DNA of 64,000 bases from Deltaproteobacteria bacterium HGW-Deltaproteobacteria-18 (GTDB taxonomy: Bacteria > Desulfobacterota > Desulfovibrionia > Desulfovibrionales > Desulfomicrobiaceae). Location: contig PHBE01000001.1 in the NCBI GenBank assembly GCA_002841885.1, forward strand, positions 1-64,000, given 5' to 3'. Position numbers and translations under genes: made by a program. A model generated the notes under the pieces. It did no database searches. It had not been told where the DNA came from and saw nothing but the letters and a program-made list of their open reading frames with translations. Positions 1-64,000 of this stretch are shown piece after piece (the stretch's first letter is position 1; every line of letters begins with the position of its first letter).

Positions 1-1
1 T

Positions 2-913
2 CTCACTGATACTGTGGTGGGTGGCAAAGAGTTGGAGGAATCGTTCTGGTCCGCTCTTGGTTCCACCTTTGCAAGTTACGCAACAGACGAGATAACCTCA
101 GACCAGTTGAACGATACTGTCAATTTGATCCTCATTGGAGCGATAGGAGCTGCAGGCTCCGCCATCGCTGGCGGCGACCCGATACAGGGAGCCTTTAGTT
201 CCATCATCGCCGAGCTGGCAGAGCAGATCAAGGCTCCGGAGTTGACGGAGGAGCAGAAAGAGCGGGATGGACCGAAGGCAAAGCTTTCAAGTTGTTCGTA
301 TGACGATGACTGTCCTGGCTCAGATGGCTTTAGGCGGTTGACAGATAGCGAAATAGCTCAAAAAGTCCCAGAGTTACCTGCTCTTTTGCAGGACAACGAC
401 ACAGGCATGACTACGCAGGTGTTTTTCAACGAAAAAATGAAAGAGTTGGTAGCGGTTTATCGTGGCTCAGATGAAATGAAAGACTTTTCATCAACGAATA
501 TTTCACAATACTTTGGGGCTTCTCCAGGGCAATATGCCATGTTAAATGAGCAAGTTAAGCTTCTTGATAGATTAAGATTTGAACTTAAAGCCGACAAGGT
601 TACTGCTACTGGGCACTCTCTTGGTGGTGGTATGGCCATTGCGGCTGCTTCCACAGAATATGTTGCCAGTGCAGTGGTATTCAATCCTGCTGGGGTCCAC
701 GATAACACCTACACTGCAATTGGGGGAGATGTGAACAAAGTGCACGATAACGTCATATCCTATTCGAGTAGAGGCGATATGTTGACGAATCTCCAAGATA
801 TGCTGAGCTTCATGCTTCCAACTGCGATAGGCGAAAGATATGTCGTTGAAGCTGGTGGAATCCACGGAATAGAATCCATGTTGTCAGAATTTGATACGCC
901 AACGCAACCGTAA
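2..913 (+). CDS. C-terminal lipase-type toxin end of a polymorphic toxin (5' truncated by window edge)
   Basis: The frame is open to the first base of the window, and the only nearby initiator is a GTG at 14, so this is probably the 3' end of a larger protein. From the GTG there are 299 residues. The first ~80 are Gly/Ala-rich and resemble the pre-toxin region of FhaB/CdiA-like proteins. The C-terminal half is an alpha/beta-hydrolase of the lipase class 3 kind, with nucleophile elbow GHSLGGG (Ser about residue 202) and an AVYRGS segment before it. A membrane phospholipid target is therefore likely (inference). The next gene, 12 bases on, is an ankyrin lipoprotein suited to be its immunity protein. 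The upstream repeats and secretion domain lie outside the window, so CDI versus another delivery route cannot be decided here. Confidence 0.75.
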   Translation, partial: LTDTVVGGKELEESFWSALGSTFASYATDEITSDQLNDTVNLILIGAIGAAGSAIAGGDPIQGAFSSIIAELAEQIKAPELTEEQKERDGPKAKLSSCSYDDDCPGSDGFRRLTDSEIAQKVPELPALLQDNDTGMTTQVFFNEKMKELVAVYRGSDEMKDFSSTNISQYFGASPGQYAMLNEQVKLLDRLRFELKADKVTATGHSLGGGMAIAAASTEYVASAVVFNPAGVHDNTYTAIGGDVNKVHDNVISYSSRGDMLTNLQDMLSFMLPTAIGERYVVEAGGIHGIESMLSEFDTPTQP

Positions 914-925
914 ATAAAAATCGTT

Positions 926-1879
926 ATGAACATAATAATCAATGTGGCAATGTTATTGGCAAGCCTTTTCCTGCTCAACGCATGCGAAGGGATGTCGGCT
1001 GTTACAAAGGTTGCGATGCAGCAACTGCCCAAAAAAGAGATTCGAATTTCCGATCTTTTCCCAAGTGACAGTATGGCCCAAAAGTTGGCTGTTGCTGCTT
1101 CAGAAGGCGACCTTAAAAAAGTGGATGAACTTATCGCACATGGGGCGAACCCAAATGCTGTTGGCAAACACGGCATCACGGTTATTGGGTGGCTACTCTA
1201 CCATCCCAATAAAGCTGGGCTCAAACGTCTCTTTGAGCATGGCGCAGACCCCAATGCCATTTGGGATAAGTGGGACGAACAACGAAGATGGGAATGGTCA
1301 TTTATTCATTTAGCGACTGAATTGTCTTCAAAAATTGGCATAGATTATCTTCAAATGGCATTAGATGTGGGCGGAAATCCTAATTTGATTGTACGTAACT
1401 TGTACTCGCGTCCAATCTCTAGAGCAGTAGATATAAAATATTTTAAATCCTTTTGTGCTCTATACTATGCTGGGGCTGAATTGGATTTCGACGATTATAT
1501 TTTTAGCATTGAACTCTTAGAATATTCAAAAGTATCACGCAATTATGAATTGACTTTTTTTTTGCTTGAGCATGGAGCAGACTATATGAACGGTGATCCA
1601 TTTGACTGGGCAAAGGAATTTGCAAGAGAGAATTGCATTTCTGGACCCATATCAAACATATGGGGATATTTTTTATACGATATCTTACATCGAGAAAAGT
1701 CTATTGAGAACATGTGGTTCTGGCGCTGCATCGATTTCCTTGAAAAGAAAGGAATGGATTTCGCTGTTCCCGCTGATGTTGAAAAGCTGCGTCCGAAAAT
1801 CCTAGATGCTAAGCCAACTGCTTATGAGCTTGAAATCGAAAAACTGAAGCTGAAAGAGGAGAATATTGATGCTTCGTAA
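926..1879 (+). CDS. Ankyrin-repeat lipoprotein, candidate immunity protein to the lipase toxin
   Basis: 317 residues. A short hydrophobic N-terminus ends in the lipobox LLNAC (Cys20), so an acylated, membrane-anchored periplasmic protein is predicted. Residues ~50-115 hold ankyrin units (for example GDLKKVDELIAHGANPNA and a following LFEHGADPNA); further degenerate units (HGAD) occur near residue 215. Ankyrin lipoproteins are known partners of lipase effectors in interbacterial toxin loci, and this gene starts 12 bases after the lipase stop codon. A periplasmic location would fit a lipase attacking phospholipids. Base composition is more A+T-rich than the window's core genes, as usual for toxin/immunity cargo. 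The immunity role is inference from position and architecture. Confidence 0.72.
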   Translation: MNIIINVAMLLASLFLLNACEGMSAVTKVAMQQLPKKEIRISDLFPSDSMAQKLAVAASEGDLKKVDELIAHGANPNAVGKHGITVIGWLLYHPNKAGLKRLFEHGADPNAIWDKWDEQRRWEWSFIHLATELSSKIGIDYLQMALDVGGNPNLIVRNLYSRPISRAVDIKYFKSFCALYYAGAELDFDDYIFSIELLEYSKVSRNYELTFFLLEHGADYMNGDPFDWAKEFARENCISGPISNIWGYFLYDILHREKSIENMWFWRCIDFLEKKGMDFAVPADVEKLRPKILDAKPTAYELEIEKLKLKEENIDAS

Positions 1880-2498
1880 TTTCACGAGTCTTGTAATCGT
1901 TTTGCTTGTTTCATCTATAAGTGCGCCCGACGCCGTGAGTGCTGATTTGTCACAGGTGAAAACCATTACCCAAGTGGTCAAACTCTACCAAGGCGTCCTC
2001 TCCTATCCCCCGCCCATGTGGGTGAATGGTGTCAAAGACCTTGGCAACTCGGAGTTCTTTCGGAATCAGCAAAACAATCTATTCGCACTTGAACAGATCC
2101 CCAAAGGCCAGAATTTCGAAAGCTGGTCGAATCTTTACGGTGTGTACGGCTTCTACCTACCGAAATACGACATGAAACGCTTCCTAGACGAATCCCTCAA
2201 TGCACTCGCCCTTGGCTGCAAGGTGCAAGGAAAGTCAAAAATAGTCAGCGCCGAAGGCGGCGCGATCATCATGACCTATTTTTGCAGCGACCTTCAGGAT
2301 CCGCTGGTCGTGGACGGTTGCAATACCGAAAGCGGTTTCCTCTTTCTGAGTCAGGTCGATCAATCTTTTGCCAAGGTCTACATGGCATGGCGCGCGAAGA
2401 AGGAGGACATGAAGACGGATAAGTGGCCCATGAATGAGGAAACCGCAACCAAGGCTGTGGAGCGAATGAAAAAGATACGATATTTCAAGGCAGAATGA
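1869..2498 (+). CDS. Secreted protein of unknown function, coupled to the ankyrin gene
   Basis: 209 residues from the ATG at 1869; a TTG directly before it at 1866 is a less likely start. The start lies 11 bases inside the end of the ankyrin gene, with a GAGGAG ribosome site just upstream in that gene, so translation is probably coupled. Residues 1-26 look like a cleavable Sec signal (hydrophobic stretch, then SADLS). The mature part has several Cys and aromatic residues and no motif I recognise. It could be a second immunity factor or an accessory periplasmic protein of the toxin locus. A terminator follows. Confidence 0.6.
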   Translation: MLRNFTSLVIVLLVSSISAPDAVSADLSQVKTITQVVKLYQGVLSYPPPMWVNGVKDLGNSEFFRNQQNNLFALEQIPKGQNFESWSNLYGVYGFYLPKYDMKRFLDESLNALALGCKVQGKSKIVSAEGGAIIMTYFCSDLQDPLVVDGCNTESGFLFLSQVDQSFAKVYMAWRAKKEDMKTDKWPMNEETATKAVERMKKIRYFKAE

Positions 2499-2514
2499 CA
2501 TCAATACACCAGTG

Positions 2515-2546
2515 AAAGCCCGCCTCCCCCTGCGGGGCTTTTTTTG
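2515..2546 (+). terminator. Intrinsic terminator after the toxin/immunity genes
   Basis: A GC-rich stem (AAAGCCCG paired with CGGGGCTTT) is followed by a run of seven T. It begins 17 bases after the stop codon of the secreted-protein gene and marks the end of the first toxin operon, before the orphan toxin module. Confidence 0.75.
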
Positions 2547-2595
2547 TTTTTTGACATAACCACCACCTCCACACAACTCCGACGCTGGCGGGTAG

Positions 2596-3052
2596 ATTGA
2601 TCTCAAGGCCGGTGACAGCGTCATCCTTCAATCGGCGCGCATCACCTCCGGCGACGAGACCTCGATTACCACCGAGAGCGGACAGGTCGCCATGCTGGTG
2701 AGCAAGGACAGCCAATACTAACGTCTCGTCCGATATGGGCTTTCTGGCTTGGTCCTCTTCCGACAAGGGGACGCAGGACGAAACGGTTCAGCACACGGAG
2801 ATATCAGCCAGGAAGCTGAGTATCACCACGGCGAACGGGGTCGTGGTCCAATACAGGCAGACTGGAAACGTCCGTCAGGACATAGAGCAGCTCGCGCAGG
2901 CCCCTGGTTTGGGCTGGATGGGCGAGCTTCTCAAGCGCGACGACGTCAACTGGCAGGCCGTGCAGGAAGCCCACGATAAATGGGCGCATGAGGACAGCGG
3001 TATCGGCGGGCCGGGCGTGCAACTGGTGGCCCTGGCCGTGGCTGTGCGCTGA
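2596..3052 (+). pseudogene. Fragment of an FhaB/CdiA-type protein (orphan toxin module, frameshifted 5' part)
   Basis: A stop codon (TAG 2593) precedes an open stretch without a start. Frame 1 from 2596 reads IDLKAGDSVILQSARITSG and ends at TAA 2719-2721. The family sequence then continues in frame 2 (from about 2720, including ATG 2735) as SSDKGTQDETVQHTEIS, then TTANGVVVQYRQTGNVRQ and APGLGWMGELLKRDDVNW, ending at TGA 3050-3052. It continues again in frame 1 in the next entry. Such segments are typical of the region before the DUF637 domain in filamentous-haemagglutinin-like toxins. Two one-base frameshifts (about 2717-2722 and 3040-3050) and the missing N-terminus make this a promoterless, displaced 3' module. 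Sequencing error could explain a frameshift but not the absent start and secretion domain. Confidence 0.72.
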
Positions 3053-3054
3053 CG

Positions 3055-4560
3055 GTGACCGGGGTGGGAGCAGCCTTCGCGACATGGGCGACAGGCATCA
3101 ACACTGCAACAGGTGCAGCGGCAACGGCCGCGACTGCAAGTGCCACGGCGGGAGCAACGACGGCCGCGAGTCTGACGGCAACGCAACTGGCCGTGCACTC
3201 CGCTGTGGCAGCGGGTTTCAACTCGCTTGTCAGCCAGGCCGCCGTGCAACTTATCGTCAATGAAGGCGACGTTGGCGCGGTGCTCAAGGCCATGGCGACC
3301 GAGGATACAGTCCGCTCCTTGGCCACGGTCATGCTGGCGGCGGGCCTGACGAGCGGGCTCATGAGTGCGACGGACGCGGCCAATGATCCTGGCCTGCTGA
3401 GTCAGGCAGAGGACATGACCGCAACCATGAAAGTTCTCAGCACGACTCTGCAACGTACGGCCATTCAGGCGGGCGTGTCGGCAGGCGTGAACACCGCCAT
3501 AAATGGTGGAGATTTGGGACAGAACCTTACGAACAGTCTGCGCACCGCCGCCGTGATCACTCTTGGGGCGCAGGTTGCCGGAGAAATCGGTGCGGCCTAC
3601 CGGGAAGGTGATCTCAACTACGTTACGCACAAGATAACCCATGCTGCCTTGGGCGCAGCCATGGGTGAGGCGTTAAGCGGCGATGCGGCAGCCGGGGCCA
3701 TTGGCGCCGTGGTCGGCGAGATGACGGCCGAGGCTTTTGTCCAGCGATTCGTTTACAGTCAGATTGATAATCCTGAAGCCCTGATGAATCTGACGGATGA
3801 GGAAGCGCTCCAACTGAAGGCTGATCTCGTCCGGCTTGAGTCCTCCGGCGTGGACATGGGCAGGCTTGCCGCGGGCATTGCCGCCGCCGTTGCGGAAAGG
3901 GATATCGATACGGCCGCTACGACCGGCGGCAATGCGGCTGAAAACAACGCATTTTTTGTGATTCCGGTGCTCCTTGAATTCATGGACAAAGGGCTCCAGG
4001 CGTACGATGCGTACCGACTTGCCAAGGCCATTGATGCGGGCGATACGGACGAGGCAACCGACATAGCTGCCGAAATCGCCCTTGGTGCTGCAACAGACGC
4101 CATCCCGGCCAACGTGATCGCCATCAAGATTGGCATCGCAGTCAAGAAATTCGGCCTTGCCGGACTGGGTGCGAAGATTGTTGGGAAGTTTGGGGATGAG
4201 GCGGTCGGGGTTGCTGCCTTGAAGATTGCTGACAAGTTGCCTTCCTCTTTTGGGCATACTGCGGATGATTTGTTGAAAAATGCTGTTACTCCGAACGAAT
4301 ATGGAATATCTCCGATAGCGAGGGCAATTGATAAGCATTCTTCGCGTCCAGGCAGCGTGTATGAAGCGGTCAAAGGCAGCCCTTACGAAAAAAATATTGC
4401 GGGTCAAAAGCTTGTTGAAAACATTATGAATAATCCAGATTCAGTTGTATTCTCTAAAAATACAGGTCGATTTGGCCCTGTTATAGATATTGTTTCGCCT
4501 GATGGACGAACTCTGCGTTTTGATATTAATGGTAAATTTGTAGGAGTATTGGAGCCATAG
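3055..4560 (+). CDS. DUF637-like pre-toxin domain plus C-terminal toxin (orphan CdiA/FhaB-type module)
   Basis: 501 residues from GTG 3055, which is probably the continuation of the preceding fragment rather than a true start. Residues 1-220 are Ala/Gly-rich and match the DUF637 haemagglutinin pattern (NSLVSQAAVQLIVNEGDVG, AGVNTAINGGDLGQNL, YVTHKITHAALGAAMGEA). At residues ~295-298 an AENN motif resembles the VENN motif that marks the pre-toxin/toxin border in CdiA. The last ~90 residues (IDKHSSRPGSVYEAVKG ... GRTLRFDINGKFVGVLEP) are more A+T-rich and look like a small toxin domain seen at the ends of Rhs and FHA proteins; a nuclease of BECR-like fold is possible but unproven. A 68-aa immunity candidate begins one base after the stop codon. 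Confidence 0.65.
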   Translation: MTGVGAAFATWATGINTATGAAATAATASATAGATTAASLTATQLAVHSAVAAGFNSLVSQAAVQLIVNEGDVGAVLKAMATEDTVRSLATVMLAAGLTSGLMSATDAANDPGLLSQAEDMTATMKVLSTTLQRTAIQAGVSAGVNTAINGGDLGQNLTNSLRTAAVITLGAQVAGEIGAAYREGDLNYVTHKITHAALGAAMGEALSGDAAAGAIGAVVGEMTAEAFVQRFVYSQIDNPEALMNLTDEEALQLKADLVRLESSGVDMGRLAAGIAAAVAERDIDTAATTGGNAAENNAFFVIPVLLEFMDKGLQAYDAYRLAKAIDAGDTDEATDIAAEIALGAATDAIPANVIAIKIGIAVKKFGLAGLGAKIVGKFGDEAVGVAALKIADKLPSSFGHTADDLLKNAVTPNEYGISPIARAIDKHSSRPGSVYEAVKGSPYEKNIAGQKLVENIMNNPDSVVFSKNTGRFGPVIDIVSPDGRTLRFDINGKFVGVLEP

Positions 4561-4561
4561 T

Positions 4562-4768
4562 ATGATAAAAATTAGTATCGCAAGTGTTCCTGATAGAGAA
4601 AAAGTCGTGGCAGAATTGTGGATAAAAAATTACCAATTGGCGGAAATTTCAAAAGAGCAAGAAGAGGTTCTTGTTGAGTTCTTTTGTTATCCCGATATAA
4701 AATGGAGTGAAATACCTTTGCTGGAATTAATTGAAAAATTGCAGGAAGCAAACAACAAGCTATCTTGA
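4562..4768 (+). CDS. Small immunity protein candidate for the orphan toxin
   Basis: 68 residues, acidic, no signal peptide or membrane segment, so cytoplasmic. It starts one base after the toxin stop codon with a GGAG site inside the toxin's last codons, the usual spacing of a toxin/immunity pair. A cytoplasmic immunity protein implies a cytoplasmic target such as nucleic acid for the toxin. It is clearly A+T-rich compared with the genomic backbone. No named Imm family is recognised; function is inferred from position and size. Confidence 0.6.
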   Translation: MIKISIASVPDREKVVAELWIKNYQLAEISKEQEEVLVEFFCYPDIKWSEIPLLELIEKLQEANNKLS

Positions 4769-4849
4769 CTATCTGCGGGTCTGAAAAGAGTCGAGCAGGT
4801 CAATTATGAACTACTACACCTTATCGTCCATAAATTTTAAGCTAAAACT

Positions 4850-5131
4850 ATGTTTAATTTTATTGACAAATATAAAGAAAATGCTCTTCAGCGTGGAGGA
4901 TTGTTATTATTCTCGCCGCAAGATGCAATCGAAATAGTAAAGGAATTAGAGAAGAAATCCATAAAAATTCTAGGTCTTGATGCTTTTCAAGTTACCATAA
5001 ATACTACACAGCCTTTTATGGAACACGGTATCGACTTGTCGAATCAAGATTTTGCATGGAAAGCGGCAATTGAATTTCTTGAAAGAAGGAAAGGTAGCGG
5101 ATTTGTATTTGAAATAATTACCGATGAATAA
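4850..5131 (+). CDS. Orphan immunity-like small protein
   Basis: 93 residues, cytoplasmic, A+T-rich. It begins FNFIDKYKENALQRGGLLLF and contains ILGLDAFQVT and a C-terminal EFLERRKGSGFVFEI. The pattern recalls small immunity-type proteins found in polymorphic toxin loci, but I cannot assign a family with certainty. The 81 bases before it hold no toxin sequence that I can see, so it may be an immunity gene left after its toxin was lost. Alternatively it is a second immunity gene for the orphan module. Confidence 0.5.
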   Translation: MFNFIDKYKENALQRGGLLLFSPQDAIEIVKELEKKSIKILGLDAFQVTINTTQPFMEHGIDLSNQDFAWKAAIEFLERRKGSGFVFEIITDE

Positions 5132-5174
5132 GCGAGCAAAAGGCGTCGGGGCACCATCGGGAGGAACGGGGTCT

Positions 5175-5387
5175 CTTGAATTCAACCGAAATCCACGACG
5201 CGAATTCGAATGCCACATCCGAATGGGCATAGGTTCCGCCGTAACGTCCGGCTTTGGACACAATCCCGATCGCGCCAGTTTGGTCAATCCACTGTTTCGG
5301 AGTGAGCGTGAAGCTGTTCAGCCCGGCCTGTTTTTTAATCCCGTCGAATTCGACGGGATTAAAACTGGGGTTGTGGAGCTGCTGCTC
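5175..5387 (-). pseudogene. Internal fragment of a KilA-N domain protein
   Basis: On the minus strand, an open stretch directly after a TGA (complement of 5388-5390) reads EQQLHNPSFNPVEFDGIKKQ, then AGLNSFTLTPKQWIDQTGAI, GIVSKAGRYGGTYAHSDVAF and EFASWISVEFK. This matches the KilA-N DNA-binding domain proteins common in phages and mobile islands. There is no start codon, and after residue ~71 the frame leaves the family sequence and stops near 5119. It is a relic, antisense to the toxin island, and marks past mobile-element activity. The plus-strand frame over the same bases (5124-5504) looks spurious. Confidence 0.7.
5333..5364. repeat. Perfect 32-bp palindrome
   Basis: The 16-base arm TTTTAATCCCGTCGAA is followed with no spacer by its exact reverse complement, with GAATTC at the centre. 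It lies inside the KilA-N relic, where it encodes FNPVEFDGIKK on the minus strand. A palindrome this long could extrude a cruciform or bind a dimeric protein, but it may be partly a coding coincidence. Confidence 0.85.
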
Positions 5388-5637
5388 TCATATCAGGCAA
5401 CAAAATTCCCATTGTCATACACACACTACCCGTATGCATTGCATACAACTACCCATAGTCGATACAACTCTGAACATTTGGCAGCAGCTATCCGCCTGTC
5501 ATAAATGAATTCGATCTTGTACGCCTGATCCGGCAAGCACCCGTTTAAAAGGGCTTCCGGACTGAATGTTTCCATCACCCCGTCTTCCTCTTCCCCTTCA
5601 GCCACGGGGCCGACACGGCGCACAGTCTGGAAGGAAG

Positions 5638-5672
5638 AAACGCCCTGCCGGGTCGGGTCCGGTAGGGCGTTT
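5638..5672 (-). terminator. Intrinsic terminator after ybbP-like permease gene
   Basis: The stem AAACGCCCTgCCGG / CCGGtAGGGCGTTT with a 7-base loop lies immediately after the permease stop codon (5674-5676). It is symmetrical and could work for both strands. The bases between the KilA-N relic and this hairpin (5388-5637) hold no gene I can support. Confidence 0.7.
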
Positions 5673-5673
5673 G

Positions 5674-8204
5674 CTATTCGTTGCGCAGGAAAGGCGCGGC
5701 CTTTCTGCCCAGCACACGCCAGGTGCCGAGCAGTCCCATGAACAGCGACACCCCGACACCGGCCAGCACGGTCAAAAAGCCCATGGCAAGGTCCGGAATG
5801 AACTGCATGCGCAGCAGGCCCTGGACCACGCCCCAGGCCGTGAGCGAACCCAGCGCCAGGCTGCCAAGGCCGGTGAACAGTCCGGCCAGGGAGAACTCGG
5901 CCACGAGGATGGCCAGGATGTCGCGCCTGGTCGCGCCGCAGACCTTGTAGATGACGCTGTCGTAGATGCGCCGGTGCTGGTCCGCCGAGAAGGCTCCGGC
6001 CAGCACCAGAAACCCGACCAGCAGCGCCACGCCGGCCATGACCTGGAAGATGCGCACCGTGCGGGTCAGGATCAGGGCCGCGTTGTCGAGCACCTCGCGA
6101 ATGGTGATCACGGCCACCTCTGGAAAGGCCTGAGTTGCACGGGCATAAAGGGCCTCCGTGTCGTCCACGCCGTAGGCCGCCCCGAGCCAGGTCTGAGGAG
6201 CGGCGTCAAGGGTTCCGGGCGAGAAGATGATGGCGAACTGCATGGCCAGGGTCCGCCAGTCGACCTCGCGGATGCTGGCGATGGTCCCGGTCAGGTTCCG
6301 GCCGAGCACATTGACGGTCAAGGTGTCGCCAAGGTCAACCCCGAAGCCTTCGGCCAGGTCGGAAGTCAGGGAAATGAGCGGCGGACCGGCATACCCCTTC
6401 TCCCACCACTTGCCCCGCACGAGGGTGCTGCCGCGCGGAAAATCCTCGCTGTAGGAGAGCCCCCGGTCCCCGCGCACCGCCCAGGAAACCTCCTCGGCCA
6501 CGGTGGCGTTCTCCACCGGCGTGTCGCCGATGCGCACGATGCGCCCCCGGATCATGGGGCGCAGGTCCAGCCGCGACAGACCGGGAGTATCGAGAGCCAG
6601 GGCGCGAAACCTCTCGACCTGGTCGGGACGGATATCCATGAAGAAGAAGTCCGGGGCCTCTTCGGCCAGTTCGGCGGTCAGCGCCCTGGTCAGGCTGGAA
6701 TTGACCATGACCACGGCCACCAGGGCCGTGAGTCCGAAGCCCAGGGCAAAGACCAGGCTCACGCCTGGCGAGCCCGGGCGATGAATGTTGGCCACGCCGA
6801 TGCGGGCGCTGGGCCAGGGCAATCGCGGCGCCTTGGCCGCCAGCCAGCGAATGATCCGGGCCAGCCCCTTGAACAGCACGAAGGCCATGATGGTCCCGCC
6901 CACAAACCATGCCGAGAGCTTGTTGTTGCCCGCGAACCAGAAAACCATCAGAGCCAGCAAGGCAAAGGCGGCGGCCGTGGGCAGGATTGCCGCGCGGGGA
7001 ATGCGCGCCATGTCGGCTGAGACGTAACCTCGGAAAATACCCGAAGGCCGCACCATGACGGCGCGAAAGAGAGGCGGCATGGAGAAGGCCAGGGTCGTGA
7101 CCAGTCCAAAGAGAGCGGCCTGGATCAGGGGGGCGAAATAAATTCCGCTGCGGACCTGGATGGGCAGGACGTCGGAAAAGAATCGTCCGGCCAGCCAGGG
7201 CACAAGGCTCCCGGCCAGCATTCCGGCGCAGGCGCCGACAAAGCCCAGAAAAAGGACCTGCGTCAGGTAGGAAACAAACAGTACGCCGCTTGAGCCGCCC
7301 ATGCATTTCATGGCGGCCATGTGGTTGAGCCGCCCGCCCAGATACCCGCGTACCCCGCCCGCGATCCCGAGCCCCCCGACCAGAAGCGCGCCCAGCCCAA
7401 CCAGGGTCAGGTCCACACTCAGGCGCTCCAGCACCGTGCGGATGCGCGGCGCGGCGTGAATGTAGTCGCGCACCCGCCAACCCGAATCGGGATAGGAGTC
7501 GCGGATCCGACCGACCACCTGTTCGGCATCTCCGCCATCGAGACGCAAAAGATATTCGGCGCGAAAAAGGCTGCCCGGCTGGGTCAGGCCGGTTTGCCCG
7601 AAGGCCCCGGCGGAAACCATGAGCCGGGGTCCCAGGCTGAAGAACTCGACCACGCGGTCCGGCTCGCGCTCGATGATCCCGCGCAGGATGAAGCGCACAT
7701 CACCAACGCGAATTTCATCCCCCACGGCAATCTGAAGTCTGGTAAAAAGCCCCCGGTCGGCAACGGCTCCGGGCAGACCGTCCCTGACGGCAAGCAGCTC
7801 CTGCAACTGCGCGCCGCCTTCAAGCTCCATGCTACCGTACAGGGGGTAGAGAGCGTCCACGCCCTTGAACTCGATCAGTGCGGAACGGGTGGACCCATGC
7901 GGAGCTTCGGCGCGGGCCATGGTCCGCGTGGATAGGGTCCGGCTCAATTCACCGAAACCGCCGAGATATACCACTTCGTCTTCGCTAAGATCCCGTGAGG
8001 TGAGGGTCACGCTCACGTCTCCGCCGAGTATGGCCTTGGCGTCACCAGCCAGCCCGGCCTCGAGGGCGCGCCCCAGAGAGCCCACGGCGCTGATGGCCAG
8101 AACGCCCAGAAAAAGACAGCCCAGAAAGACGCCGAAACCGCGCAGGCCGCCCCGCAGCTCGCGGCGGCAAAGCGTCAGGGCCAAATGCAGGTCTTTGGCA
8201 CCCA

Positions 8205-8208
<4 letters not shown>
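5674..8208 (-). CDS. ybbP: ABC transporter permease, FtsX family (YbbP-like)
   Basis: 844 residues from the ATG at 8208, whose ATGA overlaps the stop of the ATPase gene by 4 bases. The N-terminal membrane segment (residues ~25-46) is followed by a ~200-residue extracytoplasmic domain. Four hydrophobic segments then follow around residues 255-400, a second membrane block and extracytoplasmic domain, and a terminal FtsX block (VFQVMAGVALLVGFLVLAGA and onward). This is the duplicated ~800-residue layout of YbbP, which with YbbA forms an inner-membrane ABC complex whose substrate is not well established. The order ybbP-ybbA next to divergent tesA is the same as in enterobacteria, supporting the name. 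An upstream in-frame ATG at 8250 is unlikely because it sits well inside the ATPase gene. Confidence 0.88.
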
Positions 8209-8877
<669 letters not shown>

Positions 8878-8879
<2 letters not shown>

Positions 8880-9528
8880 GTCATCCATCCTTGTATGGAG
8901 TATCACCTGGGCCGTGGCCCTGATCATTTTATGTCCGGTTCGCGGAGTTTGCGCGGAGCCTGAAATTCATATTCTCGCCTTCGGGGACAGCCTGACCGCA
9001 GGCTACAACCTGCCCCCCTCCAAGTCTTTCGCCGCCAGGCTGGAGCAGCGGGTGCTCAGCCAGGGGCGCAAGGTCCGAGTCACCAACGCCGGCCTGTCCG
9101 GCGACACCTCAAGTGGCGGACGGGCACGCCTGGGCTGGTCCCTGCAGGACAAACCCGATCTGGTCATCCTGGAGCTCGGCGCCAACGACGGCCTGCGCGG
9201 CCTGGACCCGGCGCCCATGCGCGCCAACCTCGAAGCCATGATCGAGGAGTGCCTCAAGGCCGGAGTACTAGTAATATTGGCCGGAATGCGTGCTCCGGTC
9301 AATTGGGGAGCGGCTTATCGCAAAGAATTCGAGCAGGTTTTTCCCGACCTGGCCCGAAAATACGATCTGCCCCTGTACCCTTTTTTTCTGGACGGGGTTA
9401 TCTCCGATCCGAAGCTGCTGCTTGATGACGGCCTGCATCCCAATGCCGACGGCGTGGAACGCATCGTGGACGGGATCCTGCCGCTGGTCCTGGACGAAGT
9501 GGACGCGCTGTTGCAGCGTCCCGCATAA
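8878..9528 (+). CDS. tesA: Arylesterase / lysophospholipase-thioesterase I (TesA), SGNH hydrolase
   Basis: 216 residues. Signal peptide at 1-26 (cut near VCAEP), so periplasmic. SGNH blocks are present: FGDSLTAGYN (catalytic Ser), Gly in the NAGLSGDTS block, Asn in LGANDG, and DGLHPN with the catalytic Asp/His pair. This is the family of E. coli TesA, which hydrolyses thioesters and lysophospholipids. A GAGGA site precedes the ATG. The gene is divergent from ybbAP, with overlapping start codons, as in the conserved tesA/ybbAP arrangement. Confidence 0.92.
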
Positions 9529-9561
9529 CCGGAAACAAGACATTCTTGTCGTGGGGAACTC

Positions 9562-10275
9562 ATGACCACTCTGCCTTTTGTGCTGCTGGGCATCCTTATC
9601 GGAGCCTGGTTCCTGTCAGTCAAGATCATGCGCATCACCGTCAATGCGCTGGCCTCTCCCAAAGAGCGGATGGTCCCGCGCTCGCATGTCCCCTCGGACC
9701 AGGAACTGCGCCAGCCGTTGCGCGAGGCCGAGGACTGGGCCCGTGAGCATGGTTTCGAAGACGATGTCATGTTCGACTTCCAGATCGCCTCCAAGGAACA
9801 GGCCCTCTTTTGCCGGACCTGGAAAAATGCGGCGGAAAAAAGTTATCTGGTTTTATATTACGGGATGGGCAAGCATTTCGTGGAACTGGTCACCATTTAC
9901 GATGACAAGACCGGCGTGACGACCACCAACGCACCGGACGCGCATACCTTGCCGGCGGTACCCGGAGCTTTCATCCAGAGTTTTCCCGGAACCGGGCTTA
10001 CAGACCTGCTCGGACTGCATCTGCAGGGCCGCGCCACTCTGGAGAGGCGCACCGGACTCACTCCGCAGGAGCGTCAGGAAGACACCGTCGATCTCATCGC
10101 CAGATCCCTGCAACGCCAGGCCACTTACGTCATGTCCATCCCCGGATGGCAATGGAAGGGCATCTGGTGGATCACCGTGCGCAAGAAGAAGATGATCGGC
10201 AAGGATGTCGGCTGGCAACTCGACCAGCTCGGCGTGTTTGAACCCAGCGCCGAGCCCCCTGAGATTCTGCAGTGA
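9562..10275 (+). CDS. Membrane-anchored protein of unknown function
   Basis: 237 residues. One N-terminal membrane segment (residues ~4-22) is followed by a soluble domain with no motif I recognise. A conserved-looking stretch near the end has several Trp (GWQWKGIWWITVRKKK). It follows tesA by 33 bases and overlaps a tiny lipoprotein candidate by 4 bases (GTGA), which itself overlaps rluA, so the genes are probably one transcript. Function unknown. Confidence 0.7.
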   Translation: MTTLPFVLLGILIGAWFLSVKIMRITVNALASPKERMVPRSHVPSDQELRQPLREAEDWAREHGFEDDVMFDFQIASKEQALFCRTWKNAAEKSYLVLYYGMGKHFVELVTIYDDKTGVTTTNAPDAHTLPAVPGAFIQSFPGTGLTDLLGLHLQGRATLERRTGLTPQERQEDTVDLIARSLQRQATYVMSIPGWQWKGIWWITVRKKKMIGKDVGWQLDQLGVFEPSAEPPEILQ

Positions 10276-10421
10276 AGACCTGCCTTCGACCGGCGGAGGT
10301 CCTCTTCCTGCTTCTGGCCTGCACGGTCATACCGGATCAAACCCTGGACAGAAAAACAGCGGCCATGGACTTCATGACCGATCAGGGCGCACTGCCTGCA
10401 CAGGACCCGGCCGGATCATGA
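10272..10421 (+). CDS. Tiny lipoprotein candidate (49 aa)
   Basis: GTG at 10272 opens a 49-codon frame (MKTCLRPAEVLFLLLACTVI...). It overlaps the upstream stop as GTGA (10272-10275) and the rluA start as ATGA (10418-10421). A short n-region with Lys/Arg and a hydrophobic run end in LLAC (Cys17), a possible lipobox. Third codon positions are mostly G/C, as in neighbours. The double four-base overlap is what a translationally coupled small gene would show, and it fills a gap of 142 bases. No homology can be claimed. Confidence 0.45.
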   Translation: MKTCLRPAEVLFLLLACTVIPDQTLDRKTAAMDFMTDQGALPAQDPAGS

Positions 10422-11125
10422 CCCTCGACCCCCTGGACTACAATCCTCCGACCCAGCCACGGCTGATCGTCATCCATGAAGACCGGGACATGATCGTGGT
10501 CAACAAGCCGGGCGGGCTCCTGTCCGTGCCCGGCCGCACACCGGAGCTGTTCGACTCGGTCCTGTCACGGGTACGCGAACTTCACCCGGGAGCCCAGGCC
10601 GTGCATCGCCTGGACCTTGGCACCTCGGGAGTGCTGGTCGTGGCGACCCGGCGCAAGGCCGAAGCGATCCTGCGCCAGCAATTTCAGGACCGCCTGACCC
10701 GCAAGATCTATCTGGCCAAGGTCGACGGCATCATGGAAGAAGACGCCGGACAGGTGGACCTTCCGCTCATCTGCGACTGGCCCAACCGCCCAAGGCAGAT
10801 GGTCTGCCTCGACACGGGCAAACCGGCCCTGACGGACTATCTGGTGCTTGAACGCGCCGAAGAGAGCACCCTGGTCCTCTTGCGCCCCCACACCGGCAGG
10901 TCCCACCAGTTGCGGGTGCACATGGCCAGCCTTGGCCACCCCATCATTGGTGACAACCTTTACGGCGACGCCCGGCAAGGCGACCGCCTGCATCTCCACG
11001 CCAGCCAGCTTGGCCTCTATCACCCCTACAGCGGGGAATGGACCGTCTTCCACGCACCCTGCGATTTCGCCCCCCACCTGGCTCCCCTCGCGCTGGAGCC
11101 CCCCGCCTCCTCTCCCGGAACGTGA
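10418..11125 (+). CDS. rluA: RNA pseudouridine synthase, RluA family
   Basis: 235 residues from ATG 10418. It contains the catalytic motif HRLDLGTSG (Asp nucleophile), VVNKPGGLLSVPG near the N-terminus and the RPHTGRSHQLRVHMASLGHPI/GDNLYG block. It has no S4 domain. That short layout, without S4, is that of RluA, which modifies 23S rRNA U746 and tRNA U32 in E. coli; exact targets here are inferred. The frame continues upstream to 10205 but without family similarity, and the ATGA overlap with the tiny gene fixes the start. Confidence 0.85.
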   Translation: MTLDPLDYNPPTQPRLIVIHEDRDMIVVNKPGGLLSVPGRTPELFDSVLSRVRELHPGAQAVHRLDLGTSGVLVVATRRKAEAILRQQFQDRLTRKIYLAKVDGIMEEDAGQVDLPLICDWPNRPRQMVCLDTGKPALTDYLVLERAEESTLVLLRPHTGRSHQLRVHMASLGHPIIGDNLYGDARQGDRLHLHASQLGLYHPYSGEWTVFHAPCDFAPHLAPLALEPPASSPGT

Positions 11126-11261
11126 TTTCGCCGTAAGTTGTCAGGCCCTTTGATCAAAACCGTCCATCCGATCAATCATCGACAAGTTCAATCCATTTCG
11201 ACCTTCCTAATCAAAATTATCGATTTGACCGAAAGCCCGCATCAGGTCAGATATTCACTCC

Positions 11262-11765
11262 ATGATCCCAATTTACTGGAAATCCTGGTCTTACGCTGCG
11301 GTGCGGATCGCGCTGGCGCTAGCTTTTCTTGCGGCCGGAATCATCAAAATCCTGGATCCAATGACCTTTGCCGTGACCATCGATGCCTTCGGCATCCTGC
11401 CGGGGCCGTTGATCCCGGCCGTGGCCATCATCCTTCCCATCCTCGAGATCATGGGCGCCGTGGCGCTCATTTTCGATATCCGAGGCAGCCTTGGCCTCAT
11501 CACCCTCATGATCCTCATGTTCATCGTCGTGCTCGGCTACGGACTGCACATGGGCCTGGACATCGACTGCGGATGCTACGGCCCGGGCGATCCCGAAGGT
11601 GAAGCCTTCGCCGGAATCCGCGGCGCGCTGTGGCGGGATCTTGTCATGCTCGGATGCGCGGCAACGCTTTACGCGTGGCGAAAGCTTCTGGGCGTGCGCC
11701 CCGGCACTTTCACCAGCATCTACCAATCCATCACAACCTCTATTTCAAAGGAAGAAACTGCATGA
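11262..11765 (+). CDS. MauE/DoxX-like membrane protein
   Basis: 167 residues with four predicted membrane segments (about 12-28, 45-67, 72-95, 125-142). The CGCYG motif near residue 106 lies after segment 3. This pattern is that of the MauE/DoxX superfamily, where Cys pairs are linked to disulfide or sulfur chemistry. Its stop overlaps the start of the rhodanese gene (ATGA 11762-11765), so the two are likely made together and may act on one periplasmic sulfur or thiol pathway (inference). The 136 bases upstream hold no gene. Confidence 0.78.
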   Translation: MIPIYWKSWSYAAVRIALALAFLAAGIIKILDPMTFAVTIDAFGILPGPLIPAVAIILPILEIMGAVALIFDIRGSLGLITLMILMFIVVLGYGLHMGLDIDCGCYGPGDPEGEAFAGIRGALWRDLVMLGCAATLYAWRKLLGVRPGTFTSIYQSITTSISKEETA

Positions 11766-12286
11766 AGAAAATCGCCGGCCTCGTCCTGACCCTCTTTTGC
11801 CTGCTCGCTGCAAGCCCCTCCTTCGCCCTTTTCGACAACAAGTTCGAGGCCGAAGTGACCACGGAAACAGTTGCCGTGAAACTGCACCGCGACACCATTG
11901 CCGGAGGCTACGAACTGCTCGCCGCGACCGAACTCAAAAAAATGATCGACGAAGGCAAGGACATGGTCATCATCGACACCATGCCCTACGAAGACAGCTA
12001 CAAAAAGGAACACGTCCCCGGAGCCCTGCAGTTCCTCTTCCCCATTCCGGACATGAAGGAATGGAACGACAAGGAGACCACTGGCAAATCCCAGGCCGAC
12101 TTCGAGGCCATGCTCGGCCCCGACAAGGACAAGCCCATCGTGATCTACTGCGGATTCGTGAAATGCACGCGCAGCCACAATGGCGCGGCGTGGGCCAAGA
12201 AACTGGGCTACAAGAACGTCTACCGCTTCCCCGGCGGCATCTTCGCCTGGAAAGGCGCCGGATTTCCCATCGAAAAAATCAAGTAG
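11762..12286 (+). CDS. Periplasmic rhodanese-domain sulfurtransferase
   Basis: 174 residues from ATG 11762. Signal peptide at 1-22 (cut after SFA). A rhodanese domain follows, with VIIDTMPYEDSYKKEHVPGA (cation/aspartate loop) and active-site loop YCGFVKCTRSHNGA, in which the first Cys should carry the persulfide and a second Cys lies five residues on. C-terminal RFPGGIFAWKGAGFPI is typical. It probably moves sulfane sulfur in the periplasm together with the co-translated MauE-like protein. In a sulfur-metabolising organism this pair may act in thiol or persulfide handling (inference). Confidence 0.85.
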   Translation: MKKIAGLVLTLFCLLAASPSFALFDNKFEAEVTTETVAVKLHRDTIAGGYELLAATELKKMIDEGKDMVIIDTMPYEDSYKKEHVPGALQFLFPIPDMKEWNDKETTGKSQADFEAMLGPDKDKPIVIYCGFVKCTRSHNGAAWAKKLGYKNVYRFPGGIFAWKGAGFPIEKIK

Positions 12287-12331
12287 TCCTTACACTGCGC
12301 CGCGAAAAGCCGCGCATCCGGATGAAAACAG

Positions 12332-12364
12332 GAATGCCCCTGGCCATTACGGCTCGGGGCATTC
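12332..12364. terminator. Hairpin between convergent rhodanese and EF-G-like genes
   Basis: A perfect 9-bp stem GAATGCCCC / GGGGCATTC with a 15-base loop lies between the two convergent stop codons. The minus strand shows a short T run after the stem (CTGTTTTC); the plus strand does not. A shared terminator is likely. Confidence 0.6.
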
Positions 12365-12406
12365 TGCATGGTAAAGGCGGGATGTCACCGTCCCGGCGCG
12401 CAGTGC

Positions 12407-14413
12407 TCAACCCACCACGTCATACCGGCTGAAAACCAGCGAATAGAACGCCTTGCCTTTGGTCCGGGATCTGAGCTCCGTGGAAAAGCCGAAGAGCTGA
12501 CGCATGGGGGCGGTGGCCGTGATACCGGACTCGAAATCGGAGGTGCGCACGTCCAGGATGCGGGCGTTCTTTGCTCCGAGGAGGTTGACGCAGTCACCGA
12601 CATATTCCTGCGGCATGCGCAGTTCCACATCCATGATCGGTTCGAGCAGGACCGGCGAGGCCTTGATCAGGGCCGACTTCATGGCCTCCAGCGCGGCCAT
12701 GCGCACGCCCAGATCCGTCAGGCCGTCCTCGAAATGGGCAACCTCGAGCAATGTCGCCTGCACGTCCGAAACCAGGCAACCCTGAAGCATCCCGGCCTGC
12801 AGCGCGTCCTCCATGGCCTTGAGCGCTATGTCCGTGTGATTCGAGGCCGGCAACTCGGTGACGCAGAGGTTGCCCTGCCCCCGCGCAGCCGGATGCACCA
12901 TGACCCGAACCAGGGCGCGATGCTGCTGGTCCCCGATGAGCTTGCGGCAGGTTCCCTCGGCCGTCGCATCGGCGGCAATGGTCTCACGAAAAATGACCTG
13001 CGGATTGCCGTACCGGAAAGTAACCCCGCTCTCACGACGCAGCCTCTCCAGTACGACCTCCAGATGCAGCTCGCCAAGGCCCGCCACGATGAGCTGATCC
13101 GTGTCCTCGTCCGTGAAGGATTGCAGGGTCGGGTCTTCGATGCAATATCTTTGAAGCAAAGCTTGAAGTTTGTCCGTATCGCTGGCGCTGCCCGGCACCA
13201 GGGCCACGTTCAGGACCGGCTGAATGACGTCGATGTTCTCAAGACGCAACGTGGCCTTGCCGGAGAAGAGCGTGTCGCCGGTGATGCACTCCTTGAGCCC
13301 CGTGGCCAGGACAATCTCGCCGGCCTTGGCCTCGGGGATGGGCTCGTACCGGTTGGCATGAACAGTATAGAGCTTGTGGATCTTTTCGAAGTGCTCCAAC
13401 CGGGAATTGTACACCGCGCTGTTTTCGCCGATGCGGCCGTTGTAGACGCGCATGAAGATCTTCTTATGCGCGCCTTCGAAGAGAACCTTGAAGACAAAGC
13501 CCACGAACTGGTCCGCACTCACGCTCTGCTCCTCCATGCGCCGCAGCACATGGGCGTGGGAATGCGACTCCACCGGAGAGGGCAAAAAATGCACGATCCC
13601 GTTCATGAGCGGCTGTACCCCGATATTCTTGAGTGCGCTGCCGCAATAGACCGGCACGGCCTGGCCCGTCAGCGTCGCCTTGCGCAGGGCTGCCCGCAAC
13701 TCGGGCTCGCCGATGGCTTCGTCGGCCAAGTAGCGCTCCATGACCAGATCGTCGAAATCGGCTGCGGCTTCCGTCAGTTCCTTGCGCCTGGCCTCGAAAA
13801 GATCGCGGTCCCCGTCCGCCGGATCGAACTCGTGCACCGTCGTGCCCTGATCCGTCGCATCGAAGACCAGGACCTTGCCACGCAGAAGATGCAGCACCCC
13901 GCCCTCCACGCAGACGGACGGCACCGTCACCGGCAGCGGCCTGATCGCAAGGCGGGCCTCTATATCCGCGACCACCTTCCAGTAATCGGCTCCGGGACGG
14001 TCGGTCTTGTTGACGAAAACAAGTCGGGGCAAGCCGTATTTTCGCGCCTGTCGCCATACCGTCTCGCTCTGGGACTCGATACCGTTGACTCCGCAGAAGA
14101 CAACGATCGCGCCATCACAGACCCGCAGGGAGCGTTCCACTTCGACGTTGAAATCCACGTGTCCGGGAGTGTCTATGATGTTGACCTGACTGCCCTCCCA
14201 AACCACGGAGGTGCAGGCCGAGGTGATGGTGATGCCCCGCTTCTGCTCTTCCTCAAGGTAGTCCATGGTCGCGTTGCCATCATGGACCTCGCCGATCTTG
14301 TGGATCTTGTGCGCATAAAAGAGGAGTCGTTCGGTCAGCGTGGTCTTGCCCGCGTCGATGTGGGCGATGATGCCGATATTGCGTGTGGAGGAATCGATGT
14401 CGTGTTTTTTCAT
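12407..14413 (-). CDS. Elongation factor G paralogue (EF-G2-like translational GTPase)
   Basis: 668 residues. GTPase motifs: [10 protein letters not shown] (G1), GITITSA (G2), DTPGHVDF (G3), NKTD (G4) and CGSAL (G5). Domain II, domain IV (starting near [11 protein letters not shown]) and domain V follow. It is slightly short for EF-G and lies away from the str operon (no rpsL/rpsG/tuf nearby). It is more likely the second EF-G found in many bacteria, with possible roles in recycling or stress, than the housekeeping copy. The main fusA is expected elsewhere in the genome. The long antisense frame over this gene is a high-GC shadow. Confidence 0.88.
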
Positions 14414-14432
14414 GAGTTCTGGCTGAATCGGG

Positions 14433-15146
14433 TTAGGAATAGGTGGAAGTGCAATGGCGAAACGTATCGGGACTGATCACGTCCCAGACCCAACAGCCAA
14501 GCAGCCGCTCGGCCATGACCACCGGGGCCTGGCCCGGCTCGCCGCCGTAGAGGATGTAGGGGCGTCCTTCTGCGGCGACCTCGGCAGTGACTGCCCGGTA
14601 AGCCTGGAGATATTCGCTGTCCGGGATGTCCATCCGAATACCGTATCCTGCCGGATCAGGGCGCAGCGTCCGGGAATAATCGAGATCCAGTCCGGCCAGA
14701 TCGACGCATATTCCCGGACCGCTGCCGGCCAGAAGTCTGACCAGGGGCTGCGGATCGGAAGTGAAGACCTGGTGCGCGGACAAAAAATCGCAACCAAACA
14801 GGAACGGGTCGGTCACCGGACCGGTTACGTGCACGACCACCCCCTGAACCTTGGCCACCAGGGCCTGGACCATGGCCGAAAAAAGGGCCGGCAGGGGAAA
14901 GCGGCGCAGATCCACCGCAAAAAAGGCCCACTCCAGCCGCTCGCAGCTCAGGGAATGTTCCACATGACTGAACCGCCGGGTCTGCATGACCGGCTCGGTC
15001 CCGTTCTGGGCCAGGGCATAGGCAAAGCTCACCGCGTTCTTGATGATTGATTTTTGGACCGGCGGACAGCGTTCATACGCCTCCCCGAAAGCATCGTCAT
15101 CAATGTCCGCTACAAATCCGTTCTCGGCCAACAGTTCTTCGATCAC
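14433..15146 (-). CDS. Uncharacterised protein downstream of leuB
   Basis: 237 residues from a GTG at 15146, preceded by AAGGAG at the right distance. The longer frame to 15203 would begin inside the leuB terminator hairpin (15169-15192), so the GTG start is preferred. No membrane segment or signal is seen. Segments such as [23 protein letters not shown] and [11 protein letters not shown] look conserved, but I do not recognise the family. It lies between the leu operon and the EF-G-like gene and may be transcribed from its own promoter or by read-through. Confidence 0.65.
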
Positions 15147-15160
15147 CCGTAGCTCCTTGC

Positions 15161-15192
15161 AAAAAAATGGGCAGGCCATGCATGACCTGCCC
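15161..15192 (-). terminator. Terminator of the leu operon
   Basis: On the minus strand, stem GGGCAGG / CCTGCCC (with the near-palindromic loop TCATGCATGG) is followed by A and seven T. It begins about 50 bases after the leuB stop. It ends just before the ribosome site of the next gene, which decides that gene's start codon. Confidence 0.78.
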
Positions 15193-15242
15193 GACATTTC
15201 CATATTTCAAGGCGTTGCACAACAGGGTGCGGCCCTGGAAGT

Positions 15243-16316
15243 TCAGATCGCGTCCAGCACCAGGGCGCCCATTTCCGAACAGCCGACCTTTTTGCCCTCG
15301 CCTACATAGATGTCACCAGTACGATAGCCCTGGGCCAGCACGCTCTTGACCGCCGCGTCGATGGCCGCGGCCTCTTCCTCGAGGCCGAAGGCGAAGCGGA
15401 GCATCATGGACACGGACAAGATGGTGGCCAGGGGATTGGCGACGTCCTGACCGGCGATGTCCGGGGCCGAACCGTGAATGGGCTCGAACAGCGCAGGTCC
15501 GTCCGACCCCATGGAGGCCGAAGGCAGCATCCCTATGGAGCCGGTGATGATGGAGGCCTCGTCGGAAAGGATGTCGCCGAAAAGGTTCTCGGTCACGATG
15601 ACGTCGAACTGCGAGGGGTCGCGGATGAGCTGCATGGCCGCGTTGTCCACGTACATGTGCGAAAGTTCGACATCCGGATACTCGGCTGCGGTGCGGATGG
15701 CCACCTCGCGCCACAGGCGGGACACGTCGAGCACGTTGGCCTTGTCCACGGAGCAGAGCCGCCCAGAACGCTTGCGCGCGATCTCGCAGGCCACGCGCAC
15801 GATGCGCTCGATCTCGGATTCGGAATAGATCATGGTGTTGAAGGCCGCCCGCTCGCCATTCACCACGGTCTCGCCGCGCGGCTCTCCGAAATAGGCCCCG
15901 CCCGTCAGCTCGCGCACGACCATGATATCAAGGCCCTGGCCGATGATGTCCGGACGCAGGTAGGACGCCGCCGCCAGCTCCGGAAAGAGCACGGCCGGGC
16001 GCAGGTTGGAAAAGAGTCCAAGCGCCTTGCGGATGCCAAGCAACCCTTTTTCGGGCCGGATTGCAGGATCGATGGTGTCCCATTTGGGGCCGCCCACCGC
16101 GCCCAGCAGCACCGCGTCCGCAGCCTTGCAGGCAGCCACGGTGGCATCGGGCAAAGGATTGCCCACTGCGTCGATGGCTGCACCACCGATCAGCGCCGTC
16201 TCGGTCTGAACCGTATGCCCAAACTTCGCCGCCACCTTCTCCAGCACCTTCACGGCCTGGGTCACTATCTCGGGGCCTATGCCGTCGCCGGGCATGAGGC
16301 ATATCTTCATGTTCAT
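15243..16316 (-). CDS. leuB: 3-isopropylmalate dehydrogenase
   Basis: 357 residues. NAD-dependent oxidative decarboxylation of 3-isopropylmalate, third step of leucine synthesis. N-terminal [24 protein letters not shown] substrate loop, [13 protein letters not shown] and the C-terminal [20 protein letters not shown] block are all typical. An AGGAG site precedes ATG 16316. It is the last gene of psd-pssA-leuA-leuC-leuD-leuB and is followed by a strong terminator. Normal length. Confidence 0.95.
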
Positions 16317-16432
16317 TGAGAGCTCCTATGTATTTTAAGCATGCCTCCGGCGGGCAGGGGACGCGCCCCCTGCACCCCATTCAAGGAGAGTGGAGGAGGC
16401 CCGATGTTCGCGCCAGAGAGCGCCGAATGGGG

Positions 16433-16927
16433 CTACTGCGCCACCTTGCGCTTCACGTACTCGACCAGGCCGCCGCCGGAGAGCATTTCCATCATGAACG
16501 GGGCCACTGGGATGAAACCGATGGTCTCGCCCGTGGTCAGGTTCTTGATCGTGCCTGCGGCCACGTCGATCTCAAGCTCGTTGCCTTCCTTGATGCGTTC
16601 GATGTCGTCGCCCAGTTCCAGGAGCAAGAGCCCCATGTTAAAGGCGTTGCGGTAGAAGATGCGTGCGTAGCTCTTGGCCAGCACCACGGGAATGCCCGCT
16701 CCGATGATGGCCAGGGGGGCGTGTTCCCGGGACGAGCCGCAGCCGAAGTTCTCCCCGGCCACCAGGACGTCGCCGGGAGCGACGCGCTTGACCCAGCCTT
16801 CTTCCAGCCCCTCGAAACAGTTTTTGCCCAGTTCCGCCGTATCGGCAGTGACAAGAAAACGCGCCGGGATAATGGCGTCGGTATCTATATGATCCCCCAC
16901 AACGTGGGTTTTTCCTTTGAATTTCAT
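16433..16927 (-). CDS. leuD: 3-isopropylmalate dehydratase small subunit
   Basis: 164 residues, the short swivel subunit that pairs with Leu[16 protein letters not shown] and [13 protein letters not shown] are the family's signature segments. It lies 10 bases after leuC. The ~165-aa length and partner type fit the LeuC/LeuD group shared with archaea and many anaerobes rather than the ~200-aa E. coli form. 116 bases separate it from leuB. Confidence 0.95.
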
Positions 16928-16937
16928 GTTTCCTCCT

Positions 16938-18200
16938 TTAGCCGAGCGCGCCCGGATGCGTGATGAGCCCGGTCACGGCCGTGGCTGCGGCGACGGCCGG
17001 GTTGGCCAGGTAGACTTCGGACTTCAAGCTGCCCATGCGGCCCTTGAAATTACGGTTTGTGGTGGCCAGGCAACGCTCGCCGCCGGCCAGGATGCCCATG
17101 TGCCCGCCAAGGCACGGCCCGCAGGTGGGCGGACTGATAATGGCGCCCGCATCGAGGAAAATGCGCAGCAGGCCCTCGTCCAGGGCCATCGAATAGGCGC
17201 CGGGTGATGCAGGGATGACGATGAAACGCACCCCCTTGGCCACTTTTCGGCCCTTGATGATCCTGGCCGCCTCGCGCAGGTCGCTGATACGGCCATTGGT
17301 ACAGGAACCGAGCACGACCTGGTCCACGCGCACGTCGGAAACTTCCTCCACCGGCCTTACATTGTCCGGCAGGTGCGGACAGGCGATCTGGGGAGAAAAG
17401 GAGGACACGTCAAAGGTCATCTCCTTCCAGTAATGCGCGCCCTCGTCGGCGGCGATGGGGCTGTCGCCCATGCGGCCGTGAGCCTGGCAATAGGCCAGGG
17501 TCTTTTCGTCGGCAGCAAAAAGCCCGACCTTGCCGCCGGCCTCGATGGCCATGTTGGCCATGGTCATGCGCGCCTCGACTGAAAGGCCGTCAATGACCTC
17601 GCCGCCGAACTCCAGCGCCTTGTACAAGGCTCCGGCAACACCGGTCTGGCCGATGGTGAAAAGGACCAGATCCTTGCCGCCGACATGCTCCGGCAACTTG
17701 CCGGTGAAGTTGACGCGGATTGTCTCCGGAACCTTGAACCAGGTTTCGCCAAGAGCCATCGCTGCGGCGATATCCGTGCTCCCGAGTCCCGTGGCAAAAG
17801 CGCCGAGGCCGCCGTAGGTACATGTGTGGCTGTCCGCACCGACCACGATATCTCCTGGTCCGACCATCCCGTATTCGGGCAGAATGGCGTGCTCAACACC
17901 CACGTTTCCGCCCTCGTAATAATGGGTGATGTCCATCTCGCGGGCAAAGTCGCGCACGACCTTGACCTGTTCAGCCGAATCAATGTCCTTGTTGGGGGTG
18001 AAGTGGTCGCAGACCAGGGCCACGCGGTCCTTGTCGAAAACCTGCTTCACACCCATCCCGCGAATGGACTTGATGGCGAGCGGTGCGGTTATATCGTTGG
18101 CCAGCACCATGGAAACGCGGCACTGGACGATCTGTCCGTCCGCGGTGATGGGCTGGTCCGTATGCCTCTGCAATATCTTCTGAGCTAAAGTCTGGCGCAT
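16938..18200 (-). CDS. leuC: 3-isopropylmalate dehydratase large subunit
   Basis: 420 residues, aconitase-superfamily [4Fe-4S] enzyme that isomerises 2- to 3-isopropylmalate. Cluster ligands are in VLGSCTNGR and [33 protein letters not shown] is the conserved substrate region. The start (ATG 18200, AGGAC before it) overlaps the end of leuA by 16 bases, so translation is coupled. Normal length for the ~420-aa class. Confidence 0.95.
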
Positions 18201-19717
18201 ATGCTGTCCTCCTGTCTTTTGGCCAAGCGGTTCAGGGCGTTCAGATACGCCTTGGCGCTGGCCACGATGATGTCCGCATCAGATGCGCGGCCCACCGAAG
18301 TTTTTCCGTTCTCTTCTATCTTGACGGTTACCTCGCCCTGGGCGTCGGTGCCGCCGGTTATGGCATTGACCGCATAGCGGACCAGTTTGGGGCTACGCCC
18401 CACGACCTTGCCGATGGTGTTGAAAACAGCATCGATGGGGCCTGTCCCGAAATCCGACAGGATGCGTTCTTCGCCGTCCACATACATTTTGACGACCGCG
18501 TTGGGGATGGCCATGTTGCCGCTCAAGGCGCTCAGGTATTCCAGGCGGTACTTGTCCGGAAGGCGGAAAATCTCATCGAGGACGACGGCCTCGAGGTCTT
18601 CGACGAAAATCTCCTTCTTGCGGTCGGCCAGTTTTTTCATGGCCGTGAAAACAATGCCGAGCTGCTCCTCATCGAGGCGGTAGCCCAGATCCTTGAGGCG
18701 CTTGTCGAAGGCGGCGCGACCCGAATGCTTGCCCAGAACCATGTCCTCTTCCTGACGTCCCACGGATTCGGGAGTCATGATCTCATAGGTCTGGCGATTC
18801 TTGAGAACTCCATCCTGGTGGATTCCAGATTCATGGGCAAACGCATTAGCACCGATAATCGATTTGTAAGGGGGTATAGGCTGACCGATGATCAAAGACA
18901 AGAGCCGGGTGGAGGGGAAAATCTGCTCTTTATTGATGTTTGTGGTCAGCTGATAGAAATCCTTGCGCACGTCCATGGACATGACCACCTCTTCCAGGGC
19001 CGCGTTGCCGGCGCGCTCGCCGATGCCGCTCAGGGTCACTTCGGCCTGACGTGCGCCTGCCTTCAAGGCCGCCAGGGTGTTGGCCGTGGCCAGGCCCAGG
19101 TCGTTGTGGCAGTGCACGGAAAAGACGGCCTTGTGACTGCCCTTCACGTTTTCGAGCAGGTACTTGATCAGCTCCGCGAATTCCTGGGGCTGGGTGTAGC
19201 CGACGGTGTCCGGGATGTTGATGGTCGTGGCCCCTGCCGCGATGACGCGATCGAAGACCTGAACCAGAAAGGGCCAATCGGAACGGGAGGCGTCCTCGGC
19301 GGAGAATTCAACATTGGAGGTCTTCGACGCCGCGTATTTGACGGCGGCCTCGGCCATGTCCAGAACCTCGTGACGCTCCTTGCGCAGCTTGAACTTCATG
19401 TGAATGTCCGAAGTGGCCAGGAAGGTGTGGATTCGCGCCTGCGGGTTGCCCTTGACCGCATCCCAGGCACGATCGATATCACTGGGCAGCGCACGGCAAA
19501 GTCCGGCCACCTGGCAGTTCTGCACGGCCAGGGCAATGTCGCGCACGGCCTCGAAATCGCCCTGGCTTGCGGCGGGAAAGCCGGCCTCGATGATGTCGAC
19601 GCCGAGTATTTCGAGCTGCCGTGCCAGACGAACCTTCTCGTCTCGGTTCATGGTTGCGCCGGGAGACTGCTCGCCGTCACGCAAGGTCGTGTCGAAAATG
19701 AAAATTCTTTCTGACAT
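18185..19717 (-). CDS. leuA: 2-isopropylmalate synthase
   Basis: 510 residues. Condenses acetyl-CoA with 2-ketoisovalerate, the committed step of leucine synthesis. N-terminal DTTLRDGEQSPGATM with metal-binding Asp, HCHNDLGLATANTLAALKAGA with metal-binding His, then a linker and the C-terminal LeuA dimer domain (about residues 380-510) through which leucine feedback acts. AAAGGAG lies before ATG 19717. 124 bases separate it from pssA; I see no clear leucine leader peptide or T-box there. Confidence 0.95.
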   Translation of the reverse strand: MSERIFIFDTTLRDGEQSPGATMNRDEKVRLARQLEILGVDIIEAGFPAASQGDFEAVRDIALAVQNCQVAGLCRALPSDIDRAWDAVKGNPQARIHTFLATSDIHMKFKLRKERHEVLDMAEAAVKYAASKTSNVEFSAEDASRSDWPFLVQVFDRVIAAGATTINIPDTVGYTQPQEFAELIKYLLENVKGSHKAVFSVHCHNDLGLATANTLAALKAGARQAEVTLSGIGERAGNAALEEVVMSMDVRKDFYQLTTNINKEQIFPSTRLLSLIIGQPIPPYKSIIGANAFAHESGIHQDGVLKNRQTYEIMTPESVGRQEEDMVLGKHSGRAAFDKRLKDLGYRLDEEQLGIVFTAMKKLADRKKEIFVEDLEAVVLDEIFRLPDKYRLEYLSALSGNMAIPNAVVKMYVDGEERILSDFGTGPIDAVFNTIGKVVGRSPKLVRYAVNAITGGTDAQGEVTVKIEENGKTSVGRASDADIIVASAKAYLNALNRLAKRQEDSICARL

Positions 19718-19841
19718 GATGCACTCCTTTTAATGGATGATGTATAATCGATAAGTGATAAAGACCGCGACTGACCCTGGCTGAATATACGCCTGGATGG
19801 CCGTTTCCTGCAAACGATGCTGAGGGGGTTACGTGTTTCCT

Positions 19842-20600
19842 TTACGAGATCTTGTGAGAAGACTCTCGTAGGAAGGATTTCCCGCGTAGGGGTAGAAAAA
19901 AGTAGGTGTAGATGAGACCGGAGATGATGTAGCCGATGAAGAACACAAAGCTCAGAAGCTTTGGTTCGGAGGCGACGAGCACGAAGATGAGCAGTGCTGT
20001 CACCGTGGCGCTGAAGCGGTGTGCGCGAATGACCTCGGCGTCCTTGAAGGAAGCGTAACGGACATTGCTGACCATGAGAATGGAGACCAGAAAAGCGAGC
20101 CCAAGCGTGATGCCGGGCACCATGCCGGCCATGGATTCAGGGATGTAGGAAGAAAAGAGGACAAACGTGGCCAAGGTGCAGGCCGCCGCCGGAATGGGCA
20201 GGCCGATGAAGAATTTCTTGCTGATCTTGCCCGTCTGGATGTTGAAGCGGGCCAGCCTGAGCGAGCCGCAAGCCATGACCAGAAAGGAGGCCATCATGCC
20301 CAGGCGGCCGAACTCGAAAGTGTTCCACTGGTGGATCATGATGGCCGGACCGACGCCGAAAGCGACGAGATCGACCAGCGAATCCAGCTGAACACCGAAA
20401 TCGGATGCCGAATTGGTCAGCCGAGCCAGTTTTCCATCCAGTCCGTCAAAGACGCAGCTGACGATAATGGCCACGGCAGCCATCTCGAAACGCCCGTCGA
20501 TGGACCACAGAATACCCAGGAAGCCAGTCAGCAGACTGGCCATGGTCATCATGTTGGGGAGCAGATAGTATCCCCGATGTTTGGGTTTCAAGTGTTCCAT
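19842..20600 (-). CDS. pssA: CDP-diacylglycerol-serine O-phosphatidyltransferase
   Basis: 252 residues, integral membrane protein with about eight hydrophobic segments. The CDP-alcohol phosphotransferase motif is present as DGLDGKLARLTNSASDFGVQ followed by LDSLVD. It makes phosphatidylserine from CDP-diacylglycerol and serine; the product is decarboxylated by Psd, whose gene lies 24 bases upstream. The two genes give phosphatidylethanolamine. Confidence 0.93.
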   Translation of the reverse strand: MEHLKPKHRGYYLLPNMMTMASLLTGFLGILWSIDGRFEMAAVAIIVSCVFDGLDGKLARLTNSASDFGVQLDSLVDLVAFGVGPAIMIHQWNTFEFGRLGMMASFLVMACGSLRLARFNIQTGKISKKFFIGLPIPAAACTLATFVLFSSYIPESMAGMVPGITLGLAFLVSILMVSNVRYASFKDAEVIRAHRFSATVTALLIFVLVASEPKLLSFVFFIGYIISGLIYTYFFLPLRGKSFLRESSHKIS

Positions 20601-20624
20601 TACGGTCCTGAATAAAGCTCTTTT

Positions 20625-21266
20625 TTATTTCTTGCGGGCCAGGATCGACTGTCCTGCAAAAACCTTGTCACCAATACGAACACTTGGTTCATACTCGGCA
20701 GGCAGGTAAAGGTCAACTCTGGATCCGAACTTGATCAGTCCGAAACGCTGGCCACGGCTCAGGGCGTCGCCCTCCTCCCCCCAGCAGATGATACGCCGCG
20801 CGATGAGCCCTGCGATCTGGACCATGGTCCAGCTGCGGCCATCCCCGTCCTCGATCAGGAGCGAGTTGCGCTCGTTGTCGGTGGAGGCCTTGTCGAAGGA
20901 GGCGTTGAGGAATTTCCCGCCGAAATAGGAGATGCGCGCAATGCGACCGGCCACGGGCATGCGGTTCACGTGCACGTTGAAGACGTTCATGAACACGCAG
21001 ACGGCGGTACGGTCCTCGCCGGTCATGGGATCGCGCATGGTCTCGACCTTGATGACCTTGCCGTCGGCCGGAGACACGGCAATACCCGGCTCCTGTGGAA
21101 CCACACGCTCCGGATCGCGGAAGAAGTTCAGCACCAGGAAGAGGACCACGAGCAGGACGGTCGCCATGAACCAGCAGTCAAGCAGGGCGAAGGTCAGGGT
21201 GGCGATGGCCGTAAAGAATACAAAGGGCAGGCCTTCAAGAGAGAGGCCGATCGAGGGCTTGTACAT
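20625..21266 (-). CDS. psd: Phosphatidylserine decarboxylase (short type)
   Basis: 213 residues. Two N-terminal membrane segments (about 12-50), then NFFRDPERVVP, SPADGKV and FMNVFNVHVNRMP blocks. C-terminal KFGSRVDLYLP contains the Gly-Ser pair where self-cleavage creates the pyruvoyl group. This is the compact ~210-aa Psd form. An AGGAG site lies before ATG 21266. First gene of the psd-pssA pair that leads into the leu genes. Confidence 0.93.
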   Translation of the reverse strand: MYKPSIGLSLEGLPFVFFTAIATLTFALLDCWFMATVLLVVLFLVLNFFRDPERVVPQEPGIAVSPADGKVIKVETMRDPMTGEDRTAVCVFMNVFNVHVNRMPVAGRIARISYFGGKFLNASFDKASTDNERNSLLIEDGDGRSWTMVQIAGLIARRIICWGEEGDALSRGQRFGLIKFGSRVDLYLPAEYEPSVRIGDKVFAGQSILARKK

Positions 21267-21343
21267 GAAAACTCCTGATCAATTGATAAGCAAGGGCCTG
21301 ACTACTCGCGGGGGATGAGAGTTTCAAGCCAAATTTTCCCCGG

Positions 21344-22618
21344 TCATTTTCCCGGCCGTGGACCTGAATACAGTTTTTTCCATTCATCAAGAAAGAGAAT
21401 GGCTGTCTCCAGACGGTCCAGACGGCCTTCCCGGCCGCGCAGGGTACAGACCAGATCCTCGAAACTCACCGTTGGGGCAAGGTTCAATCCGGCCAGAAGG
21501 GCTTCCACTTCCGAGCGCAGATGCGGAGCGATTTGAGCCCGCCAATCATCTGGCGGGATCTCCTTTACGTGCATGAATTTTGCCGCGTGCCGCAACAGGG
21601 TCTGCATGCGGTGCGCGTAGGTGTGCTCGGCCAGCACCCTGGCCCTGCCCCTGGCCGCGACCTCGGACCTGGCCTCGGGATGGGCCAGGTAGTACGCGAT
21701 GCTTTGCAGCAGTTCGGGCATGTCCGAAAAAAGGGCCAATTCCCCTTCTGCGAAAAGCTCGGGCAAGAGCCCGCGCCGGTCCACCAGCTGAAAAGCGCCA
21801 CAGGCCGCAAGCTCGAAGGTGCGGGGATTGACGAAATCCCCATCCCCCACCAATACGCCCGGCCTGACGGAAGAATGCAGGTTCACGTTGATGGTCGTGG
21901 CGTTGAAGATACGCACCACTTCCTCGGTCTCTATGCGCGCCCCGTCCCGCTGCAGATAGGGGGCAAGGGTCGTCTCTCCGTCCCAGTCGTTGCCCCAGAT
22001 GCGCAGGCCATGGCCGGCCAGTTGCCGAAAAGCCAGGCGCCGGTTGGGGTAGCCCGCGCCCACAAAGGAAATTTCGCTGCCGCACTTGCGCCGTTCAACG
22101 GCTGACAACTCCAACGGCCGGTGCACGAACGGATCCGCCGCCAGAGGCAGATAGAATGAGTCCCGCTGCCCCAACGCCGCCAGCTGTTCCGCGAAATCTC
22201 CCTTCTGGATGACCGCGAACAGGTCGTAATAGGGGGCAAAGGCCTTCCAGTACGGAAAGACCTCGCGGTCTTCCACGAACCACATGGCTGTCGGCACCTT
22301 GTCTCGCCGGAGACGTTTGAGGGCCTGCCGGGACAAGGGAGCCTGCGCCATGGCCAGAACCAGGTCGGGGCAGAATGTTTCGACCTTGGCCAGGATGGCC
22401 TGGGACACGACCTGCAGGAAGCTGTTTTCCAAATAATCAAGACGGTCCGTGCCCACGCGCAAGGTCTTCAGCGCCGAAAAGGCTCCAAAAAAATCCGGAG
22501 CCTCGAAATATTCTACCACGTGCCCAAGCTCTCGCAGCGCGTTCCCGCAGTAGCGTCCGATAGGCAGGGAGCCTCCGTACATGGGTAAAACAACCAGAAT
22601 TCGCCGTGTCTCAGTCAT
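21344..22618 (-). CDS. Glycosyltransferase, CgeB/DUF3880 type
   Basis: 424 residues from ATG 22618, which lies 8 bases inside the end of the family 9 glycosyltransferase gene. The upstream part of the frame (to 22789) is that gene's shadow. N-terminal ILVVLPMYGGSLPIGRY, middle AMWFVEDREVFPYW and FVGAGYPNRR, and the C-terminal VRIFNATTINVNLH / RTFELAACGAFQL block match CgeB-like glycosyltransferases (GT-B fold). Such enzymes often act in spore, flagellin or surface glycosylation; the acceptor here is unknown. Confidence 0.8.
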   Translation of the reverse strand: MTETRRILVVLPMYGGSLPIGRYCGNALRELGHVVEYFEAPDFFGAFSALKTLRVGTDRLDYLENSFLQVVSQAILAKVETFCPDLVLAMAQAPLSRQALKRLRRDKVPTAMWFVEDREVFPYWKAFAPYYDLFAVIQKGDFAEQLAALGQRDSFYLPLAADPFVHRPLELSAVERRKCGSEISFVGAGYPNRRLAFRQLAGHGLRIWGNDWDGETTLAPYLQRDGARIETEEVVRIFNATTINVNLHSSVRPGVLVGDGDFVNPRTFELAACGAFQLVDRRGLLPELFAEGELALFSDMPELLQSIAYYLAHPEARSEVAARGRARVLAEHTYAHRMQTLLRHAAKFMHVKEIPPDDWRAQIAPHLRSEVEALLAGLNLAPTVSFEDLVCTLRGREGRLDRLETAILFLDEWKKLYSGPRPGK

Positions 22619-23873
22619 GGGCCCTTCCTCGCAGTGTTTGGGGCAGCATCCAGTCGCGCTCCAGAATCCAGTTTTCCTCCGGCAGAAATTCCCCTCCCTC
22701 CGGCATGGGCACGCCGGCATAGGCGGCGGCCATCGCCCTGAAGGCCTTTCGCCGCTCTGCTCCGGGGTCCGTACCGGCGACGGCGGCAAAGGTCAGGCCC
22801 AGCTCGTCGAAGCCGCTGCTCATGACCGCGCACCCCGGCGCAAGCTCCCGGAACGTGTGGCCGCTGACATGGCGCAGCACGGACGGGTCGCCGAAAACCC
22901 GGCGACAGGCAACGTCATGCGGGCAGGGCGTGGTTTCCAGACAGGGCGCGCACTCTCTTGTGGCCTGCAGGACCAGGTGCCCCCGGCCATAGGGCCCGGT
23001 CTCGTGACACCAGGCTGAAGAAAGAAAAAAAGCCAGCACCGGCACGCCCAGATGGGCAGCCAGATGCATGGTTCCGGTATCCGGGCTGACGAGCAGATCG
23101 AGCCCGCCCACGGTGTCATGAAGCTCTTGCCAGCCGGTGCGGCCGACCAGGTCGCGGACCTCGCTCCGGAGCGAAGCGGGCAGCAGGGCCGTGAGTTCCT
23201 TGGCGGCCCGCCGCTCCCCGCCGGAGCCGAGCAAATGGATGGGGCCGTGACCCACGCGCCCGGCCGCGGCCTGGACAAGCGGAGCCAGCATCCCGGCAGG
23301 CAGGGACCTGCGGGCGTTCTGCCCGGCCATGACCACCCCAATGCCGCCGCCGCGCGGGACCGCATCGGGATTGAGCAGCTCGGGCAGAACCGGCTGCTCG
23401 GCATAAAGCCCCCACACGTCGACCAGGTTGAGGCCGGTCAGGGCGCGGACTCTGGTCCAGCGCATGATCTGCCCGGGCCAGGAATCGATCAGCCGCTGCC
23501 CCCGATGAGAACGGTAGCCCCGGACCGAGGAACACGGAAACATCCCGGCCAGGGCGAAACTCGGCCCGGAAAAATTGAGGTTGTAGATGCGGTGGAAATC
23601 GAGGTCCATGATACCGCCCAGATCCTCGTGCACCCGCGCCAGAATATCCGGGCCGTGAACCCCGTGGGCGGCAATGCCGTGCACCTGGACCCCCGGATAG
23701 ACGATCCGGGCCAGGGACTTAAGCGAATCGTCCACCAACAGGTGCGCCTCGCCTTCGCCCTGCAGGGAGCGCAGCAGACGCTTGGTCTGGAGCAGGTCGC
23801 CGAACCGGGCCAGCTGGATGACCAGATATTTGAGGGAGGATTTGCAACGCATGTCGGAATCGCAGGAATTCAT
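22611..23873 (-). CDS. Glycosyltransferase family 9 (heptosyltransferase-like)
   Basis: 420 residues. N-terminal YLVIQLARFGDLLQTKRLLR is the ADP-heptose:LPS heptosyltransferase opening. GIGVVMAGQNARRSLP and VSPDTGTMHLAAHLGVPVLA are the nucleotide-sugar site. Cys-rich ECAPCLETTPCPHDVACRR is also typical. It probably adds heptose to a surface glycan and is co-translated with the CgeB-like enzyme. The start could be ATG 23873 or the internal ATG 23852; the family motif begins near residue 16. Confidence 0.83.
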   Translation of the reverse strand: MNSCDSDMRCKSSLKYLVIQLARFGDLLQTKRLLRSLQGEGEAHLLVDDSLKSLARIVYPGVQVHGIAAHGVHGPDILARVHEDLGGIMDLDFHRIYNLNFSGPSFALAGMFPCSSVRGYRSHRGQRLIDSWPGQIMRWTRVRALTGLNLVDVWGLYAEQPVLPELLNPDAVPRGGGIGVVMAGQNARRSLPAGMLAPLVQAAAGRVGHGPIHLLGSGGERRAAKELTALLPASLRSEVRDLVGRTGWQELHDTVGGLDLLVSPDTGTMHLAAHLGVPVLAFFLSSAWCHETGPYGRGHLVLQATRECAPCLETTPCPHDVACRRVFGDPSVLRHVSGHTFRELAPGCAVMSSGFDELGLTFAAVAGTDPGAERRKAFRAMAAAYAGVPMPEGGEFLPEENWILERDWMLPQTLRGRAHD

Positions 23874-24013
23874 GCCCCTTCATCCGGCAAAAAACCGGAA
23901 AAGTCCAGAACTCCCCGGATTATCAGACCTCTCGCCCGGCAGGACCGGACTGGACGGAAAGCGGGGGGCCTGACGTCTTGGACAAGCAGGACTCGCTCTG
24001 CTAGACGACAGGC

Positions 24014-24703
24014 ATGCGTTATTATCCTCTGCTTTTGGATCTGACAGGCATGCATTGCCTGGTCATCGGCGCGGGCGAAGTCGGCCGGCGCAAGATCGAG
24101 GGACTGCTGCAATGCGCCCCGGCGCTGGTCACCGCCATCGACCCCGCGCCGCCAAGCCCGGAACTGACCGAGCTTCTTGCAAGGCAGGACAACTTCTCGT
24201 ATGAACAGCGGCCCTTCGCCGAAACGGACCTGGCCCGGGCGCGGCTGGTTTTTGCCTGCACCAGCGACCGCGCCGTGAACGCCGCAATCGGCCGGATCTG
24301 CATGGAGCGAGGCATACTGTGCAACATGACCGATGCCCCCGGGCATGGCAGTTTCGTGCTCCCGGCCAGCATCACCCGCGGCGATCTGACCATCTCCATT
24401 TCCACCAGCGGAGCCAGCCCGGCCCTGGCACGGGTCATCCGCCGGGATCTGGAGAAACGATACGGGCCGGAATACGAGACCATGACCCGTCTTCTGGCTG
24501 ACATCAGGACCGCGCTGCTGGCCCTGGGTCGAAGCAGCGACGAGAACAGGGAGATCTTCCGCCGGCTGGCCGCCTCCGCCCTGCCGGACCTGATCAAGAA
24601 CACCGATCGGCACGCCTGCCTGGAACTGCTCCGGAACGTGCTTCCCACTGACCTGCATACAAGAATCGGAGAATGGTGTGATGACTGCTTCCCGACTTTT
24701 TGA
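24014..24703 (+). CDS. Precorrin-2 dehydrogenase / sirohydrochlorin ferrochelatase-like (siroheme synthase N-domain)
   Basis: 229 residues. Rossmann motif CLVIGAGEVGRRKIEGLL near residue 15 and the CNMTDAPGHGSFVLPASI / ISISTSGASPALAR region of the CysG/Met8 N-terminal domain; no methyltransferase domain. It oxidises precorrin-2 to sirohydrochlorin. In sulfate reducers this precursor feeds siroheme for sulfite reductase and the alternative heme route (family knowledge). It overlaps ccsA by 23 bases and stands two genes before hemA, so tetrapyrrole genes are grouped. Confidence 0.9.
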   Translation: MRYYPLLLDLTGMHCLVIGAGEVGRRKIEGLLQCAPALVTAIDPAPPSPELTELLARQDNFSYEQRPFAETDLARARLVFACTSDRAVNAAIGRICMERGILCNMTDAPGHGSFVLPASITRGDLTISISTSGASPALARVIRRDLEKRYGPEYETMTRLLADIRTALLALGRSSDENREIFRRLAASALPDLIKNTDRHACLELLRNVLPTDLHTRIGEWCDDCFPTF

Positions 24704-25508
24704 ACTGATCATAGCACTGCTCTACCTGTCCGGGTCGGTTTCATACCCCCTGGGCCTGGTCCTGCGCCGCGCGTTCCTCAAACGCATCGCGGCCTGGACA
24801 TCCGCGCTGGCCTTTGGCCTGCATACCGTGGACCTGGGCCTGCGTTTTATGGAGCTCGGGGCCGCCAATCTGCAGCACGGCCAGTTCTACATGAGCCTCA
24901 TGGCCTGGTTTTTCGTACTCATCTTTTTTGTCCTGTGGTGGCGTCTCAAGCACGACTTTCTGTCCATGATCACCGCGCCGCTGGCGCTGGTCCTCTTTTC
25001 CTCTTCCCTGGCAGTGCGCACCCAGGTCCTGGCCGTGCCCGAGCATTTCAGCGTGCTGTGGTTCAGCCTGCATGTCGGCACCATCTTCGTCTCGCTCGCG
25101 CTCATCGCCATGGCCTTCGGCGCCGGGGTGGCCTATCTGCACCTGGAAAGACTGATCAAGACCAAGGCCAAGCTGCCCGGGTTCTCCAAGGAACTGCCCT
25201 CCCTGGAGACCTTCGACAGAGCCAATCACTGGGCGGTGAGCATCGGGTTTCCGCTTTACACCATTAGCTTGCTTGCCGGATTTCTGTGGGCATCCTTCAC
25301 CTGGAAGAAAGTCATCAGCTGGGACCCAAAGGAGCTGATCTCCATCGTCATCTGGGTTCTTTTCGCCCTGCTCTTCCATCAACGCATGGCCCTGGGCTGG
25401 AGAGGCCGCAAACCGGCACGGACGGCAATAATCCTTTTCATTCTTTGTCTTGTCTCCCTGGTCGGGGTCAACTTTCTGTTGCCCTCACACCATAGCTTCA
25501 GACAGTAA
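24681..25508 (+). CDS. Cytochrome c assembly protein (CcsA/HemX-like)
   Basis: 275 residues from ATG 24681 (a GTG lies directly before it). About eight membrane segments. The WDPKELISIVIWVLFAL segment is the tryptophan-rich region of the CcsA/CcmC heme-handling family, with His residues in helices (for example FGLHTVDLGLR, FSLHVGTIF). It lies between siroheme and hemA genes, as in other Desulfovibrionales. It may handle heme for cytochrome c maturation or support HemA like HemX; the two roles cannot be separated here. Confidence 0.85.
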   Translation: MTASRLFELIIALLYLSGSVSYPLGLVLRRAFLKRIAAWTSALAFGLHTVDLGLRFMELGAANLQHGQFYMSLMAWFFVLIFFVLWWRLKHDFLSMITAPLALVLFSSSLAVRTQVLAVPEHFSVLWFSLHVGTIFVSLALIAMAFGAGVAYLHLERLIKTKAKLPGFSKELPSLETFDRANHWAVSIGFPLYTISLLAGFLWASFTWKKVISWDPKELISIVIWVLFALLFHQRMALGWRGRKPARTAIILFILCLVSLVGVNFLLPSHHSFRQ

Positions 25509-25528
25509 TCTCTAGACATCACCAATCC

Positions 25529-26857
25529 ATGAATCAGGAAATCTATCTCGTTGGTTTGAATCACAAGACCGCCGGTGTCGACATCAGGGAACGCTTTGCG
25601 CTGACCGATTGCGACCCTGCCGCCACCGGTCTGGTCAGCGAAGCCGGGGCCGTGAACGAAGCCATGATCCTCTCGACCTGCAACCGCGTCGAATTTCTGG
25701 TTGTCGGAGCGGAAGTGGCGGACATGCGCGCAAGAATCCTGCGCTTTTGGGCCGACCAGTGCGGACAGCCCGCCAGCGATCTGGAAGGCCACACCTACTG
25801 TCATGTCGGAGACGATGCCGTAAGCCACCTCTTCACCGTGGCCTCAAGCCTCGATTCCATGATCCTGGGCGAACCCCAGATTCTGGGTCAGCTCAAGACG
25901 GCTTACCGCAACGCCGTGGAAAAAGGTGCGGCCAGGGTCATCGTCAACCGTCTGCTGCACAAGGCTTTTTCCGTGGCCAAAAGGGTCCGCACCGAGACGG
26001 CCATCGCCTCCAGTGCGGTATCAATCAGCTATGCGGCCGTGGAACTTGCGCGCAAGATCTTCACCGACCTGACCAACCACCGCGCCCTCTTGATCGGCGC
26101 GGGGGAAATGGCCGAACTGGCAGCGACGCACCTTCTTTCCTCCGGCGTGCGCGACATCACCGTGGTCAACCGCACCCTGGCCAAGGGCGAGGAACTGGCC
26201 AGGCAGTTCAAGGGCCGCGCCATGCCCTTCGAGGAACTGCATCAGGCGCTCCTTGAAACGGACATCGTCATCAGCTCCACGGGTTCGCCCACGGCCATCA
26301 TCCGCGCCAAGGACATGAAGGAAGTGCTGCGCAAACGCCGCCACAAACCGATCTTCTTCATCGACATCGCCGTGCCGCGAGACATCGACCCCGACATCAA
26401 CGGGCTCGACAACGTCTATCTCTACGACATCGACGACCTCAAAGAGGTGGTCGAAGAAAACCTGGCCGGAAGACAGCAGGAAGCGCAGAAGGCCAGAACC
26501 ATAGTCGCCGAGGAAGTGGGCGCCTTCATGCGCTGGCGCGACGGACTGGCCCTGCAGCCGACCATCGTAGCGCTGCTGGACCAGGGTGAATGCATTGCAC
26601 GCAAGGAGCTCAGGAAATCCATCAAACAGCTCGGACCCAACCCGGATCCGCAGATGGTCGCCATCCTTGAGCGACTGGCCAAATCCCTGTGTCACAAGAT
26701 CTACCACGAGCCCATAAGCTACCTCAAACGCCGTTCCCTGGAAGAAGGGTCGGCCCAGCGGTTCATCCACAATGCCCGCCGGATGTTCAATCTGGACGAG
26801 GAAGCCATCCCCGAAGACGCCCATCTGGACCGAAAAGTCCCGACCGGCAGCAAATAA
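25529..26857 (+). CDS. hemA: Glutamyl-tRNA reductase
   Basis: 442 residues. Reduces glutamyl-tRNA to glutamate-1-semialdehyde, the first step of C5 tetrapyrrole synthesis. N-terminal LVGLNHKTAGVDIRERF, STCNRVEF with the catalytic Cys, ILGEPQILGQLK, the Rossmann segment LIGAGEMAELAATHL, and a C-terminal dimerisation helix. Follows ccsA by 20 bases. Normal length. Confidence 0.95.
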   Translation: MNQEIYLVGLNHKTAGVDIRERFALTDCDPAATGLVSEAGAVNEAMILSTCNRVEFLVVGAEVADMRARILRFWADQCGQPASDLEGHTYCHVGDDAVSHLFTVASSLDSMILGEPQILGQLKTAYRNAVEKGAARVIVNRLLHKAFSVAKRVRTETAIASSAVSISYAAVELARKIFTDLTNHRALLIGAGEMAELAATHLLSSGVRDITVVNRTLAKGEELARQFKGRAMPFEELHQALLETDIVISSTGSPTAIIRAKDMKEVLRKRRHKPIFFIDIAVPRDIDPDINGLDNVYLYDIDDLKEVVEENLAGRQQEAQKARTIVAEEVGAFMRWRDGLALQPTIVALLDQGECIARKELRKSIKQLGPNPDPQMVAILERLAKSLCHKIYHEPISYLKRRSLEEGSAQRFIHNARRMFNLDEEAIPEDAHLDRKVPTGSK

Positions 26858-26868
26858 CGGAGAATCCC

Positions 26869-27201
26869 ATGCGCGCCTTTGTCATCGATGAAATCACCCC
26901 CGAAGACATGGAAAAGCTCGAAAACTGGCTCAAGGAACAGGAGCTATTGAGCATCGAGCACCTGTTCCACTTCAACCTGCCGCCTGCGCTCCTTTCGCCC
27001 GTGCAGCAGGAACACGCCCCCGAATGCGGACCGTTCTACATGGCCGTCGAGACTGGCCGCGACTGGGTCCGGCTCGAACTCCTGGTCCGGGCCAAACGCA
27101 TCCTGCGCTGCGCGTGCATCGCCTACGCCACTCCCGAGCAGCAGGAGCACATGATCACCTACCTGGAAAACCTGCTCAAAGACCTGAATATCCCCCTCTG
27201 A
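26869..27201 (+). CDS. Uncharacterised protein in the hemA operon
   Basis: 110 residues from ATG 26869 (ACGGAGAA upstream), starting 11 bases after hemA. The frame is open further upstream inside hemA but without meaning. Soluble and acidic, with no motif I recognise: MRAFVIDEITPEDMEKLENW opens it and LEVLVRAKRILRC-like and helical YLENLLKDL segments close it. tilS follows by 11 bases, so it is probably co-transcribed with hemA and tilS. Function unknown. Confidence 0.7.
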   Translation: MRAFVIDEITPEDMEKLENWLKEQELLSIEHLFHFNLPPALLSPVQQEHAPECGPFYMAVETGRDWVRLELLVRAKRILRCACIAYATPEQQEHMITYLENLLKDLNIPL

Positions 27202-27212
27202 TCCCAAAGCCC

Positions 27213-28217
27213 ATGAGACTTCAGGACCTCCCTCGACACATGGCCCGGCGTTGCCTCGGCATCCCGCGCTTTTGCCGGGAGGTCCTGGGAGTTGAGCTTC
27301 GCGGCGCACGCCTGGTGGTCGCCTACTCCGCAGGCCTTGACTCCACGGCCCTGCTGCACATGCTCCACCTGCTGCGCACGCCGTTGAACCTGACCATCGT
27401 CGCCGCCCATGCCCACCACGGCCTCAGGCCCGAATCGGACCAGGAACTGGAGCATGCCCAGGCAGTCTGCTCAGGGCTCGATATTCCCTTGCGCACCACA
27501 AGGCTCGACGTACCTGCGCTCAAGGCCGCGTCGGGACGAGGCCTTGAGGAATGCGCCCGTCAGGCGCGCTACGCCTTTCTGGATTCCGTGCGCCGCGAGC
27601 ATCAAGCGGACTGGATCGTCACCGCCCATCATGGCGACGATCTGGCCGAAGACATCGTCATGCGCCTGCTGCGAGGCACTGGCTGGCCCGGATTGGGCGG
27701 CATGCCGGGGATAGATCCGTGTCGAAGCCTGCTGCGGCCACTGCTGGGCTTGGAAAAAAGCGAGTTGCGCGCCTTCTTGGAAGAGACCGGGACAGGCTGG
27801 TGCGAAGACATGTCCAATACCTCGACGGATCGCACCCGCAACCGTATCCGACACGATATCCTGCCACTCCTGCGCCGCGAAAATCCCTCGTTTTTCAGGA
27901 CCTCCATGCAACTCTGGACCCTCGCCCGGATCGATGAGGAATACTGGAGCCAACAATTGCCGGACCTGCCCGCTCCGGAACGGGATTTCATGCTGGATCA
28001 GACAATGCTTGAGGCGCATCAGGCCATGCGACTTCGCCTTTACAAGGCCATCCTTGACTCCATGGGGCCAGGGCAGGCGCTGGCGGACCATCTTTTGCTC
28101 CTCGACAAGGCCTGGATGCGCAAAAATTGTGGAAGGACCATCCAGTTTCCAGGCGACAAGATCGCCTCGGTGGAACCCGCGGGCATCCGCTTTCATTTCC
28201 AGAAACGCACTCCGTAA
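27213..28217 (+). CDS. tilS: tRNA(Ile)-lysidine synthase
   Basis: 334 residues from ATG 27213. PP-loop VVAYSAGLDSTALLH (usual SGGxDS), VAAHAHHGLRP, and TAHHGDDLAEDIVMRLLRGTG are TilS hallmarks; NRIRHDILPLL is the conserved segment that follows. It adds lysine to the wobble cytidine of tRNA-Ile(CAU), changing its codon reading to AUA. Essential in most bacteria. The C-terminal part is short compared with E. coli TilS, consistent with the compact forms. Confidence 0.9.
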   Translation: MRLQDLPRHMARRCLGIPRFCREVLGVELRGARLVVAYSAGLDSTALLHMLHLLRTPLNLTIVAAHAHHGLRPESDQELEHAQAVCSGLDIPLRTTRLDVPALKAASGRGLEECARQARYAFLDSVRREHQADWIVTAHHGDDLAEDIVMRLLRGTGWPGLGGMPGIDPCRSLLRPLLGLEKSELRAFLEETGTGWCEDMSNTSTDRTRNRIRHDILPLLRRENPSFFRTSMQLWTLARIDEEYWSQQLPDLPAPERDFMLDQTMLEAHQAMRLRLYKAILDSMGPGQALADHLLLLDKAWMRKNCGRTIQFPGDKIASVEPAGIRFHFQKRTP

Positions 28218-28425
28218 AATCCGGATTTTCCGCAAAGAGCCCTGCCATTATCCAGCAGGTCCGGTTCCACGGCCGTATTTATCGCCAACATGCCGGAATG
28301 AAAAAGCTGGAGCAACCTCTTTGCATGTTTCGCCCGATAAATCCCCATCCGTATTTGGTCCGGGAAAACTGGAACAGGTCCTCAGGCAGGCAGGTTGATT
28401 TCCGAAACGACACTGACACACAGGG

Positions 28426-28455
28426 TTGTCAAAAATACGAATTACTTGGTATATA
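28426..28455 (+). promoter_or_regulatory. Sigma-70-type promoter candidate for the PilZ gene
   Basis: TTGTCA and TATATA are 18 bases apart, about 75 bases before the PilZ start codon. The rest of the 313-base stretch 28218-28530 between tilS and the PilZ gene shows no gene or structured element I can support. Confidence 0.5.
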
Positions 28456-28530
28456 ACTTGCTTCAAAACTACATAGAAGTATGTAGTTCAGGTTCACGGA
28501 GCCTGACTTTGCAGTAAAGACGAGGTGTGT

Positions 28531-28875
28531 ATGAGAGTCAGCAAGAAGAGCGATAATCGGGAAAAAGATCGAATTCCGCACAAGGCCGTCATCCGTTTTT
28601 GCGCCGGAGAGCAGGAGGAATGCCGGATTGCCAAAATGATAAATTACAGCAGCACCGGCATGTACCTGGAACTGAACTACCCGCCACCGAAACTTGGCGC
28701 CAATCTGCTCATCGAAGTATTGACGGATGAAGAACTCCAGAACCCCGTGGCTGAATATCAAAATCCGAAGACATGCTATTACGCGAAGGTCATATGGAAA
28801 AAAAACCTGCCCGATTCAAACGCCGAATACGGAGTAGGTTTGCGCTATCTGTCTTCTGCCACAACGGAAAGCTGA
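28531..28875 (+). CDS. PilZ-domain protein (c-di-GMP binding)
   Basis: 114 residues from ATG 28531 (GAGG five bases before). A single PilZ domain: the RxxxR motif appears as REKDR near residue 10, and the second motif as NYSSTGMYLEL (N-x-S-x-x-G). Both c-di-GMP-contacting motifs are kept, so binding is expected. No output domain is fused, so it should act by protein contact on motility, adhesion or exopolysaccharide; the partner is unknown. Single-gene transcript between a promoter candidate and a terminator. Confidence 0.85.
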   Translation: MRVSKKSDNREKDRIPHKAVIRFCAGEQEECRIAKMINYSSTGMYLELNYPPPKLGANLLIEVLTDEELQNPVAEYQNPKTCYYAKVIWKKNLPDSNAEYGVGLRYLSSATTES

Positions 28876-28893
28876 CCGTAGGCGGCATTTTTC

Positions 28894-28919
28894 ATGGCCC
28901 TTTGCAGGGCCATTTTCAT
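28894..28919. terminator. Terminator between PilZ and thioredoxin reductase genes
   Basis: Stem ATGGCCC / GGGCCAT with loop TTTGCA, then TTTCATT on the plus strand. The stem sits between two convergent genes, and its tail overlaps the stop region of the minus-strand gene. Confidence 0.65.
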
Positions 28920-30553
28920 TTGCGCGCGGCCAGTTCCGCCTTGCGTCTCGTCAGATCCTCGAAAACCGCCATGGCCGCCGTAGCGCCCTCGCTGACGGCC
29001 GTGACGATCTGCTGCACTCCCCCAGTGATGTCTCCGGCCGCATAGATGCGTGGAATGCTGGTCCGCCCCTGCCTGTCGACACGGATATAGCCGCCCGGCT
29101 CCTGGGCCAGGCCCAGATGGGATACGGCCTGTACGTTGGGCACGATGCCGATGGCCAGAAAAAGCCCGTCCACAGAGACACGCTCTGTTTCACCGGTTTT
29201 TACATGTTTTACGCTTATGAACGTGAGCGCCTCTTTTCCTCCGATCTCCTCGACAACGCTGTTCCAACGCACGGGAATCTCTTCCCTGAGCACTGAATCG
29301 ACAAGGTGCTGTTCGGCCCGGAAGCTGTCGCGGCGATGCACGATGAACACGTCCACCCCCAGATTCTTCAAGTGCAGGGCGTCGGTCAGGGCAGTATTTC
29401 CGCCTCCGACCACGGCAACCTTCTTGCCCTTGAACATGAATCCGTCGCAAGAGGCGCAAAACGACACGCCTTTGCTCATGAAACGTTCCTCGCCGGGAAC
29501 TTCGAGCTTTTTCCAGGTCGCCCCCGCCGCGTAGATGACGGCATCCGCCAGAAAAATCCGGTCCTGGGTCAAGACCTCGATATCCCGGGCAACCTTGATC
29601 TCTTCCACCGTCTGGCCTGTGATCACATCCACGTACTGCTTGGCCTGTTCGTGAATCATGTCCATGAGCATCTTGCCGCCGATGTTGATAAAACCGGGAT
29701 AGTTCTCCACTTCCGGAGTGATGCTGACCAGCCCGCCGACAATGCCTTTTTCCAACACCACGGCGTCAAGACCGGCGCGCTTGGCGTAGATTCCGGCCGT
29801 AAGCCCCGCTGGCCCCGAGCCGATGATGACGACATCGTGCCGGCTCACGTCCGCCGCATCCATGACACCCCTTTCCTCCGCCATGTCCTTGGCCGCCTTG
29901 AGGGTGAGGAGTTGGACGACGAAAGCCAGTTCAGCCTCCATGCCCACGGTGGACAGCTTGTCGTCGTAAACCGTGTGCGGAATGGAGCCCACGGAATACT
30001 CCTCGGCATATTCGGGGTTCTCACCGGTCTCGATGCATTCGACACTGACCAAAAGCGGTTTCTCGACGGCCGCCTTGATGGCGTTGACGCACTGCCCGGG
30101 ACAATAAGGGCAGGTCGGACTGACAAAAACCTTGACCTGACGAGGCTCCTGCAATTCCTGCAGCAGTTCCCTGCTGCGCTCGGACAGGAAGCTCTTGCCC
30201 GTGGAGACCATCATCAGGGCATGCAAAAAGGCCTGCCCTTCCTCGCCGGCCGGGGCTCCTGTGAAGCGAATGGAATATTTTTCGGGCGCTATGAGCAGCG
30301 TCGGGAAACGCTCCACTGCATATTTGCTGTTGGCCGCTTCATCTTGCGAATGCACGCTTAAAGTGACCTTGTCGGTGAGGCGAACGAGATCCTTCATGAG
30401 ATTTTGCGCAAAGTCCGCATAGGCATCGTTCTGACCGGGCTTCACGAACAGGTGCACCGGCACCACTTCCTTGAAATCTTTCAGATAGGAGGACAGGGCC
30501 TTGCGCTGATCCTCGGGCAGAAACCAGTCGTTATTTTTATTGGGTTTGGTCAT
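28916..30553 (-). CDS. Thioredoxin reductase fused to N-terminal thioredoxin/glutaredoxin-like domains
   Basis: 545 residues from ATG 30553, which has GGAGG before it; the frame to 30622 lacks this. Residues ~1-110 look like a degenerate thioredoxin fold. Residues ~125-205 are a glutaredoxin-like domain with CPYCPG. Residues ~225-545 are a flavoprotein reductase: FAD motif VVIIGSGPAGLTAGIYAKRA, redox-active FCASCDG, NADPH motif VAVVGGGNTALTDALHL and C-terminal IYAAGDITGG. The order resembles AhpF (tandem Trx folds plus reductase), but no ahpC is adjacent. Likely an electron route from NAD(P)H to thiols or a peroxiredoxin in an anaerobe. Confidence 0.88.
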   Translation of the reverse strand: MTKPNKNNDWFLPEDQRKALSSYLKDFKEVVPVHLFVKPGQNDAYADFAQNLMKDLVRLTDKVTLSVHSQDEAANSKYAVERFPTLLIAPEKYSIRFTGAPAGEEGQAFLHALMMVSTGKSFLSERSRELLQELQEPRQVKVFVSPTCPYCPGQCVNAIKAAVEKPLLVSVECIETGENPEYAEEYSVGSIPHTVYDDKLSTVGMEAELAFVVQLLTLKAAKDMAEERGVMDAADVSRHDVVIIGSGPAGLTAGIYAKRAGLDAVVLEKGIVGGLVSITPEVENYPGFINIGGKMLMDMIHEQAKQYVDVITGQTVEEIKVARDIEVLTQDRIFLADAVIYAAGATWKKLEVPGEERFMSKGVSFCASCDGFMFKGKKVAVVGGGNTALTDALHLKNLGVDVFIVHRRDSFRAEQHLVDSVLREEIPVRWNSVVEEIGGKEALTFISVKHVKTGETERVSVDGLFLAIGIVPNVQAVSHLGLAQEPGGYIRVDRQGRTSIPRIYAAGDITGGVQQIVTAVSEGATAAMAVFEDLTRRKAELAARK

Positions 30554-30719
30554 GAGAGCCTCCGGAGATAGAGTAACGAGTATTGCGAACTGTTTCTCTA
30601 ACGTCTTCCGGACATTTGTCAAAGCGCTGTCGGTGGTTGCAACGAAACGTCACGAAAGAATAGATTCAGGGAGACGGCAGTCAACGCGGAACAAAGGCCA
30701 TGAGGGAAGTGATAAAGCA

Positions 30720-31802
30720 TCAAGACCGGGGGGGAAGGACCGAGGCATAGGCCCGCAGATACGCAGCGTGCATCAAGGATGCATCATAGGCCGCAACATC
30801 CCGGTTCCCTGCCGAAGCGAGTTGTTCGCCCAAGGCGGGATTTTCGAGCAGGCGCTTGATTTGCAGCGCAAGGGATGACGGTTCGCCATTGGTGAAGACA
30901 AGCCCGTTGACACCGTCGCGGACCAACTCAAGATTGGCGGGAAGATCGGAACAGATCACGGGCACGCCCGAAGCCCATCCCTCCTTGACGACCCCGCTTG
31001 ACCCCTCGCCATGAGCCGAGGGCACGATCAATATGTCGAGGCTGGGGAGAACCTGGACGCTCTCGATATGACCTTTCCACACGATTCGGTCTGAAAGGCC
31101 CAAACTTTCGGCCTGACGCGCAAGGTCGGCCTTCAAGGCTCCGTCTCCGATCACCCAGACCTCAGGCACATGCGCAAGGAGCGAGAGAGCCTGAAAAAAC
31201 TGGGCATGCCCCTTCTGCGGGGAAAGGGCGCCGATGAGTCCCACCCGCCCCCGGTTCCCGGGCTTCCTGCGGGAATACCTGTCGAGCACGATGGCGCTTG
31301 GAATGACCGCGGTGCGGGAAACTCCAGCGCGGCGAACCACATCCTCAACTTCCCGGCTGACACAAGCCACCAAGGCCCCAAGCCGGTATTTCCAGCGGCT
31401 CCAGCCTTGGCCCAGGGCATAGGATACCCTCCGGGAATGGATCAGGGTCAGGTCCCGCCTGCAGAGATGCGCCAAGGCCCCAAGCGAGGCGGCGCGGGAA
31501 TCGTGGGTGTGAAGGATATGGGGAGAGGAAGGAAGCAAACCAAGCAGCGCGGCCAGATTCAGGGGATGATAATCACGCCTGCGGGGCAGCGGCGCAATCG
31601 CCAGCCCAAGCTCAAGGGCCGCATCAAGAATGGGCGCGCCCTTGGGCGCGGCCACGCACACACACATCCCGGCCTTATGCTGCTCCGCGGCAAGATATAT
31701 GACCTGACGCTGACCACCACGATATTCACATCCAAGATCCAGATGCGTCACTCCCGCGGCCCCCGGCAACGCCTTCTTTCTGTCCGCCATCTGAATTCTC
31801 AC
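30720..31802 (-). CDS. Glycosyltransferase family 4 (GT-B)
   Basis: 360 residues from GTG 31802 (GTGA overlap with the aminotransferase stop) or ATG 31790. N-terminal THLDLGCEYRGGQRQVI, middle GLIGALSPQKGHAQF, and C-terminal PSAHGEGSSGVVKEGWASGVPVIC are the nucleotide-sugar-binding Glycos_transf_1 pattern with the E-x7-E motif. Cytoplasmic, probably adds a sugar to a surface glycan. Its pairing with an aminotransferase and asd is unlikely to be functional. Confidence 0.85.
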   Translation of the reverse strand: MRIQMADRKKALPGAAGVTHLDLGCEYRGGQRQVIYLAAEQHKAGMCVCVAAPKGAPILDAALELGLAIAPLPRRRDYHPLNLAALLGLLPSSPHILHTHDSRAASLGALAHLCRRDLTLIHSRRVSYALGQGWSRWKYRLGALVACVSREVEDVVRRAGVSRTAVIPSAIVLDRYSRRKPGNRGRVGLIGALSPQKGHAQFFQALSLLAHVPEVWVIGDGALKADLARQAESLGLSDRIVWKGHIESVQVLPSLDILIVPSAHGEGSSGVVKEGWASGVPVICSDLPANLELVRDGVNGLVFTNGEPSSLALQIKRLLENPALGEQLASAGNRDVAAYDASLMHAAYLRAYASVLPPRS

Positions 31803-32749
31803 GCCCGCCGCAGCGGCTGACCATGGGCCTTGCGGTCCGCCACCAGCAGTTCACGCAGACGCAGACTGACCGGACCGGGAACACCGTCGCCCACGACACG
31901 GTCATTGTAACGGACCACGCCGACCGCATCTATGCTCGTCCCCAGAAGAATGATCTCGCGGCAGTCATAAAGCTCGGACTCGGGCACGGGACGTGTGGCG
32001 ACCTGCATGAATCCCGCGGCCAGGCTCATGGCCCGCTTCAGGGTCGTGCCCATGAGGGCGTTCTTGAGTTCAGGCACGACGAAAACCCCGTCCCGGTCCA
32101 CCAGCACCGCATTCTCCGTGGAGCCTTCGGCCAGAAAACCCTCCCCGTCGAAACAGAGAGGATAGTCGGCGCCCTGTTCCACGGCGTCCTTTTTCATGAG
32201 CACGTTGGGCAGATAGTTCACGCTCTTGATCTGGGACATCCAGCCCTGTTTGGCCGGAATGCGCGTGCGCACGGCACTGACCCCGACGGTCCAGAAGGAT
32301 TCGAGCTTGCGGACGATGCGCTTGGCCACGATATAAAGGCTCTGGTGCGGGCATTCGCGGGTGTCCAGGGTGAATCCGCCAGGACCGCGCCCCACAAAAA
32401 CCATGACGTTGCCTTCGTTTGCGCCGCTGACCAGGCAGACCTGCCGGATCAGGTCGTCCAGCTCTGCAGTGCTGATCGGCAACGCAAGCCCGATGGCCCC
32501 GGCGGAACGTTCCAGACGCAGCAGATGTTCGCCCAGTTGATAAATGGCTCCGTCCTCAAAACGCAGCGCCTCGAATACGCCGTCACCGCGATGCACGAGG
32601 TGGTCATCAAGAGGTATGAGCATGAGGCGCGGATTGGTGAAAATCGCCCCCAGCCGATGATCGTAGAATGCCAGAAAATTCTCTTCGCCGGGACGCGGGA
32701 GAGCCAGCAAGCGTTCCCAAAAGAACTGCTCATTTCCGATTTCAGCCAT
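31799..32749 (-). CDS. Class IV aminotransferase (branched-chain / D-amino-acid aminotransferase-like)
   Basis: 316 residues from ATG 32749 with GGAGGG before it. PLP fold type IV: HLVHRGDGVFEALRF near residue 50, catalytic Lys in SQIKSVNYLPNVLMKKDA, and EGSTENAVLVD for the phosphate cup. Members include IlvE, D-alanine aminotransferase and aminodeoxychorismate lyase; the sequence does not let me choose. The RIPAKQGWMSQIKSVNYL context leans to the branched-chain or lyase-like type. Overlaps the GT4 gene by 4 bases. Confidence 0.85.
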   Translation of the reverse strand: MAEIGNEQFFWERLLALPRPGEENFLAFYDHRLGAIFTNPRLMLIPLDDHLVHRGDGVFEALRFEDGAIYQLGEHLLRLERSAGAIGLALPISTAELDDLIRQVCLVSGANEGNVMVFVGRGPGGFTLDTRECPHQSLYIVAKRIVRKLESFWTVGVSAVRTRIPAKQGWMSQIKSVNYLPNVLMKKDAVEQGADYPLCFDGEGFLAEGSTENAVLVDRDGVFVVPELKNALMGTTLKRAMSLAAGFMQVATRPVPESELYDCREIILLGTSIDAVGVVRYNDRVVGDGVPGPVSLRLRELLVADRKAHGQPLRRA

Positions 32750-32795
32750 ATTACCCTCCATGGCGGCAAGCCGCACCTCATCGCACTGCACTCGC

Positions 32796-32832
32796 AAAAC
32801 ACGCCCCAAGCCGTTGTCAGGTTCGGGGCGTG
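32796..32832 (-). terminator. Terminator after asd
   Basis: On the minus strand the stem CACGCCCC / GGGGCGTG encloses a 17-base loop and is followed by TTTT. It starts 25 bases after the asd stop, so asd ends an upstream transcript and the aminotransferase gene should have its own promoter in 32750-32795. Confidence 0.7.
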
Positions 32833-32856
32833 CGGAGAACTGGAAGCGTGTCGAGT

Positions 32857-33882
32857 TTACGAAATGCGCAAAAGGCCGCGTTCCAGAAGCACCTCAGCGA
32901 TCTGTACGGCGTTCAGGGCCGCGCCCTTGCGAATATTGTCGGCCACGATGAACATGTTCAGCCCATTCTCGATGCTCTCGTCTTCACGGATGCGGCCCAC
33001 GAAAGTTTCGTCCTCTCCTGCTGCAAAAACGGGCATCGGGTAGATCTTCTCACTCGGGTTATCAAGAACGCGAACACCCGGAGCCTGGGCCAGGATGGCG
33101 CGGGCCTCCTTGGAGGTCAGCTTCTTCTCGGTCTCGATGTTCACGCTTTCGCTGTGCCCGTAGAAGACCGGCACGCGTACCGCGGTAGCGGTGACACGGA
33201 TGGAATCGTCGCCCATGATCTTCTTGGTCTCAAGGACCATCTTCATCTCTTCCTTGGTGTACTCGTTATCCAGGAAGACATCGATCTGCGGCAGACAGTT
33301 GAAGGCGATGCGGTGCGGGTATACCGAGTTGGTGGTTTCCTGGCCGTTGAAAAGCTGGCGCACCTGGCTTTCCAGTTCGACGATGGCCTTCTGGCCGGTA
33401 CCGGAAACAGCCTGATAGGTGGAGACCACGACACGCTTGATGCGGGCCGCGTCATGCAGGGGTTTCAAGGCCACGACCATCTGGATGGTCGAGCAGTTGG
33501 GGTTGGCGATAATGCCCTTGTGCCATGCGAGATCGTCCGGGTTGACCTCGGGCACGACCAGCGGAACTGCCGGGTCCATGCGCCAGGCGCTGGAGTTGTC
33601 GACTACGACGCATCCGGCCTTGACCGCGCAGGGCGCAAACTTTTCGGATGTGGATCCGCCGGCGGAAAAAAGGGCCAGATCAACACCGACAAAGGAATCT
33701 TCGGTCAATTCCTGCACCGTCAGTTTTTTCGTACCGAATTCAACCTTGGTACCCGCGGAGCGCGAAGAGGCAAGAGCCCGCACTTCCGAATGGGGAAAAT
33801 TCCGGCGAACCAAAGTATCGAGCATCTCTCTGCCAACGGCGCCAGTCGCACCAACCACCGCCACTACGGGGATCTTCTTCAT
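32857..33882 (-). CDS. asd: Aspartate-semialdehyde dehydrogenase
   Basis: 341 residues from ATG 33882; GGAGG stands five bases before it, which decides this start over ATG 33885. NADPH motif VVGATGAVGREML, catalytic Cys in NPNCSTIQMV, and KIYPMPVFAAGEDETFVGRIR near the C-terminus. It forms aspartate semialdehyde for lysine/diaminopimelate, threonine and methionine. Lies 18 bases after metF, so two aspartate-family/methionine genes are together. Confidence 0.95.
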   Translation of the reverse strand: MKKIPVVAVVGATGAVGREMLDTLVRRNFPHSEVRALASSRSAGTKVEFGTKKLTVQELTEDSFVGVDLALFSAGGSTSEKFAPCAVKAGCVVVDNSSAWRMDPAVPLVVPEVNPDDLAWHKGIIANPNCSTIQMVVALKPLHDAARIKRVVVSTYQAVSGTGQKAIVELESQVRQLFNGQETTNSVYPHRIAFNCLPQIDVFLDNEYTKEEMKMVLETKKIMGDDSIRVTATAVRVPVFYGHSESVNIETEKKLTSKEARAILAQAPGVRVLDNPSEKIYPMPVFAAGEDETFVGRIREDESIENGLNMFIVADNIRKGAALNAVQIAEVLLERGLLRIS

Positions 33883-33900
33883 CATCGCCTCCAAAATATG

Positions 33901-34788
33901 TTACTTCAGCCCATCCCTGCGCAAAAAATCCTTCCAGATGTCAAGACAGGTGTCGGCTTTGTTAAGGGTGTAGAGATGCACTCCAGGGGCTCCCCGGTCA
34001 AGCAGATTTCGGATCTGGCTCTTGGCGTAGCCCAGCCCCAGCCCCCGTACCCCGCTCTCTCCGTAGACCTTGTGCACGTGTTCCAGATCGCTCATGAACC
34101 CTTCGGGCACGGAGGCTCCGCAAAAGGTGAGCATCCGCTTCAGGGCCCCAAGGTTCTGGACCGGCAGGATGCCCGGAATGATGGGCACGTCGATTCCCAC
34201 CGCCCTGGCCCGGGCAACGAAATCGAAATATGCGTCATTGTCGAAAAAAAGCTGCGTGATGATGAAGTCCGCCCCGCAGGCCACCTTGTGCCGCAGGCGC
34301 TCGAGGTCGTCATCCATGCTCGCGGCCTCGGGGTGCTTTTCGGGGTACCCGGCCACGCCGATGGACAACTCTGAAAAATCCTGCCGGATGAAGGAGACAA
34401 GATCGCTGCCGTGCTGAAACTCCTCGCTGTCCGGAGTGAAGGTGCTCTCGCCGCGAGGAGGATCGCCGCGCAGGGCGAGGACGTTCTTCACGTCGGCCTG
34501 GACGAGTCCGGCCAGAAAGGATCCAAGACGCGCCCTGTCCGCGCCGACACAGGTCAGGTGCGCCAGCGGCTCAAGGCCGTATTCCTGTTTCATGCGGGCC
34601 ACGATCTCAAGCGTGTTGTGCTGGGTGCTGCCGCCCGCGCCGTAAGTCACGGAGCAAAACAGAGGGCCAAGGTCACGCAACTGGCGCACGACGTCAAAAA
34701 AACCGGGCCACTGCGCCCGGTCCTTGGGTGGAAAGAACTCCAGCGACAGGAATGGTTCCTGCCGCTGGAGCAACTGAGCAATACGCAC
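33901..34788 (-). CDS. metF: 5,10-methylenetetrahydrofolate reductase
   Basis: 295 residues. TIM-barrel flavoprotein with SLEFFPPKD at the N-terminus, FCSVTYGAGGSTQ, LAHLTCVGADR, LALRGDPPRGE and ITQLFFDNDAYFDFV. Reduces methylene-THF to methyl-THF for methionine synthesis; in anaerobes it can also serve the methyl branch of the Wood-Ljungdahl pathway. Length and motifs are normal. Between pilC (16 bases upstream) and asd. Confidence 0.95.
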   Translation of the reverse strand: MRIAQLLQRQEPFLSLEFFPPKDRAQWPGFFDVVRQLRDLGPLFCSVTYGAGGSTQHNTLEIVARMKQEYGLEPLAHLTCVGADRARLGSFLAGLVQADVKNVLALRGDPPRGESTFTPDSEEFQHGSDLVSFIRQDFSELSIGVAGYPEKHPEAASMDDDLERLRHKVACGADFIITQLFFDNDAYFDFVARARAVGIDVPIIPGILPVQNLGALKRMLTFCGASVPEGFMSDLEHVHKVYGESGVRGLGLGYAKSQIRNLLDRGAPGVHLYTLNKADTCLDIWKDFLRRDGLK

Positions 34789-34804
34789 GAAAAACTCCCT
34801 GAAC

Positions 34805-36010
34805 TTAGGCTACTGTGTCGGCGATGGAGAAGATGGGCAGGTACATGCTGATGACCAGTCCACCAACGACAACACCCAGGAAAACGATCATGATGGGCTC
34901 GATGAGGGAGGTCAGGGCGTCAACGGCCACATCGACCTCGTCATCGTAGAAGTCCGCGATTTTCGAGAGCATGGAGTCAAGGGCGCCCGTGGTCTCGCCA
35001 ATGGCAATCATGTGGATGACCATGGGCGGAAAGACTCCGGTATCTTCCAGAGGCTCGGCCAGGCTCTGGCCCTCGGCGATGGATTTCTTGGCTTCGAGCA
35101 CGCCCTTCTCAACGGTCTTGTTGCCCGAAGTGCGCGAGACGATGTCCAGCGCGTTCAGTATCGGCACGCCGCTTGAAACCATGGTCGCCAGCGTCCGGCT
35201 GAACTTGGCCACGGCGGCCTTGCGCAGCAGGGGCCCGAAGACGGGCAGGAAAAGAACCCAGCGGTCGACGATAATCTGCCCTTTTTCCCATTTGTAAAAA
35301 AACTTGAAGCCCACGATAAAGGCTATGATGCCGGCCACAAGCAACATGAAATTGTTGATGACGAAGTTGCTCATGGAGATGACTACCTGGGTCGGCAGGG
35401 GCAGCGCGCCGCCTGCTTCCCGGAACATCTGCTCAAACGTCGGGATGACGAAGATGAGGATGACCGCGATGACCGCCACGGCCACGGTCACGACCACGCT
35501 CGGATAGATCATGGCGCCCTTGATCTTGGCTTTGAGTTTGGCGGCTTTTTCTATGTATTCTGCCAGACGCAGGAGTACCTGGTCCAGGATACCGCCAGTC
35601 TCACCGGCGTTGACCATGTTGGAATAGAGGGCGTCGAAAATGTCTGGATGCTTTTTGAGGCCCTCGTACAGGGAACTGCCGCCCTCGATGTCGTTTCTGA
35701 CCGTGTAGAGTTTGCGGCGCAGCTTGGGGTTCTCGGTCTGCTCGCACATGATCTGCAGGGCCTGCAGAATGGGCACGCCTGCATTGATCATGGTGGCGAA
35801 CTGCCGACTGAAGACGACCATGTCCCGATCGGACACACCGCCCTCAAGAAAGGTGCCCTCAAGGATGTCCTTGGGCTTTGGCTTGACCCGGACATTGCCA
35901 TATCCCTTGCGCCTGAGGATATTTTCGGCAAATTCAAGACTTGGAGCGTCCAAATCCCCTTTAACCGATCTACCACCGCGTGTTTTGGCCTTATAGATGA
36001 AGACAGGCAT
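34805..36010 (-). CDS. pilC: Type IV pilus / type II secretion inner-membrane platform protein (PilC/GspF)
   Basis: 401 residues. N-terminal PVFIYKAKTRGGRSVKGDL, two GspF domains (about residues 70-195 and 270-395) with paired motifs FSRQFATMINAGVPILQALQ and FSRTLATMVSSGVPILNALD, and three membrane segments (about 170-195, 220-240, 375-395). It is the membrane platform that links the pilus assembly ATPase to the pseudopilus. Other pilus genes are not in the window; the lone pilC could belong to either system, but PilC is favoured by the N-terminus. Confidence 0.87.
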   Translation of the reverse strand: MPVFIYKAKTRGGRSVKGDLDAPSLEFAENILRRKGYGNVRVKPKPKDILEGTFLEGGVSDRDMVVFSRQFATMINAGVPILQALQIMCEQTENPKLRRKLYTVRNDIEGGSSLYEGLKKHPDIFDALYSNMVNAGETGGILDQVLLRLAEYIEKAAKLKAKIKGAMIYPSVVVTVAVAVIAVILIFVIPTFEQMFREAGGALPLPTQVVISMSNFVINNFMLLVAGIIAFIVGFKFFYKWEKGQIIVDRWVLFLPVFGPLLRKAAVAKFSRTLATMVSSGVPILNALDIVSRTSGNKTVEKGVLEAKKSIAEGQSLAEPLEDTGVFPPMVIHMIAIGETTGALDSMLSKIADFYDDEVDVAVDALTSLIEPIMIVFLGVVVGGLVISMYLPIFSIADTVA

Positions 36011-36076
36011 GAACGTCCTCCAGAAGTTGGGTCGGGAAAATACGTAACCAATCGCTGCCGGGAATCCGATCGGGGC

Positions 36077-36481
36077 CTAGCGCGTTTGCAGGCATGCCGA
36101 AAGTTCGGACAGAATCTCCTCGTCAGCCGGCAAAAAAGAGTAACCCCGTGCTTCTTCACATGTGACCCAGGCCAGTTCCTGGCCTTCACGCGGCGTTGGT
36201 GCGCCTGAAAATTCCGTCACAAGATGAAAGAAGAGCCGAATTGCACCTGCCTTAACCTTTTTTTCCTTTACTTTCCAGAGGGAAAAAGCATCTATTGCAA
36301 TGGATAATTCCTCTTCCAGTTCCCGCACAAGTGCCTGACCAAGCGTCTCATCGGCTTCGACCTTGCCGCCCGGAAATTCCCAGAATCCGGGCTCGGACAT
36401 GGAAGCCGAGCGCCGCGCGGCCAGAAACCTGCCTTCGCGAACGATGATCCCGGCCACCACGTCAATGGCGTCGCTCGTCAT
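36077..36481 (-). CDS. mutT: Nudix hydrolase, MutT-like (8-oxo-dGTP diphosphatase)
   Basis: 134 residues. The Nudix box runs from GGKVEADETLGQALVRELEEEL (residues ~40-60) with the REL-x-EE core intact, preceded by GFWEFPGGK as in MutT. Likely removes oxidised dGTP. The start overlaps the stop of the ABC-F gene by 4 bases (ATGA 36478-36481). A second Nudix-like domain occurs in mutY further on. Confidence 0.85.
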   Translation of the reverse strand: MTSDAIDVVAGIIVREGRFLAARRSASMSEPGFWEFPGGKVEADETLGQALVRELEEELSIAIDAFSLWKVKEKKVKAGAIRLFFHLVTEFSGAPTPREGQELAWVTCEEARGYSFLPADEEILSELSACLQTR

Positions 36482-38421
36482 GCATCCCTCTGGATTTCAA
36501 GCTCCTGCAGCTCCTTTTCCAGATAGGCCAGATCCGACATCAGCTCTTCAGCCCTGTTCTGCAAGGCCGCGAAACGCTGCCCCAGTTCCCGGGACAGGGG
36601 GACATCCTCATAGGTCGCCGGGTCGGCCAGCCGTGTCTCCACGGTTTCCTGCTCGACGAGATTGGCTTCAAGCTCCGCTTCGAGTTTCTCGTATTTTTTG
36701 CGCAGGGGCTTGAGCTGCTGATAAATTCTGTTGCGCATCTCGGCCTGCTCGCGCTTCTTGAGCTTCTGCTCGTTGCGCACCGCGCGGGTCATGTCGGGTT
36801 TTTCCAGTTCCTGGGCCTCGCGGGCCTTCTTTCGGGCGTGATATTCGTCAAAGCCGCACTGGTGCACTTCGATGCCGTCGGCATGCAGTTCCCAGATTTC
36901 GCTCACCACCTCGCTCAGGAGATAACGGTCATGGGCGACCACCAGCATGGTGCCCTGATACGCAGAGAGCGCGTCCATGAGGGCCTCGCGGCTCTCCATG
37001 TCAAGGTGGTTGGTCGGTTCGTCCAGAATGAGGAAATTGGCACGGCTGAGAAAAAGGGTGCTCAGCACCAGGCGGTTTTTTTCGCCGCCGCTCAGGTCCT
37101 CGACCTTCTTTTCCCAGTAGCGCTCGCCAAGCATGAACAGTCCCAGGGCGGACTTGAGCTGCAGGTCCGTGCACGACGGCGAGGCCAGCCGCTTGATCTC
37201 GGACATGACCGTGAAGGCCGGTCGCACGATGTCGGTCTGGTGCTGGCTGAAGTATCCGGTGACAATGCTCGAACCCATGTTGATGTGGCCCTGGCTGGGC
37301 TTGAGTTGACCGGTGATGAGCTTGATCAGGGTCGATTTGCCCTGGCCGTTGGGGCCGACCAGCCCAATTTTCTGACCACGGTAAATATTGAAGGACAGAT
37401 CCGAAAACAGGACCGAATCCGGAAAGGAAAAGGACAAGTCCACGGCGGAAAGCACGGTCTGATTGCCCCGCTCGGGTTCGGGCCAGCTGAAGGACAGGGT
37501 GCGGGAGCGGGTCTCGGGGGTCAGGGTTTGAAGCTCGCTTTGCAGCTTGCCAATCTGGCCGAGCCTGCTCTGGGCCTGCTTGGCCTTGGTGGCCTTGGCT
37601 CGGAAACGGTCAACGAAGGCCTGTTTCTTACCGATCTCCGTACGGAGTTTTTCGGCCTGCCGCCGAACCTGATCATTGCGTTCGGCGTTCCATTCCAGAA
37701 ACTGGGTAAAGTTGCCGTCGCGTAAAAAAGGCTTTTCTCCGCCGAGAAACAGGACCTTGTTTGCGACCCGGTCCAGAAAATAGCGATCGTGAGCCACGAA
37801 GACGAGAACGCCCTCGAAGTTCAGCACGTAAGATTCAAGCCACTCCACGGCTTCAAGGTCGAGATGGTTTGTCGGCTCGTCCAGGAAGAGAATATCGGCC
37901 CCGGCCACCAGCACCCGGGCCAGCTTGGCCCGTTCGCGCCAGCCGCCGCTCAGCTCTCCCACGGGGCGGGAAAAAACCGCTGGCGCAAACCCCAGGCCGG
38001 AAAGGATGGCGTGGGCCCTGTGCTCGGGATTGTACCCGTACTGATGCTCCAATTCCTCCTGCCGGTCGTGCAGCCGGATCAAGGCGGCCTCGTCGCCCTG
38101 ATCCAGGGCGGCGCGCCACTGCGTCCAGAATTCCCCCCATGAGGGCAGCACCTCCAGCACAAAATCCTGCAGGGGTTTGACCAAATCGGCTGCGCCCAGT
38201 TCCTGGCGCACGAATCCGATCTGCGAACCTTTGGGCACGGTGACCTTGCCGGAGTCGGGCACGGTCTCCCCGGCCATTATCATGAGCAGCGTGGACTTGC
38301 CGCACCCGTTGGGACCAACCAGGGCAAGACGGGTCCCGGAATGGACCTCCATGGACAGGCCCATGAAGAGATCCACTCCGGAATATGCCTTGGAAACAGC
38401 TTGAACGGTAATCTTGGACAT
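36478..38421 (-). CDS. ABC-F family ATPase (ribosome-associated, Uup/YheS-like)
   Basis: 647 residues with two ABC cassettes and no membrane segment. Walker A GPNGCGKST (~38) and GPNGQGKST (~355); signatures LSGGWRERAKLARVL and LSGGEKNRLVLSTLF; LFLDEPTNHLD and LILDEPTNHLD Walker B. The inter-cassette linker is charged (residues ~235-300), and a C-terminal coiled coil covers ~545-645. These are marks of ABC-F translation factors that act in the ribosomal E site. The start overlaps the stop of the upstream gene by one base (TAATG on the minus strand). Confidence 0.9.
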   Translation of the reverse strand: MSKITVQAVSKAYSGVDLFMGLSMEVHSGTRLALVGPNGCGKSTLLMIMAGETVPDSGKVTVPKGSQIGFVRQELGAADLVKPLQDFVLEVLPSWGEFWTQWRAALDQGDEAALIRLHDRQEELEHQYGYNPEHRAHAILSGLGFAPAVFSRPVGELSGGWRERAKLARVLVAGADILFLDEPTNHLDLEAVEWLESYVLNFEGVLVFVAHDRYFLDRVANKVLFLGGEKPFLRDGNFTQFLEWNAERNDQVRRQAEKLRTEIGKKQAFVDRFRAKATKAKQAQSRLGQIGKLQSELQTLTPETRSRTLSFSWPEPERGNQTVLSAVDLSFSFPDSVLFSDLSFNIYRGQKIGLVGPNGQGKSTLIKLITGQLKPSQGHINMGSSIVTGYFSQHQTDIVRPAFTVMSEIKRLASPSCTDLQLKSALGLFMLGERYWEKKVEDLSGGEKNRLVLSTLFLSRANFLILDEPTNHLDMESREALMDALSAYQGTMLVVAHDRYLLSEVVSEIWELHADGIEVHQCGFDEYHARKKAREAQELEKPDMTRAVRNEQKLKKREQAEMRNRIYQQLKPLRKKYEKLEAELEANLVEQETVETRLADPATYEDVPLSRELGQRFAALQNRAEELMSDLAYLEKELQELEIQRDA

Positions 38422-38843
38422 TATTCCGCTTCGAAGAAAATGGACATCTGGGTCATCAGCGATGTGACGGACTTGTTGAACATGTCTTCGGAGAAATCCG
38501 AGGCCACGAACTTGGTCTGCAGCATGAGGAACTCCTCCTGCTCTTCACCGAGCGGCGGGGTGATGGTCAGAGAAGCGCCGAGCAGGTCGCCGTTGATGAT
38601 CAGAAGATCCATCAGGTCTTCCTTGCTGATCTCTTCGATGGAACCCAGGGACAGGGACACGGTCACCGTGGGCACATCGAGGGTGCCCTCGTTTGATTCC
38701 AGGGACAGAAAGCCGCTGGCGTCCTCGCCAAGTTCAAAACCCCAGATCGCGCCGTCTTCAGAAGCCGGAGAAACCAGTTCGCTCTCGGTCGCGGCCGTTT
38801 TGAGGACGGTTTCCATTTCCTTGGCAAATTTAATCAGATCCAT
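38421..38843 (-). CDS. Small acidic protein of unknown function
   Basis: 140 residues, strongly acidic, no signal or membrane segment. The pattern of short beta segments (GFLSLESNEG, VTVSLSLGSI, SLTITPP) between helices recalls small chaperone-like folds such as YbjN or type III chaperones, but this is only an impression. It is translationally coupled to the ABC-F gene (stop/start overlap of one base). Function unknown. Confidence 0.68.
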   Translation of the reverse strand: MDLIKFAKEMETVLKTAATESELVSPASEDGAIWGFELGEDASGFLSLESNEGTLDVPTVTVSLSLGSIEEISKEDLMDLLIINGDLLGASLTITPPLGEEQEEFLMLQTKFVASDFSEDMFNKSVTSLMTQMSIFFEAE

Positions 38844-38881
38844 ATAAGCACCTCAACGTGTAAAAGTGTGATGCCGGCCCT

Positions 38882-39883
38882 TCAGGCGGCCAGCAGAAAA
38901 TGTATCCCGGCAATCCAGCCCCGCTCTTCAAGCTCCGAGGCGATGCGCGCTCCGGCTCCCCTGCTTCCCACATATGACAGGAGAAATTCCCCCTGCGGAG
39001 CGCCCACTTCGTGCCATGAACGGACCGGACGGCCGCTGGCCCGCTGGCCGATCTTGGCCGGATCGACCTCCAGCCAGCAATCGATGACAATGCCGTGTTC
39101 CTCAAGCATCAGGGCCCGACGCCGGGTGATGCGCCCGCCGCCGATGATCGACACCCGTCCTATCCCCCTTGAATCAAGCCATCGGGCCAGATATGCGGCC
39201 TTGGTGCGATAGAATGCATCGGGATCGTAACGAGGGTCAGTGCGCGTGAGCCGGGAAGGCGGATCATTCCAGATCAGCACCTCCTGGGGGACCTTGTCCA
39301 TGCGCACACCGGCGGCCATCAGACGCAGCAAAAACTCGTAATCTTCTGGAAACGGGCCGTCATAAAACGGGCCGCACCGGCTGACAAGCTCTTTGCGGAA
39401 CATTATGCTCGGATTGGCATAAGGTGATTCCACAAAGCGTGACAGGGAAATTTCCTCTTCCGTCACCAGGGTGTTGGTCCAGTCCACATAGGCCTTGTAG
39501 CCCCGGCCGGTCTCGGGATCGCCGCCGAAAAGGACCCGCCCGCCGACCAGGCCCAGGTGGGAATGGCGGTCCAGGTGGGCTTTTTGCACAGCCAGGCGCC
39601 CCGGCAAACAGACATCGTCGCTGTCCATGCGGGCCACATACTCGCCCCGGCACTGCTCAAGGGCAAAATTCATGGCCTGCACCACGCCGCCGTGGGGGCG
39701 ATCGAAAACGCGAATCCTGGAATCCCTGGCAGCGTATCGCCGAAGCAGGGCAAGGGTGTCGTCAAGGGATCCGTCGTTGACGGCCACGACCTCGAATTCC
39801 TCCCAGGTCTGAGCCAGCAGGCTGTCCAGGCAGGCCCCAAGGCCTTCCCCGGAATTGTAGCACGGCAACGCGACGGATATCAC
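38882..39883 (-). CDS. Glycosyltransferase family 2 with C-terminal nucleotide-binding-like domain
   Basis: 333 residues from GTG 39883, preceded by a GGGGGGACAGG stretch; the frame to 40087 has no family similarity. Residues 1-220 are a GT-A fold: SVALPCYNSGEGLGACLDSL, AVNDGSLDDT, ARMDSDDVCLPGRL (DxD) and FPEDYEFLLRLMAAG. Residues ~245-333 begin VSIIGGGRITRRRALMLEEHG, a small Rossmann-like domain like the N-terminal domain of PglD-type sugar acyltransferases. Such a fusion is uncommon and may bind a nucleotide or sugar. Divergent from mutY. Confidence 0.82.
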   Translation of the reverse strand: MISVALPCYNSGEGLGACLDSLLAQTWEEFEVVAVNDGSLDDTLALLRRYAARDSRIRVFDRPHGGVVQAMNFALEQCRGEYVARMDSDDVCLPGRLAVQKAHLDRHSHLGLVGGRVLFGGDPETGRGYKAYVDWTNTLVTEEEISLSRFVESPYANPSIMFRKELVSRCGPFYDGPFPEDYEFLLRLMAAGVRMDKVPQEVLIWNDPPSRLTRTDPRYDPDAFYRTKAAYLARWLDSRGIGRVSIIGGGRITRRRALMLEEHGIVIDCWLEVDPAKIGQRASGRPVRSWHEVGAPQGEFLLSYVGSRGAGARIASELEERGWIAGIHFLLAA

Positions 39884-40099
39884 GCCCTGTCCCCCCTGGT
39901 GCAATGGCAATGGACACGGACCGCGCTCACGGCCGCAAATCGGACCCAGACAAAAGACATGAAATTTGCAAACCTCCCAAGCGACAATTTCGGACCGCCC
40001 TTGACAGCGCGCCCAGCGCTGACCAAAGCAGAAATCAGATTTCATATTTCCCGCGCAAGGTAAATCCGCCCGCGAGCCCCAAACCACGGAACCCCGTCA

Positions 40100-41202
40100 A
40101 TGCCTTCAACGCCACCAAACGGCACCGCTTCCGAAACTCTCATTGCAGAAACCCTGCTGGACTGGTGCCCTGGCGCGAAACCTACAGCCCCTACCACATC
40201 TGGATCTCGGAGATCATGCTGCAGCAGACCCAGATGGAGCGCGGCGTGGAATATTTCAGGCGCTGGATCGACCGTTTTCCGGATGTGACCAGTCTGGCCC
40301 AGGCTCCGCAAGACGAGATCCTGAAACACTGGGAGGGCCTTGGCTACTATTCACGCGCCCGCAATCTGCACAAGGCGGCGCAAGTGGTCATGGAACATCA
40401 CGGCGGAACCCTGCCGTCCTCCATGGAAGGACTGCTGGCCCTGCCCGGGATCGGCCCCTACACGGCCAGGGCCATTGCCAGCATCGCCTTCAAACAGGAC
40501 GTCTGCGTCGTGGACGCCAACGTCGAACGGGTCGTTAGCCGTCTGTACAACATCGAGCAACCAGTAAAATCCCGTCAGGCCCAGAAAGAAATCAGCGAAT
40601 ACGGACAGCGCCTCCTGCCAAGTGGGCATGCGCGAAACTTCAACCAGGCGTTGATGGAATTCGGCAGCCTCGTCTGCACGCCCAGAAGTCCGTCCTGCCC
40701 GCAGTGCCCCCTGGCGCAATGGTGCCGGGCCAGGGAGGCTGGAGTGCAGGAGGAAAGGCCTGTCGTGGTCAAAGCCCCCTCCCCCGTCTATCTGACCATG
40801 GCCACGGGCATACTGATCCATGAAGGAAGGATTCTGACGCAAAAACGGCTGGCCGAAGACGTCTGGGGCAACCTCTGGGAATTCCCGGGCGGCGTCGTGG
40901 AAGACGGGGAGACACCGCACGAGGCCGTGATCCGCGAATACATGGAAGAGACGGGCCTCGTCGTGAACCACCCCGAACCCATCGCGTCTTTCAAACACTC
41001 CTTCACGCGCTTCCGCGTGACCCTGCACGCCTTCAGCGTCACCCTGCTCTCGAGCCCCGAGGAACTGAGCCTTCAGGCCGCTCAGGAGCATCGCTGGGCC
41101 AGCTGGTCCGAAATCATGAAGCTGGCCTTTCCGGCCGGTCACCGCAAACTCGTCCGCCACCTCGAGAACGATCAAAAATTTTTGGCAAAGGTACAACCAT
41201 GA
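40100..41202 (+). CDS. mutY: A/G-specific adenine glycosylase (apparent frameshift and small deletion near the start)
   Basis: Removes adenine mispaired with 8-oxoguanine. The N-terminus is in frame 2 from ATG 40100 (ASETLIAETLLDW). From about 40165 the family continues in frame 1 (VPWRETYSPYHIWISEIMLQ), without the ~8 residues normally found between LLDW and LPW. The catalytic core is otherwise intact: SEIMLQQTQ (Glu), LPGIGPYTARAIASIAF helix-hairpin-helix, VVDANVERVV (Asp), [4Fe-4S] ligands C-x6-C-x2-C-x5-C in CTPRSPSCPQCPLAQWC, and a C-terminal Nudix-like domain. Frame 1 is open from 39904, but its upstream part is not MutY-like; a GTG at 40165 has no ribosome site. It is a damaged gene, or one sequencing error hides an intact start. 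Confidence 0.75.
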
Positions 41203-42050
41203 TCACGTTTCTGCTGACCGCCTTCCTCACGCTGACGCTCCTTCTCGCCCTCCTGACCTACACGCTGTACTGTTACGAGGAGTGCAACCAGACGGGCAAG
41301 CCGCTGGGTCCATTTCTGGCCCTGGCCGGAAAAACTGCCCTGCGCAGCATCGCAAGCGAAATGGCGATCCTGCTGCTGCACCCCCTGGGTCTGTGGCCGC
41401 GGCTCTGGAAGGAACCGACCGGCGGACGGGATCTGGTGGTGCTCGTGCATGGGCTTTTTCACAACCAGAGCGCCTGGGTTCTCTTTCGTCGCTGGATGCA
41501 GGCCCACGGTTTCGCCACGGTCTGTGTTTCCTATGCGAGCTGGGGTGCCGAGTGGGACGAAACCGTGGCCGCCCTGCGGGAGGACCTGGAATCCCTGCTG
41601 GCCACGTACCCCGACCGGGAAGTGCATCTGGTAGGGCACAGCATGGGCGGCCTGCTCCTGTGGTCGGCCCTGGCGCAGCTTCAGGGTTCCAGCCGCATAA
41701 AGAGCTTCGTGACCATGGGCACGCCTTTTGCCGGAAGCAAGCTCTCCCCCTTTGCGCTGACCTCGCTGGGCAGATATCTTGACTACCAGGGCGAAACCGT
41801 GCGCGCAGTCACGCAACTGCCTCTGCCCTCCCACGTGCGCCGTCTGGCCCTGCATTCTCCGGCGGACAACATGGTGCTGCCCAACGCGGCCCTGCGCTGC
41901 ACGGCTCCGGGATGGGAACAGGTGACGACACGGCCCGTAAGCCATGTCGCCATGCTCCATTCTCGCGAGGTGTTCCGGGAAGTCCGGAGCTGGATCAGCG
42001 CCGAGCTGGCAAACGAAAGGTCACAGGCCGCCGCTCAGGACCCTGCCTGA
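41199..42050 (+). CDS. Membrane-anchored alpha/beta hydrolase (lipase/esterase-like)
   Basis: 283 residues. An N-terminal membrane segment (about 3-25) is followed by an alpha/beta-hydrolase: LVVLVHGLFHNQSAW (oxyanion loop), LVGHSMGGLLLWSAL with the Ser nucleophile, and PVSHVAML with the likely His. Resembles triacylglycerol-lipase/PGAP1-like esterases; substrate unknown. The start overlaps the mutY stop by 4 bases (ATGA), so they are translated together. Confidence 0.82.
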   Translation: MITFLLTAFLTLTLLLALLTYTLYCYEECNQTGKPLGPFLALAGKTALRSIASEMAILLLHPLGLWPRLWKEPTGGRDLVVLVHGLFHNQSAWVLFRRWMQAHGFATVCVSYASWGAEWDETVAALREDLESLLATYPDREVHLVGHSMGGLLLWSALAQLQGSSRIKSFVTMGTPFAGSKLSPFALTSLGRYLDYQGETVRAVTQLPLPSHVRRLALHSPADNMVLPNAALRCTAPGWEQVTTRPVSHVAMLHSREVFREVRSWISAELANERSQAAAQDPA

Positions 42051-42057
42051 GCCCCTG

Positions 42058-42085
42058 CCTGCCCCGCCTGCGCGGGACGGGCAGG
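42058..42085. terminator. Hairpin between convergent hydrolase and potC genes
   Basis: Stem CCTGCCC / GGGCAGG, with CGC/GCG pairing possible in the loop, lies between the two convergent stop codons. No strong T run on either side, so termination efficiency is uncertain. Confidence 0.5.
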
Positions 42086-42094
42086 ACCGATTTC

Positions 42095-42955
42095 TCACTT
42101 CAGCCCTTCCTTGCGATCAAGGTACAGGTTGGTCAGGGCCAGCACGGACGTGCCGATGATGAGCAAAAGCGATATGGCGTTGATCACGGGCGTCGAGCCG
42201 TCGCGAACCTGCAGGTACAGATTGATGGGCAGGGTGGGCTGCGAGCCGACCAGAAAGAGGGTGGTGTTGAAATTCTCGAAGCTCATCAAGAAGGCCACGG
42301 CCCCTGAGCCGATGATCGATGAGCGCAGATAGCGCAGGGTTATGTGCCAGATGACCTCGAAGCGGGTCGCGCCGAGGTTCAGCGCCGCCTCTTCCAGGGA
42401 ATGGTCGAACTTGCGCAGCTTGGCCGAAACCACCAGCGTCACGAAGGTGGTGATGAAGGAAAACTGCCCCACCACCACCAGCCAGAAGCTGGGCCTGAAG
42501 AGATCGAAATCCAGGTTCCAGTGATCCTCGAAATAGATTCCCGCCGTTGTCGCCCCCAGCAGAATGGAGATGCCCAGGATCACGCCCGGAATGACCAGCG
42601 GGGCGAGCATCAGAAAATACAGAAAATTCTTGCCCTTGAAATTCTCCTGCTCAAACAGGAACGCGGCGCAGACTCCCACCACCACGCATGAAACCGAGAC
42701 CCAGAGCGCGGTCTGGAAGCTGACCCAGATGGCGCGCAGGTTGTCGGAATCCTCGAAGATGCCGACCCGTTGGGGTCCGGCCGAGAAAAACCAGTCCAGG
42801 GTGAAGCCGCGCCAGGGCAGGGACGGAAAGTCGGAATTGTTGAAGGCCAGCACGCAGGTCACCAGGAGCGGCGCGAACAGGAAAAAGAAATAGAGCAGGA
42901 TGAAGACCACGAAAGCGCGGTCGTAGGCACGGGATCTTGGCAACGAGCGGATCAT
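42095..42955 (-). CDS. potC: Spermidine/putrescine ABC transporter permease
   Basis: 286 residues from ATG 42955, which overlaps the potB stop by 4 bases; upstream frame to 43105 is potB shadow. Six membrane segments and the inner-membrane permease EAA-like loop EEAALNLGATRFEVIWHITL. Pairs with PotB to form the channel for polyamine import. Last gene of potDABC. Confidence 0.9.
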   Translation of the reverse strand: MIRSLPRSRAYDRAFVVFILLYFFFLFAPLLVTCVLAFNNSDFPSLPWRGFTLDWFFSAGPQRVGIFEDSDNLRAIWVSFQTALWVSVSCVVVGVCAAFLFEQENFKGKNFLYFLMLAPLVIPGVILGISILLGATTAGIYFEDHWNLDFDLFRPSFWLVVVGQFSFITTFVTLVVSAKLRKFDHSLEEAALNLGATRFEVIWHITLRYLRSSIIGSGAVAFLMSFENFNTTLFLVGSQPTLPINLYLQVRDGSTPVINAISLLLIIGTSVLALTNLYLDRKEGLK

Positions 42956-43788
42956 GACGCCACCTCGCCCAGACGCTGTCCCGAAAGCTTGAGCCCGACC
43001 CAGATGATGCCGGAGCTTAAGACCAGCAGCAAAAAGCCGAAGGCCGCGCCCTGGTTCCAGTTGAAACTGGCGATAAACTGGTTGTAGATCTGCTCCGTGA
43101 ACCACAGCGAGTTCTTGCCGCCCATGAGGTTGGGGGTCAGGTAGTTGCCGAGCACCAGCATGAAGACCACGATGGAACCGGACGTGATGCCTGGCTTGCA
43201 GTGCGGAATGATGATCGTGCGCCAGATGCAGCTCTTGCTCGCGCCAAGGTCGTAGGCGGCCTCGACCAGACTGTCGTCCAGGCTCTCCATGACCGAGACC
43301 AGCGGCACGACCATGAACAGCATGGACGTGTACACAAGGCCCATGATCATGGTCGCGTCGTTGTAGAGCATCTCGATGGGCCGCTCAACGAGGCCAAGCT
43401 GCAGCAGGAAATAATTGATGACCCCGGATTCGCGCAGCAGGATCATCCAGCCGTAAACCCGCACCAGTTCGCTGACCCAGAACGGCAGTAGCAGGAGGAC
43501 CATAAGGAACCCGCGCACCCCCGGTCTTGAAAGCTTGGTGATGTAGAAGGCCACGGGCAAGGACACGATCAGGGTCAAAAACGTGGTGATGACGGAGTAG
43601 GCTGCCGTGCGCACGAAGGTCAGCCAGTAGATGGGCTCCATGAAAAAATTGCCGTAATTGGCGAGGCTCCAACTCTTGCCGACCCTGAAGCTGAGGATCA
43701 AAAGATCCAGGTGCGGCAGCACGATGAGCAGAACAAGCCACATCAGCACCGGGGCCAGAAAAATCCAGAACAGCCCGGAGCGCTTCAT
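42952..43788 (-). CDS. potB: Spermidine/putrescine ABC transporter permease
   Basis: 278 residues, six membrane segments. The EAA loop is LVEAAYDLGASKSCIWRTII. First permease of the pot transporter; overlaps potA upstream (ATGA 43785-43788) and potC downstream (ATGA 42952-42955), so subunit synthesis is coupled. Confidence 0.9.
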   Translation of the reverse strand: MKRSGLFWIFLAPVLMWLVLLIVLPHLDLLILSFRVGKSWSLANYGNFFMEPIYWLTFVRTAAYSVITTFLTLIVSLPVAFYITKLSRPGVRGFLMVLLLLPFWVSELVRVYGWMILLRESGVINYFLLQLGLVERPIEMLYNDATMIMGLVYTSMLFMVVPLVSVMESLDDSLVEAAYDLGASKSCIWRTIIIPHCKPGITSGSIVVFMLVLGNYLTPNLMGGKNSLWFTEQIYNQFIASFNWNQGAAFGFLLLVLSSGIIWVGLKLSGQRLGEVAS

Positions 43789-44870
43789 GGCGTCTCCTCC
43801 TGCGCGAACGCGATGCCGGACTGGGGATGCCAGCCCAGGGTGATGCTTTCACCGGGACGGATGTGATCGAAAGAGCGGTTCTGAGGCAGGGCCACGAGCA
43901 GCTCGTGACCGGCGGCGGTGGCAGTCAGCAGGCGGCTGTTGGCCCCGTCGAAGAGAATGGCCTTGACCGTGACGCCGAAGGTGTTGAGCCCGGCCGGATC
44001 GGACGGTTCGATGACCATGGCCTCGGGACGCAGAAAAAGAGTGGCCGGACCCTTGCGCGCATCGGCCTTCTTGCGGGCGCGGAAAACCAGGTTTTCGTCC
44101 GTGCGGATCAGCACCGTTTGGTCGTCCATCTCCTCCACCTTTCCGGCCCAGCGGTTGTTGTCGCCCACGAATCCCGCCACGAAGGGGGTGTGAGGATCGC
44201 CGTAAAGCTCCTGCGGGGAGCCGACCTGCTCGAAGCGCCCCCTGTTCATGACCGCCACGGTGTCGGACATGACCAGGGCTTCGGACTGATCGTGGGTGAT
44301 GTAGACAAAGGTCGTGCCGATCTTGGCCTGAAGCTTCTTGAGCTCGACCTTCATCTGTTCCCTGAGCTTCAGGTCGAGCGCGCCAAGCGGCTCGTCCAGC
44401 AGCAGGACCTTCGGTTCGAGCACCAGGCAGCGGGCGATGGCCACACGCTGTTTCTGACCGCCGGAGAGCTGCTGGATGCGCTTGGCGCCGAATCCGGGCA
44501 GATCCACCCGCTCCAGAATCTCCTCCGTGCGGCGGCGGATCTCGGCGGCAGGCACCTTGCGGCGTTTCAGGCCAAAGGCGATGTTCTCGGCCACGTCCAT
44601 CATCGGAAAAAGAGCCAGATGCTGAAAAACCAGATTGACGGGCCGGTTATTGGGAGTCACCCCGCGCACGTCCTGCCCGCTTATCTCGATGCGCCCGTCC
44701 GTCTGCTCCTCGAATCCGGCGATCATGCGCAAAAGCGTGGTCTTGCCGCAGCCCGAAGGCCCGAGGATGGAAAAAAAGGAGCCCTTGGGCACGGAAAAAG
44801 AGACATCGTCCACGGCGACAAACGTCCCGAACTTCTTGACCAGACCCGTGATGACCAGATCGTATTGCAT
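43785..44870 (-). CDS. potA: Spermidine/putrescine ABC transporter ATP-binding protein
   Basis: 361 residues. Walker A GPSGCGKTTLLRMIAG, Q-loop FQHLALFPMMDVAENIAFGL, signature LSGGQKQRVAIARCL, Walker B VLLLDEPLGALD, H-loop ITHDQSEAL. A C-terminal TOBE/regulatory domain occupies about residues 240-361. Energises PotBC import. Separated from potD by an intrinsic terminator. Confidence 0.92.
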   Translation of the reverse strand: MQYDLVITGLVKKFGTFVAVDDVSFSVPKGSFFSILGPSGCGKTTLLRMIAGFEEQTDGRIEISGQDVRGVTPNNRPVNLVFQHLALFPMMDVAENIAFGLKRRKVPAAEIRRRTEEILERVDLPGFGAKRIQQLSGGQKQRVAIARCLVLEPKVLLLDEPLGALDLKLREQMKVELKKLQAKIGTTFVYITHDQSEALVMSDTVAVMNRGRFEQVGSPQELYGDPHTPFVAGFVGDNNRWAGKVEEMDDQTVLIRTDENLVFRARKKADARKGPATLFLRPEAMVIEPSDPAGLNTFGVTVKAILFDGANSRLLTATAAGHELLVALPQNRSFDHIRPGESITLGWHPQSGIAFAQEETP

Positions 44871-44885
44871 GCGCCTTCCGTTATG

Positions 44886-44923
44886 AAAAAAATGAGGTCC
44901 GAAGCCTGGGTGACTTCGGACCT
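44886..44923 (-). terminator. Intrinsic terminator inside the pot operon (potD-potA gap)
   Basis: On the minus strand a perfect 10-bp stem AGGTCCGAAG / CTTCGGACCT with a 9-base loop is followed by CA and seven T, just after the potD stop and about 16 bases before potA. It should cut most transcripts after potD and leave fewer for potABC. Confidence 0.82.
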
Positions 44924-44929
44924 ACGTGC

Positions 44930-45985
44930 TTAGTTGGAGGCCTTGACCTTGTCCAGCACCTTGCCTTCCATGGCTTCAAGGTTGGCTGGAACGGGCGGAT
45001 ACCATTTGATGTTGTCGATGGTAGCCTGCGGGAAGGAGCGGTCGAAATTGGCCTGGAATGCCGGGTCTATGAAAGGACCGGCGCCCTTGCAGGCCGTGGG
45101 GGTCTTCTCGGCGGAAGTGAAATAGCCGCTGTTCTCGGGCTTGAGCATAAAGTTGATCCACTTGTAGGCCGCATCCACATTCTTGGCCTTGGCCGGAATG
45201 GTGAAGGTGTCGATCCAGCCCAGCGCGCCTTCGCTCGGAGCCACGAAGTCTATATCCTTGTTGTCGCCATGCAGTTTCCATCCACCGTTGTCCCAGGCCT
45301 CGGCCACGGTCACTTCACCGGAACGGACGGATTCAAGCAGCTGGTCGCCATTGGCCCAGTAGTTCTTGACCAGTGGCTTGGCCTTGATCAGTTCGGCCTC
45401 GATCTTGGAAAGCATCTCGGCGTAGGCCTTTTCGTCACCGTAGAGAGCGAAGGGGTCGTAGCCAAGCGCAAAGCCCAGACCAATGAGGACAGGGCGTTTG
45501 AGACGGTAGCTGATGCGGCCCTTGTACTGCGGATCGACGAGGGCTTTCCAGGAGGTCGCGCCCTTGGCCTGCGCAGTGTTGACCACCAGACCGGACGTGC
45601 CCCAACAGAAGGGAACCGCGTGCGATTTGCCACCGACCAGTGTGTTCTTCTTCACGGCTTCGAGCATGGAAGGAATGAACAGATCGGCCTCGATCTTGGA
45701 ATAATCGATGGGCTGGTAGATGCCGAACTCTTCCTGCACCGAGGAGATGCGGTCCTGGCTGGGCTGGGCCAGATCAAAGCCCGCTCCGCGCGTGGCCCGC
45801 AGCTTGGCGATCATTTCCTCGTTGTTGGAATAGGTCACCTCGACCTTTACCCCCGTCTCGGCCTCGAACTTGTCCACCAGCTCCTTGGGGGCGTAGCCTT
45901 TCCAGGTCAGCAGCTGCAGGGTGTCGGCCATGGCCAGGGACGAACCGGCCACTAGAAAAACGATCATCAATACAATCCGTTTCAT
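44930..45985 (-). CDS. potD: Spermidine/putrescine-binding periplasmic protein
   Basis: 351 residues. Signal peptide 1-20 (cut near SLAMAD). SBP family with LTWKGYAPKELVDKFEAETG near the N-terminus, VPFCWGTSGLVVN, VAEAWDNGGW and C-terminal KWYPPVPANLEAM. Captures polyamine in the periplasm for PotABC. AAGGAG stands before ATG 45985. It is first in the operon, with a terminator behind it. Confidence 0.92.
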   Translation of the reverse strand: MKRIVLMIVFLVAGSSLAMADTLQLLTWKGYAPKELVDKFEAETGVKVEVTYSNNEEMIAKLRATRGAGFDLAQPSQDRISSVQEEFGIYQPIDYSKIEADLFIPSMLEAVKKNTLVGGKSHAVPFCWGTSGLVVNTAQAKGATSWKALVDPQYKGRISYRLKRPVLIGLGFALGYDPFALYGDEKAYAEMLSKIEAELIKAKPLVKNYWANGDQLLESVRSGEVTVAEAWDNGGWKLHGDNKDIDFVAPSEGALGWIDTFTIPAKAKNVDAAYKWINFMLKPENSGYFTSAEKTPTACKGAGPFIDPAFQANFDRSFPQATIDNIKWYPPVPANLEAMEGKVLDKVKASN

Positions 45986-46150
45986 GCGTAATTCTCCTTA
46001 TAAATGTGTAGGAAAAGCCAAACAATCATGTATCAATTACAATCAATTTCGACAAGAGCATGACAGCAGGAAGGCAGGACGACGGCAGGACTGTTTCCAG
46101 AGGAATCCCATATGCGCCCAGCGCCGGAGATACTTGAAAACGTACGCAGG

Positions 46151-46200
46151 TCCCGGGAGGAAAATTTCCGCCAAGGTCCCGTAAAAATTACCTCCCGGGA
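46151..46200 (-). terminator. Inverted repeat at the end of the histidine kinase gene
   Basis: TCCCGGGAGG (46151-46160) and CCTCCCGGGA (46191-46200) are exact 10-base complements 30 bases apart. The right arm covers the last codons of the kinase gene and its stop. TAATTTTTA follows that arm on the minus strand. It may end the kinase transcript. The rest of 45986-46187 holds the potD upstream region and no gene. Confidence 0.5.
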
Positions 46201-48422
46201 AGAAGCGAAAGGACGGTCTCTTTGAGATGCCCCATATCCACGGGCTTTGATATATAGGAATCCATCCCGGCCTGCAGGAAGCGTTCGCGATCCCCGGCCA
46301 TGGCATAGGCGGTCATGGCCACTATGGGGACGTCCTGCCCCAGCTTTTCCCGGATGATCCGCGTGGCTTCCATCCCGTCCATGACCGGCATCTGCACATC
46401 CATAAAAACCAGATCCACGCGCTCACGCCCGAGTATTTCCACAGCTTCCCGGCCATTGACGGCGCTTATGACCTCGCAGCCGAACTTTGCCAGAATCCTT
46501 TCCATGGCCATGCGGTTCACGCTGTCGTCTTCCACCAGCAGAAAACGTCGTCCGGCAAAGTCTTCATCCCTGCTCCGGCGCTGCACCCGCGCATGACTGC
46601 CCGAACCGACGGCAAAAGGCAGCGTCACGCCAACCGAGGTGCCTTCACCCGGGACGCTTTGGATCTGCAGCTGCCCGTGCATGAGATCCACCAGACGGCG
46701 CACTATGGCCAGCCCAAGGCCCGCACCCTGATGGGTACGGACACAGGAGCCGTCGACCTGAATGAAAGGCTCGAAAATGTCCTTGAGCCTCTCGCTTGGA
46801 ATGCCTACACCGCTGTCCTGAACCGTGCAACGGATCTGACAGGGAGATTCACCTGCCGCCGAGACAAGGACAAAACTCACTTCGACCCGCCCTTTGGGTG
46901 TAAACTTGACGGCGTTGCCGACCAGGTTGAATAGAATCTGCCGCAGTCTGACCTCGTCTCCAAACAAATGAGCAGGGATACGCGGATCAAGCCGAACATC
47001 CAGTCGCACCCCCTTTTCACGGGCCAGGACCCCGAAGATGTCGAGGATGCTCTGCTGCACATCGGCAAGGGCAAAGCTTTCTTCCTGGATGACCAGCTTG
47101 TTGGATTCGATGCGGGACAGATCGAGGATATCTGAAAGCAGACGGGTGAGCCGATTCGTGGAACGGATGGCCGCCTCGACATATTCCTGCTGCTCGGCAT
47201 TGGGGCTTGTGGTCTGGAGCAGCTGCAACATGCTCAGCACGCCGTTCAGGGGCGTGCGAATTTCGTGGCTCATGTTGGCCAGAAATTCGGATTTACTGCG
47301 CGAGGCATCCTCTGCCGCATCCTTGGCCTTGCGCAGATCGTCCTGCGCGATCTGCCGCTCCAGGGCCATGCGATCGAGAGCCTCGGCCAAAAGGCCCAGT
47401 TCTCCTGCGTCATGACTCACTCCGGTGGATGCACAGTAGTCTCCGGTCCTGAAACGCTCGGCCGCCATGACCAAAGCTCTTATCCGGGGCATGAAGAAAA
47501 CCCTTTGCGCGGCCCAGGCCAGAGCCAGCGCCAGCAGGGCCGCGCACGCAGACAGAAAAAGGCCAGTTTGCAGGGCCCTCTGGGCATCGGCGCCAATGGA
47601 CGCTTCGGGCACTCCGACGAAGATGGTCATATAAGGCTGCGCCCCGTCGGCATGCCTGATCTTGTAAAACGCGTTCATGCGGCTGAGGCCGTCGGAGTCC
47701 CTGCTGAAGAAAACTCCGCTTTCCCCACCCTGTCTCGATGCCTCCCATGCGTCCGGGCTGATGAACGCCCCCAGGGGAAAGGACTCGTCGACACGGGACC
47801 TGAAGATTCGCCTGCCCACATGGTCGGCAATGCACAGGAAGGATTGGTCCGGCAGACGCTGTCCGCCCAGAAATGGATGAAACCTGCCCAGATCAAGGGC
47901 CACGGTGAGAATGCTTTCCACCTGCCCCTGGTCGTCCAGGATGGGATACGCGAACGGAAAAGACGGCACCGCCGTGCCCCTGGAAACGATAAATTCTCCC
48001 GGCGCAAAATCCTTGGTGCGCAACGCGTCCCTGAAATGCTTGCGATCTGCCAGGCTGTCGAAGGACATGGGCACGGCCGAGGCCAGGACAGTGCCCTCCC
48101 GGTCGGTCAGGGCCATGTTGGTGTAGTGGAGATTATGGAGCAGAATTCGCTTGAAGATCGATATGCAGCCGTCAACATCCTGGCTTTGAACCCGATCCAT
48201 GAGAGACAAGGTCACAAGAGTTTGCCGGGTTGCCTCGGAGGTTCTTTGCTGCACTCCGGCCAAAGCGGTAATGATCCGAATCAACTCGTCCTCGGCGTGA
48301 CGAAATGCATCGTCCCGGCTTTGGAGTCCATTGTGCAAAATGATTCCCAACGCCGGCAGCACTGACAGCAGCGCCAGGCCGAACAGCATGGCCCGCAAGG
48401 ATTGGAGAAAAGCCAGACCCAC
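46188..48422 (-). CDS. Hybrid sensor histidine kinase / response regulator
   Basis: 744 residues from GTG 48422 with GGGAGG six bases before it; the frame to 48491 starts at TTG without a ribosome site. Membrane segment ~8-32, periplasmic Cache-like sensor ~35-285 (FRDALRTKDFAPGEFIVSRG, FAYPILDDQGQVESILTVAL), second membrane segment ~290-312, HAMP linker, HisKA SEFLANMSHEIRTPLNGVLS (phospho-His), HATPase NLVGNAVKFTP / DSGVGIP / GAGLGLAIV, and a C-terminal receiver FLLVEDDSVNRM with phospho-Asp in LVFMDVQMPVMDG. No DNA-binding regulator is adjacent, so phosphotransfer must go to a partner elsewhere. The ligand is unknown. Confidence 0.9.
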   Translation of the reverse strand: MGLAFLQSLRAMLFGLALLSVLPALGIILHNGLQSRDDAFRHAEDELIRIITALAGVQQRTSEATRQTLVTLSLMDRVQSQDVDGCISIFKRILLHNLHYTNMALTDREGTVLASAVPMSFDSLADRKHFRDALRTKDFAPGEFIVSRGTAVPSFPFAYPILDDQGQVESILTVALDLGRFHPFLGGQRLPDQSFLCIADHVGRRIFRSRVDESFPLGAFISPDAWEASRQGGESGVFFSRDSDGLSRMNAFYKIRHADGAQPYMTIFVGVPEASIGADAQRALQTGLFLSACAALLALALAWAAQRVFFMPRIRALVMAAERFRTGDYCASTGVSHDAGELGLLAEALDRMALERQIAQDDLRKAKDAAEDASRSKSEFLANMSHEIRTPLNGVLSMLQLLQTTSPNAEQQEYVEAAIRSTNRLTRLLSDILDLSRIESNKLVIQEESFALADVQQSILDIFGVLAREKGVRLDVRLDPRIPAHLFGDEVRLRQILFNLVGNAVKFTPKGRVEVSFVLVSAAGESPCQIRCTVQDSGVGIPSERLKDIFEPFIQVDGSCVRTHQGAGLGLAIVRRLVDLMHGQLQIQSVPGEGTSVGVTLPFAVGSGSHARVQRRSRDEDFAGRRFLLVEDDSVNRMAMERILAKFGCEVISAVNGREAVEILGRERVDLVFMDVQMPVMDGMEATRIIREKLGQDVPIVAMTAYAMAGDRERFLQAGMDSYISKPVDMGHLKETVLSLLPGR

Positions 48423-48568
48423 GAAAGTCCTCCCAAGCCCCGGAACGCGTAATCGTCCGAAAGCTTCTTGCCCCCCATAACGCACGGGCAAGGAAAAGGG
48501 AAGAAAACGAATGAAACTGTGCGCAATCTTCCCCCCGACATCGCCGCGAACGAAGGCGTACAGGACTG

Positions 48569-48593
48569 CGGGCCCCGCGTCATGCAGGGCCCG
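48569..48593 (-). terminator. Hairpin after the acyltransferase gene
   Basis: CGGGCCC and GGGCCCG arms with an 11-base loop begin 10 bases after the acyltransferase stop (minus strand). There is no T run, so it may be a processing or stability hairpin. The remaining bases up to the kinase start at 48422 carry the kinase 5' region only. Confidence 0.45.
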
Positions 48594-48602
48594 AAAGGGG
48601 CG

Positions 48603-49640
48603 CTACCAGCCTATGAGCATACGACTCTTGTTGGGAAAGATCTTCTTGATCCGTTTGGCCACCACGTAGGAGATCCAGATGACAAATGGCGAAAGGATGG
48701 GCAAAAGATGCAGCCCATAGTAAGGCCTGTAGTAAGATTGAACAGTTGAAATGATATAGATGATCCAACCATGCAGAAAATAAATGGCAAAGCTTGAGGC
48801 AGCCAGGGTTTTCAGCAGCACACTGTCGACATGTTCGTATTTATGCAGAAAAATCATGAAGTAGACACAAAGTATTTGCTTTTGTATATAAGATATATCA
48901 ATCCAATTAAATTCGAATGGGTTCTTTTGCAAATTTCCACATGCTTCAAAAAATACAGCCTGCACAACCGCAAGAAAAAAAACAACTCCAAGCAGATGAA
49001 AATCTTTTCCTTTAAACGTTTTATATATATAATCTCTTTCCATTGAACATAAAATACCAAACATATATACAGGAGAAAAATAGACCACGGACTGAGTTAT
49101 AGACCAATTATTTATAGGCCTATGCATAAAAATAGACAGAATAGATAGAATAGCCAATACATACAACTTATGACGCAAATTTAATTTTATAAACAATATG
49201 AACAAAGGAGATATTATAAACATGGCCATGATGAATGGGATATACCAATACACCATAACACCACCATACCAGTAGTAAAGCAACGTCGGACGAATAATCT
49301 GATCGTAAAAAGTATCATCAGGACCAAAATAGAATTCTGGAAATGGTTCTTTTATGACCAGAGCCCAAATAATGGGCAGTACGGACAAGAGGAGATACGG
49401 CAGATACACATTCTTGAACTTTTTCTCCAAGAATTTCCGATAAACAAATTTGGGATAGAAAACATGGTGAAAAAGAAATCCGGAAATGAAAACGAAAAGC
49501 GATGTCCCACCTGAAATCAGATTGGCCAGCACCCGCTCGCCAAAACTCTCGATCACCCACCCGGAAATACCGTAACAATGGCCGATTACAATCAGGACAA
49601 TGGCGACAGCCCTAAAATACTCAAAAGATCTCAGATGCAT
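48603..49640 (-). CDS. Membrane acyltransferase family 3 (OafA/WecH-like)
   Basis: 345 residues with about ten membrane segments. The N-terminus YFRAVAIVLIVIGHCYG has the conserved Arg/His of acyltransferase 3 proteins; SGFLFHHVF and YFLHGWIIYI are further family patches. These enzymes O-acylate exported glycans. The central part (about 48830-49400) is strikingly A+T-rich with AT-ending codons, unlike its neighbours, suggesting transfer from another genome. Divergent from the sigma-54-controlled gene. Confidence 0.82.
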   Translation of the reverse strand: MHLRSFEYFRAVAIVLIVIGHCYGISGWVIESFGERVLANLISGGTSLFVFISGFLFHHVFYPKFVYRKFLEKKFKNVYLPYLLLSVLPIIWALVIKEPFPEFYFGPDDTFYDQIIRPTLLYYWYGGVMVYWYIPFIMAMFIISPLFILFIKLNLRHKLYVLAILSILSIFMHRPINNWSITQSVVYFSPVYMFGILCSMERDYIYKTFKGKDFHLLGVVFFLAVVQAVFFEACGNLQKNPFEFNWIDISYIQKQILCVYFMIFLHKYEHVDSVLLKTLAASSFAIYFLHGWIIYIISTVQSYYRPYYGLHLLPILSPFVIWISYVVAKRIKKIFPNKSRMLIGW

Positions 49641-49781
49641 ACATTTTTACTCAAAGTAGAAGGTTGGCGGCAGTCTGCCGCGATCGGAAACAGGACAATC
49701 ATATCCGGCAAACCAGAAAAAATTTCCCGGCGCCCCACCCAAAAAATACTCCGCCCGCGTCGAGCCCCGCCTGCCGAAGTC

Positions 49782-49797
49782 TGGCCCAAAATCTGCT
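49782..49797 (+). promoter_or_regulatory. Sigma-54 (-24/-12) promoter
   Basis: TGGCCCAAAATCTGCT fits the TGGCAC-N5-TTGC pattern: GG and GC are 12 bases apart and six of the eight most conserved bases agree. It lies 53 bases before the ATG at 49850 on the same strand. An enhancer-binding regulator would be needed; none is adjacent. Confidence 0.6.
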
Positions 49798-49849
49798 AAG
49801 ATTGCCATGAAGCATCGACAGCGACACGATTTTGACATGGAGACGTTAC

Positions 49850-50749
49850 ATGAGCCTTCTTGATCCCATCCAACTGATGACCCTCATGGGAACCAAACCC
49901 GAGCGCAGAAGCCACAAGGCGGCGCTGGAGAACGGGTTTCAAAGCCACATGCGTCAGGCCCTGGGAACCAAAGACATAAACGCCCTGAGCGCGAATCTTG
50001 GCGGCTCTTCCATGGAAAACTCCCTCATGCGGGATGCCCTGCACGGCCTGGCTTCCATCATGAAACAGCAGTCCTCCAACGGCGCAGGGACAGCACGAAG
50101 CTCCCAAAAGCAGAATCCGACAGGCTCCCTGTCCGCGACCTTCGAATCCGGCACAGAGGGCGTAAACGCCATCGGCCATGACAAAAACGGCGGCACTTCA
50201 TACGGCACCTATCAGATCGCGTCCAAGCCCGGCACCATGAAGGATTTCATCGAGTTTCTGCGCGAAAAGGAGCCCGGATGGGCCGCCAAACTTAAAGCTG
50301 CCGGTCCCGCAGACACGGGCTCGACCCAGGGACGCATGCCGGAAGTCTGGCGTGAAATCGCGGCCGAAGACCCGGATAAATTCGGCGGACTGCAACGAGA
50401 CTTCATCGAGGGCACCCATTACGCCCCCGCTCGTGACAAGATTTTGGCACGAACCGGCGTGGACATGGACACGATGCCGCCCGCAGCCCGCGAAGCGCTG
50501 TGGAGCACGGCGGTTCAGCATGGAGCAGGCGGAGCGGCCAGAATCTTCGGCCGGGCCATAAAAGCCATCGGCACAGACCAGTCCGAACAGCAGTTCGCGG
50601 AAAAACTCATCGACAAAGTCTACGACAACCGCAAGTCACAGTTCGGCTCCTCCACGGCCAGCGTGCAGGCCAGCGTGAAAAATCGCATGAACGTGGAAAA
50701 GGAAATGGTCCTGGCCATGCTTAATAGCGACAGCCAGTCCGTGGCCTAG
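49850..50749 (+). CDS. Lysozyme-like protein with helical N-terminus, sigma-54 controlled
   Basis: 299 residues from ATG 49850 (GGAGA eight bases before); the TTG at 49832 is less likely. Residues 1-100 are polar and helical (KAALENGFQSHMRQAL), followed by a Ser/Gln-rich linker. From ~residue 105 a lysozyme-like domain opens with FESGTEGVNAIGHDKNGGTS and YGTYQIASKPGTM, the E-S-G ... S-Y-G-x-Y-Q pattern found in phage and secretion-system muramidases. There is no signal peptide, so export would use a dedicated apparatus such as the flagellar rod or a phage/T6-like system (inference; the N-terminus faintly recalls FlgJ's rod-binding part). The stop lies one base from the convergent GNAT stop. 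Confidence 0.68.
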   Translation: MSLLDPIQLMTLMGTKPERRSHKAALENGFQSHMRQALGTKDINALSANLGGSSMENSLMRDALHGLASIMKQQSSNGAGTARSSQKQNPTGSLSATFESGTEGVNAIGHDKNGGTSYGTYQIASKPGTMKDFIEFLREKEPGWAAKLKAAGPADTGSTQGRMPEVWREIAAEDPDKFGGLQRDFIEGTHYAPARDKILARTGVDMDTMPPAAREALWSTAVQHGAGGAARIFGRAIKAIGTDQSEQQFAEKLIDKVYDNRKSQFGSSTASVQASVKNRMNVEKEMVLAMLNSDSQSVA

Positions 50750-50750
50750 T

Positions 50751-51254
50751 TCAACCCTGCGCCAACAGTCCGACATATTTTGTGAAATAGAGAATATCCT
50801 CGCCCGGCGCGTAGTAATCGCGAATGCGAGCCTCATTGCTGAAACCGCAGGAAAGGTAAAAACGTTGCGTCGGCGCATACTGTTCCCGGGACGAAGTCTC
50901 GGCGATGAGCTTGCCTCCTTTGCCCCTGCGCAACCGTTCCTCCACTTCCGCCAGCAGCTTTCTGCCCAGCCCCTGGCCGCGCATAACTTCATGCACCGCG
51001 ATCCAGTAGAGATCGTAGGTGTTCGCGGTGCACGGCGTGGGACCGTAGCATGCATAGCCCATGGTCCCGCGCCCCGGTATGTCGGCAAATACGAAAAAAT
51101 AGCCGCTCTCTTCTCCCTTGGACAGGCGCTCGGTCACCAACTCCTCGGCCACATCCACTTCCGAAGCTGAAAAAAATGCCGTGGAGGTCACGATTTCGCG
51201 CACGGCATGAGGATCGCCAGAGTGCACCTGATCGCGAAAGGTAATTTCATCCAC
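50751..51254 (-). CDS. GNAT-family N-acetyltransferase of the KamA operon
   Basis: 167 residues from GTG 51254 (GGAGAGAG before it), overlapping the end of the ATP-grasp gene by 8 bases. GNAT core: DLYWIAVHEVMRGQGLGRKL carries the acetyl-CoA loop (R-G-Q-G-L-G), and FYLSCGFSNEARIRDYY is the C-terminal strand/helix. In the known AblA/AblB pair, lysine 2,3-aminomutase works with an acetyltransferase to make N-epsilon-acetyl-beta-lysine. This gene is the last of an operon that begins with such an aminomutase, so acetylation of a beta-lysine product is a reasonable guess. Confidence 0.8.
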   Translation of the reverse strand: MDEITFRDQVHSGDPHAVREIVTSTAFFSASEVDVAEELVTERLSKGEESGYFFVFADIPGRGTMGYACYGPTPCTANTYDLYWIAVHEVMRGQGLGRKLLAEVEERLRRGKGGKLIAETSSREQYAPTQRFYLSCGFSNEARIRDYYAPGEDILYFTKYVGLLAQG

Positions 51255-52269
51255 GATCGACTCTCTCCTGCTGCTCCGCCCGCTCCAGGGCATCAAGGAC
51301 TATGCACCGGACCAGCGCGGCATGATCCAGACCGGCCTGCCCGGCCGCGGCCACGAAGCCCGCGTCCGGGGTGATGCACGGATTCGGATTGACATCGATG
51401 ATGTAAACTTGGCCGCCATCACTGACGCGAAAGTCTATGCGGGCGTATCCGGCCAGATTGAAAAGTTCCCAACAGGAGATGCCGACCCGCGTCATCTCCA
51501 TGGCCAGGGGGTCATCCCCGGCAAGGTTGAAGCTGCGCGCCGATGCGGCATAATCCGCGCTGCTCTGCTCCCATTTGGCCGCATAATGCAGTATGGCCGG
51601 GCCGGATATCGCGGCATTGAAGACCATCTCCGCCAGGGGCAGCGCGCGGACCTTTGATCCCGGCTCTGCCAGCAGAGCCAGATTGAATTCCCGGCCAGGA
51701 ACGTATCCTTCGGCCACGCAGTCCCCGCCCATGCGCGGCGCGATTTTTTTCATCACCGCCAGCAACTCTTCGCGAGCCTGCACCTCAACGACGCAATCCG
51801 GGCCAAGGCCCAGGGAGGCATCCTCGAAACGCGCCTTGACGATATAGGTGCCGGGACCGGGAAAAACACCCCGCTGCAATTCCCCGAGCGTCGCACCGCA
51901 AGGCACGGGCAGCCCGGCCGCTTGCATAATCCGCCTGGCCAGGGCCTTGTCGCCCGCCAGGGTCATCCCGCCCTCGTCCGCTCCGGTGTAGACAAGCCCG
52001 CCCTTGCGAAAAAGAGCAGGAGCAAGACATGCAAGACTGGACAATCCATGACAGGACTCAACCAGATTGAAGACGACATCGGGTCTGCGGTGCGCAAGAG
52101 CGGCCTCGAGCGCAGAGGGATCGGATCCCAGGATATGCTCCGAGGTGCGCCAGCCGCAACGGGCCAGGCTCTCGCGCACGCTGCGGGCCTGCACCACCGT
52201 GTCCAGAGCATCGGGGGAAGCGGCTTCCGGAACGCTCTCGCGCACCACTGCCACATGCAGGGGCGTCAC
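51247..52269 (-). CDS. ATP-grasp ligase, divergent D-Ala-D-Ala-ligase-like (second of two)
   Basis: 340 residues. ATP-grasp fold: N-terminal Rossmann-like lobe with VVFNLVESCHG, central GTYIVKARFEDASLGLGPDC, and C-terminal metal site IIDVNPNPCITPDAGF. Compared with true D-Ala-D-Ala ligases, the Gly/Ser-rich loop KP-x3-GSS-x-G is replaced by KARFEDASLG, and the end motif is NPNPCITPD, so another substrate is expected. Its ATG overlaps the first ligase's stop by 4 bases (52266-52269). Co-translated with aminomutase and acetyltransferase; probably forms an amide bond in their product. Confidence 0.85.
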   Translation of the reverse strand: MTPLHVAVVRESVPEAASPDALDTVVQARSVRESLARCGWRTSEHILGSDPSALEAALAHRRPDVVFNLVESCHGLSSLACLAPALFRKGGLVYTGADEGGMTLAGDKALARRIMQAAGLPVPCGATLGELQRGVFPGPGTYIVKARFEDASLGLGPDCVVEVQAREELLAVMKKIAPRMGGDCVAEGYVPGREFNLALLAEPGSKVRALPLAEMVFNAAISGPAILHYAAKWEQSSADYAASARSFNLAGDDPLAMEMTRVGISCWELFNLAGYARIDFRVSDGGQVYIIDVNPNPCITPDAGFVAAAGQAGLDHAALVRCIVLDALERAEQQERVDRG

Positions 52270-53264
52270 GAACGTTTCCCCTGAACCCTGCTTTCGGCTC
52301 TGCGGATGGCAGAATCCATGATGCTGCTTATGAGTTCGTCATAGCCAAGGCCTATCTTGCCGCAGAGAATGGGCAGATCCGAACTCTCCGGATTGAGCCC
52401 CGCCAGCGGATTGACCTCGATGAACCGCGCCTCGCCCCGCTCGTCCAGACGCACATCGATGCGCCCGGCGTCGAGGCATCCAAGGGCCCGCCAGGCAGCG
52501 CGGGCCACCTCGGCGGCCTGCTCCGCAGGGCCGTCGGTGGCCAGTTCGTAGAGCGCCCGCTCGCGCCACTCCTGCTTGTTGGCGTAGGTGTAGGCGCACG
52601 CATCGCCGCTGGCGGTGGAGAGCACCTCCATGACCCCGAGCACCCTGCACTCCCGGCCGCTCCCCAGAAGACCCACGGTGAATTCCCGACCCGGAAGAAA
52701 CGTCTCCACCAAGGCGGGCTGGCGATACGTGCCAAGGACATGGGCGCAAATCTCGCGCAACGCCTCCCGGTCCCTGACCAGCGACTTGTCGCTCACGCCC
52801 TTGCTGGATCCTTCGGCCACAGGTTTGACAAAGAGCGGAAAAGGCAGGTCGATGGCGCCCACGTCGTCCATGGAGTTCACGATCCCGAAATCGGCCGTGG
52901 GCACGCCGTGCGCCCGCAGCACCGCGTTGGTCCAGCCCTTGTGCAGGGCCAGGGCCAGCACGTCGGGGCCGGAGAAGGTGTAGGGAATGTCCCACGCATC
53001 CAGCAGGGCCGGGACCTGAGCTTCGCGAGCAAGGCCGAGCATGCCCTCGGCGAAATTGAAGACCATGTCCCAACGCCGCCCTTCCGCCAGGGCGCGCGTC
53101 AGCGGATTCACGCCGCCGATCAGTTCCACGTCGTGTCCCTGGGACAAAAGCGCACTTCTGATGGCCTCTACAGTGACAGGACTGTCCAACTCCGCCACCT
53201 CATCCCTGCCGTATCCAGCGGCCAGGTAGTCCTGCTGCAGGTCGTAGGTCATGCCAACGAGCAT
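52266..53264 (-). CDS. ATP-grasp ligase, D-Ala-D-Ala-ligase-like (first of two)
   Basis: 332 residues from ATG 53264, which has AGGAGG before it and lies 16 bases inside the kamA-like gene. Canonical ATP-grasp elements: FNFAEGMLGLAREAQVPALL, FPLFVKPVAEGSSKGVSDKS (ATP/substrate loop), GRIDVRLDERGEARFIEVNP, then LAGLNPESSDLP. It keeps the ddl loop, unlike the second ligase. It is distant from cell-wall ddl by context (no mur genes) and is inferred to join an amino-acid-like substrate, perhaps beta-lysine. Confidence 0.85.
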   Translation of the reverse strand: MLVGMTYDLQQDYLAAGYGRDEVAELDSPVTVEAIRSALLSQGHDVELIGGVNPLTRALAEGRRWDMVFNFAEGMLGLAREAQVPALLDAWDIPYTFSGPDVLALALHKGWTNAVLRAHGVPTADFGIVNSMDDVGAIDLPFPLFVKPVAEGSSKGVSDKSLVRDREALREICAHVLGTYRQPALVETFLPGREFTVGLLGSGRECRVLGVMEVLSTASGDACAYTYANKQEWRERALYELATDGPAEQAAEVARAAWRALGCLDAGRIDVRLDERGEARFIEVNPLAGLNPESSDLPILCGKIGLGYDELISSIMDSAIRRAESRVQGKRS

Positions 53265-54484
53265 GGCGCCTCCTGCGGGCAAAGCTGGTCGGGGTAATGG
53301 AAAACACGGTTTTCATAATTGCGCAGCACGATACCCTGCTCGTCCCGGCCCTGAAAATAATCCGGTTGCAGCGGCACCTTGCCTCCGCCGCCGGGAGCAT
53401 CGATGACATAGGTCGGGATGCAGTAGCCCGAGGTATGCCCTCGCAGATCCCGGATGATGGACAATCCCGTCTCCACCGGAGTCCGGAAATGGCTTGATCC
53501 GGGAATCGGGTCGCACTGGTACATGTAGTAGGGGCGGACGCGATTGCGGATCAGCCCGTGCATGAGCCGCTTCATGGTCGGCGCGTCGTCATTCACACCG
53601 GACAGCAGCACGGTCTGGCTCCCCAGGGGAATACCGCCGTCGGCCAGACGGTTGCAGGCCAGGGCTGTGTCCGGGGTCATCTCGTCGGGATGCGTGAAAT
53701 GCAGGCTGATGAACAGCGGATGGTAGCGGCGAAGCATGCGCACCAGCTTGGGCGTGATGCGCTGAGGCAGCACGGCCGGCACCTTGGACCCGATGCGCAC
53801 GATCTCGACATGGGGGATGGCGCGCAACTGGGACAGCAGCCACTCGATCTTCATGGCCGGAAGAGTCAGGGGATCACCGCCGGAAAGAAGTACGTCGCGC
53901 ACCTCGGGATGCGCGCGGATATAGTCCAGGGCGGCCTGCCAGCTGCGCATGTCCGATCGGTGTCCGACCTTGCCCACCAGGCGTGAGCGCGTGCAGTAGC
54001 GGCAATAGGTCGAGCAGAACTCCGTGACCAGGAACAGCACCCTGTCCGGGTAGCGATGGACAATGCCGGGAACGGGACTGTGGCCCTCTTCGCCCAGCGG
54101 ATCCGGTGTCTCGAAAGGCAGGCTCAGCGTTTCGCGCACATCGGGCAGGATGCAGCGCCGCAGGGCCTCGCTGCGGGATGCGACCCATAGATAATAGGGA
54201 GTTGCGGCCACGGGCAACTGGCGCCTGGTCTTTTCGAAGGCCGGCACGGGGACGCCAAGAATCCGCGCCATGGCCTCCACGGAGGTGACACGGTGCTTCA
54301 GCTGCCAGCGCCAGCTGTCCCAGTCCTTTTGCACGGCACCGGGAAAATGCGTGCTCATGAATTTTTTGCGATGTGCCCAGAGGCCAAGCTCCAGGTCTTC
54401 GGGATGGGGAGATAAAGAGGGGGGTTCGGCCAGCTCCTGATCGATTTCGGAAGGCTCTGCCGCGACAATTTCGACAACGTCCAT
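53249..54484 (-). CDS. Lysine 2,3-aminomutase family radical SAM enzyme (KamA-like)
   Basis: 411 residues from ATG 54484 (GAGGA five bases before). Radical-SAM cluster ligands in EFCSTYCRYCTRSRLVG (C-x3-C-x2-C), GGDPLTLP for SAM, FTHPDEMTPDTALACNRLAD, and the C-terminal QCDPIPGSSHFRTPVETGL and YVIDAPGGGGKVPL. The Asp residues of the latter two motifs match those that bind the lysine amino group in the clostridial enzyme, so lysine 2,3-aminomutase activity (giving beta-lysine) is likely. Length suits a stand-alone aminomutase, not the shorter EpmB that acts with EF-P; no efp or epmA is adjacent. First gene of a four-gene overlapped operon. Confidence 0.87.
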   Translation of the reverse strand: MDVVEIVAAEPSEIDQELAEPPSLSPHPEDLELGLWAHRKKFMSTHFPGAVQKDWDSWRWQLKHRVTSVEAMARILGVPVPAFEKTRRQLPVAATPYYLWVASRSEALRRCILPDVRETLSLPFETPDPLGEEGHSPVPGIVHRYPDRVLFLVTEFCSTYCRYCTRSRLVGKVGHRSDMRSWQAALDYIRAHPEVRDVLLSGGDPLTLPAMKIEWLLSQLRAIPHVEIVRIGSKVPAVLPQRITPKLVRMLRRYHPLFISLHFTHPDEMTPDTALACNRLADGGIPLGSQTVLLSGVNDDAPTMKRLMHGLIRNRVRPYYMYQCDPIPGSSHFRTPVETGLSIIRDLRGHTSGYCIPTYVIDAPGGGGKVPLQPDYFQGRDEQGIVLRNYENRVFHYPDQLCPQEAPCSLA

Positions 54485-54549
54485 GGTTTCCTCTGTGCAC
54501 GTTAAATTATTCAAAAGATGAAAACGCGCCAACATTTAGCAATATATTG

Positions 54550-54570
54550 AAATCAGTATATAAAATCAGT
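54550..54570. repeat. Short direct repeats in the KamA operon upstream region
   Basis: AAATCAGT occurs at 54550-54557 and 54563-54570, 13 bases apart, in an A+T-rich stretch 66-86 bases before the aminomutase start. They could be a regulator site near the promoter (TATATAC and similar elements are present on the minus strand). The 317 bases 54485-54801 show no supported gene. Confidence 0.3.
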
Positions 54571-54801
54571 GTTAATCCTTCATGCGCACCTGCCCTTTGG
54601 CAGCTATAAAAACGCATGTTCCCTGATGCGTCGGCTCATATGCCTTTCCCATTTTCTTGTCATCAGGGTTATGCCCATAGCAGCACAAATTTTTTGATAT
54701 TTCCTGAAATATTTTGCGAAAGTCCGCCAGGGGCATGAAGGATGGAAAAAGTCTTGCGGTTCAAGCTGTTTGAAACCGAAAGATACAGGAATGAAGAGTC
54801 C

Positions 54802-55776
54802 CTATTCGGGCTTTGAGATCACGATGCGCTTGTAGGTTTCGAGCAGCTCCACGAAGGCGTCATGGTCCCCGCCCTTGTCCGGATGCATGGACATGGCTTT
54901 CTTGCGGAAGATGCGCGCGAACTCGCGGCGGCTCAGACGCCTGATCTCGTCCATGCCCATGCCGAAGAGTTCCCGCACCCGTACCGGGGCGACAGCCCGT
55001 GGGCGGGGACGGGGACGTCGAAAATCGTTCATGAAATCGCGAAAGATCCGCTCGAAACCCGCTGATCCCGCGAAATCGAAATCAAAATGGAAACAGGCAT
55101 AACGCCGCAGATACGCCTGCGCATTTGTGTCCAGGCCGAAGGCAAAGGCCGCATCGTTCCCGAGGGCACAGAATTCATGCATGAAGGCTTCGTCATGATC
55201 GGCCGGATCCAAGGCTTCGGGTATGGTCCGGGCCGCCGGAGAGGTGAAATGGCGTTGCAGATTGAACACCGCATGCACGTAGCCGCGCAACTCCTGCATG
55301 GGCAGGGAGCGCTCCAGTCTCAGGAAGAGCTGCTCGATTTCGTCCCGGCTCTTGTTCATGAGGCTCAAAAACAGTTTGGGGCTGACTTCGTCGATGCGGC
55401 TCAAATTGAGCTCGCCCGAACGCATGAAAGCCATGCGCCTGCGATCAAAGGGGTGCAGGGCGCGGATGGCGTCCTCCTGCGTGCGGGTCAGCACTGTTCG
55501 CGTCCATTTCCCGGCCCGCCCGGCCCGGTCCCGAAAGCCCTGCGGGGCAAAAGGAGCGAAGGCTTCGTCGAGCTCGTCCATGTCCGGGTCCAGACGTGCC
55601 AGCTCCTCAAGAAGCTCCTCGGCATAAGAGATCCCGAAACGACCGAACCGGACCATTCTGCCCGGGTCCTCCCCCAGGTCTGCAAGCGTCTCGAAACCGA
55701 ATCCGCCGTCCATCGGCACGGAACGCCTGAGTTCGAAGCGTACCGGCCTGCCGTCTGCAAGCACTGCCACGTACAT
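54802..55776 (-). CDS. Protein with C-terminal J domain
   Basis: 324 residues. The last ~70 form a DnaJ-type J domain: helix II (SRREFARIFRKKAMS), then MHPDKGGDHDAF with the HPD motif needed to stimulate Hsp70. It is an unusual C-terminal J domain, and the 250 residues before it have no motif I recognise; they are rich in Arg, Asp and Phe. Probably recruits DnaK to a specific client. Starts one base after the pyrC stop, so co-translated with pyrC. Confidence 0.78.
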   Translation of the reverse strand: MYVAVLADGRPVRFELRRSVPMDGGFGFETLADLGEDPGRMVRFGRFGISYAEELLEELARLDPDMDELDEAFAPFAPQGFRDRAGRAGKWTRTVLTRTQEDAIRALHPFDRRRMAFMRSGELNLSRIDEVSPKLFLSLMNKSRDEIEQLFLRLERSLPMQELRGYVHAVFNLQRHFTSPAARTIPEALDPADHDEAFMHEFCALGNDAAFAFGLDTNAQAYLRRYACFHFDFDFAGSAGFERIFRDFMNDFRRPRPRPRAVAPVRVRELFGMGMDEIRRLSRREFARIFRKKAMSMHPDKGGDHDAFVELLETYKRIVISKPE

Positions 55777-55777
55777 G

Positions 55778-56761
55778 CTAATCCACCACCCGCCACTTCA
55801 GGGTTTGGCCCGCCAGATATGGCACGACGGAGCCGATGCGCTCGGGCACTTTCCAGGCGCCGTGTTCAAGGCGCACTGCCCGGGGCATGGGGCTCAGGCC
55901 GTAGGCGGCGCAGGCACGGTCCGAGACAAAGGACTGCAGCAGATCCAGGGCACCAAGTTCCTCGAAGAGACCGGCCAGGGCAGGAAGGGCCACTGGCGCG
56001 GAAAAGATTCCGGCCGCGCAGCCCGGAGCCTCCTTGGCATCGCGGGGATGAGGGGCCGAGTCGCTGCCGAAGAACGCCCGGGGGTGATGCAGCGCCGCCT
56101 GCCGCAGGGCGTCGCGATCCTCCGGACGCTTGGCCACCGGCTTGCAGAAGAGATGGGGACGCATAAGCCCGCCAAGCACATCATCAAGGGTGATGAGCAG
56201 ATGGTGCAGGGTGATGGTGGCGAAGAGATTGTCGAAGCGGTCCAGCAACTCCACCCCGGCGCGGGTGGTGACGTGTTCGAGAACAATGCGCAGCCGGGGA
56301 AACGAGCGCGCCCACTCCTCGACAACGGGCAGAAAAACCGCCTCGCGATCCATGACGAATCCGCACCCCTCTCCGTGAATGAGAAGCGGGATGTCCAGTT
56401 CCTCCATGGCGGCCAGGGTAGCATGGGCCTGCCTCATGTCGGCCAAGCCGGCCTCGGAGTTGGTCGTCATTCCGGCGGGATAGAGCTTGACCCCGATGAT
56501 ATGCGGCCTTGCGGCCAGCAATTCGGCTCTGGAGCAGGTCCTGAAGAAAAGGGTCATGAGCGGAGAGAAGGATTCTCCCGTCACGCGAAGTATTTCCTCC
56601 CGGTAATCCAGAACCTGCGCGAGGCTGGTCACCGGCGGAGTCAGGTTGGGCATGACCACGGCGGCGGCGAAGTACCGGGCCGTGTGCGGCGCGACCAGGG
56701 TCAGCATGTCGCCCTGACGCAGATGGACATGCATGTCCATGGGGGAGTGCAAGGTCAGCAT
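55778..56761 (-). CDS. pyrC: Dihydroorotase (PyrC type)
   Basis: 327 residues from ATG 56761 with GGAGG before it. Metal site H-x-H in MDMHVHLRQGDML, carboxylated Lys in IGVKLYPAGMTTNSE, later His in LIHGEG and VLEHVTTRAG, and catalytic Asp in FGSDSAPHP. Cyclises carbamoyl-aspartate in pyrimidine synthesis. The compact ~340-aa form of E. coli PyrC, with the family's conserved C-terminal hydrophobic region. The frame to 56815 lacks a ribosome site. Confidence 0.93.
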   Translation of the reverse strand: MLTLHSPMDMHVHLRQGDMLTLVAPHTARYFAAAVVMPNLTPPVTSLAQVLDYREEILRVTGESFSPLMTLFFRTCSRAELLAARPHIIGVKLYPAGMTTNSEAGLADMRQAHATLAAMEELDIPLLIHGEGCGFVMDREAVFLPVVEEWARSFPRLRIVLEHVTTRAGVELLDRFDNLFATITLHHLLITLDDVLGGLMRPHLFCKPVAKRPEDRDALRQAALHHPRAFFGSDSAPHPRDAKEAPGCAAGIFSAPVALPALAGLFEELGALDLLQSFVSDRACAAYGLSPMPRAVRLEHGAWKVPERIGSVVPYLAGQTLKWRVVD

Positions 56762-56786
56762 AAAACCTCCAGTGAATAGAAATATA

Positions 56787-57221
56787 TCAGGAAAGCAGAT
56801 AGGCAAGTCCGGCATACCGGGCCAGCTTGCCGAGCAGTACGGGAGGAATGAAGCGGCTTATTGACAGGCCGAAGAGACCGGCCACGGCGCAAAGCGGATC
56901 ACCGAGTATGGGCGTCCAGGCCAGCAGCAGGCTCCACGAACCATACTTGGCAAAAACGCGCACGGCCCGCTCCCGCTGCGCGGCGGAGAGGCCGAGCATG
57001 CGGGTCAGAAATGCCTCGCTGCCCCACCGCCCCATCCCCCAGGTCGCCAGGGCTCCCAGAGTATTGCCCAGCGTGGCCACCGCCACGCTCGCAAAGGGAT
57101 CGGCACCGGCCAGAATCAGCCCCACCAGCGCGGCCTCGGAAACCACGGGCAGAAACGTGGCGGCCAGGAAGGACAGGACAAAAAGCCCGAAGAGGCCGTA
57201 TTCAAGGAGCAACTCTTCCAT
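56787..57221 (-). CDS. YqaA/DedA-like inner-membrane protein
   Basis: 144 residues with four to five membrane segments; FLPVVSEAALVGLILAG and NTLGALATWGMGRW are typical of the YqaA branch of the SNARE-associated/DedA (VTT) superfamily. Its start is one base past the dus stop (57223), so they are likely co-transcribed. DedA relatives handle lipid-carrier recycling and membrane stress; the role of YqaA is not established. Confidence 0.82.
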   Translation of the reverse strand: MEELLLEYGLFGLFVLSFLAATFLPVVSEAALVGLILAGADPFASVAVATLGNTLGALATWGMGRWGSEAFLTRMLGLSAAQRERAVRVFAKYGSWSLLLAWTPILGDPLCAVAGLFGLSISRFIPPVLLGKLARYAGLAYLLS

Positions 57222-57222
57222 G

Positions 57223-58242
57223 TCAGGACGTGAACAGGAAGGCGTTGGGGGTGGACGCGACCCGAGGCCTCTTTCCCAGAATCCGCCTTGCGTTCTCCGC
57301 CATGTCTTCCCGGGTCAGCCCGCGCACCAGTTCCGGCCAGAGGCTGTGCCCGTAGACAAAATTGGCGGCCAGGTACGGCACGTATTTTTTGTACATCTTG
57401 ATGGCCCGGGCCGGCTCGAAATGCTTCCAGATGGCGTCGATCACCTTCAGCGCCGTGTTCATGAAGACATCCTCGTCAGGCTCGAAGCCGTGCACCAGCT
57501 GCGCGAAAATCCAGGGCCGGGCGATGGCCATGCGGCCGATGGACACTCCCGCGCAACCGGTCTCGGTCATCATCCGGGCGCAGTCTTCCCCTGAGAACGC
57601 ATTGCCGTTGCCTAGCACGGGAATCGAAACGGAGTCGGCCACGGCCCGGATGTGCGCCCATTTGGGCGGACGGGACCTGCGGTCCGGGGCGATGCGCGGG
57701 TGAAAGGTCAGAAGATCCGCGCCGGCGTCCTCGAAACGCCTGGCCAGATCCACGGCCAGGTCCGGAGAATTTTCCCAGCCGCTGCGAAACTTGACCATGA
57801 CCGGACAGCGCACGGCCTGCCGCACGGCCCGCACGATGGCCACGGCCCGCTCGGGATCTTTCAGCAGCGCAGCCCCGTAGCCCTTCTTGCAGATGGCGGC
57901 CACGGAACAGCCCATGTTGATGTCCACGCCCATGAGCCCTTCGGCCTCGATGCGCCGGGCCGCAGCAGCCATGACTTCGGGCTCGCCACCGAAGATCTGG
58001 CAGACAAGACGCGCCGCCTCCTCGTCGCGCCAGCGGAACACGGGAGAATGATGGCGGCTTTCCTGCGGCACGGCGCGGGCGTTGCACATCTCCGTGACCA
58101 TGAAACCATACCCTCCGAATCCGTCAAGCACTTCCCGGAAGGCCGCATGCCCAAGACCGGCCATGGGCGCCAGGACAAGGCGCGAAGGCAGGATCATGGA
58201 ACCGATGTTCAAGGGATCTGAAAAAAAGTCGGGATGCTGCAT
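57223..58242 (-). CDS. dusB: tRNA-dihydrouridine synthase
   Basis: 339 residues from ATG 58242 (GGAG nearby); the frame to 58890 is the shadow of the next gene. FMN TIM barrel: LAPMAGLGHAAFREV, DINMGCSVAAICKKGYGAAL with the catalytic Cys (usually NMGCP), MVKFRSGWENS, LLTFHPRIAPDR and SIPVLGNGNAFSGED. Reduces uridines in tRNA D-loops. The sub-family (DusB versus DusC) is uncertain; the Ser after the catalytic Cys is unusual. Confidence 0.85.
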   Translation of the reverse strand: MQHPDFFSDPLNIGSMILPSRLVLAPMAGLGHAAFREVLDGFGGYGFMVTEMCNARAVPQESRHHSPVFRWRDEEAARLVCQIFGGEPEVMAAAARRIEAEGLMGVDINMGCSVAAICKKGYGAALLKDPERAVAIVRAVRQAVRCPVMVKFRSGWENSPDLAVDLARRFEDAGADLLTFHPRIAPDRRSRPPKWAHIRAVADSVSIPVLGNGNAFSGEDCARMMTETGCAGVSIGRMAIARPWIFAQLVHGFEPDEDVFMNTALKVIDAIWKHFEPARAIKMYKKYVPYLAANFVYGHSLWPELVRGLTREDMAENARRILGKRPRVASTPNAFLFTS

Positions 58243-58310
58243 GGACACGGTCTCCACAAAACCGGAAAAACAGGGGGCCAGAGCCGGAACGGCCAGGAGT
58301 GGGAAAGCTG

Positions 58311-58344
58311 AAAAAGCGCCCTCCACCGTAGGGGGAAGAGCGCT
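58311..58344 (-). terminator. Terminator after the DUF4079-like gene
   Basis: On the minus strand AGCGCTCTTCCCCC pairs with GGAGGGCGCT around a short loop and is followed by five T. It lies between the DUF4079-like stop (58371) and the dus start. Confidence 0.7.
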
Positions 58345-58370
58345 TGGGGGACAAATCGGACGAGCAGGGA

Positions 58371-58796
58371 TCAGGACATCAAGAATAAACGAATGACGCC
58401 GATTCCGGTGACCACTTCCGCCAGCGCCAGAAGCACGGCCAACGTGTTGAAAACAGCGTGCGCCAGAGGCAGATAGCGGCGTTTCTTCCTGTTGCGGTCC
58501 ATGATCACGCCCGTGATGTAGCCGCCCGCGATACAGGGCATCATCAGTTGGCCGATCCAGTAATGGTTGCCGGTGATGGTGTTCTGACCCCAGTGCTGGG
58601 CAACGGCATAGAGGCCAAGAACCAGTCCGCTCATCCAGAGAATATGCGCGTACTTGCCGAACCGGACATGCTCGGCCCACATGAACTTGCCTTTCTTTCC
58701 CAAGTGGTTGGCCTGAAAACGCGGCCACCCGAGGGACAAGACGTACAGGGCCAGACCGGTGGCCACGAGTTGAAGCAGAGGATGAATCCAGAGCAT
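58371..58796 (-). CDS. Small membrane protein with conserved His (DUF4079-like)
   Basis: 141 residues from ATG 58796, with AAGGAG before it. Four membrane segments with His at their ends (MLWIHPLLQ, GKYAHILWM, GNHYWIGQL, LAHAVFNTL), a pattern suited to heme b binding as in cytochrome b561-like and DUF4079 proteins. No redox partner is adjacent. The 130 bases upstream contain a small hairpin (GCTTCC / GGAAGC) and the promoter region. Confidence 0.72.
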   Translation of the reverse strand: MLWIHPLLQLVATGLALYVLSLGWPRFQANHLGKKGKFMWAEHVRFGKYAHILWMSGLVLGLYAVAQHWGQNTITGNHYWIGQLMMPCIAGGYITGVIMDRNRKKRRYLPLAHAVFNTLAVLLALAEVVTGIGVIRLFLMS

Positions 58797-58926
58797 TGTG
58801 CACTCCTTGAAAGGCAATGTGTGAGCGAAAGCTTCCGCCTTGGTGGAAGCGGGCTGGTGAGTGCATAGATGAGGGGGGCATGATTGACAAGGTCCAACCC
58901 CCCGCATCCAGCGCCAGGCAGGCGAC

Positions 58927-61900
58927 CTAGGCTGGCGTTTCGGTTCTTGCCGCCCTGCGGCGGGCCCACCACCCCCTGGCTCCGTCCTGCAGGGAGCAGA
59001 GCACCGGCACCACGACCAGAGTCAGCAAAGTGGCCACGAGAAGGCCGAAAATGACCGCCACGGCCATGGGACCCCACCACTGCGCGGACTCCGATTCCGT
59101 GATCAGCGCCAGCTTGAAGAAGTCGAAGCTCACACCGAGAGCCATGGGCAAGAGACCAAGGATCGTGGTCACGGCCGTAAGCAGTACCGGACGGAAACGG
59201 GTCAGTCCGGCCGTCATCAGCGCCTCGCGCGTCTCCATGCCCGTGGCTTTGAGCTGCTCGAAATAGTCGATGAGCACGATGGCGTTGTTGACGACCACCC
59301 CGGCCAGGGAGATGACGCCAACGCCGGTCATGATGACCCCGAAAGCCGTGCCGGTGAGCAAAAGGCCCGCGAACACGCCGATGAAGGACAGCACCACCGA
59401 GGTCAGCACGATGAGCGGAGTGATCATTGAATTGAACTGGGCCACCAGCACCATGAAGATGAGAAAAATGGCGATTACAAAGGCCTCGCTCAGGAATTCC
59501 TGGGCCTTGCGCTGTTCTTCCTGTTCGCCCGCGAAGCTGTAGGTATACCCGCGCGGCCAGGCCATGGCCCCGAGCTTGCCGTCCAGTTCGCGGATGATGT
59601 CGTTGGCGAGCCTGCCGCTGACGTCCGACGAAACCGTGACCACTCTTTTCTGGTCCTTGTGATTGATGGCCCCGAGCCCGCTGGCCAGCTCCACCCGGGC
59701 CAGGGTGGTCAGGGGTACCGGCTCGCCGTCCGGTCCCGAAACCGTGATGCGTTTCAGTGACTCCACCGACTCCCTGTCCCTGCGCGGCAGCTTGGCGACG
59801 ATGTCGTATTCATCCTTACCCTCGCGGAACACGCCGACCTTGGCCCCGTTGATGGCCGCTTTCACGGTATAGGCCACGGTGTAGGTGTCCAGTCCAAGGA
59901 GCGCCGTCTTCTCCTTGTCCACCCGGATCTGGATCTCCGGTTTGCCGGTGACCAGGTTGTCCTTCATGTCGACGATGCCGGGGATGTCGCGCATGAGCGC
60001 GCGGACCTGCTCCACGATCCCGGCCAGCACCTGCATGTCGTCGCCGTAGATCTCAAGGCTGACGGGATCGCCGGTGGGCGGCCCTTCGTCTTCCTTCTCC
60101 ACGCGCAATTCCACCCCGGTGATCTGCGCGGCAAGTTTCTTTCGAACCTCCGAGACTATCTCCGATGAGTGCCTTGTGCGTTCGCTGATGGGTTTGAAAT
60201 CGAGGGTCACGGAGCCCAGATGGGTGCCGCTTCCCCCGCCGCCGAAATCCCCGCCCGTGGCCGCACCCGTACTGCCGATGACATAGCGCACGTCTTCATA
60301 TTCGGAGCAGACGCCCTCAATGATCCTTATGTAACGATCCGTGGCGTCGAGGCCCGTGCCCACGGGCAGCTTGATGTTGGCATAAGCCCGTTTGGGTTCA
60401 GTTTCCGGAAAAAACTCCACGCCCTTGCCGAATTTGCCAAAAGCCAGGGCCGAACCGAAAAACATGACCACGCAAATCCCCAGAACCAGCGCTCTGTGAT
60501 TCAGGGCCCAGTCCAAAAACCACATGTAGACTCTCTTGGACCGGGACTTGGCAACGTTTCCGTCACCGGCGAAGCGCGGAGGGGCGGCGGTCTGATAGCG
60601 CGCGGAGAGGACCGGATTGATCACCAGGGCCACGAAAAGAGAGCCCATGAGCGCCAAAATGACTGTCTTGGGCAGAAAGGACATGAATCCGCCCATGATT
60701 CCGGGCCAGAATATCATCGGGAAAAACGCGCCGATGGTGGTCAGGGTCGAGGTGATAACCGGCCAAGCCACTTCACTGGTACCGTCGAGGGCCGCCTGGA
60801 AGCGGTCCTTGCCCTCCTGCATGTGACGATAGATGTTCTCCACGATGACGATGCCGTTGTCGACAAGCATGCCAAGGGCCAGAATGAGGGAAAAAAGCAC
60901 GACCATGTTCAGAGTGATGTCCAGGAGGCGCAGGAGCGCGAAGGTGATGAGCATGGACACCGGGATGGCCACGGAGACGAACACGGCGGAACGCCCTCCG
61001 ATGAAGATGAGCACCACGAACAGGACGAGAATGAGTCCGGTCAGGATGTTGTTCTCCAGATCGGCGACCATGTTGCGGATATCCTCGGCCATGTCCGCGG
61101 TCAGGCTGATGGTCAGGGTGGGCGGCAGATATTCGCGCATCTCCTCGACAACGGTCGCTATCCGGTCGTTGATGTCGATGATGTTCTCGCCGCTGCGCTT
61201 GATCACCTGCAGGGTAACCGCGTTCTCCCCGTTCAGGCGGCTGAGCGTGGTGGGGTCCTTGTAATGATCGCGGATGCTGGCCACATCGCGCAGATAGACG
61301 GGCTTGCCGTCACGCACGAAGGCTACGATAGAATCGATCTCCGCCGGATTCTGAAAATCCTCGGGAACGCGCACCTGATAGCGCATGTCGCCGATGTCCA
61401 TGGAACCGCCGGGCATGTTCACATTGCCCCTCTCCACCGACTGCAGCATGGCTGTGAAAGGCACCCTGTATGCGCCGACGCGGTCGAGGTCGAATTCGAC
61501 ATGAATTTCGCGTTCGAGCCCACCAATGATCCGGGCGTCGAGCACTCCGGGAATGGACTCGAACCTGTCTTCCAGATCCTCGGCGAAGACCTTCAGCCGT
61601 TTCAGGCTGAAAGGGCCGGACAGGACCACCTGAATGATGGGCATGTCGGAAAAGTTCATCTCGCTGACAACCGGATCGTCCTCAAGGTCAGAGGGCAGGT
61701 CTCCGGAGGCCTGATCGACCTTGTCCCGGACCTTCTGCAGGGCGTCGTCGATGTCTTCGCTGGGCAGAAACTTGATGGCGATGGTGGACTCGCCGTCATT
61801 GGACTGCGAGGTCAGCTCCTCTACGCCCTCCAGCCCCTTGAGTTTGCGCTCCAGGGGAATGGTGACGAGCTTCTCCATGTCCTCCGGGGCCACGCCCTCG

Positions 61901-62052
61901 TAAGTGGTGGTCACGAAGATGTAGGGGATCTGGATGTCGGGGGCGGCCTCGCGCGGAAGCTTCACGTAACCGTACAGTCCGGCCACGATGATCAGCAGCA
62001 GGGAGACCAGGACCAGGGGCTGCCTGCGCTGCGCTGTTTCGTTGACAATCAT
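58927..62052 (-). CDS. RND family efflux pump, inner-membrane transporter
   Basis: 1041 residues with 12 membrane segments in two blocks (about 12-32 and 335-530; 550-570 and 870-1020) and two large periplasmic loops. ALGMLVDNGIVIVENIYRHM in TM4 contains the proton-relay Asp, and the AcrB-type pattern MPREAAPDI / EDMEKLVTIPLERKL appears near the N-terminus as PREAAPDIQIP. The sequence groups with AcrB/MdtB-like proton-driven pumps for hydrophobic compounds. ATG 62052 overlaps the adaptor stop by 4 bases. No outer-membrane channel gene follows in the window, so a shared TolC-type protein is needed. Confidence 0.92.
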   Translation of the reverse strand: MIVNETAQRRQPLVLVSLLLIIVAGLYGYVKLPREAAPDIQIPYIFVTTTYEGVAPEDMEKLVTIPLERKLKGLEGVEELTSQSNDGESTIAIKFLPSEDIDDALQKVRDKVDQASGDLPSDLEDDPVVSEMNFSDMPIIQVVLSGPFSLKRLKVFAEDLEDRFESIPGVLDARIIGGLEREIHVEFDLDRVGAYRVPFTAMLQSVERGNVNMPGGSMDIGDMRYQVRVPEDFQNPAEIDSIVAFVRDGKPVYLRDVASIRDHYKDPTTLSRLNGENAVTLQVIKRSGENIIDINDRIATVVEEMREYLPPTLTISLTADMAEDIRNMVADLENNILTGLILVLFVVLIFIGGRSAVFVSVAIPVSMLITFALLRLLDITLNMVVLFSLILALGMLVDNGIVIVENIYRHMQEGKDRFQAALDGTSEVAWPVITSTLTTIGAFFPMIFWPGIMGGFMSFLPKTVILALMGSLFVALVINPVLSARYQTAAPPRFAGDGNVAKSRSKRVYMWFLDWALNHRALVLGICVVMFFGSALAFGKFGKGVEFFPETEPKRAYANIKLPVGTGLDATDRYIRIIEGVCSEYEDVRYVIGSTGAATGGDFGGGGSGTHLGSVTLDFKPISERTRHSSEIVSEVRKKLAAQITGVELRVEKEDEGPPTGDPVSLEIYGDDMQVLAGIVEQVRALMRDIPGIVDMKDNLVTGKPEIQIRVDKEKTALLGLDTYTVAYTVKAAINGAKVGVFREGKDEYDIVAKLPRRDRESVESLKRITVSGPDGEPVPLTTLARVELASGLGAINHKDQKRVVTVSSDVSGRLANDIIRELDGKLGAMAWPRGYTYSFAGEQEEQRKAQEFLSEAFVIAIFLIFMVLVAQFNSMITPLIVLTSVVLSFIGVFAGLLLTGTAFGVIMTGVGVISLAGVVVNNAIVLIDYFEQLKATGMETREALMTAGLTRFRPVLLTAVTTILGLLPMALGVSFDFFKLALITESESAQWWGPMAVAVIFGLLVATLLTLVVVPVLCSLQDGARGWWARRRAARTETPA

Positions 62053-63149
62053 CGCACGTTCACCTTTGTCCCGTCCTCGACCTCGGTGTGTCCGGCCACG
62101 ATGAGCCTGTCACCCGCGATGAGCCCGCTGAGCACCTGCACATGATCACCCTCGATAACGCCCAGCTCAACGGTGCGGGCCTGGGCCACTCCGTCCTGCT
62201 CCACGAAAACAACCCGCTCTCCCCCCTTGTCCTGCACGGTGAAGAGAGGCACGGTCACGGCGTCCTCGATCAGGCGTCGCAAAAACGCCGCCCGCGCGAT
62301 CATGCCGGGCCGGATCTTGCCGTCGGCATTGTCCACTACCACCCGGACCTGAAAAGTGCGGGTCGCGGGGTCGGCCTTCCAGGCCACGAAATCGATCTCG
62401 CCTGTCCACTGCCGCTCGGGATAGGTGTCCACGAGCACCGATACCTTTTGTCCTTCGGCCAGAAAGCGCACGTCGCCTTCAGGCACGTTGAAGTTGATGC
62501 GCATGGTGCCCACGTTGACGATATCCGCCACGGGTCCTCCCTCGGCCACGAATTCGCCGGGGTCGACGTGAACCTTGTTGACCACACCGTCGAGAGTCGA
62601 CGAAACCGTGCCGTGGTCATACTCGACCTCGGCCTCGCGCAGCCGCGTCCTGGCCGAGGTCAGCTCGTTCTGGGCCTGCTCCAGCTCCTCCCGGGCAAGA
62701 ACGCCCTGCTTGTGAAGCTCGGTTCTGCGCCGCAACTGATCTTCGGCCAGCCGCACGTTTGCCCGCGTGCGATCGCGGGCGGCGCCAAGAGCCGAGAGGT
62801 CTATGCGGGCGACATGATCTCCGGTGCGCACGAGGCTCCCCTCGGTCACACCGACCCATTCCACGACACCGCCGCGCTGGGCGGCCAACCGCACATCATG
62901 CAGAGCCTCGGTCTCCCCGGGCAGAACCAGGATGTCACGCATGGTGACGGTCCTTATCTGCTCGATCATGACATTGACCACGTGCACAGGCCTTTCAGGC
63001 CCAGAAGCCTCTGAGGCAGGGACAGCCTTGCCGTCTCCGACAGCGCCGGAAGTGTCCGCAGGCGCATCCGAGCAACCGGCCAGAAGGCCGAAAAGGCAAA
63101 GGACAAGTGCGATGCGATTCAACATATTCTTTTCCCGAATCATTTTCAT
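62049..63149 (-). CDS. RND efflux membrane-fusion (adaptor) lipoprotein
   Basis: 366 residues. Lipobox LLAGC (Cys at residue 26) after a short signal. Barrel-sandwich/lipoyl halves (RDILVLPGETEALHDVRLAA and GTVSSTLDGVVNKVHVDPGE) flank an alpha-helical hairpin (~120-175), followed by a beta-barrel (NFNVPEGDVRFLAEGQKVSV) and the membrane-proximal domain. HlyD/AcrA family adaptor for the downstream pump. Overlaps both tetR (ATGA 63146-63149) and the pump gene (62049-62052). ATG 63149 and 63143 are both possible starts. Confidence 0.9.
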   Translation of the reverse strand: MKMIREKNMLNRIALVLCLFGLLAGCSDAPADTSGAVGDGKAVPASEASGPERPVHVVNVMIEQIRTVTMRDILVLPGETEALHDVRLAAQRGGVVEWVGVTEGSLVRTGDHVARIDLSALGAARDRTRANVRLAEDQLRRRTELHKQGVLAREELEQAQNELTSARTRLREAEVEYDHGTVSSTLDGVVNKVHVDPGEFVAEGGPVADIVNVGTMRINFNVPEGDVRFLAEGQKVSVLVDTYPERQWTGEIDFVAWKADPATRTFQVRVVVDNADGKIRPGMIARAAFLRRLIEDAVTVPLFTVQDKGGERVVFVEQDGVAQARTVELGVIEGDHVQVLSGLIAGDRLIVAGHTEVEDGTKVNVR

Positions 63150-63895
63150 TTCATGTGCTCCGAAATATGTGTGATCCCGCCCAGCGAAAAACGGGTGATG
63201 TGCAGGGCCGCCTCCGAAACCTCGTCGGGAGTGAAAGGCAGGCCGTCGCGCTGGGCCATGAGCGCATCCCTGTTCGTGTTGTAAAAAAGAATCTGGGCCA
63301 CGATGGAGCGCCCCATCATCTGGATGCGCATGTCGTCACGGCCGTCCGCAACCATGCCCCCTTCCAGGGCAAGATCAAGCAGCAGAGGAGCCAGATAATT
63401 CCGGACATCGGCCCTGTGCCTGCGGGCGTGGACCTCGAAAGGTGGCATAGGCCGGACAAAAGCCTCGGACAGCATCTGCCCGAGCATGCACTCGTCCTCG
63501 CGGCCCGCGGGGAGCAAAATGCGGCACAGGAACGCAAACACGAATCCATGCAGGCGCTCGGCCGCAGGGGCGTCGTCCGCCACTCCTCCGTTCATGGGAT
63601 ATATTGCCAGCAGTTCGTCCAAAAGGATGCGCAGGACCTCCGCCAGGAGTTCCTCCTTGCCGCCGAAATGATAGTTCACGGCAGCACCATTGGCCCTGGC
63701 GGCGAGGCATATCTCCCGGACCGTGACCGCACGCCCCTTGCGCCCGAACACCTCCCGCGCGGCCAGCAAGAGCCGGTGCCGCGTCTGGACGTCCGCTGCC
63801 GAATCCCTGCCGTCCTGTCCGCAGCACGGACCACAGCCTTCAATAACTCCCCGCGCGGCCGTCAACAACCGCTCCGCAACCCTTTGCAATGTCAT
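63146..63895 (-). CDS. TetR-family regulator (CecR/DUF1956-like) with Cys-rich N-terminal extension
   Basis: 249 residues from ATG 63895 (AAGGGG before it). Residues ~1-37 precede the usual TetR start and contain Cys21, Cys24 and Cys25 in EGCGPCCGQDG. HTH: TRHRLLLAAREVFGRKGRAV and VREICLAARANGAAVNYHFG (residues ~38-82). The C-terminal domain (DVRNYLAPLLLDLALEGG ... GRSIVAQILFYNTNRDALMA) resembles CecR. Likely represses its own tetR-MFP-RND operon through the palindrome just upstream. The extra Cys cluster might sense metal or thiols (inference). Confidence 0.85.
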   Translation of the reverse strand: MTLQRVAERLLTAARGVIEGCGPCCGQDGRDSAADVQTRHRLLLAAREVFGRKGRAVTVREICLAARANGAAVNYHFGGKEELLAEVLRILLDELLAIYPMNGGVADDAPAAERLHGFVFAFLCRILLPAGREDECMLGQMLSEAFVRPMPPFEVHARRHRADVRNYLAPLLLDLALEGGMVADGRDDMRIQMMGRSIVAQILFYNTNRDALMAQRDGLPFTPDEVSEAALHITRFSLGGITHISEHMK

Positions 63896-63902
63896 GGGCA
63901 CC

Positions 63903-63931
63903 CCTTGTTTCAAACGGCGTTTGAAACAAGG
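63903..63931. promoter_or_regulatory. TetR operator (29-bp perfect inverted repeat)
   Basis: CTTGTTTCAAACG and its exact complement CGTTTGAAACAAG flank a central G, with one further matching pair outside. It lies 8 bases before the regulator's start codon. A TTGACG -35-like hexamer stands just upstream on the minus strand, so binding should block transcription of the whole efflux operon. Confidence 0.82.
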
Positions 63932-63981
63932 TTTTGTTTTCGTCAAGCATAAAAATGCTCAACCTTCGCGCCCTGGCGCCC

Positions 63982-64000
63982 AAAAAAACCCGTCTGGGCA
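63982..64000 (-). terminator. Terminator half at window edge (of the upstream gene)
   Basis: On the minus strand GCCCAGACGGGTT is followed by a T run at 63982-63988. The other stem arm would lie beyond base 64000, so this is provisional. It would belong to the gene upstream of tetR. Confidence 0.35.

Follow-up and report, generated by a model that had tools for sequence, protein, structure and literature searches.

The locus described here lies closest to two systems that yield acetylated solutes. In the Ngg system for N-acetylglutaminylglutamine amide (NAGGN), a GNAT domain and an ATP-grasp domain are fused in one architecture. In the N-acetyl-beta-lysine pathway, the lysine 2,3-aminomutase AblA is paired with the acetyltransferase AblB, and ablA riboswitches for Na+ or c-di-AMP have been described (PMC9337991). 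The present unit brings together a KamA-type aminomutase, two ATP-grasp ligases (G1 and G2) and a GNAT protein: the enzyme classes are known, the combination appears to be new, and the predicted beta-lysine operon that it represents is widely conserved and apparently undescribed. Among the 5.39 million papers searched we found none naming both '3-aminomutase' and 'ATP-grasp', and no description of such an operon; an earlier mention in a 2009 survey of amidoligase gene neighbourhoods, reportedly by Iyer et al., is possible.

The four genes of the unit

The window (the whole stretch of 64,000 nucleotides that was analysed) comes from a Desulfomicrobium-like genome of 4.0 Mb, and its ORF list contains the unit on the minus strand, from 54484 to 50751 (Table 1). 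The initial annotation had described four minus-strand genes overlapping by 16, 4 and 8 bases; these overlaps were confirmed with the starts given in Table 1, their sizes hinging on start choice, as there is an alternative upstream ATG at 54535 for KamA and there are TTG alternatives for G1 and GNAT. The families it had named agree with the calls by Pfam and NCBIfam, which give radical SAM and LAM_C for KamA, Dala_Dala_lig_C for both ligases and GNAT for the fourth protein. Reading the ORF list of 48-58 kb by eye likewise showed neither efp/epmA nor an NRPS or mur gene near the unit.

Table 1. Features of the unit in the window (coordinates are positions in the window).
Feature	Coordinates	Strand	Domain matches
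KamA-type radical SAM enzyme, predicted lysine 2,3-aminomutase, 411 aa, first unit gene	53249..54484	-	PF04055, LAM_C
G1, Ddl-fold ATP-grasp ligase 1, 332 aa from ATG 53264	52266..53264	-	PF07478 E 4e-26
G2, Ddl-fold ATP-grasp ligase 2, 340 aa, GTG start 52269	51247..52269	-	PF07478 E 3e-14
GNAT-fold N-acetyltransferase, 167 aa from GTG 51254	50751..51254	-	PF00583/PF13508
Stretch upstream of KamA, presumed promoter-bearing	54485..54801	-	

Upstream of the unit (54802-55776, minus strand) is a 324-aa protein with a C-terminal HPDKGG motif like that of a J domain and with no Pfam match, and downstream (49832-50749, plus strand) a gene for a protein with a VgrG3-like C-terminal domain (PF21277) meets the GNAT gene tail to tail, in the same position as in locus L004. 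Neither Rfam families nor sigma-70-like sites were found in the presumed promoter stretch of Table 1; sigma-70-like promoters and terminators occurred at chance level only. Riboswitch control (Na+ or c-di-AMP) was considered and rejected, since neither the window nor any of 15 related loci gave a riboswitch match.

The closest solved relative of the window KamA is the lysine 2,3-aminomutase 2a5h (E 3e-118). The window protein keeps the CxxxCxxC motif and the equivalents of R134, D293, D330 and K337 (2a5h numbering), and these four residues are present in every cluster KamA aligned. We take Asp293, Asp330 and Arg134 to be the residues that hold lysine in the 2a5h enzyme, and Lys337 to be the PLP lysine; loss of the Asp293/Asp330 pair marks glutamate 2,3-aminomutase. 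The protein scores below the cut-off of the AblA equivalog TIGR03820 (445 bits vs 525), of the glutamate 2,3-aminomutase model TIGR04368 (403 bits vs 650, with the Asp pair kept), of the arginine aminomutase model, and of the EpmB model for EF-P beta-lysylation, TIGR03821 (217 bits vs 369); this last score disfavours modification of EF-P lysine by KamA, which the initial annotation had raised as the contrary case. On sequence grounds, conversion of L-lysine to beta-lysine by the window KamA is strongly predicted. A second lineage of cluster KamA, from Planctomycetota and a few Desulfobacterota, is nearer to AblA. The larger trees favour two lineages and one smaller tree is compatible with a single origin; KamA may have joined the ligases once or twice.

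The genome of the window has further KamA-like genes. One of them, on a different contig (L102:6659-13999, contig C8), encodes a radical SAM protein in which Asp293 is changed to Met and Asp330 to Gly, and after it come a thioesterase and an NRPS that contains condensation and AMP-binding domains; this is a separate biosynthetic cluster, which probably uses another beta-amino acid. Another (L101:6907-7911, contig C18) also has no lysine Asp pair and is below all equivalog cut-offs, its best score being 319 bits to TIGR04368.

AlphaFold2 models of G1 and G2 have pLDDT values of 90 and 94, and the best PDB matches of both are Ddl enzymes. The ATP-grasp residues are conserved in both ligases; their scores (139 and 82 bits, respectively, vs 243) are below all the listed D-Ala-D-Ala ligase cut-offs, and at the position aligned with Ddl Tyr216, G1 has Gln while G2 has an invariant Trp. 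The residues K108, K145, E187, K232-W233, R277, D279 and N294 of G2 are invariant in an alignment of 26 rows and nearly so in one of 49. In the tree G1 and G2 are split with a support of 100, and the split holds in every lineage, which argues that the pair is old: as judged from their sequences, they are two separate ancient subfamilies. A further Ddl-like gene (93 bits) is found on contig C20 of the same genome. Variants were also observed elsewhere, as a 676-aa protein that contains two Ddl-type ligase stretches in one chain, with a methyltransferase gene following it (L150:6269-8296), and as a G1-G2 pair that has no linked KamA and adjoins an M20 peptidase and a transporter-like gene (L145:5344-9134), in a genome with a lysine-aminomutase-like KamA elsewhere.

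The closest solved relative of the window GNAT is 2r7h (E 3e-41), a 'putative D-alanine N-acetyltransferase'. The protein gave no match to AblB (TIGR03827), and its score against RimI (TIGR01575) was 42.6 bits, below the cut-off of 86.

Conservation and co-occurrence

The four-gene order was sought in other genomes, as the initial annotation had proposed, and all four families were present in 37 of the 47 loci examined outside the window; together with the gene order, this supports its reading of the four genes as an operon and shows the unit to be conserved between phyla. Most of the closer loci have G1, G2 and GNAT after KamA, in the order KamA-G1-G2-GNAT. The median gaps are 12 bp for KamA-G1, -1 bp for G1-G2 and 10 bp for G2-GNAT; G1-G2 is the tightest, and also the most constant, part of the unit. 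In 9 of the 47 loci G2 is fused to GNAT as one protein, and no fusion of GNAT to KamA was seen among the loci examined. The number of complete loci, the tight spacing and the G2-GNAT fusions, taken together, indicate that the linkage is not due to chance.

A search with only KamA as query drew loci from Bacteroidota, Ignavibacteriota, Acidobacteriota/Aminicenantes, Neomarinimicrobiota, Spirochaetota, Deferribacterota, Planctomycetota and Alphaproteobacteria. The four-gene set occurs in about 8-10 phyla, a count that follows the record titles and is approximate, as near-identical loci (L013 and L015, L009 and L030) are named differently. Departures from the common layout were also recognized. 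In two cases the operon is split up and all the genes persist: in L179 KamA-G1 faces GNAT-G2 convergently, and one Bacteroidota genome has KamA, G1 and G2-GNAT on three separate contigs. In others the set itself is incomplete: four rumen alphaproteobacterial genomes have the cluster KamA without G1, and genome G016 has KamA-G1 without any G2 found and without a recognised GNAT beside them. In a minority of loci (L013, L015, L017, L019, L073, L133, L134, L170) an HDAC-domain protein (PF00850), some 580 aa long, lies inside or beside the operon. In one case, inside the ligase operon of L013 (11151-12887), this protein has a detectable N-terminal GNAT domain, while in L151 (8291-10540) the HDAC is fused to the GNAT of the operon in a chain of 750 aa; a version of 753 aa is present in L164. 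The catalytic residues of the HDAC domain, whose roles we presume from those in the family, are invariant in nine aligned copies.

Within the Desulfobacterota, 297 genomes were searched with thresholds of E <= 1e-20 for a G2-like ligase and E <= 1e-90 for a KamA homologue. The ligase was found in 106 genomes, the KamA homologue in 145, and both in 98. Thus, a KamA homologue accompanies 98 of the 106 ligase-bearing genomes (92%) vs 47 of the 191 others (25%), with a Fisher p of 4e-32 that is uncorrected for shared ancestry; the remaining 8 ligase-bearing genomes have no KamA at this threshold. KamA lies no more than 5 kb from 46 of the 52 best G2 matches.

A sister arrangement was recognized in 12 Desulfobacterota loci (L147, L152-L161, L163), from several families of the phylum, in which G1-G2 has no linked KamA. 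An agmatinase (SpeB) and/or a pyruvoyl arginine decarboxylase (PvlArgDC) adjoins the ligase pair in 11 of them, the twelfth (L155) running off its contig; a methyltransferase is present in all 12 and a GNAT in some. All 13 genomes searched that have a ligase pair associated with PvlArgDC/SpeB contain one unlinked KamA, which keeps the Asp pair. These KamAs form the group that is sister to the main lineage of cluster KamA (support 99), so that KamA belongs with the ligases even when it is not linked to them. Replacement of KamA by arginine decarboxylase/agmatinase as the amine supplier was ruled out by the same 13 genomes. Putrescine or agmatine may be an extra building block in the lineages with this arrangement.

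Candidate product and alternatives

We consider it reasonably probable that the unit is a dedicated operon for an N-acetylated conjugate of beta-lysine. KamA would produce beta-lysine by shifting the amino group of L-lysine; the two Ddl-fold ligases, acting one after the other, would then each form an amide bond at the expense of ATP, a carboxylate being activated as an acyl phosphate that an amine attacks, and would place beta-lysine in a short peptide or amine conjugate; finally, GNAT would acetylate an amine left free on the product or on an intermediate. In the lineages with the GNAT-HDAC protein the acetyl group could probably be removed again, in a recycling or protecting-group role. By analogy with N-acetyl-beta-lysine and NAGGN, the product would most likely be a cytoplasmic, neutral or zwitterionic small molecule. 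It could be a larger acetylated solute, and since both of the nearest working analogies are acetylated solutes, an accumulated neutral solute would be its likeliest role, although neither riboswitches nor promoter-like sites turned up in its support. The fuller reading, that a novel metabolite class, an acetylated beta-lysine peptide or diamine conjugate, is made by a two-ligase, NRPS-free pathway, independent of the known N-acetyl-beta-lysine route and present in about a third of the Desulfobacterota genomes sampled and in several other phyla, has in our estimate an even chance of being right.

The initial annotation is supported in part: the lysine-binding residues are kept in KamA, and the plain N-acetyl-beta-lysine route has two genes of its own elsewhere in this genome. 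The di- or tripeptide, or the peptidoglycan or carrier modification, that it proposed is conjectural.

The amine partner could instead be a polyamine: the ligases would then couple putrescine or agmatine to beta-lysine or to some other acid. Acetylpolyamine deacetylases belong to the HDAC family, and this reading draws on the intact catalytic residues of the HDAC copies and on the sister arrangement, in which about a dozen Desulfobacterota loci combine SpeB and/or PvlArgDC with G1-G2, a methyltransferase and, in some, a GNAT. However, neither the window unit nor the KamA-linked operons showed a polyamine gene, the link is confined to a few family groups (f21, f44, f59), and we regard a beta-lysine-polyamine conjugate as unlikely.

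It is somewhat less likely still that KamA and GNAT of the unit simply give plain N-acetyl-beta-lysine, in spite of the presence of both an aminomutase and an acetyltransferase in the unit, and of the L022 unit, which adjoins a gene of the AblA lineage and a second GNAT gene. Contig C14, apart from the unit, encodes a true AblA (739 bits) together with the sole AblB of the window genome (338 bits). AblB is absent from four Desulfomicrobiaceae genomes (G003, G010, G013, G016) in which the cluster KamA and G1 are present, and from 22 of the 22 other ligase-bearing genomes tested outside the family, which argues that the unit is independent of AblB. The points against plain N-acetyl-beta-lysine are that eight Desulfomicrobium genomes keep both the AblA/AblB pair and the unit, that GNAT does not match AblB, that the tightest and most constant linkage is between the ligases, with GNAT fused to the second of them and not seen fused to KamA, and that KamA accompanies the ligase pair even in genomes where they are unlinked.

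A cell-wall or carrier-bound beta-lysine structure (a modification of peptidoglycan or lipid), as the D-Ala-D-Ala ligase fold of both ligases might invite, appears very improbable: both score far under the Ddl cut-offs, another Ddl-like gene (that on contig C20) is at hand in the genome, and neither mur, carrier or glycosyltransferase genes nor transporter genes were seen as recurrent neighbours of the KamA-linked unit. Least credible of all is that the target of KamA is a protein (EF-P), glutamate or arginine, with neighbours present by coincidence: in its favour, KamA also scores against TIGR04368 and TIGR03821, but these scores are below every cut-off, the lysine Asp pair is kept in all the proteins checked, and the linkage extends across phyla.

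If the unit does make an N-acetylated beta-lysine conjugate, many sulfate reducers and their relatives would produce an undescribed beta-amino-acid metabolite, the annotations of D-Ala-D-Ala ligase and 'D-alanine acetyltransferase' would be wrong, and genomes with a lone KamA would be misread as producers of N-acetyl-beta-lysine; a pathway would also be opened that is testable by expression of the four genes and mass spectrometry.

Comparison with known systems

Both the unit and the AblA-AblB pathway have a GNAT protein and a radical SAM enzyme of the lysine 2,3-aminomutase kind, the lysine-binding residues being alike in the two. The unit differs from that pathway in its two ATP-grasp ligases, in a GNAT that is not AblB, and in a KamA that forms a separate lineage under the AblA cut-off. 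With the Ddl enzymes G1 and G2 have in common the fold and the ATP-grasp catalytic residues, while the scores and the Tyr216 position differ. The GNAT belongs to the same family as 2r7h, for which 'D-alanine N-acetyltransferase' is the name given by the depositor and for which we found no published function. As predicted for the unit, acetyl transfer is joined in the NAGGN system to peptide bond formation by ATP-grasp enzymes, with domain fusions. The NCBIfam Ngg model, however, gave no match in G2, in GNAT or in the G2-GNAT fusion of L135, and none among the matches listed for G1; moreover, the ligases of the unit are of the Ddl type and two in number, the domain order is ATP-grasp then GNAT, and the place of the asparagine-synthase-like partner is taken by a lysine aminomutase.
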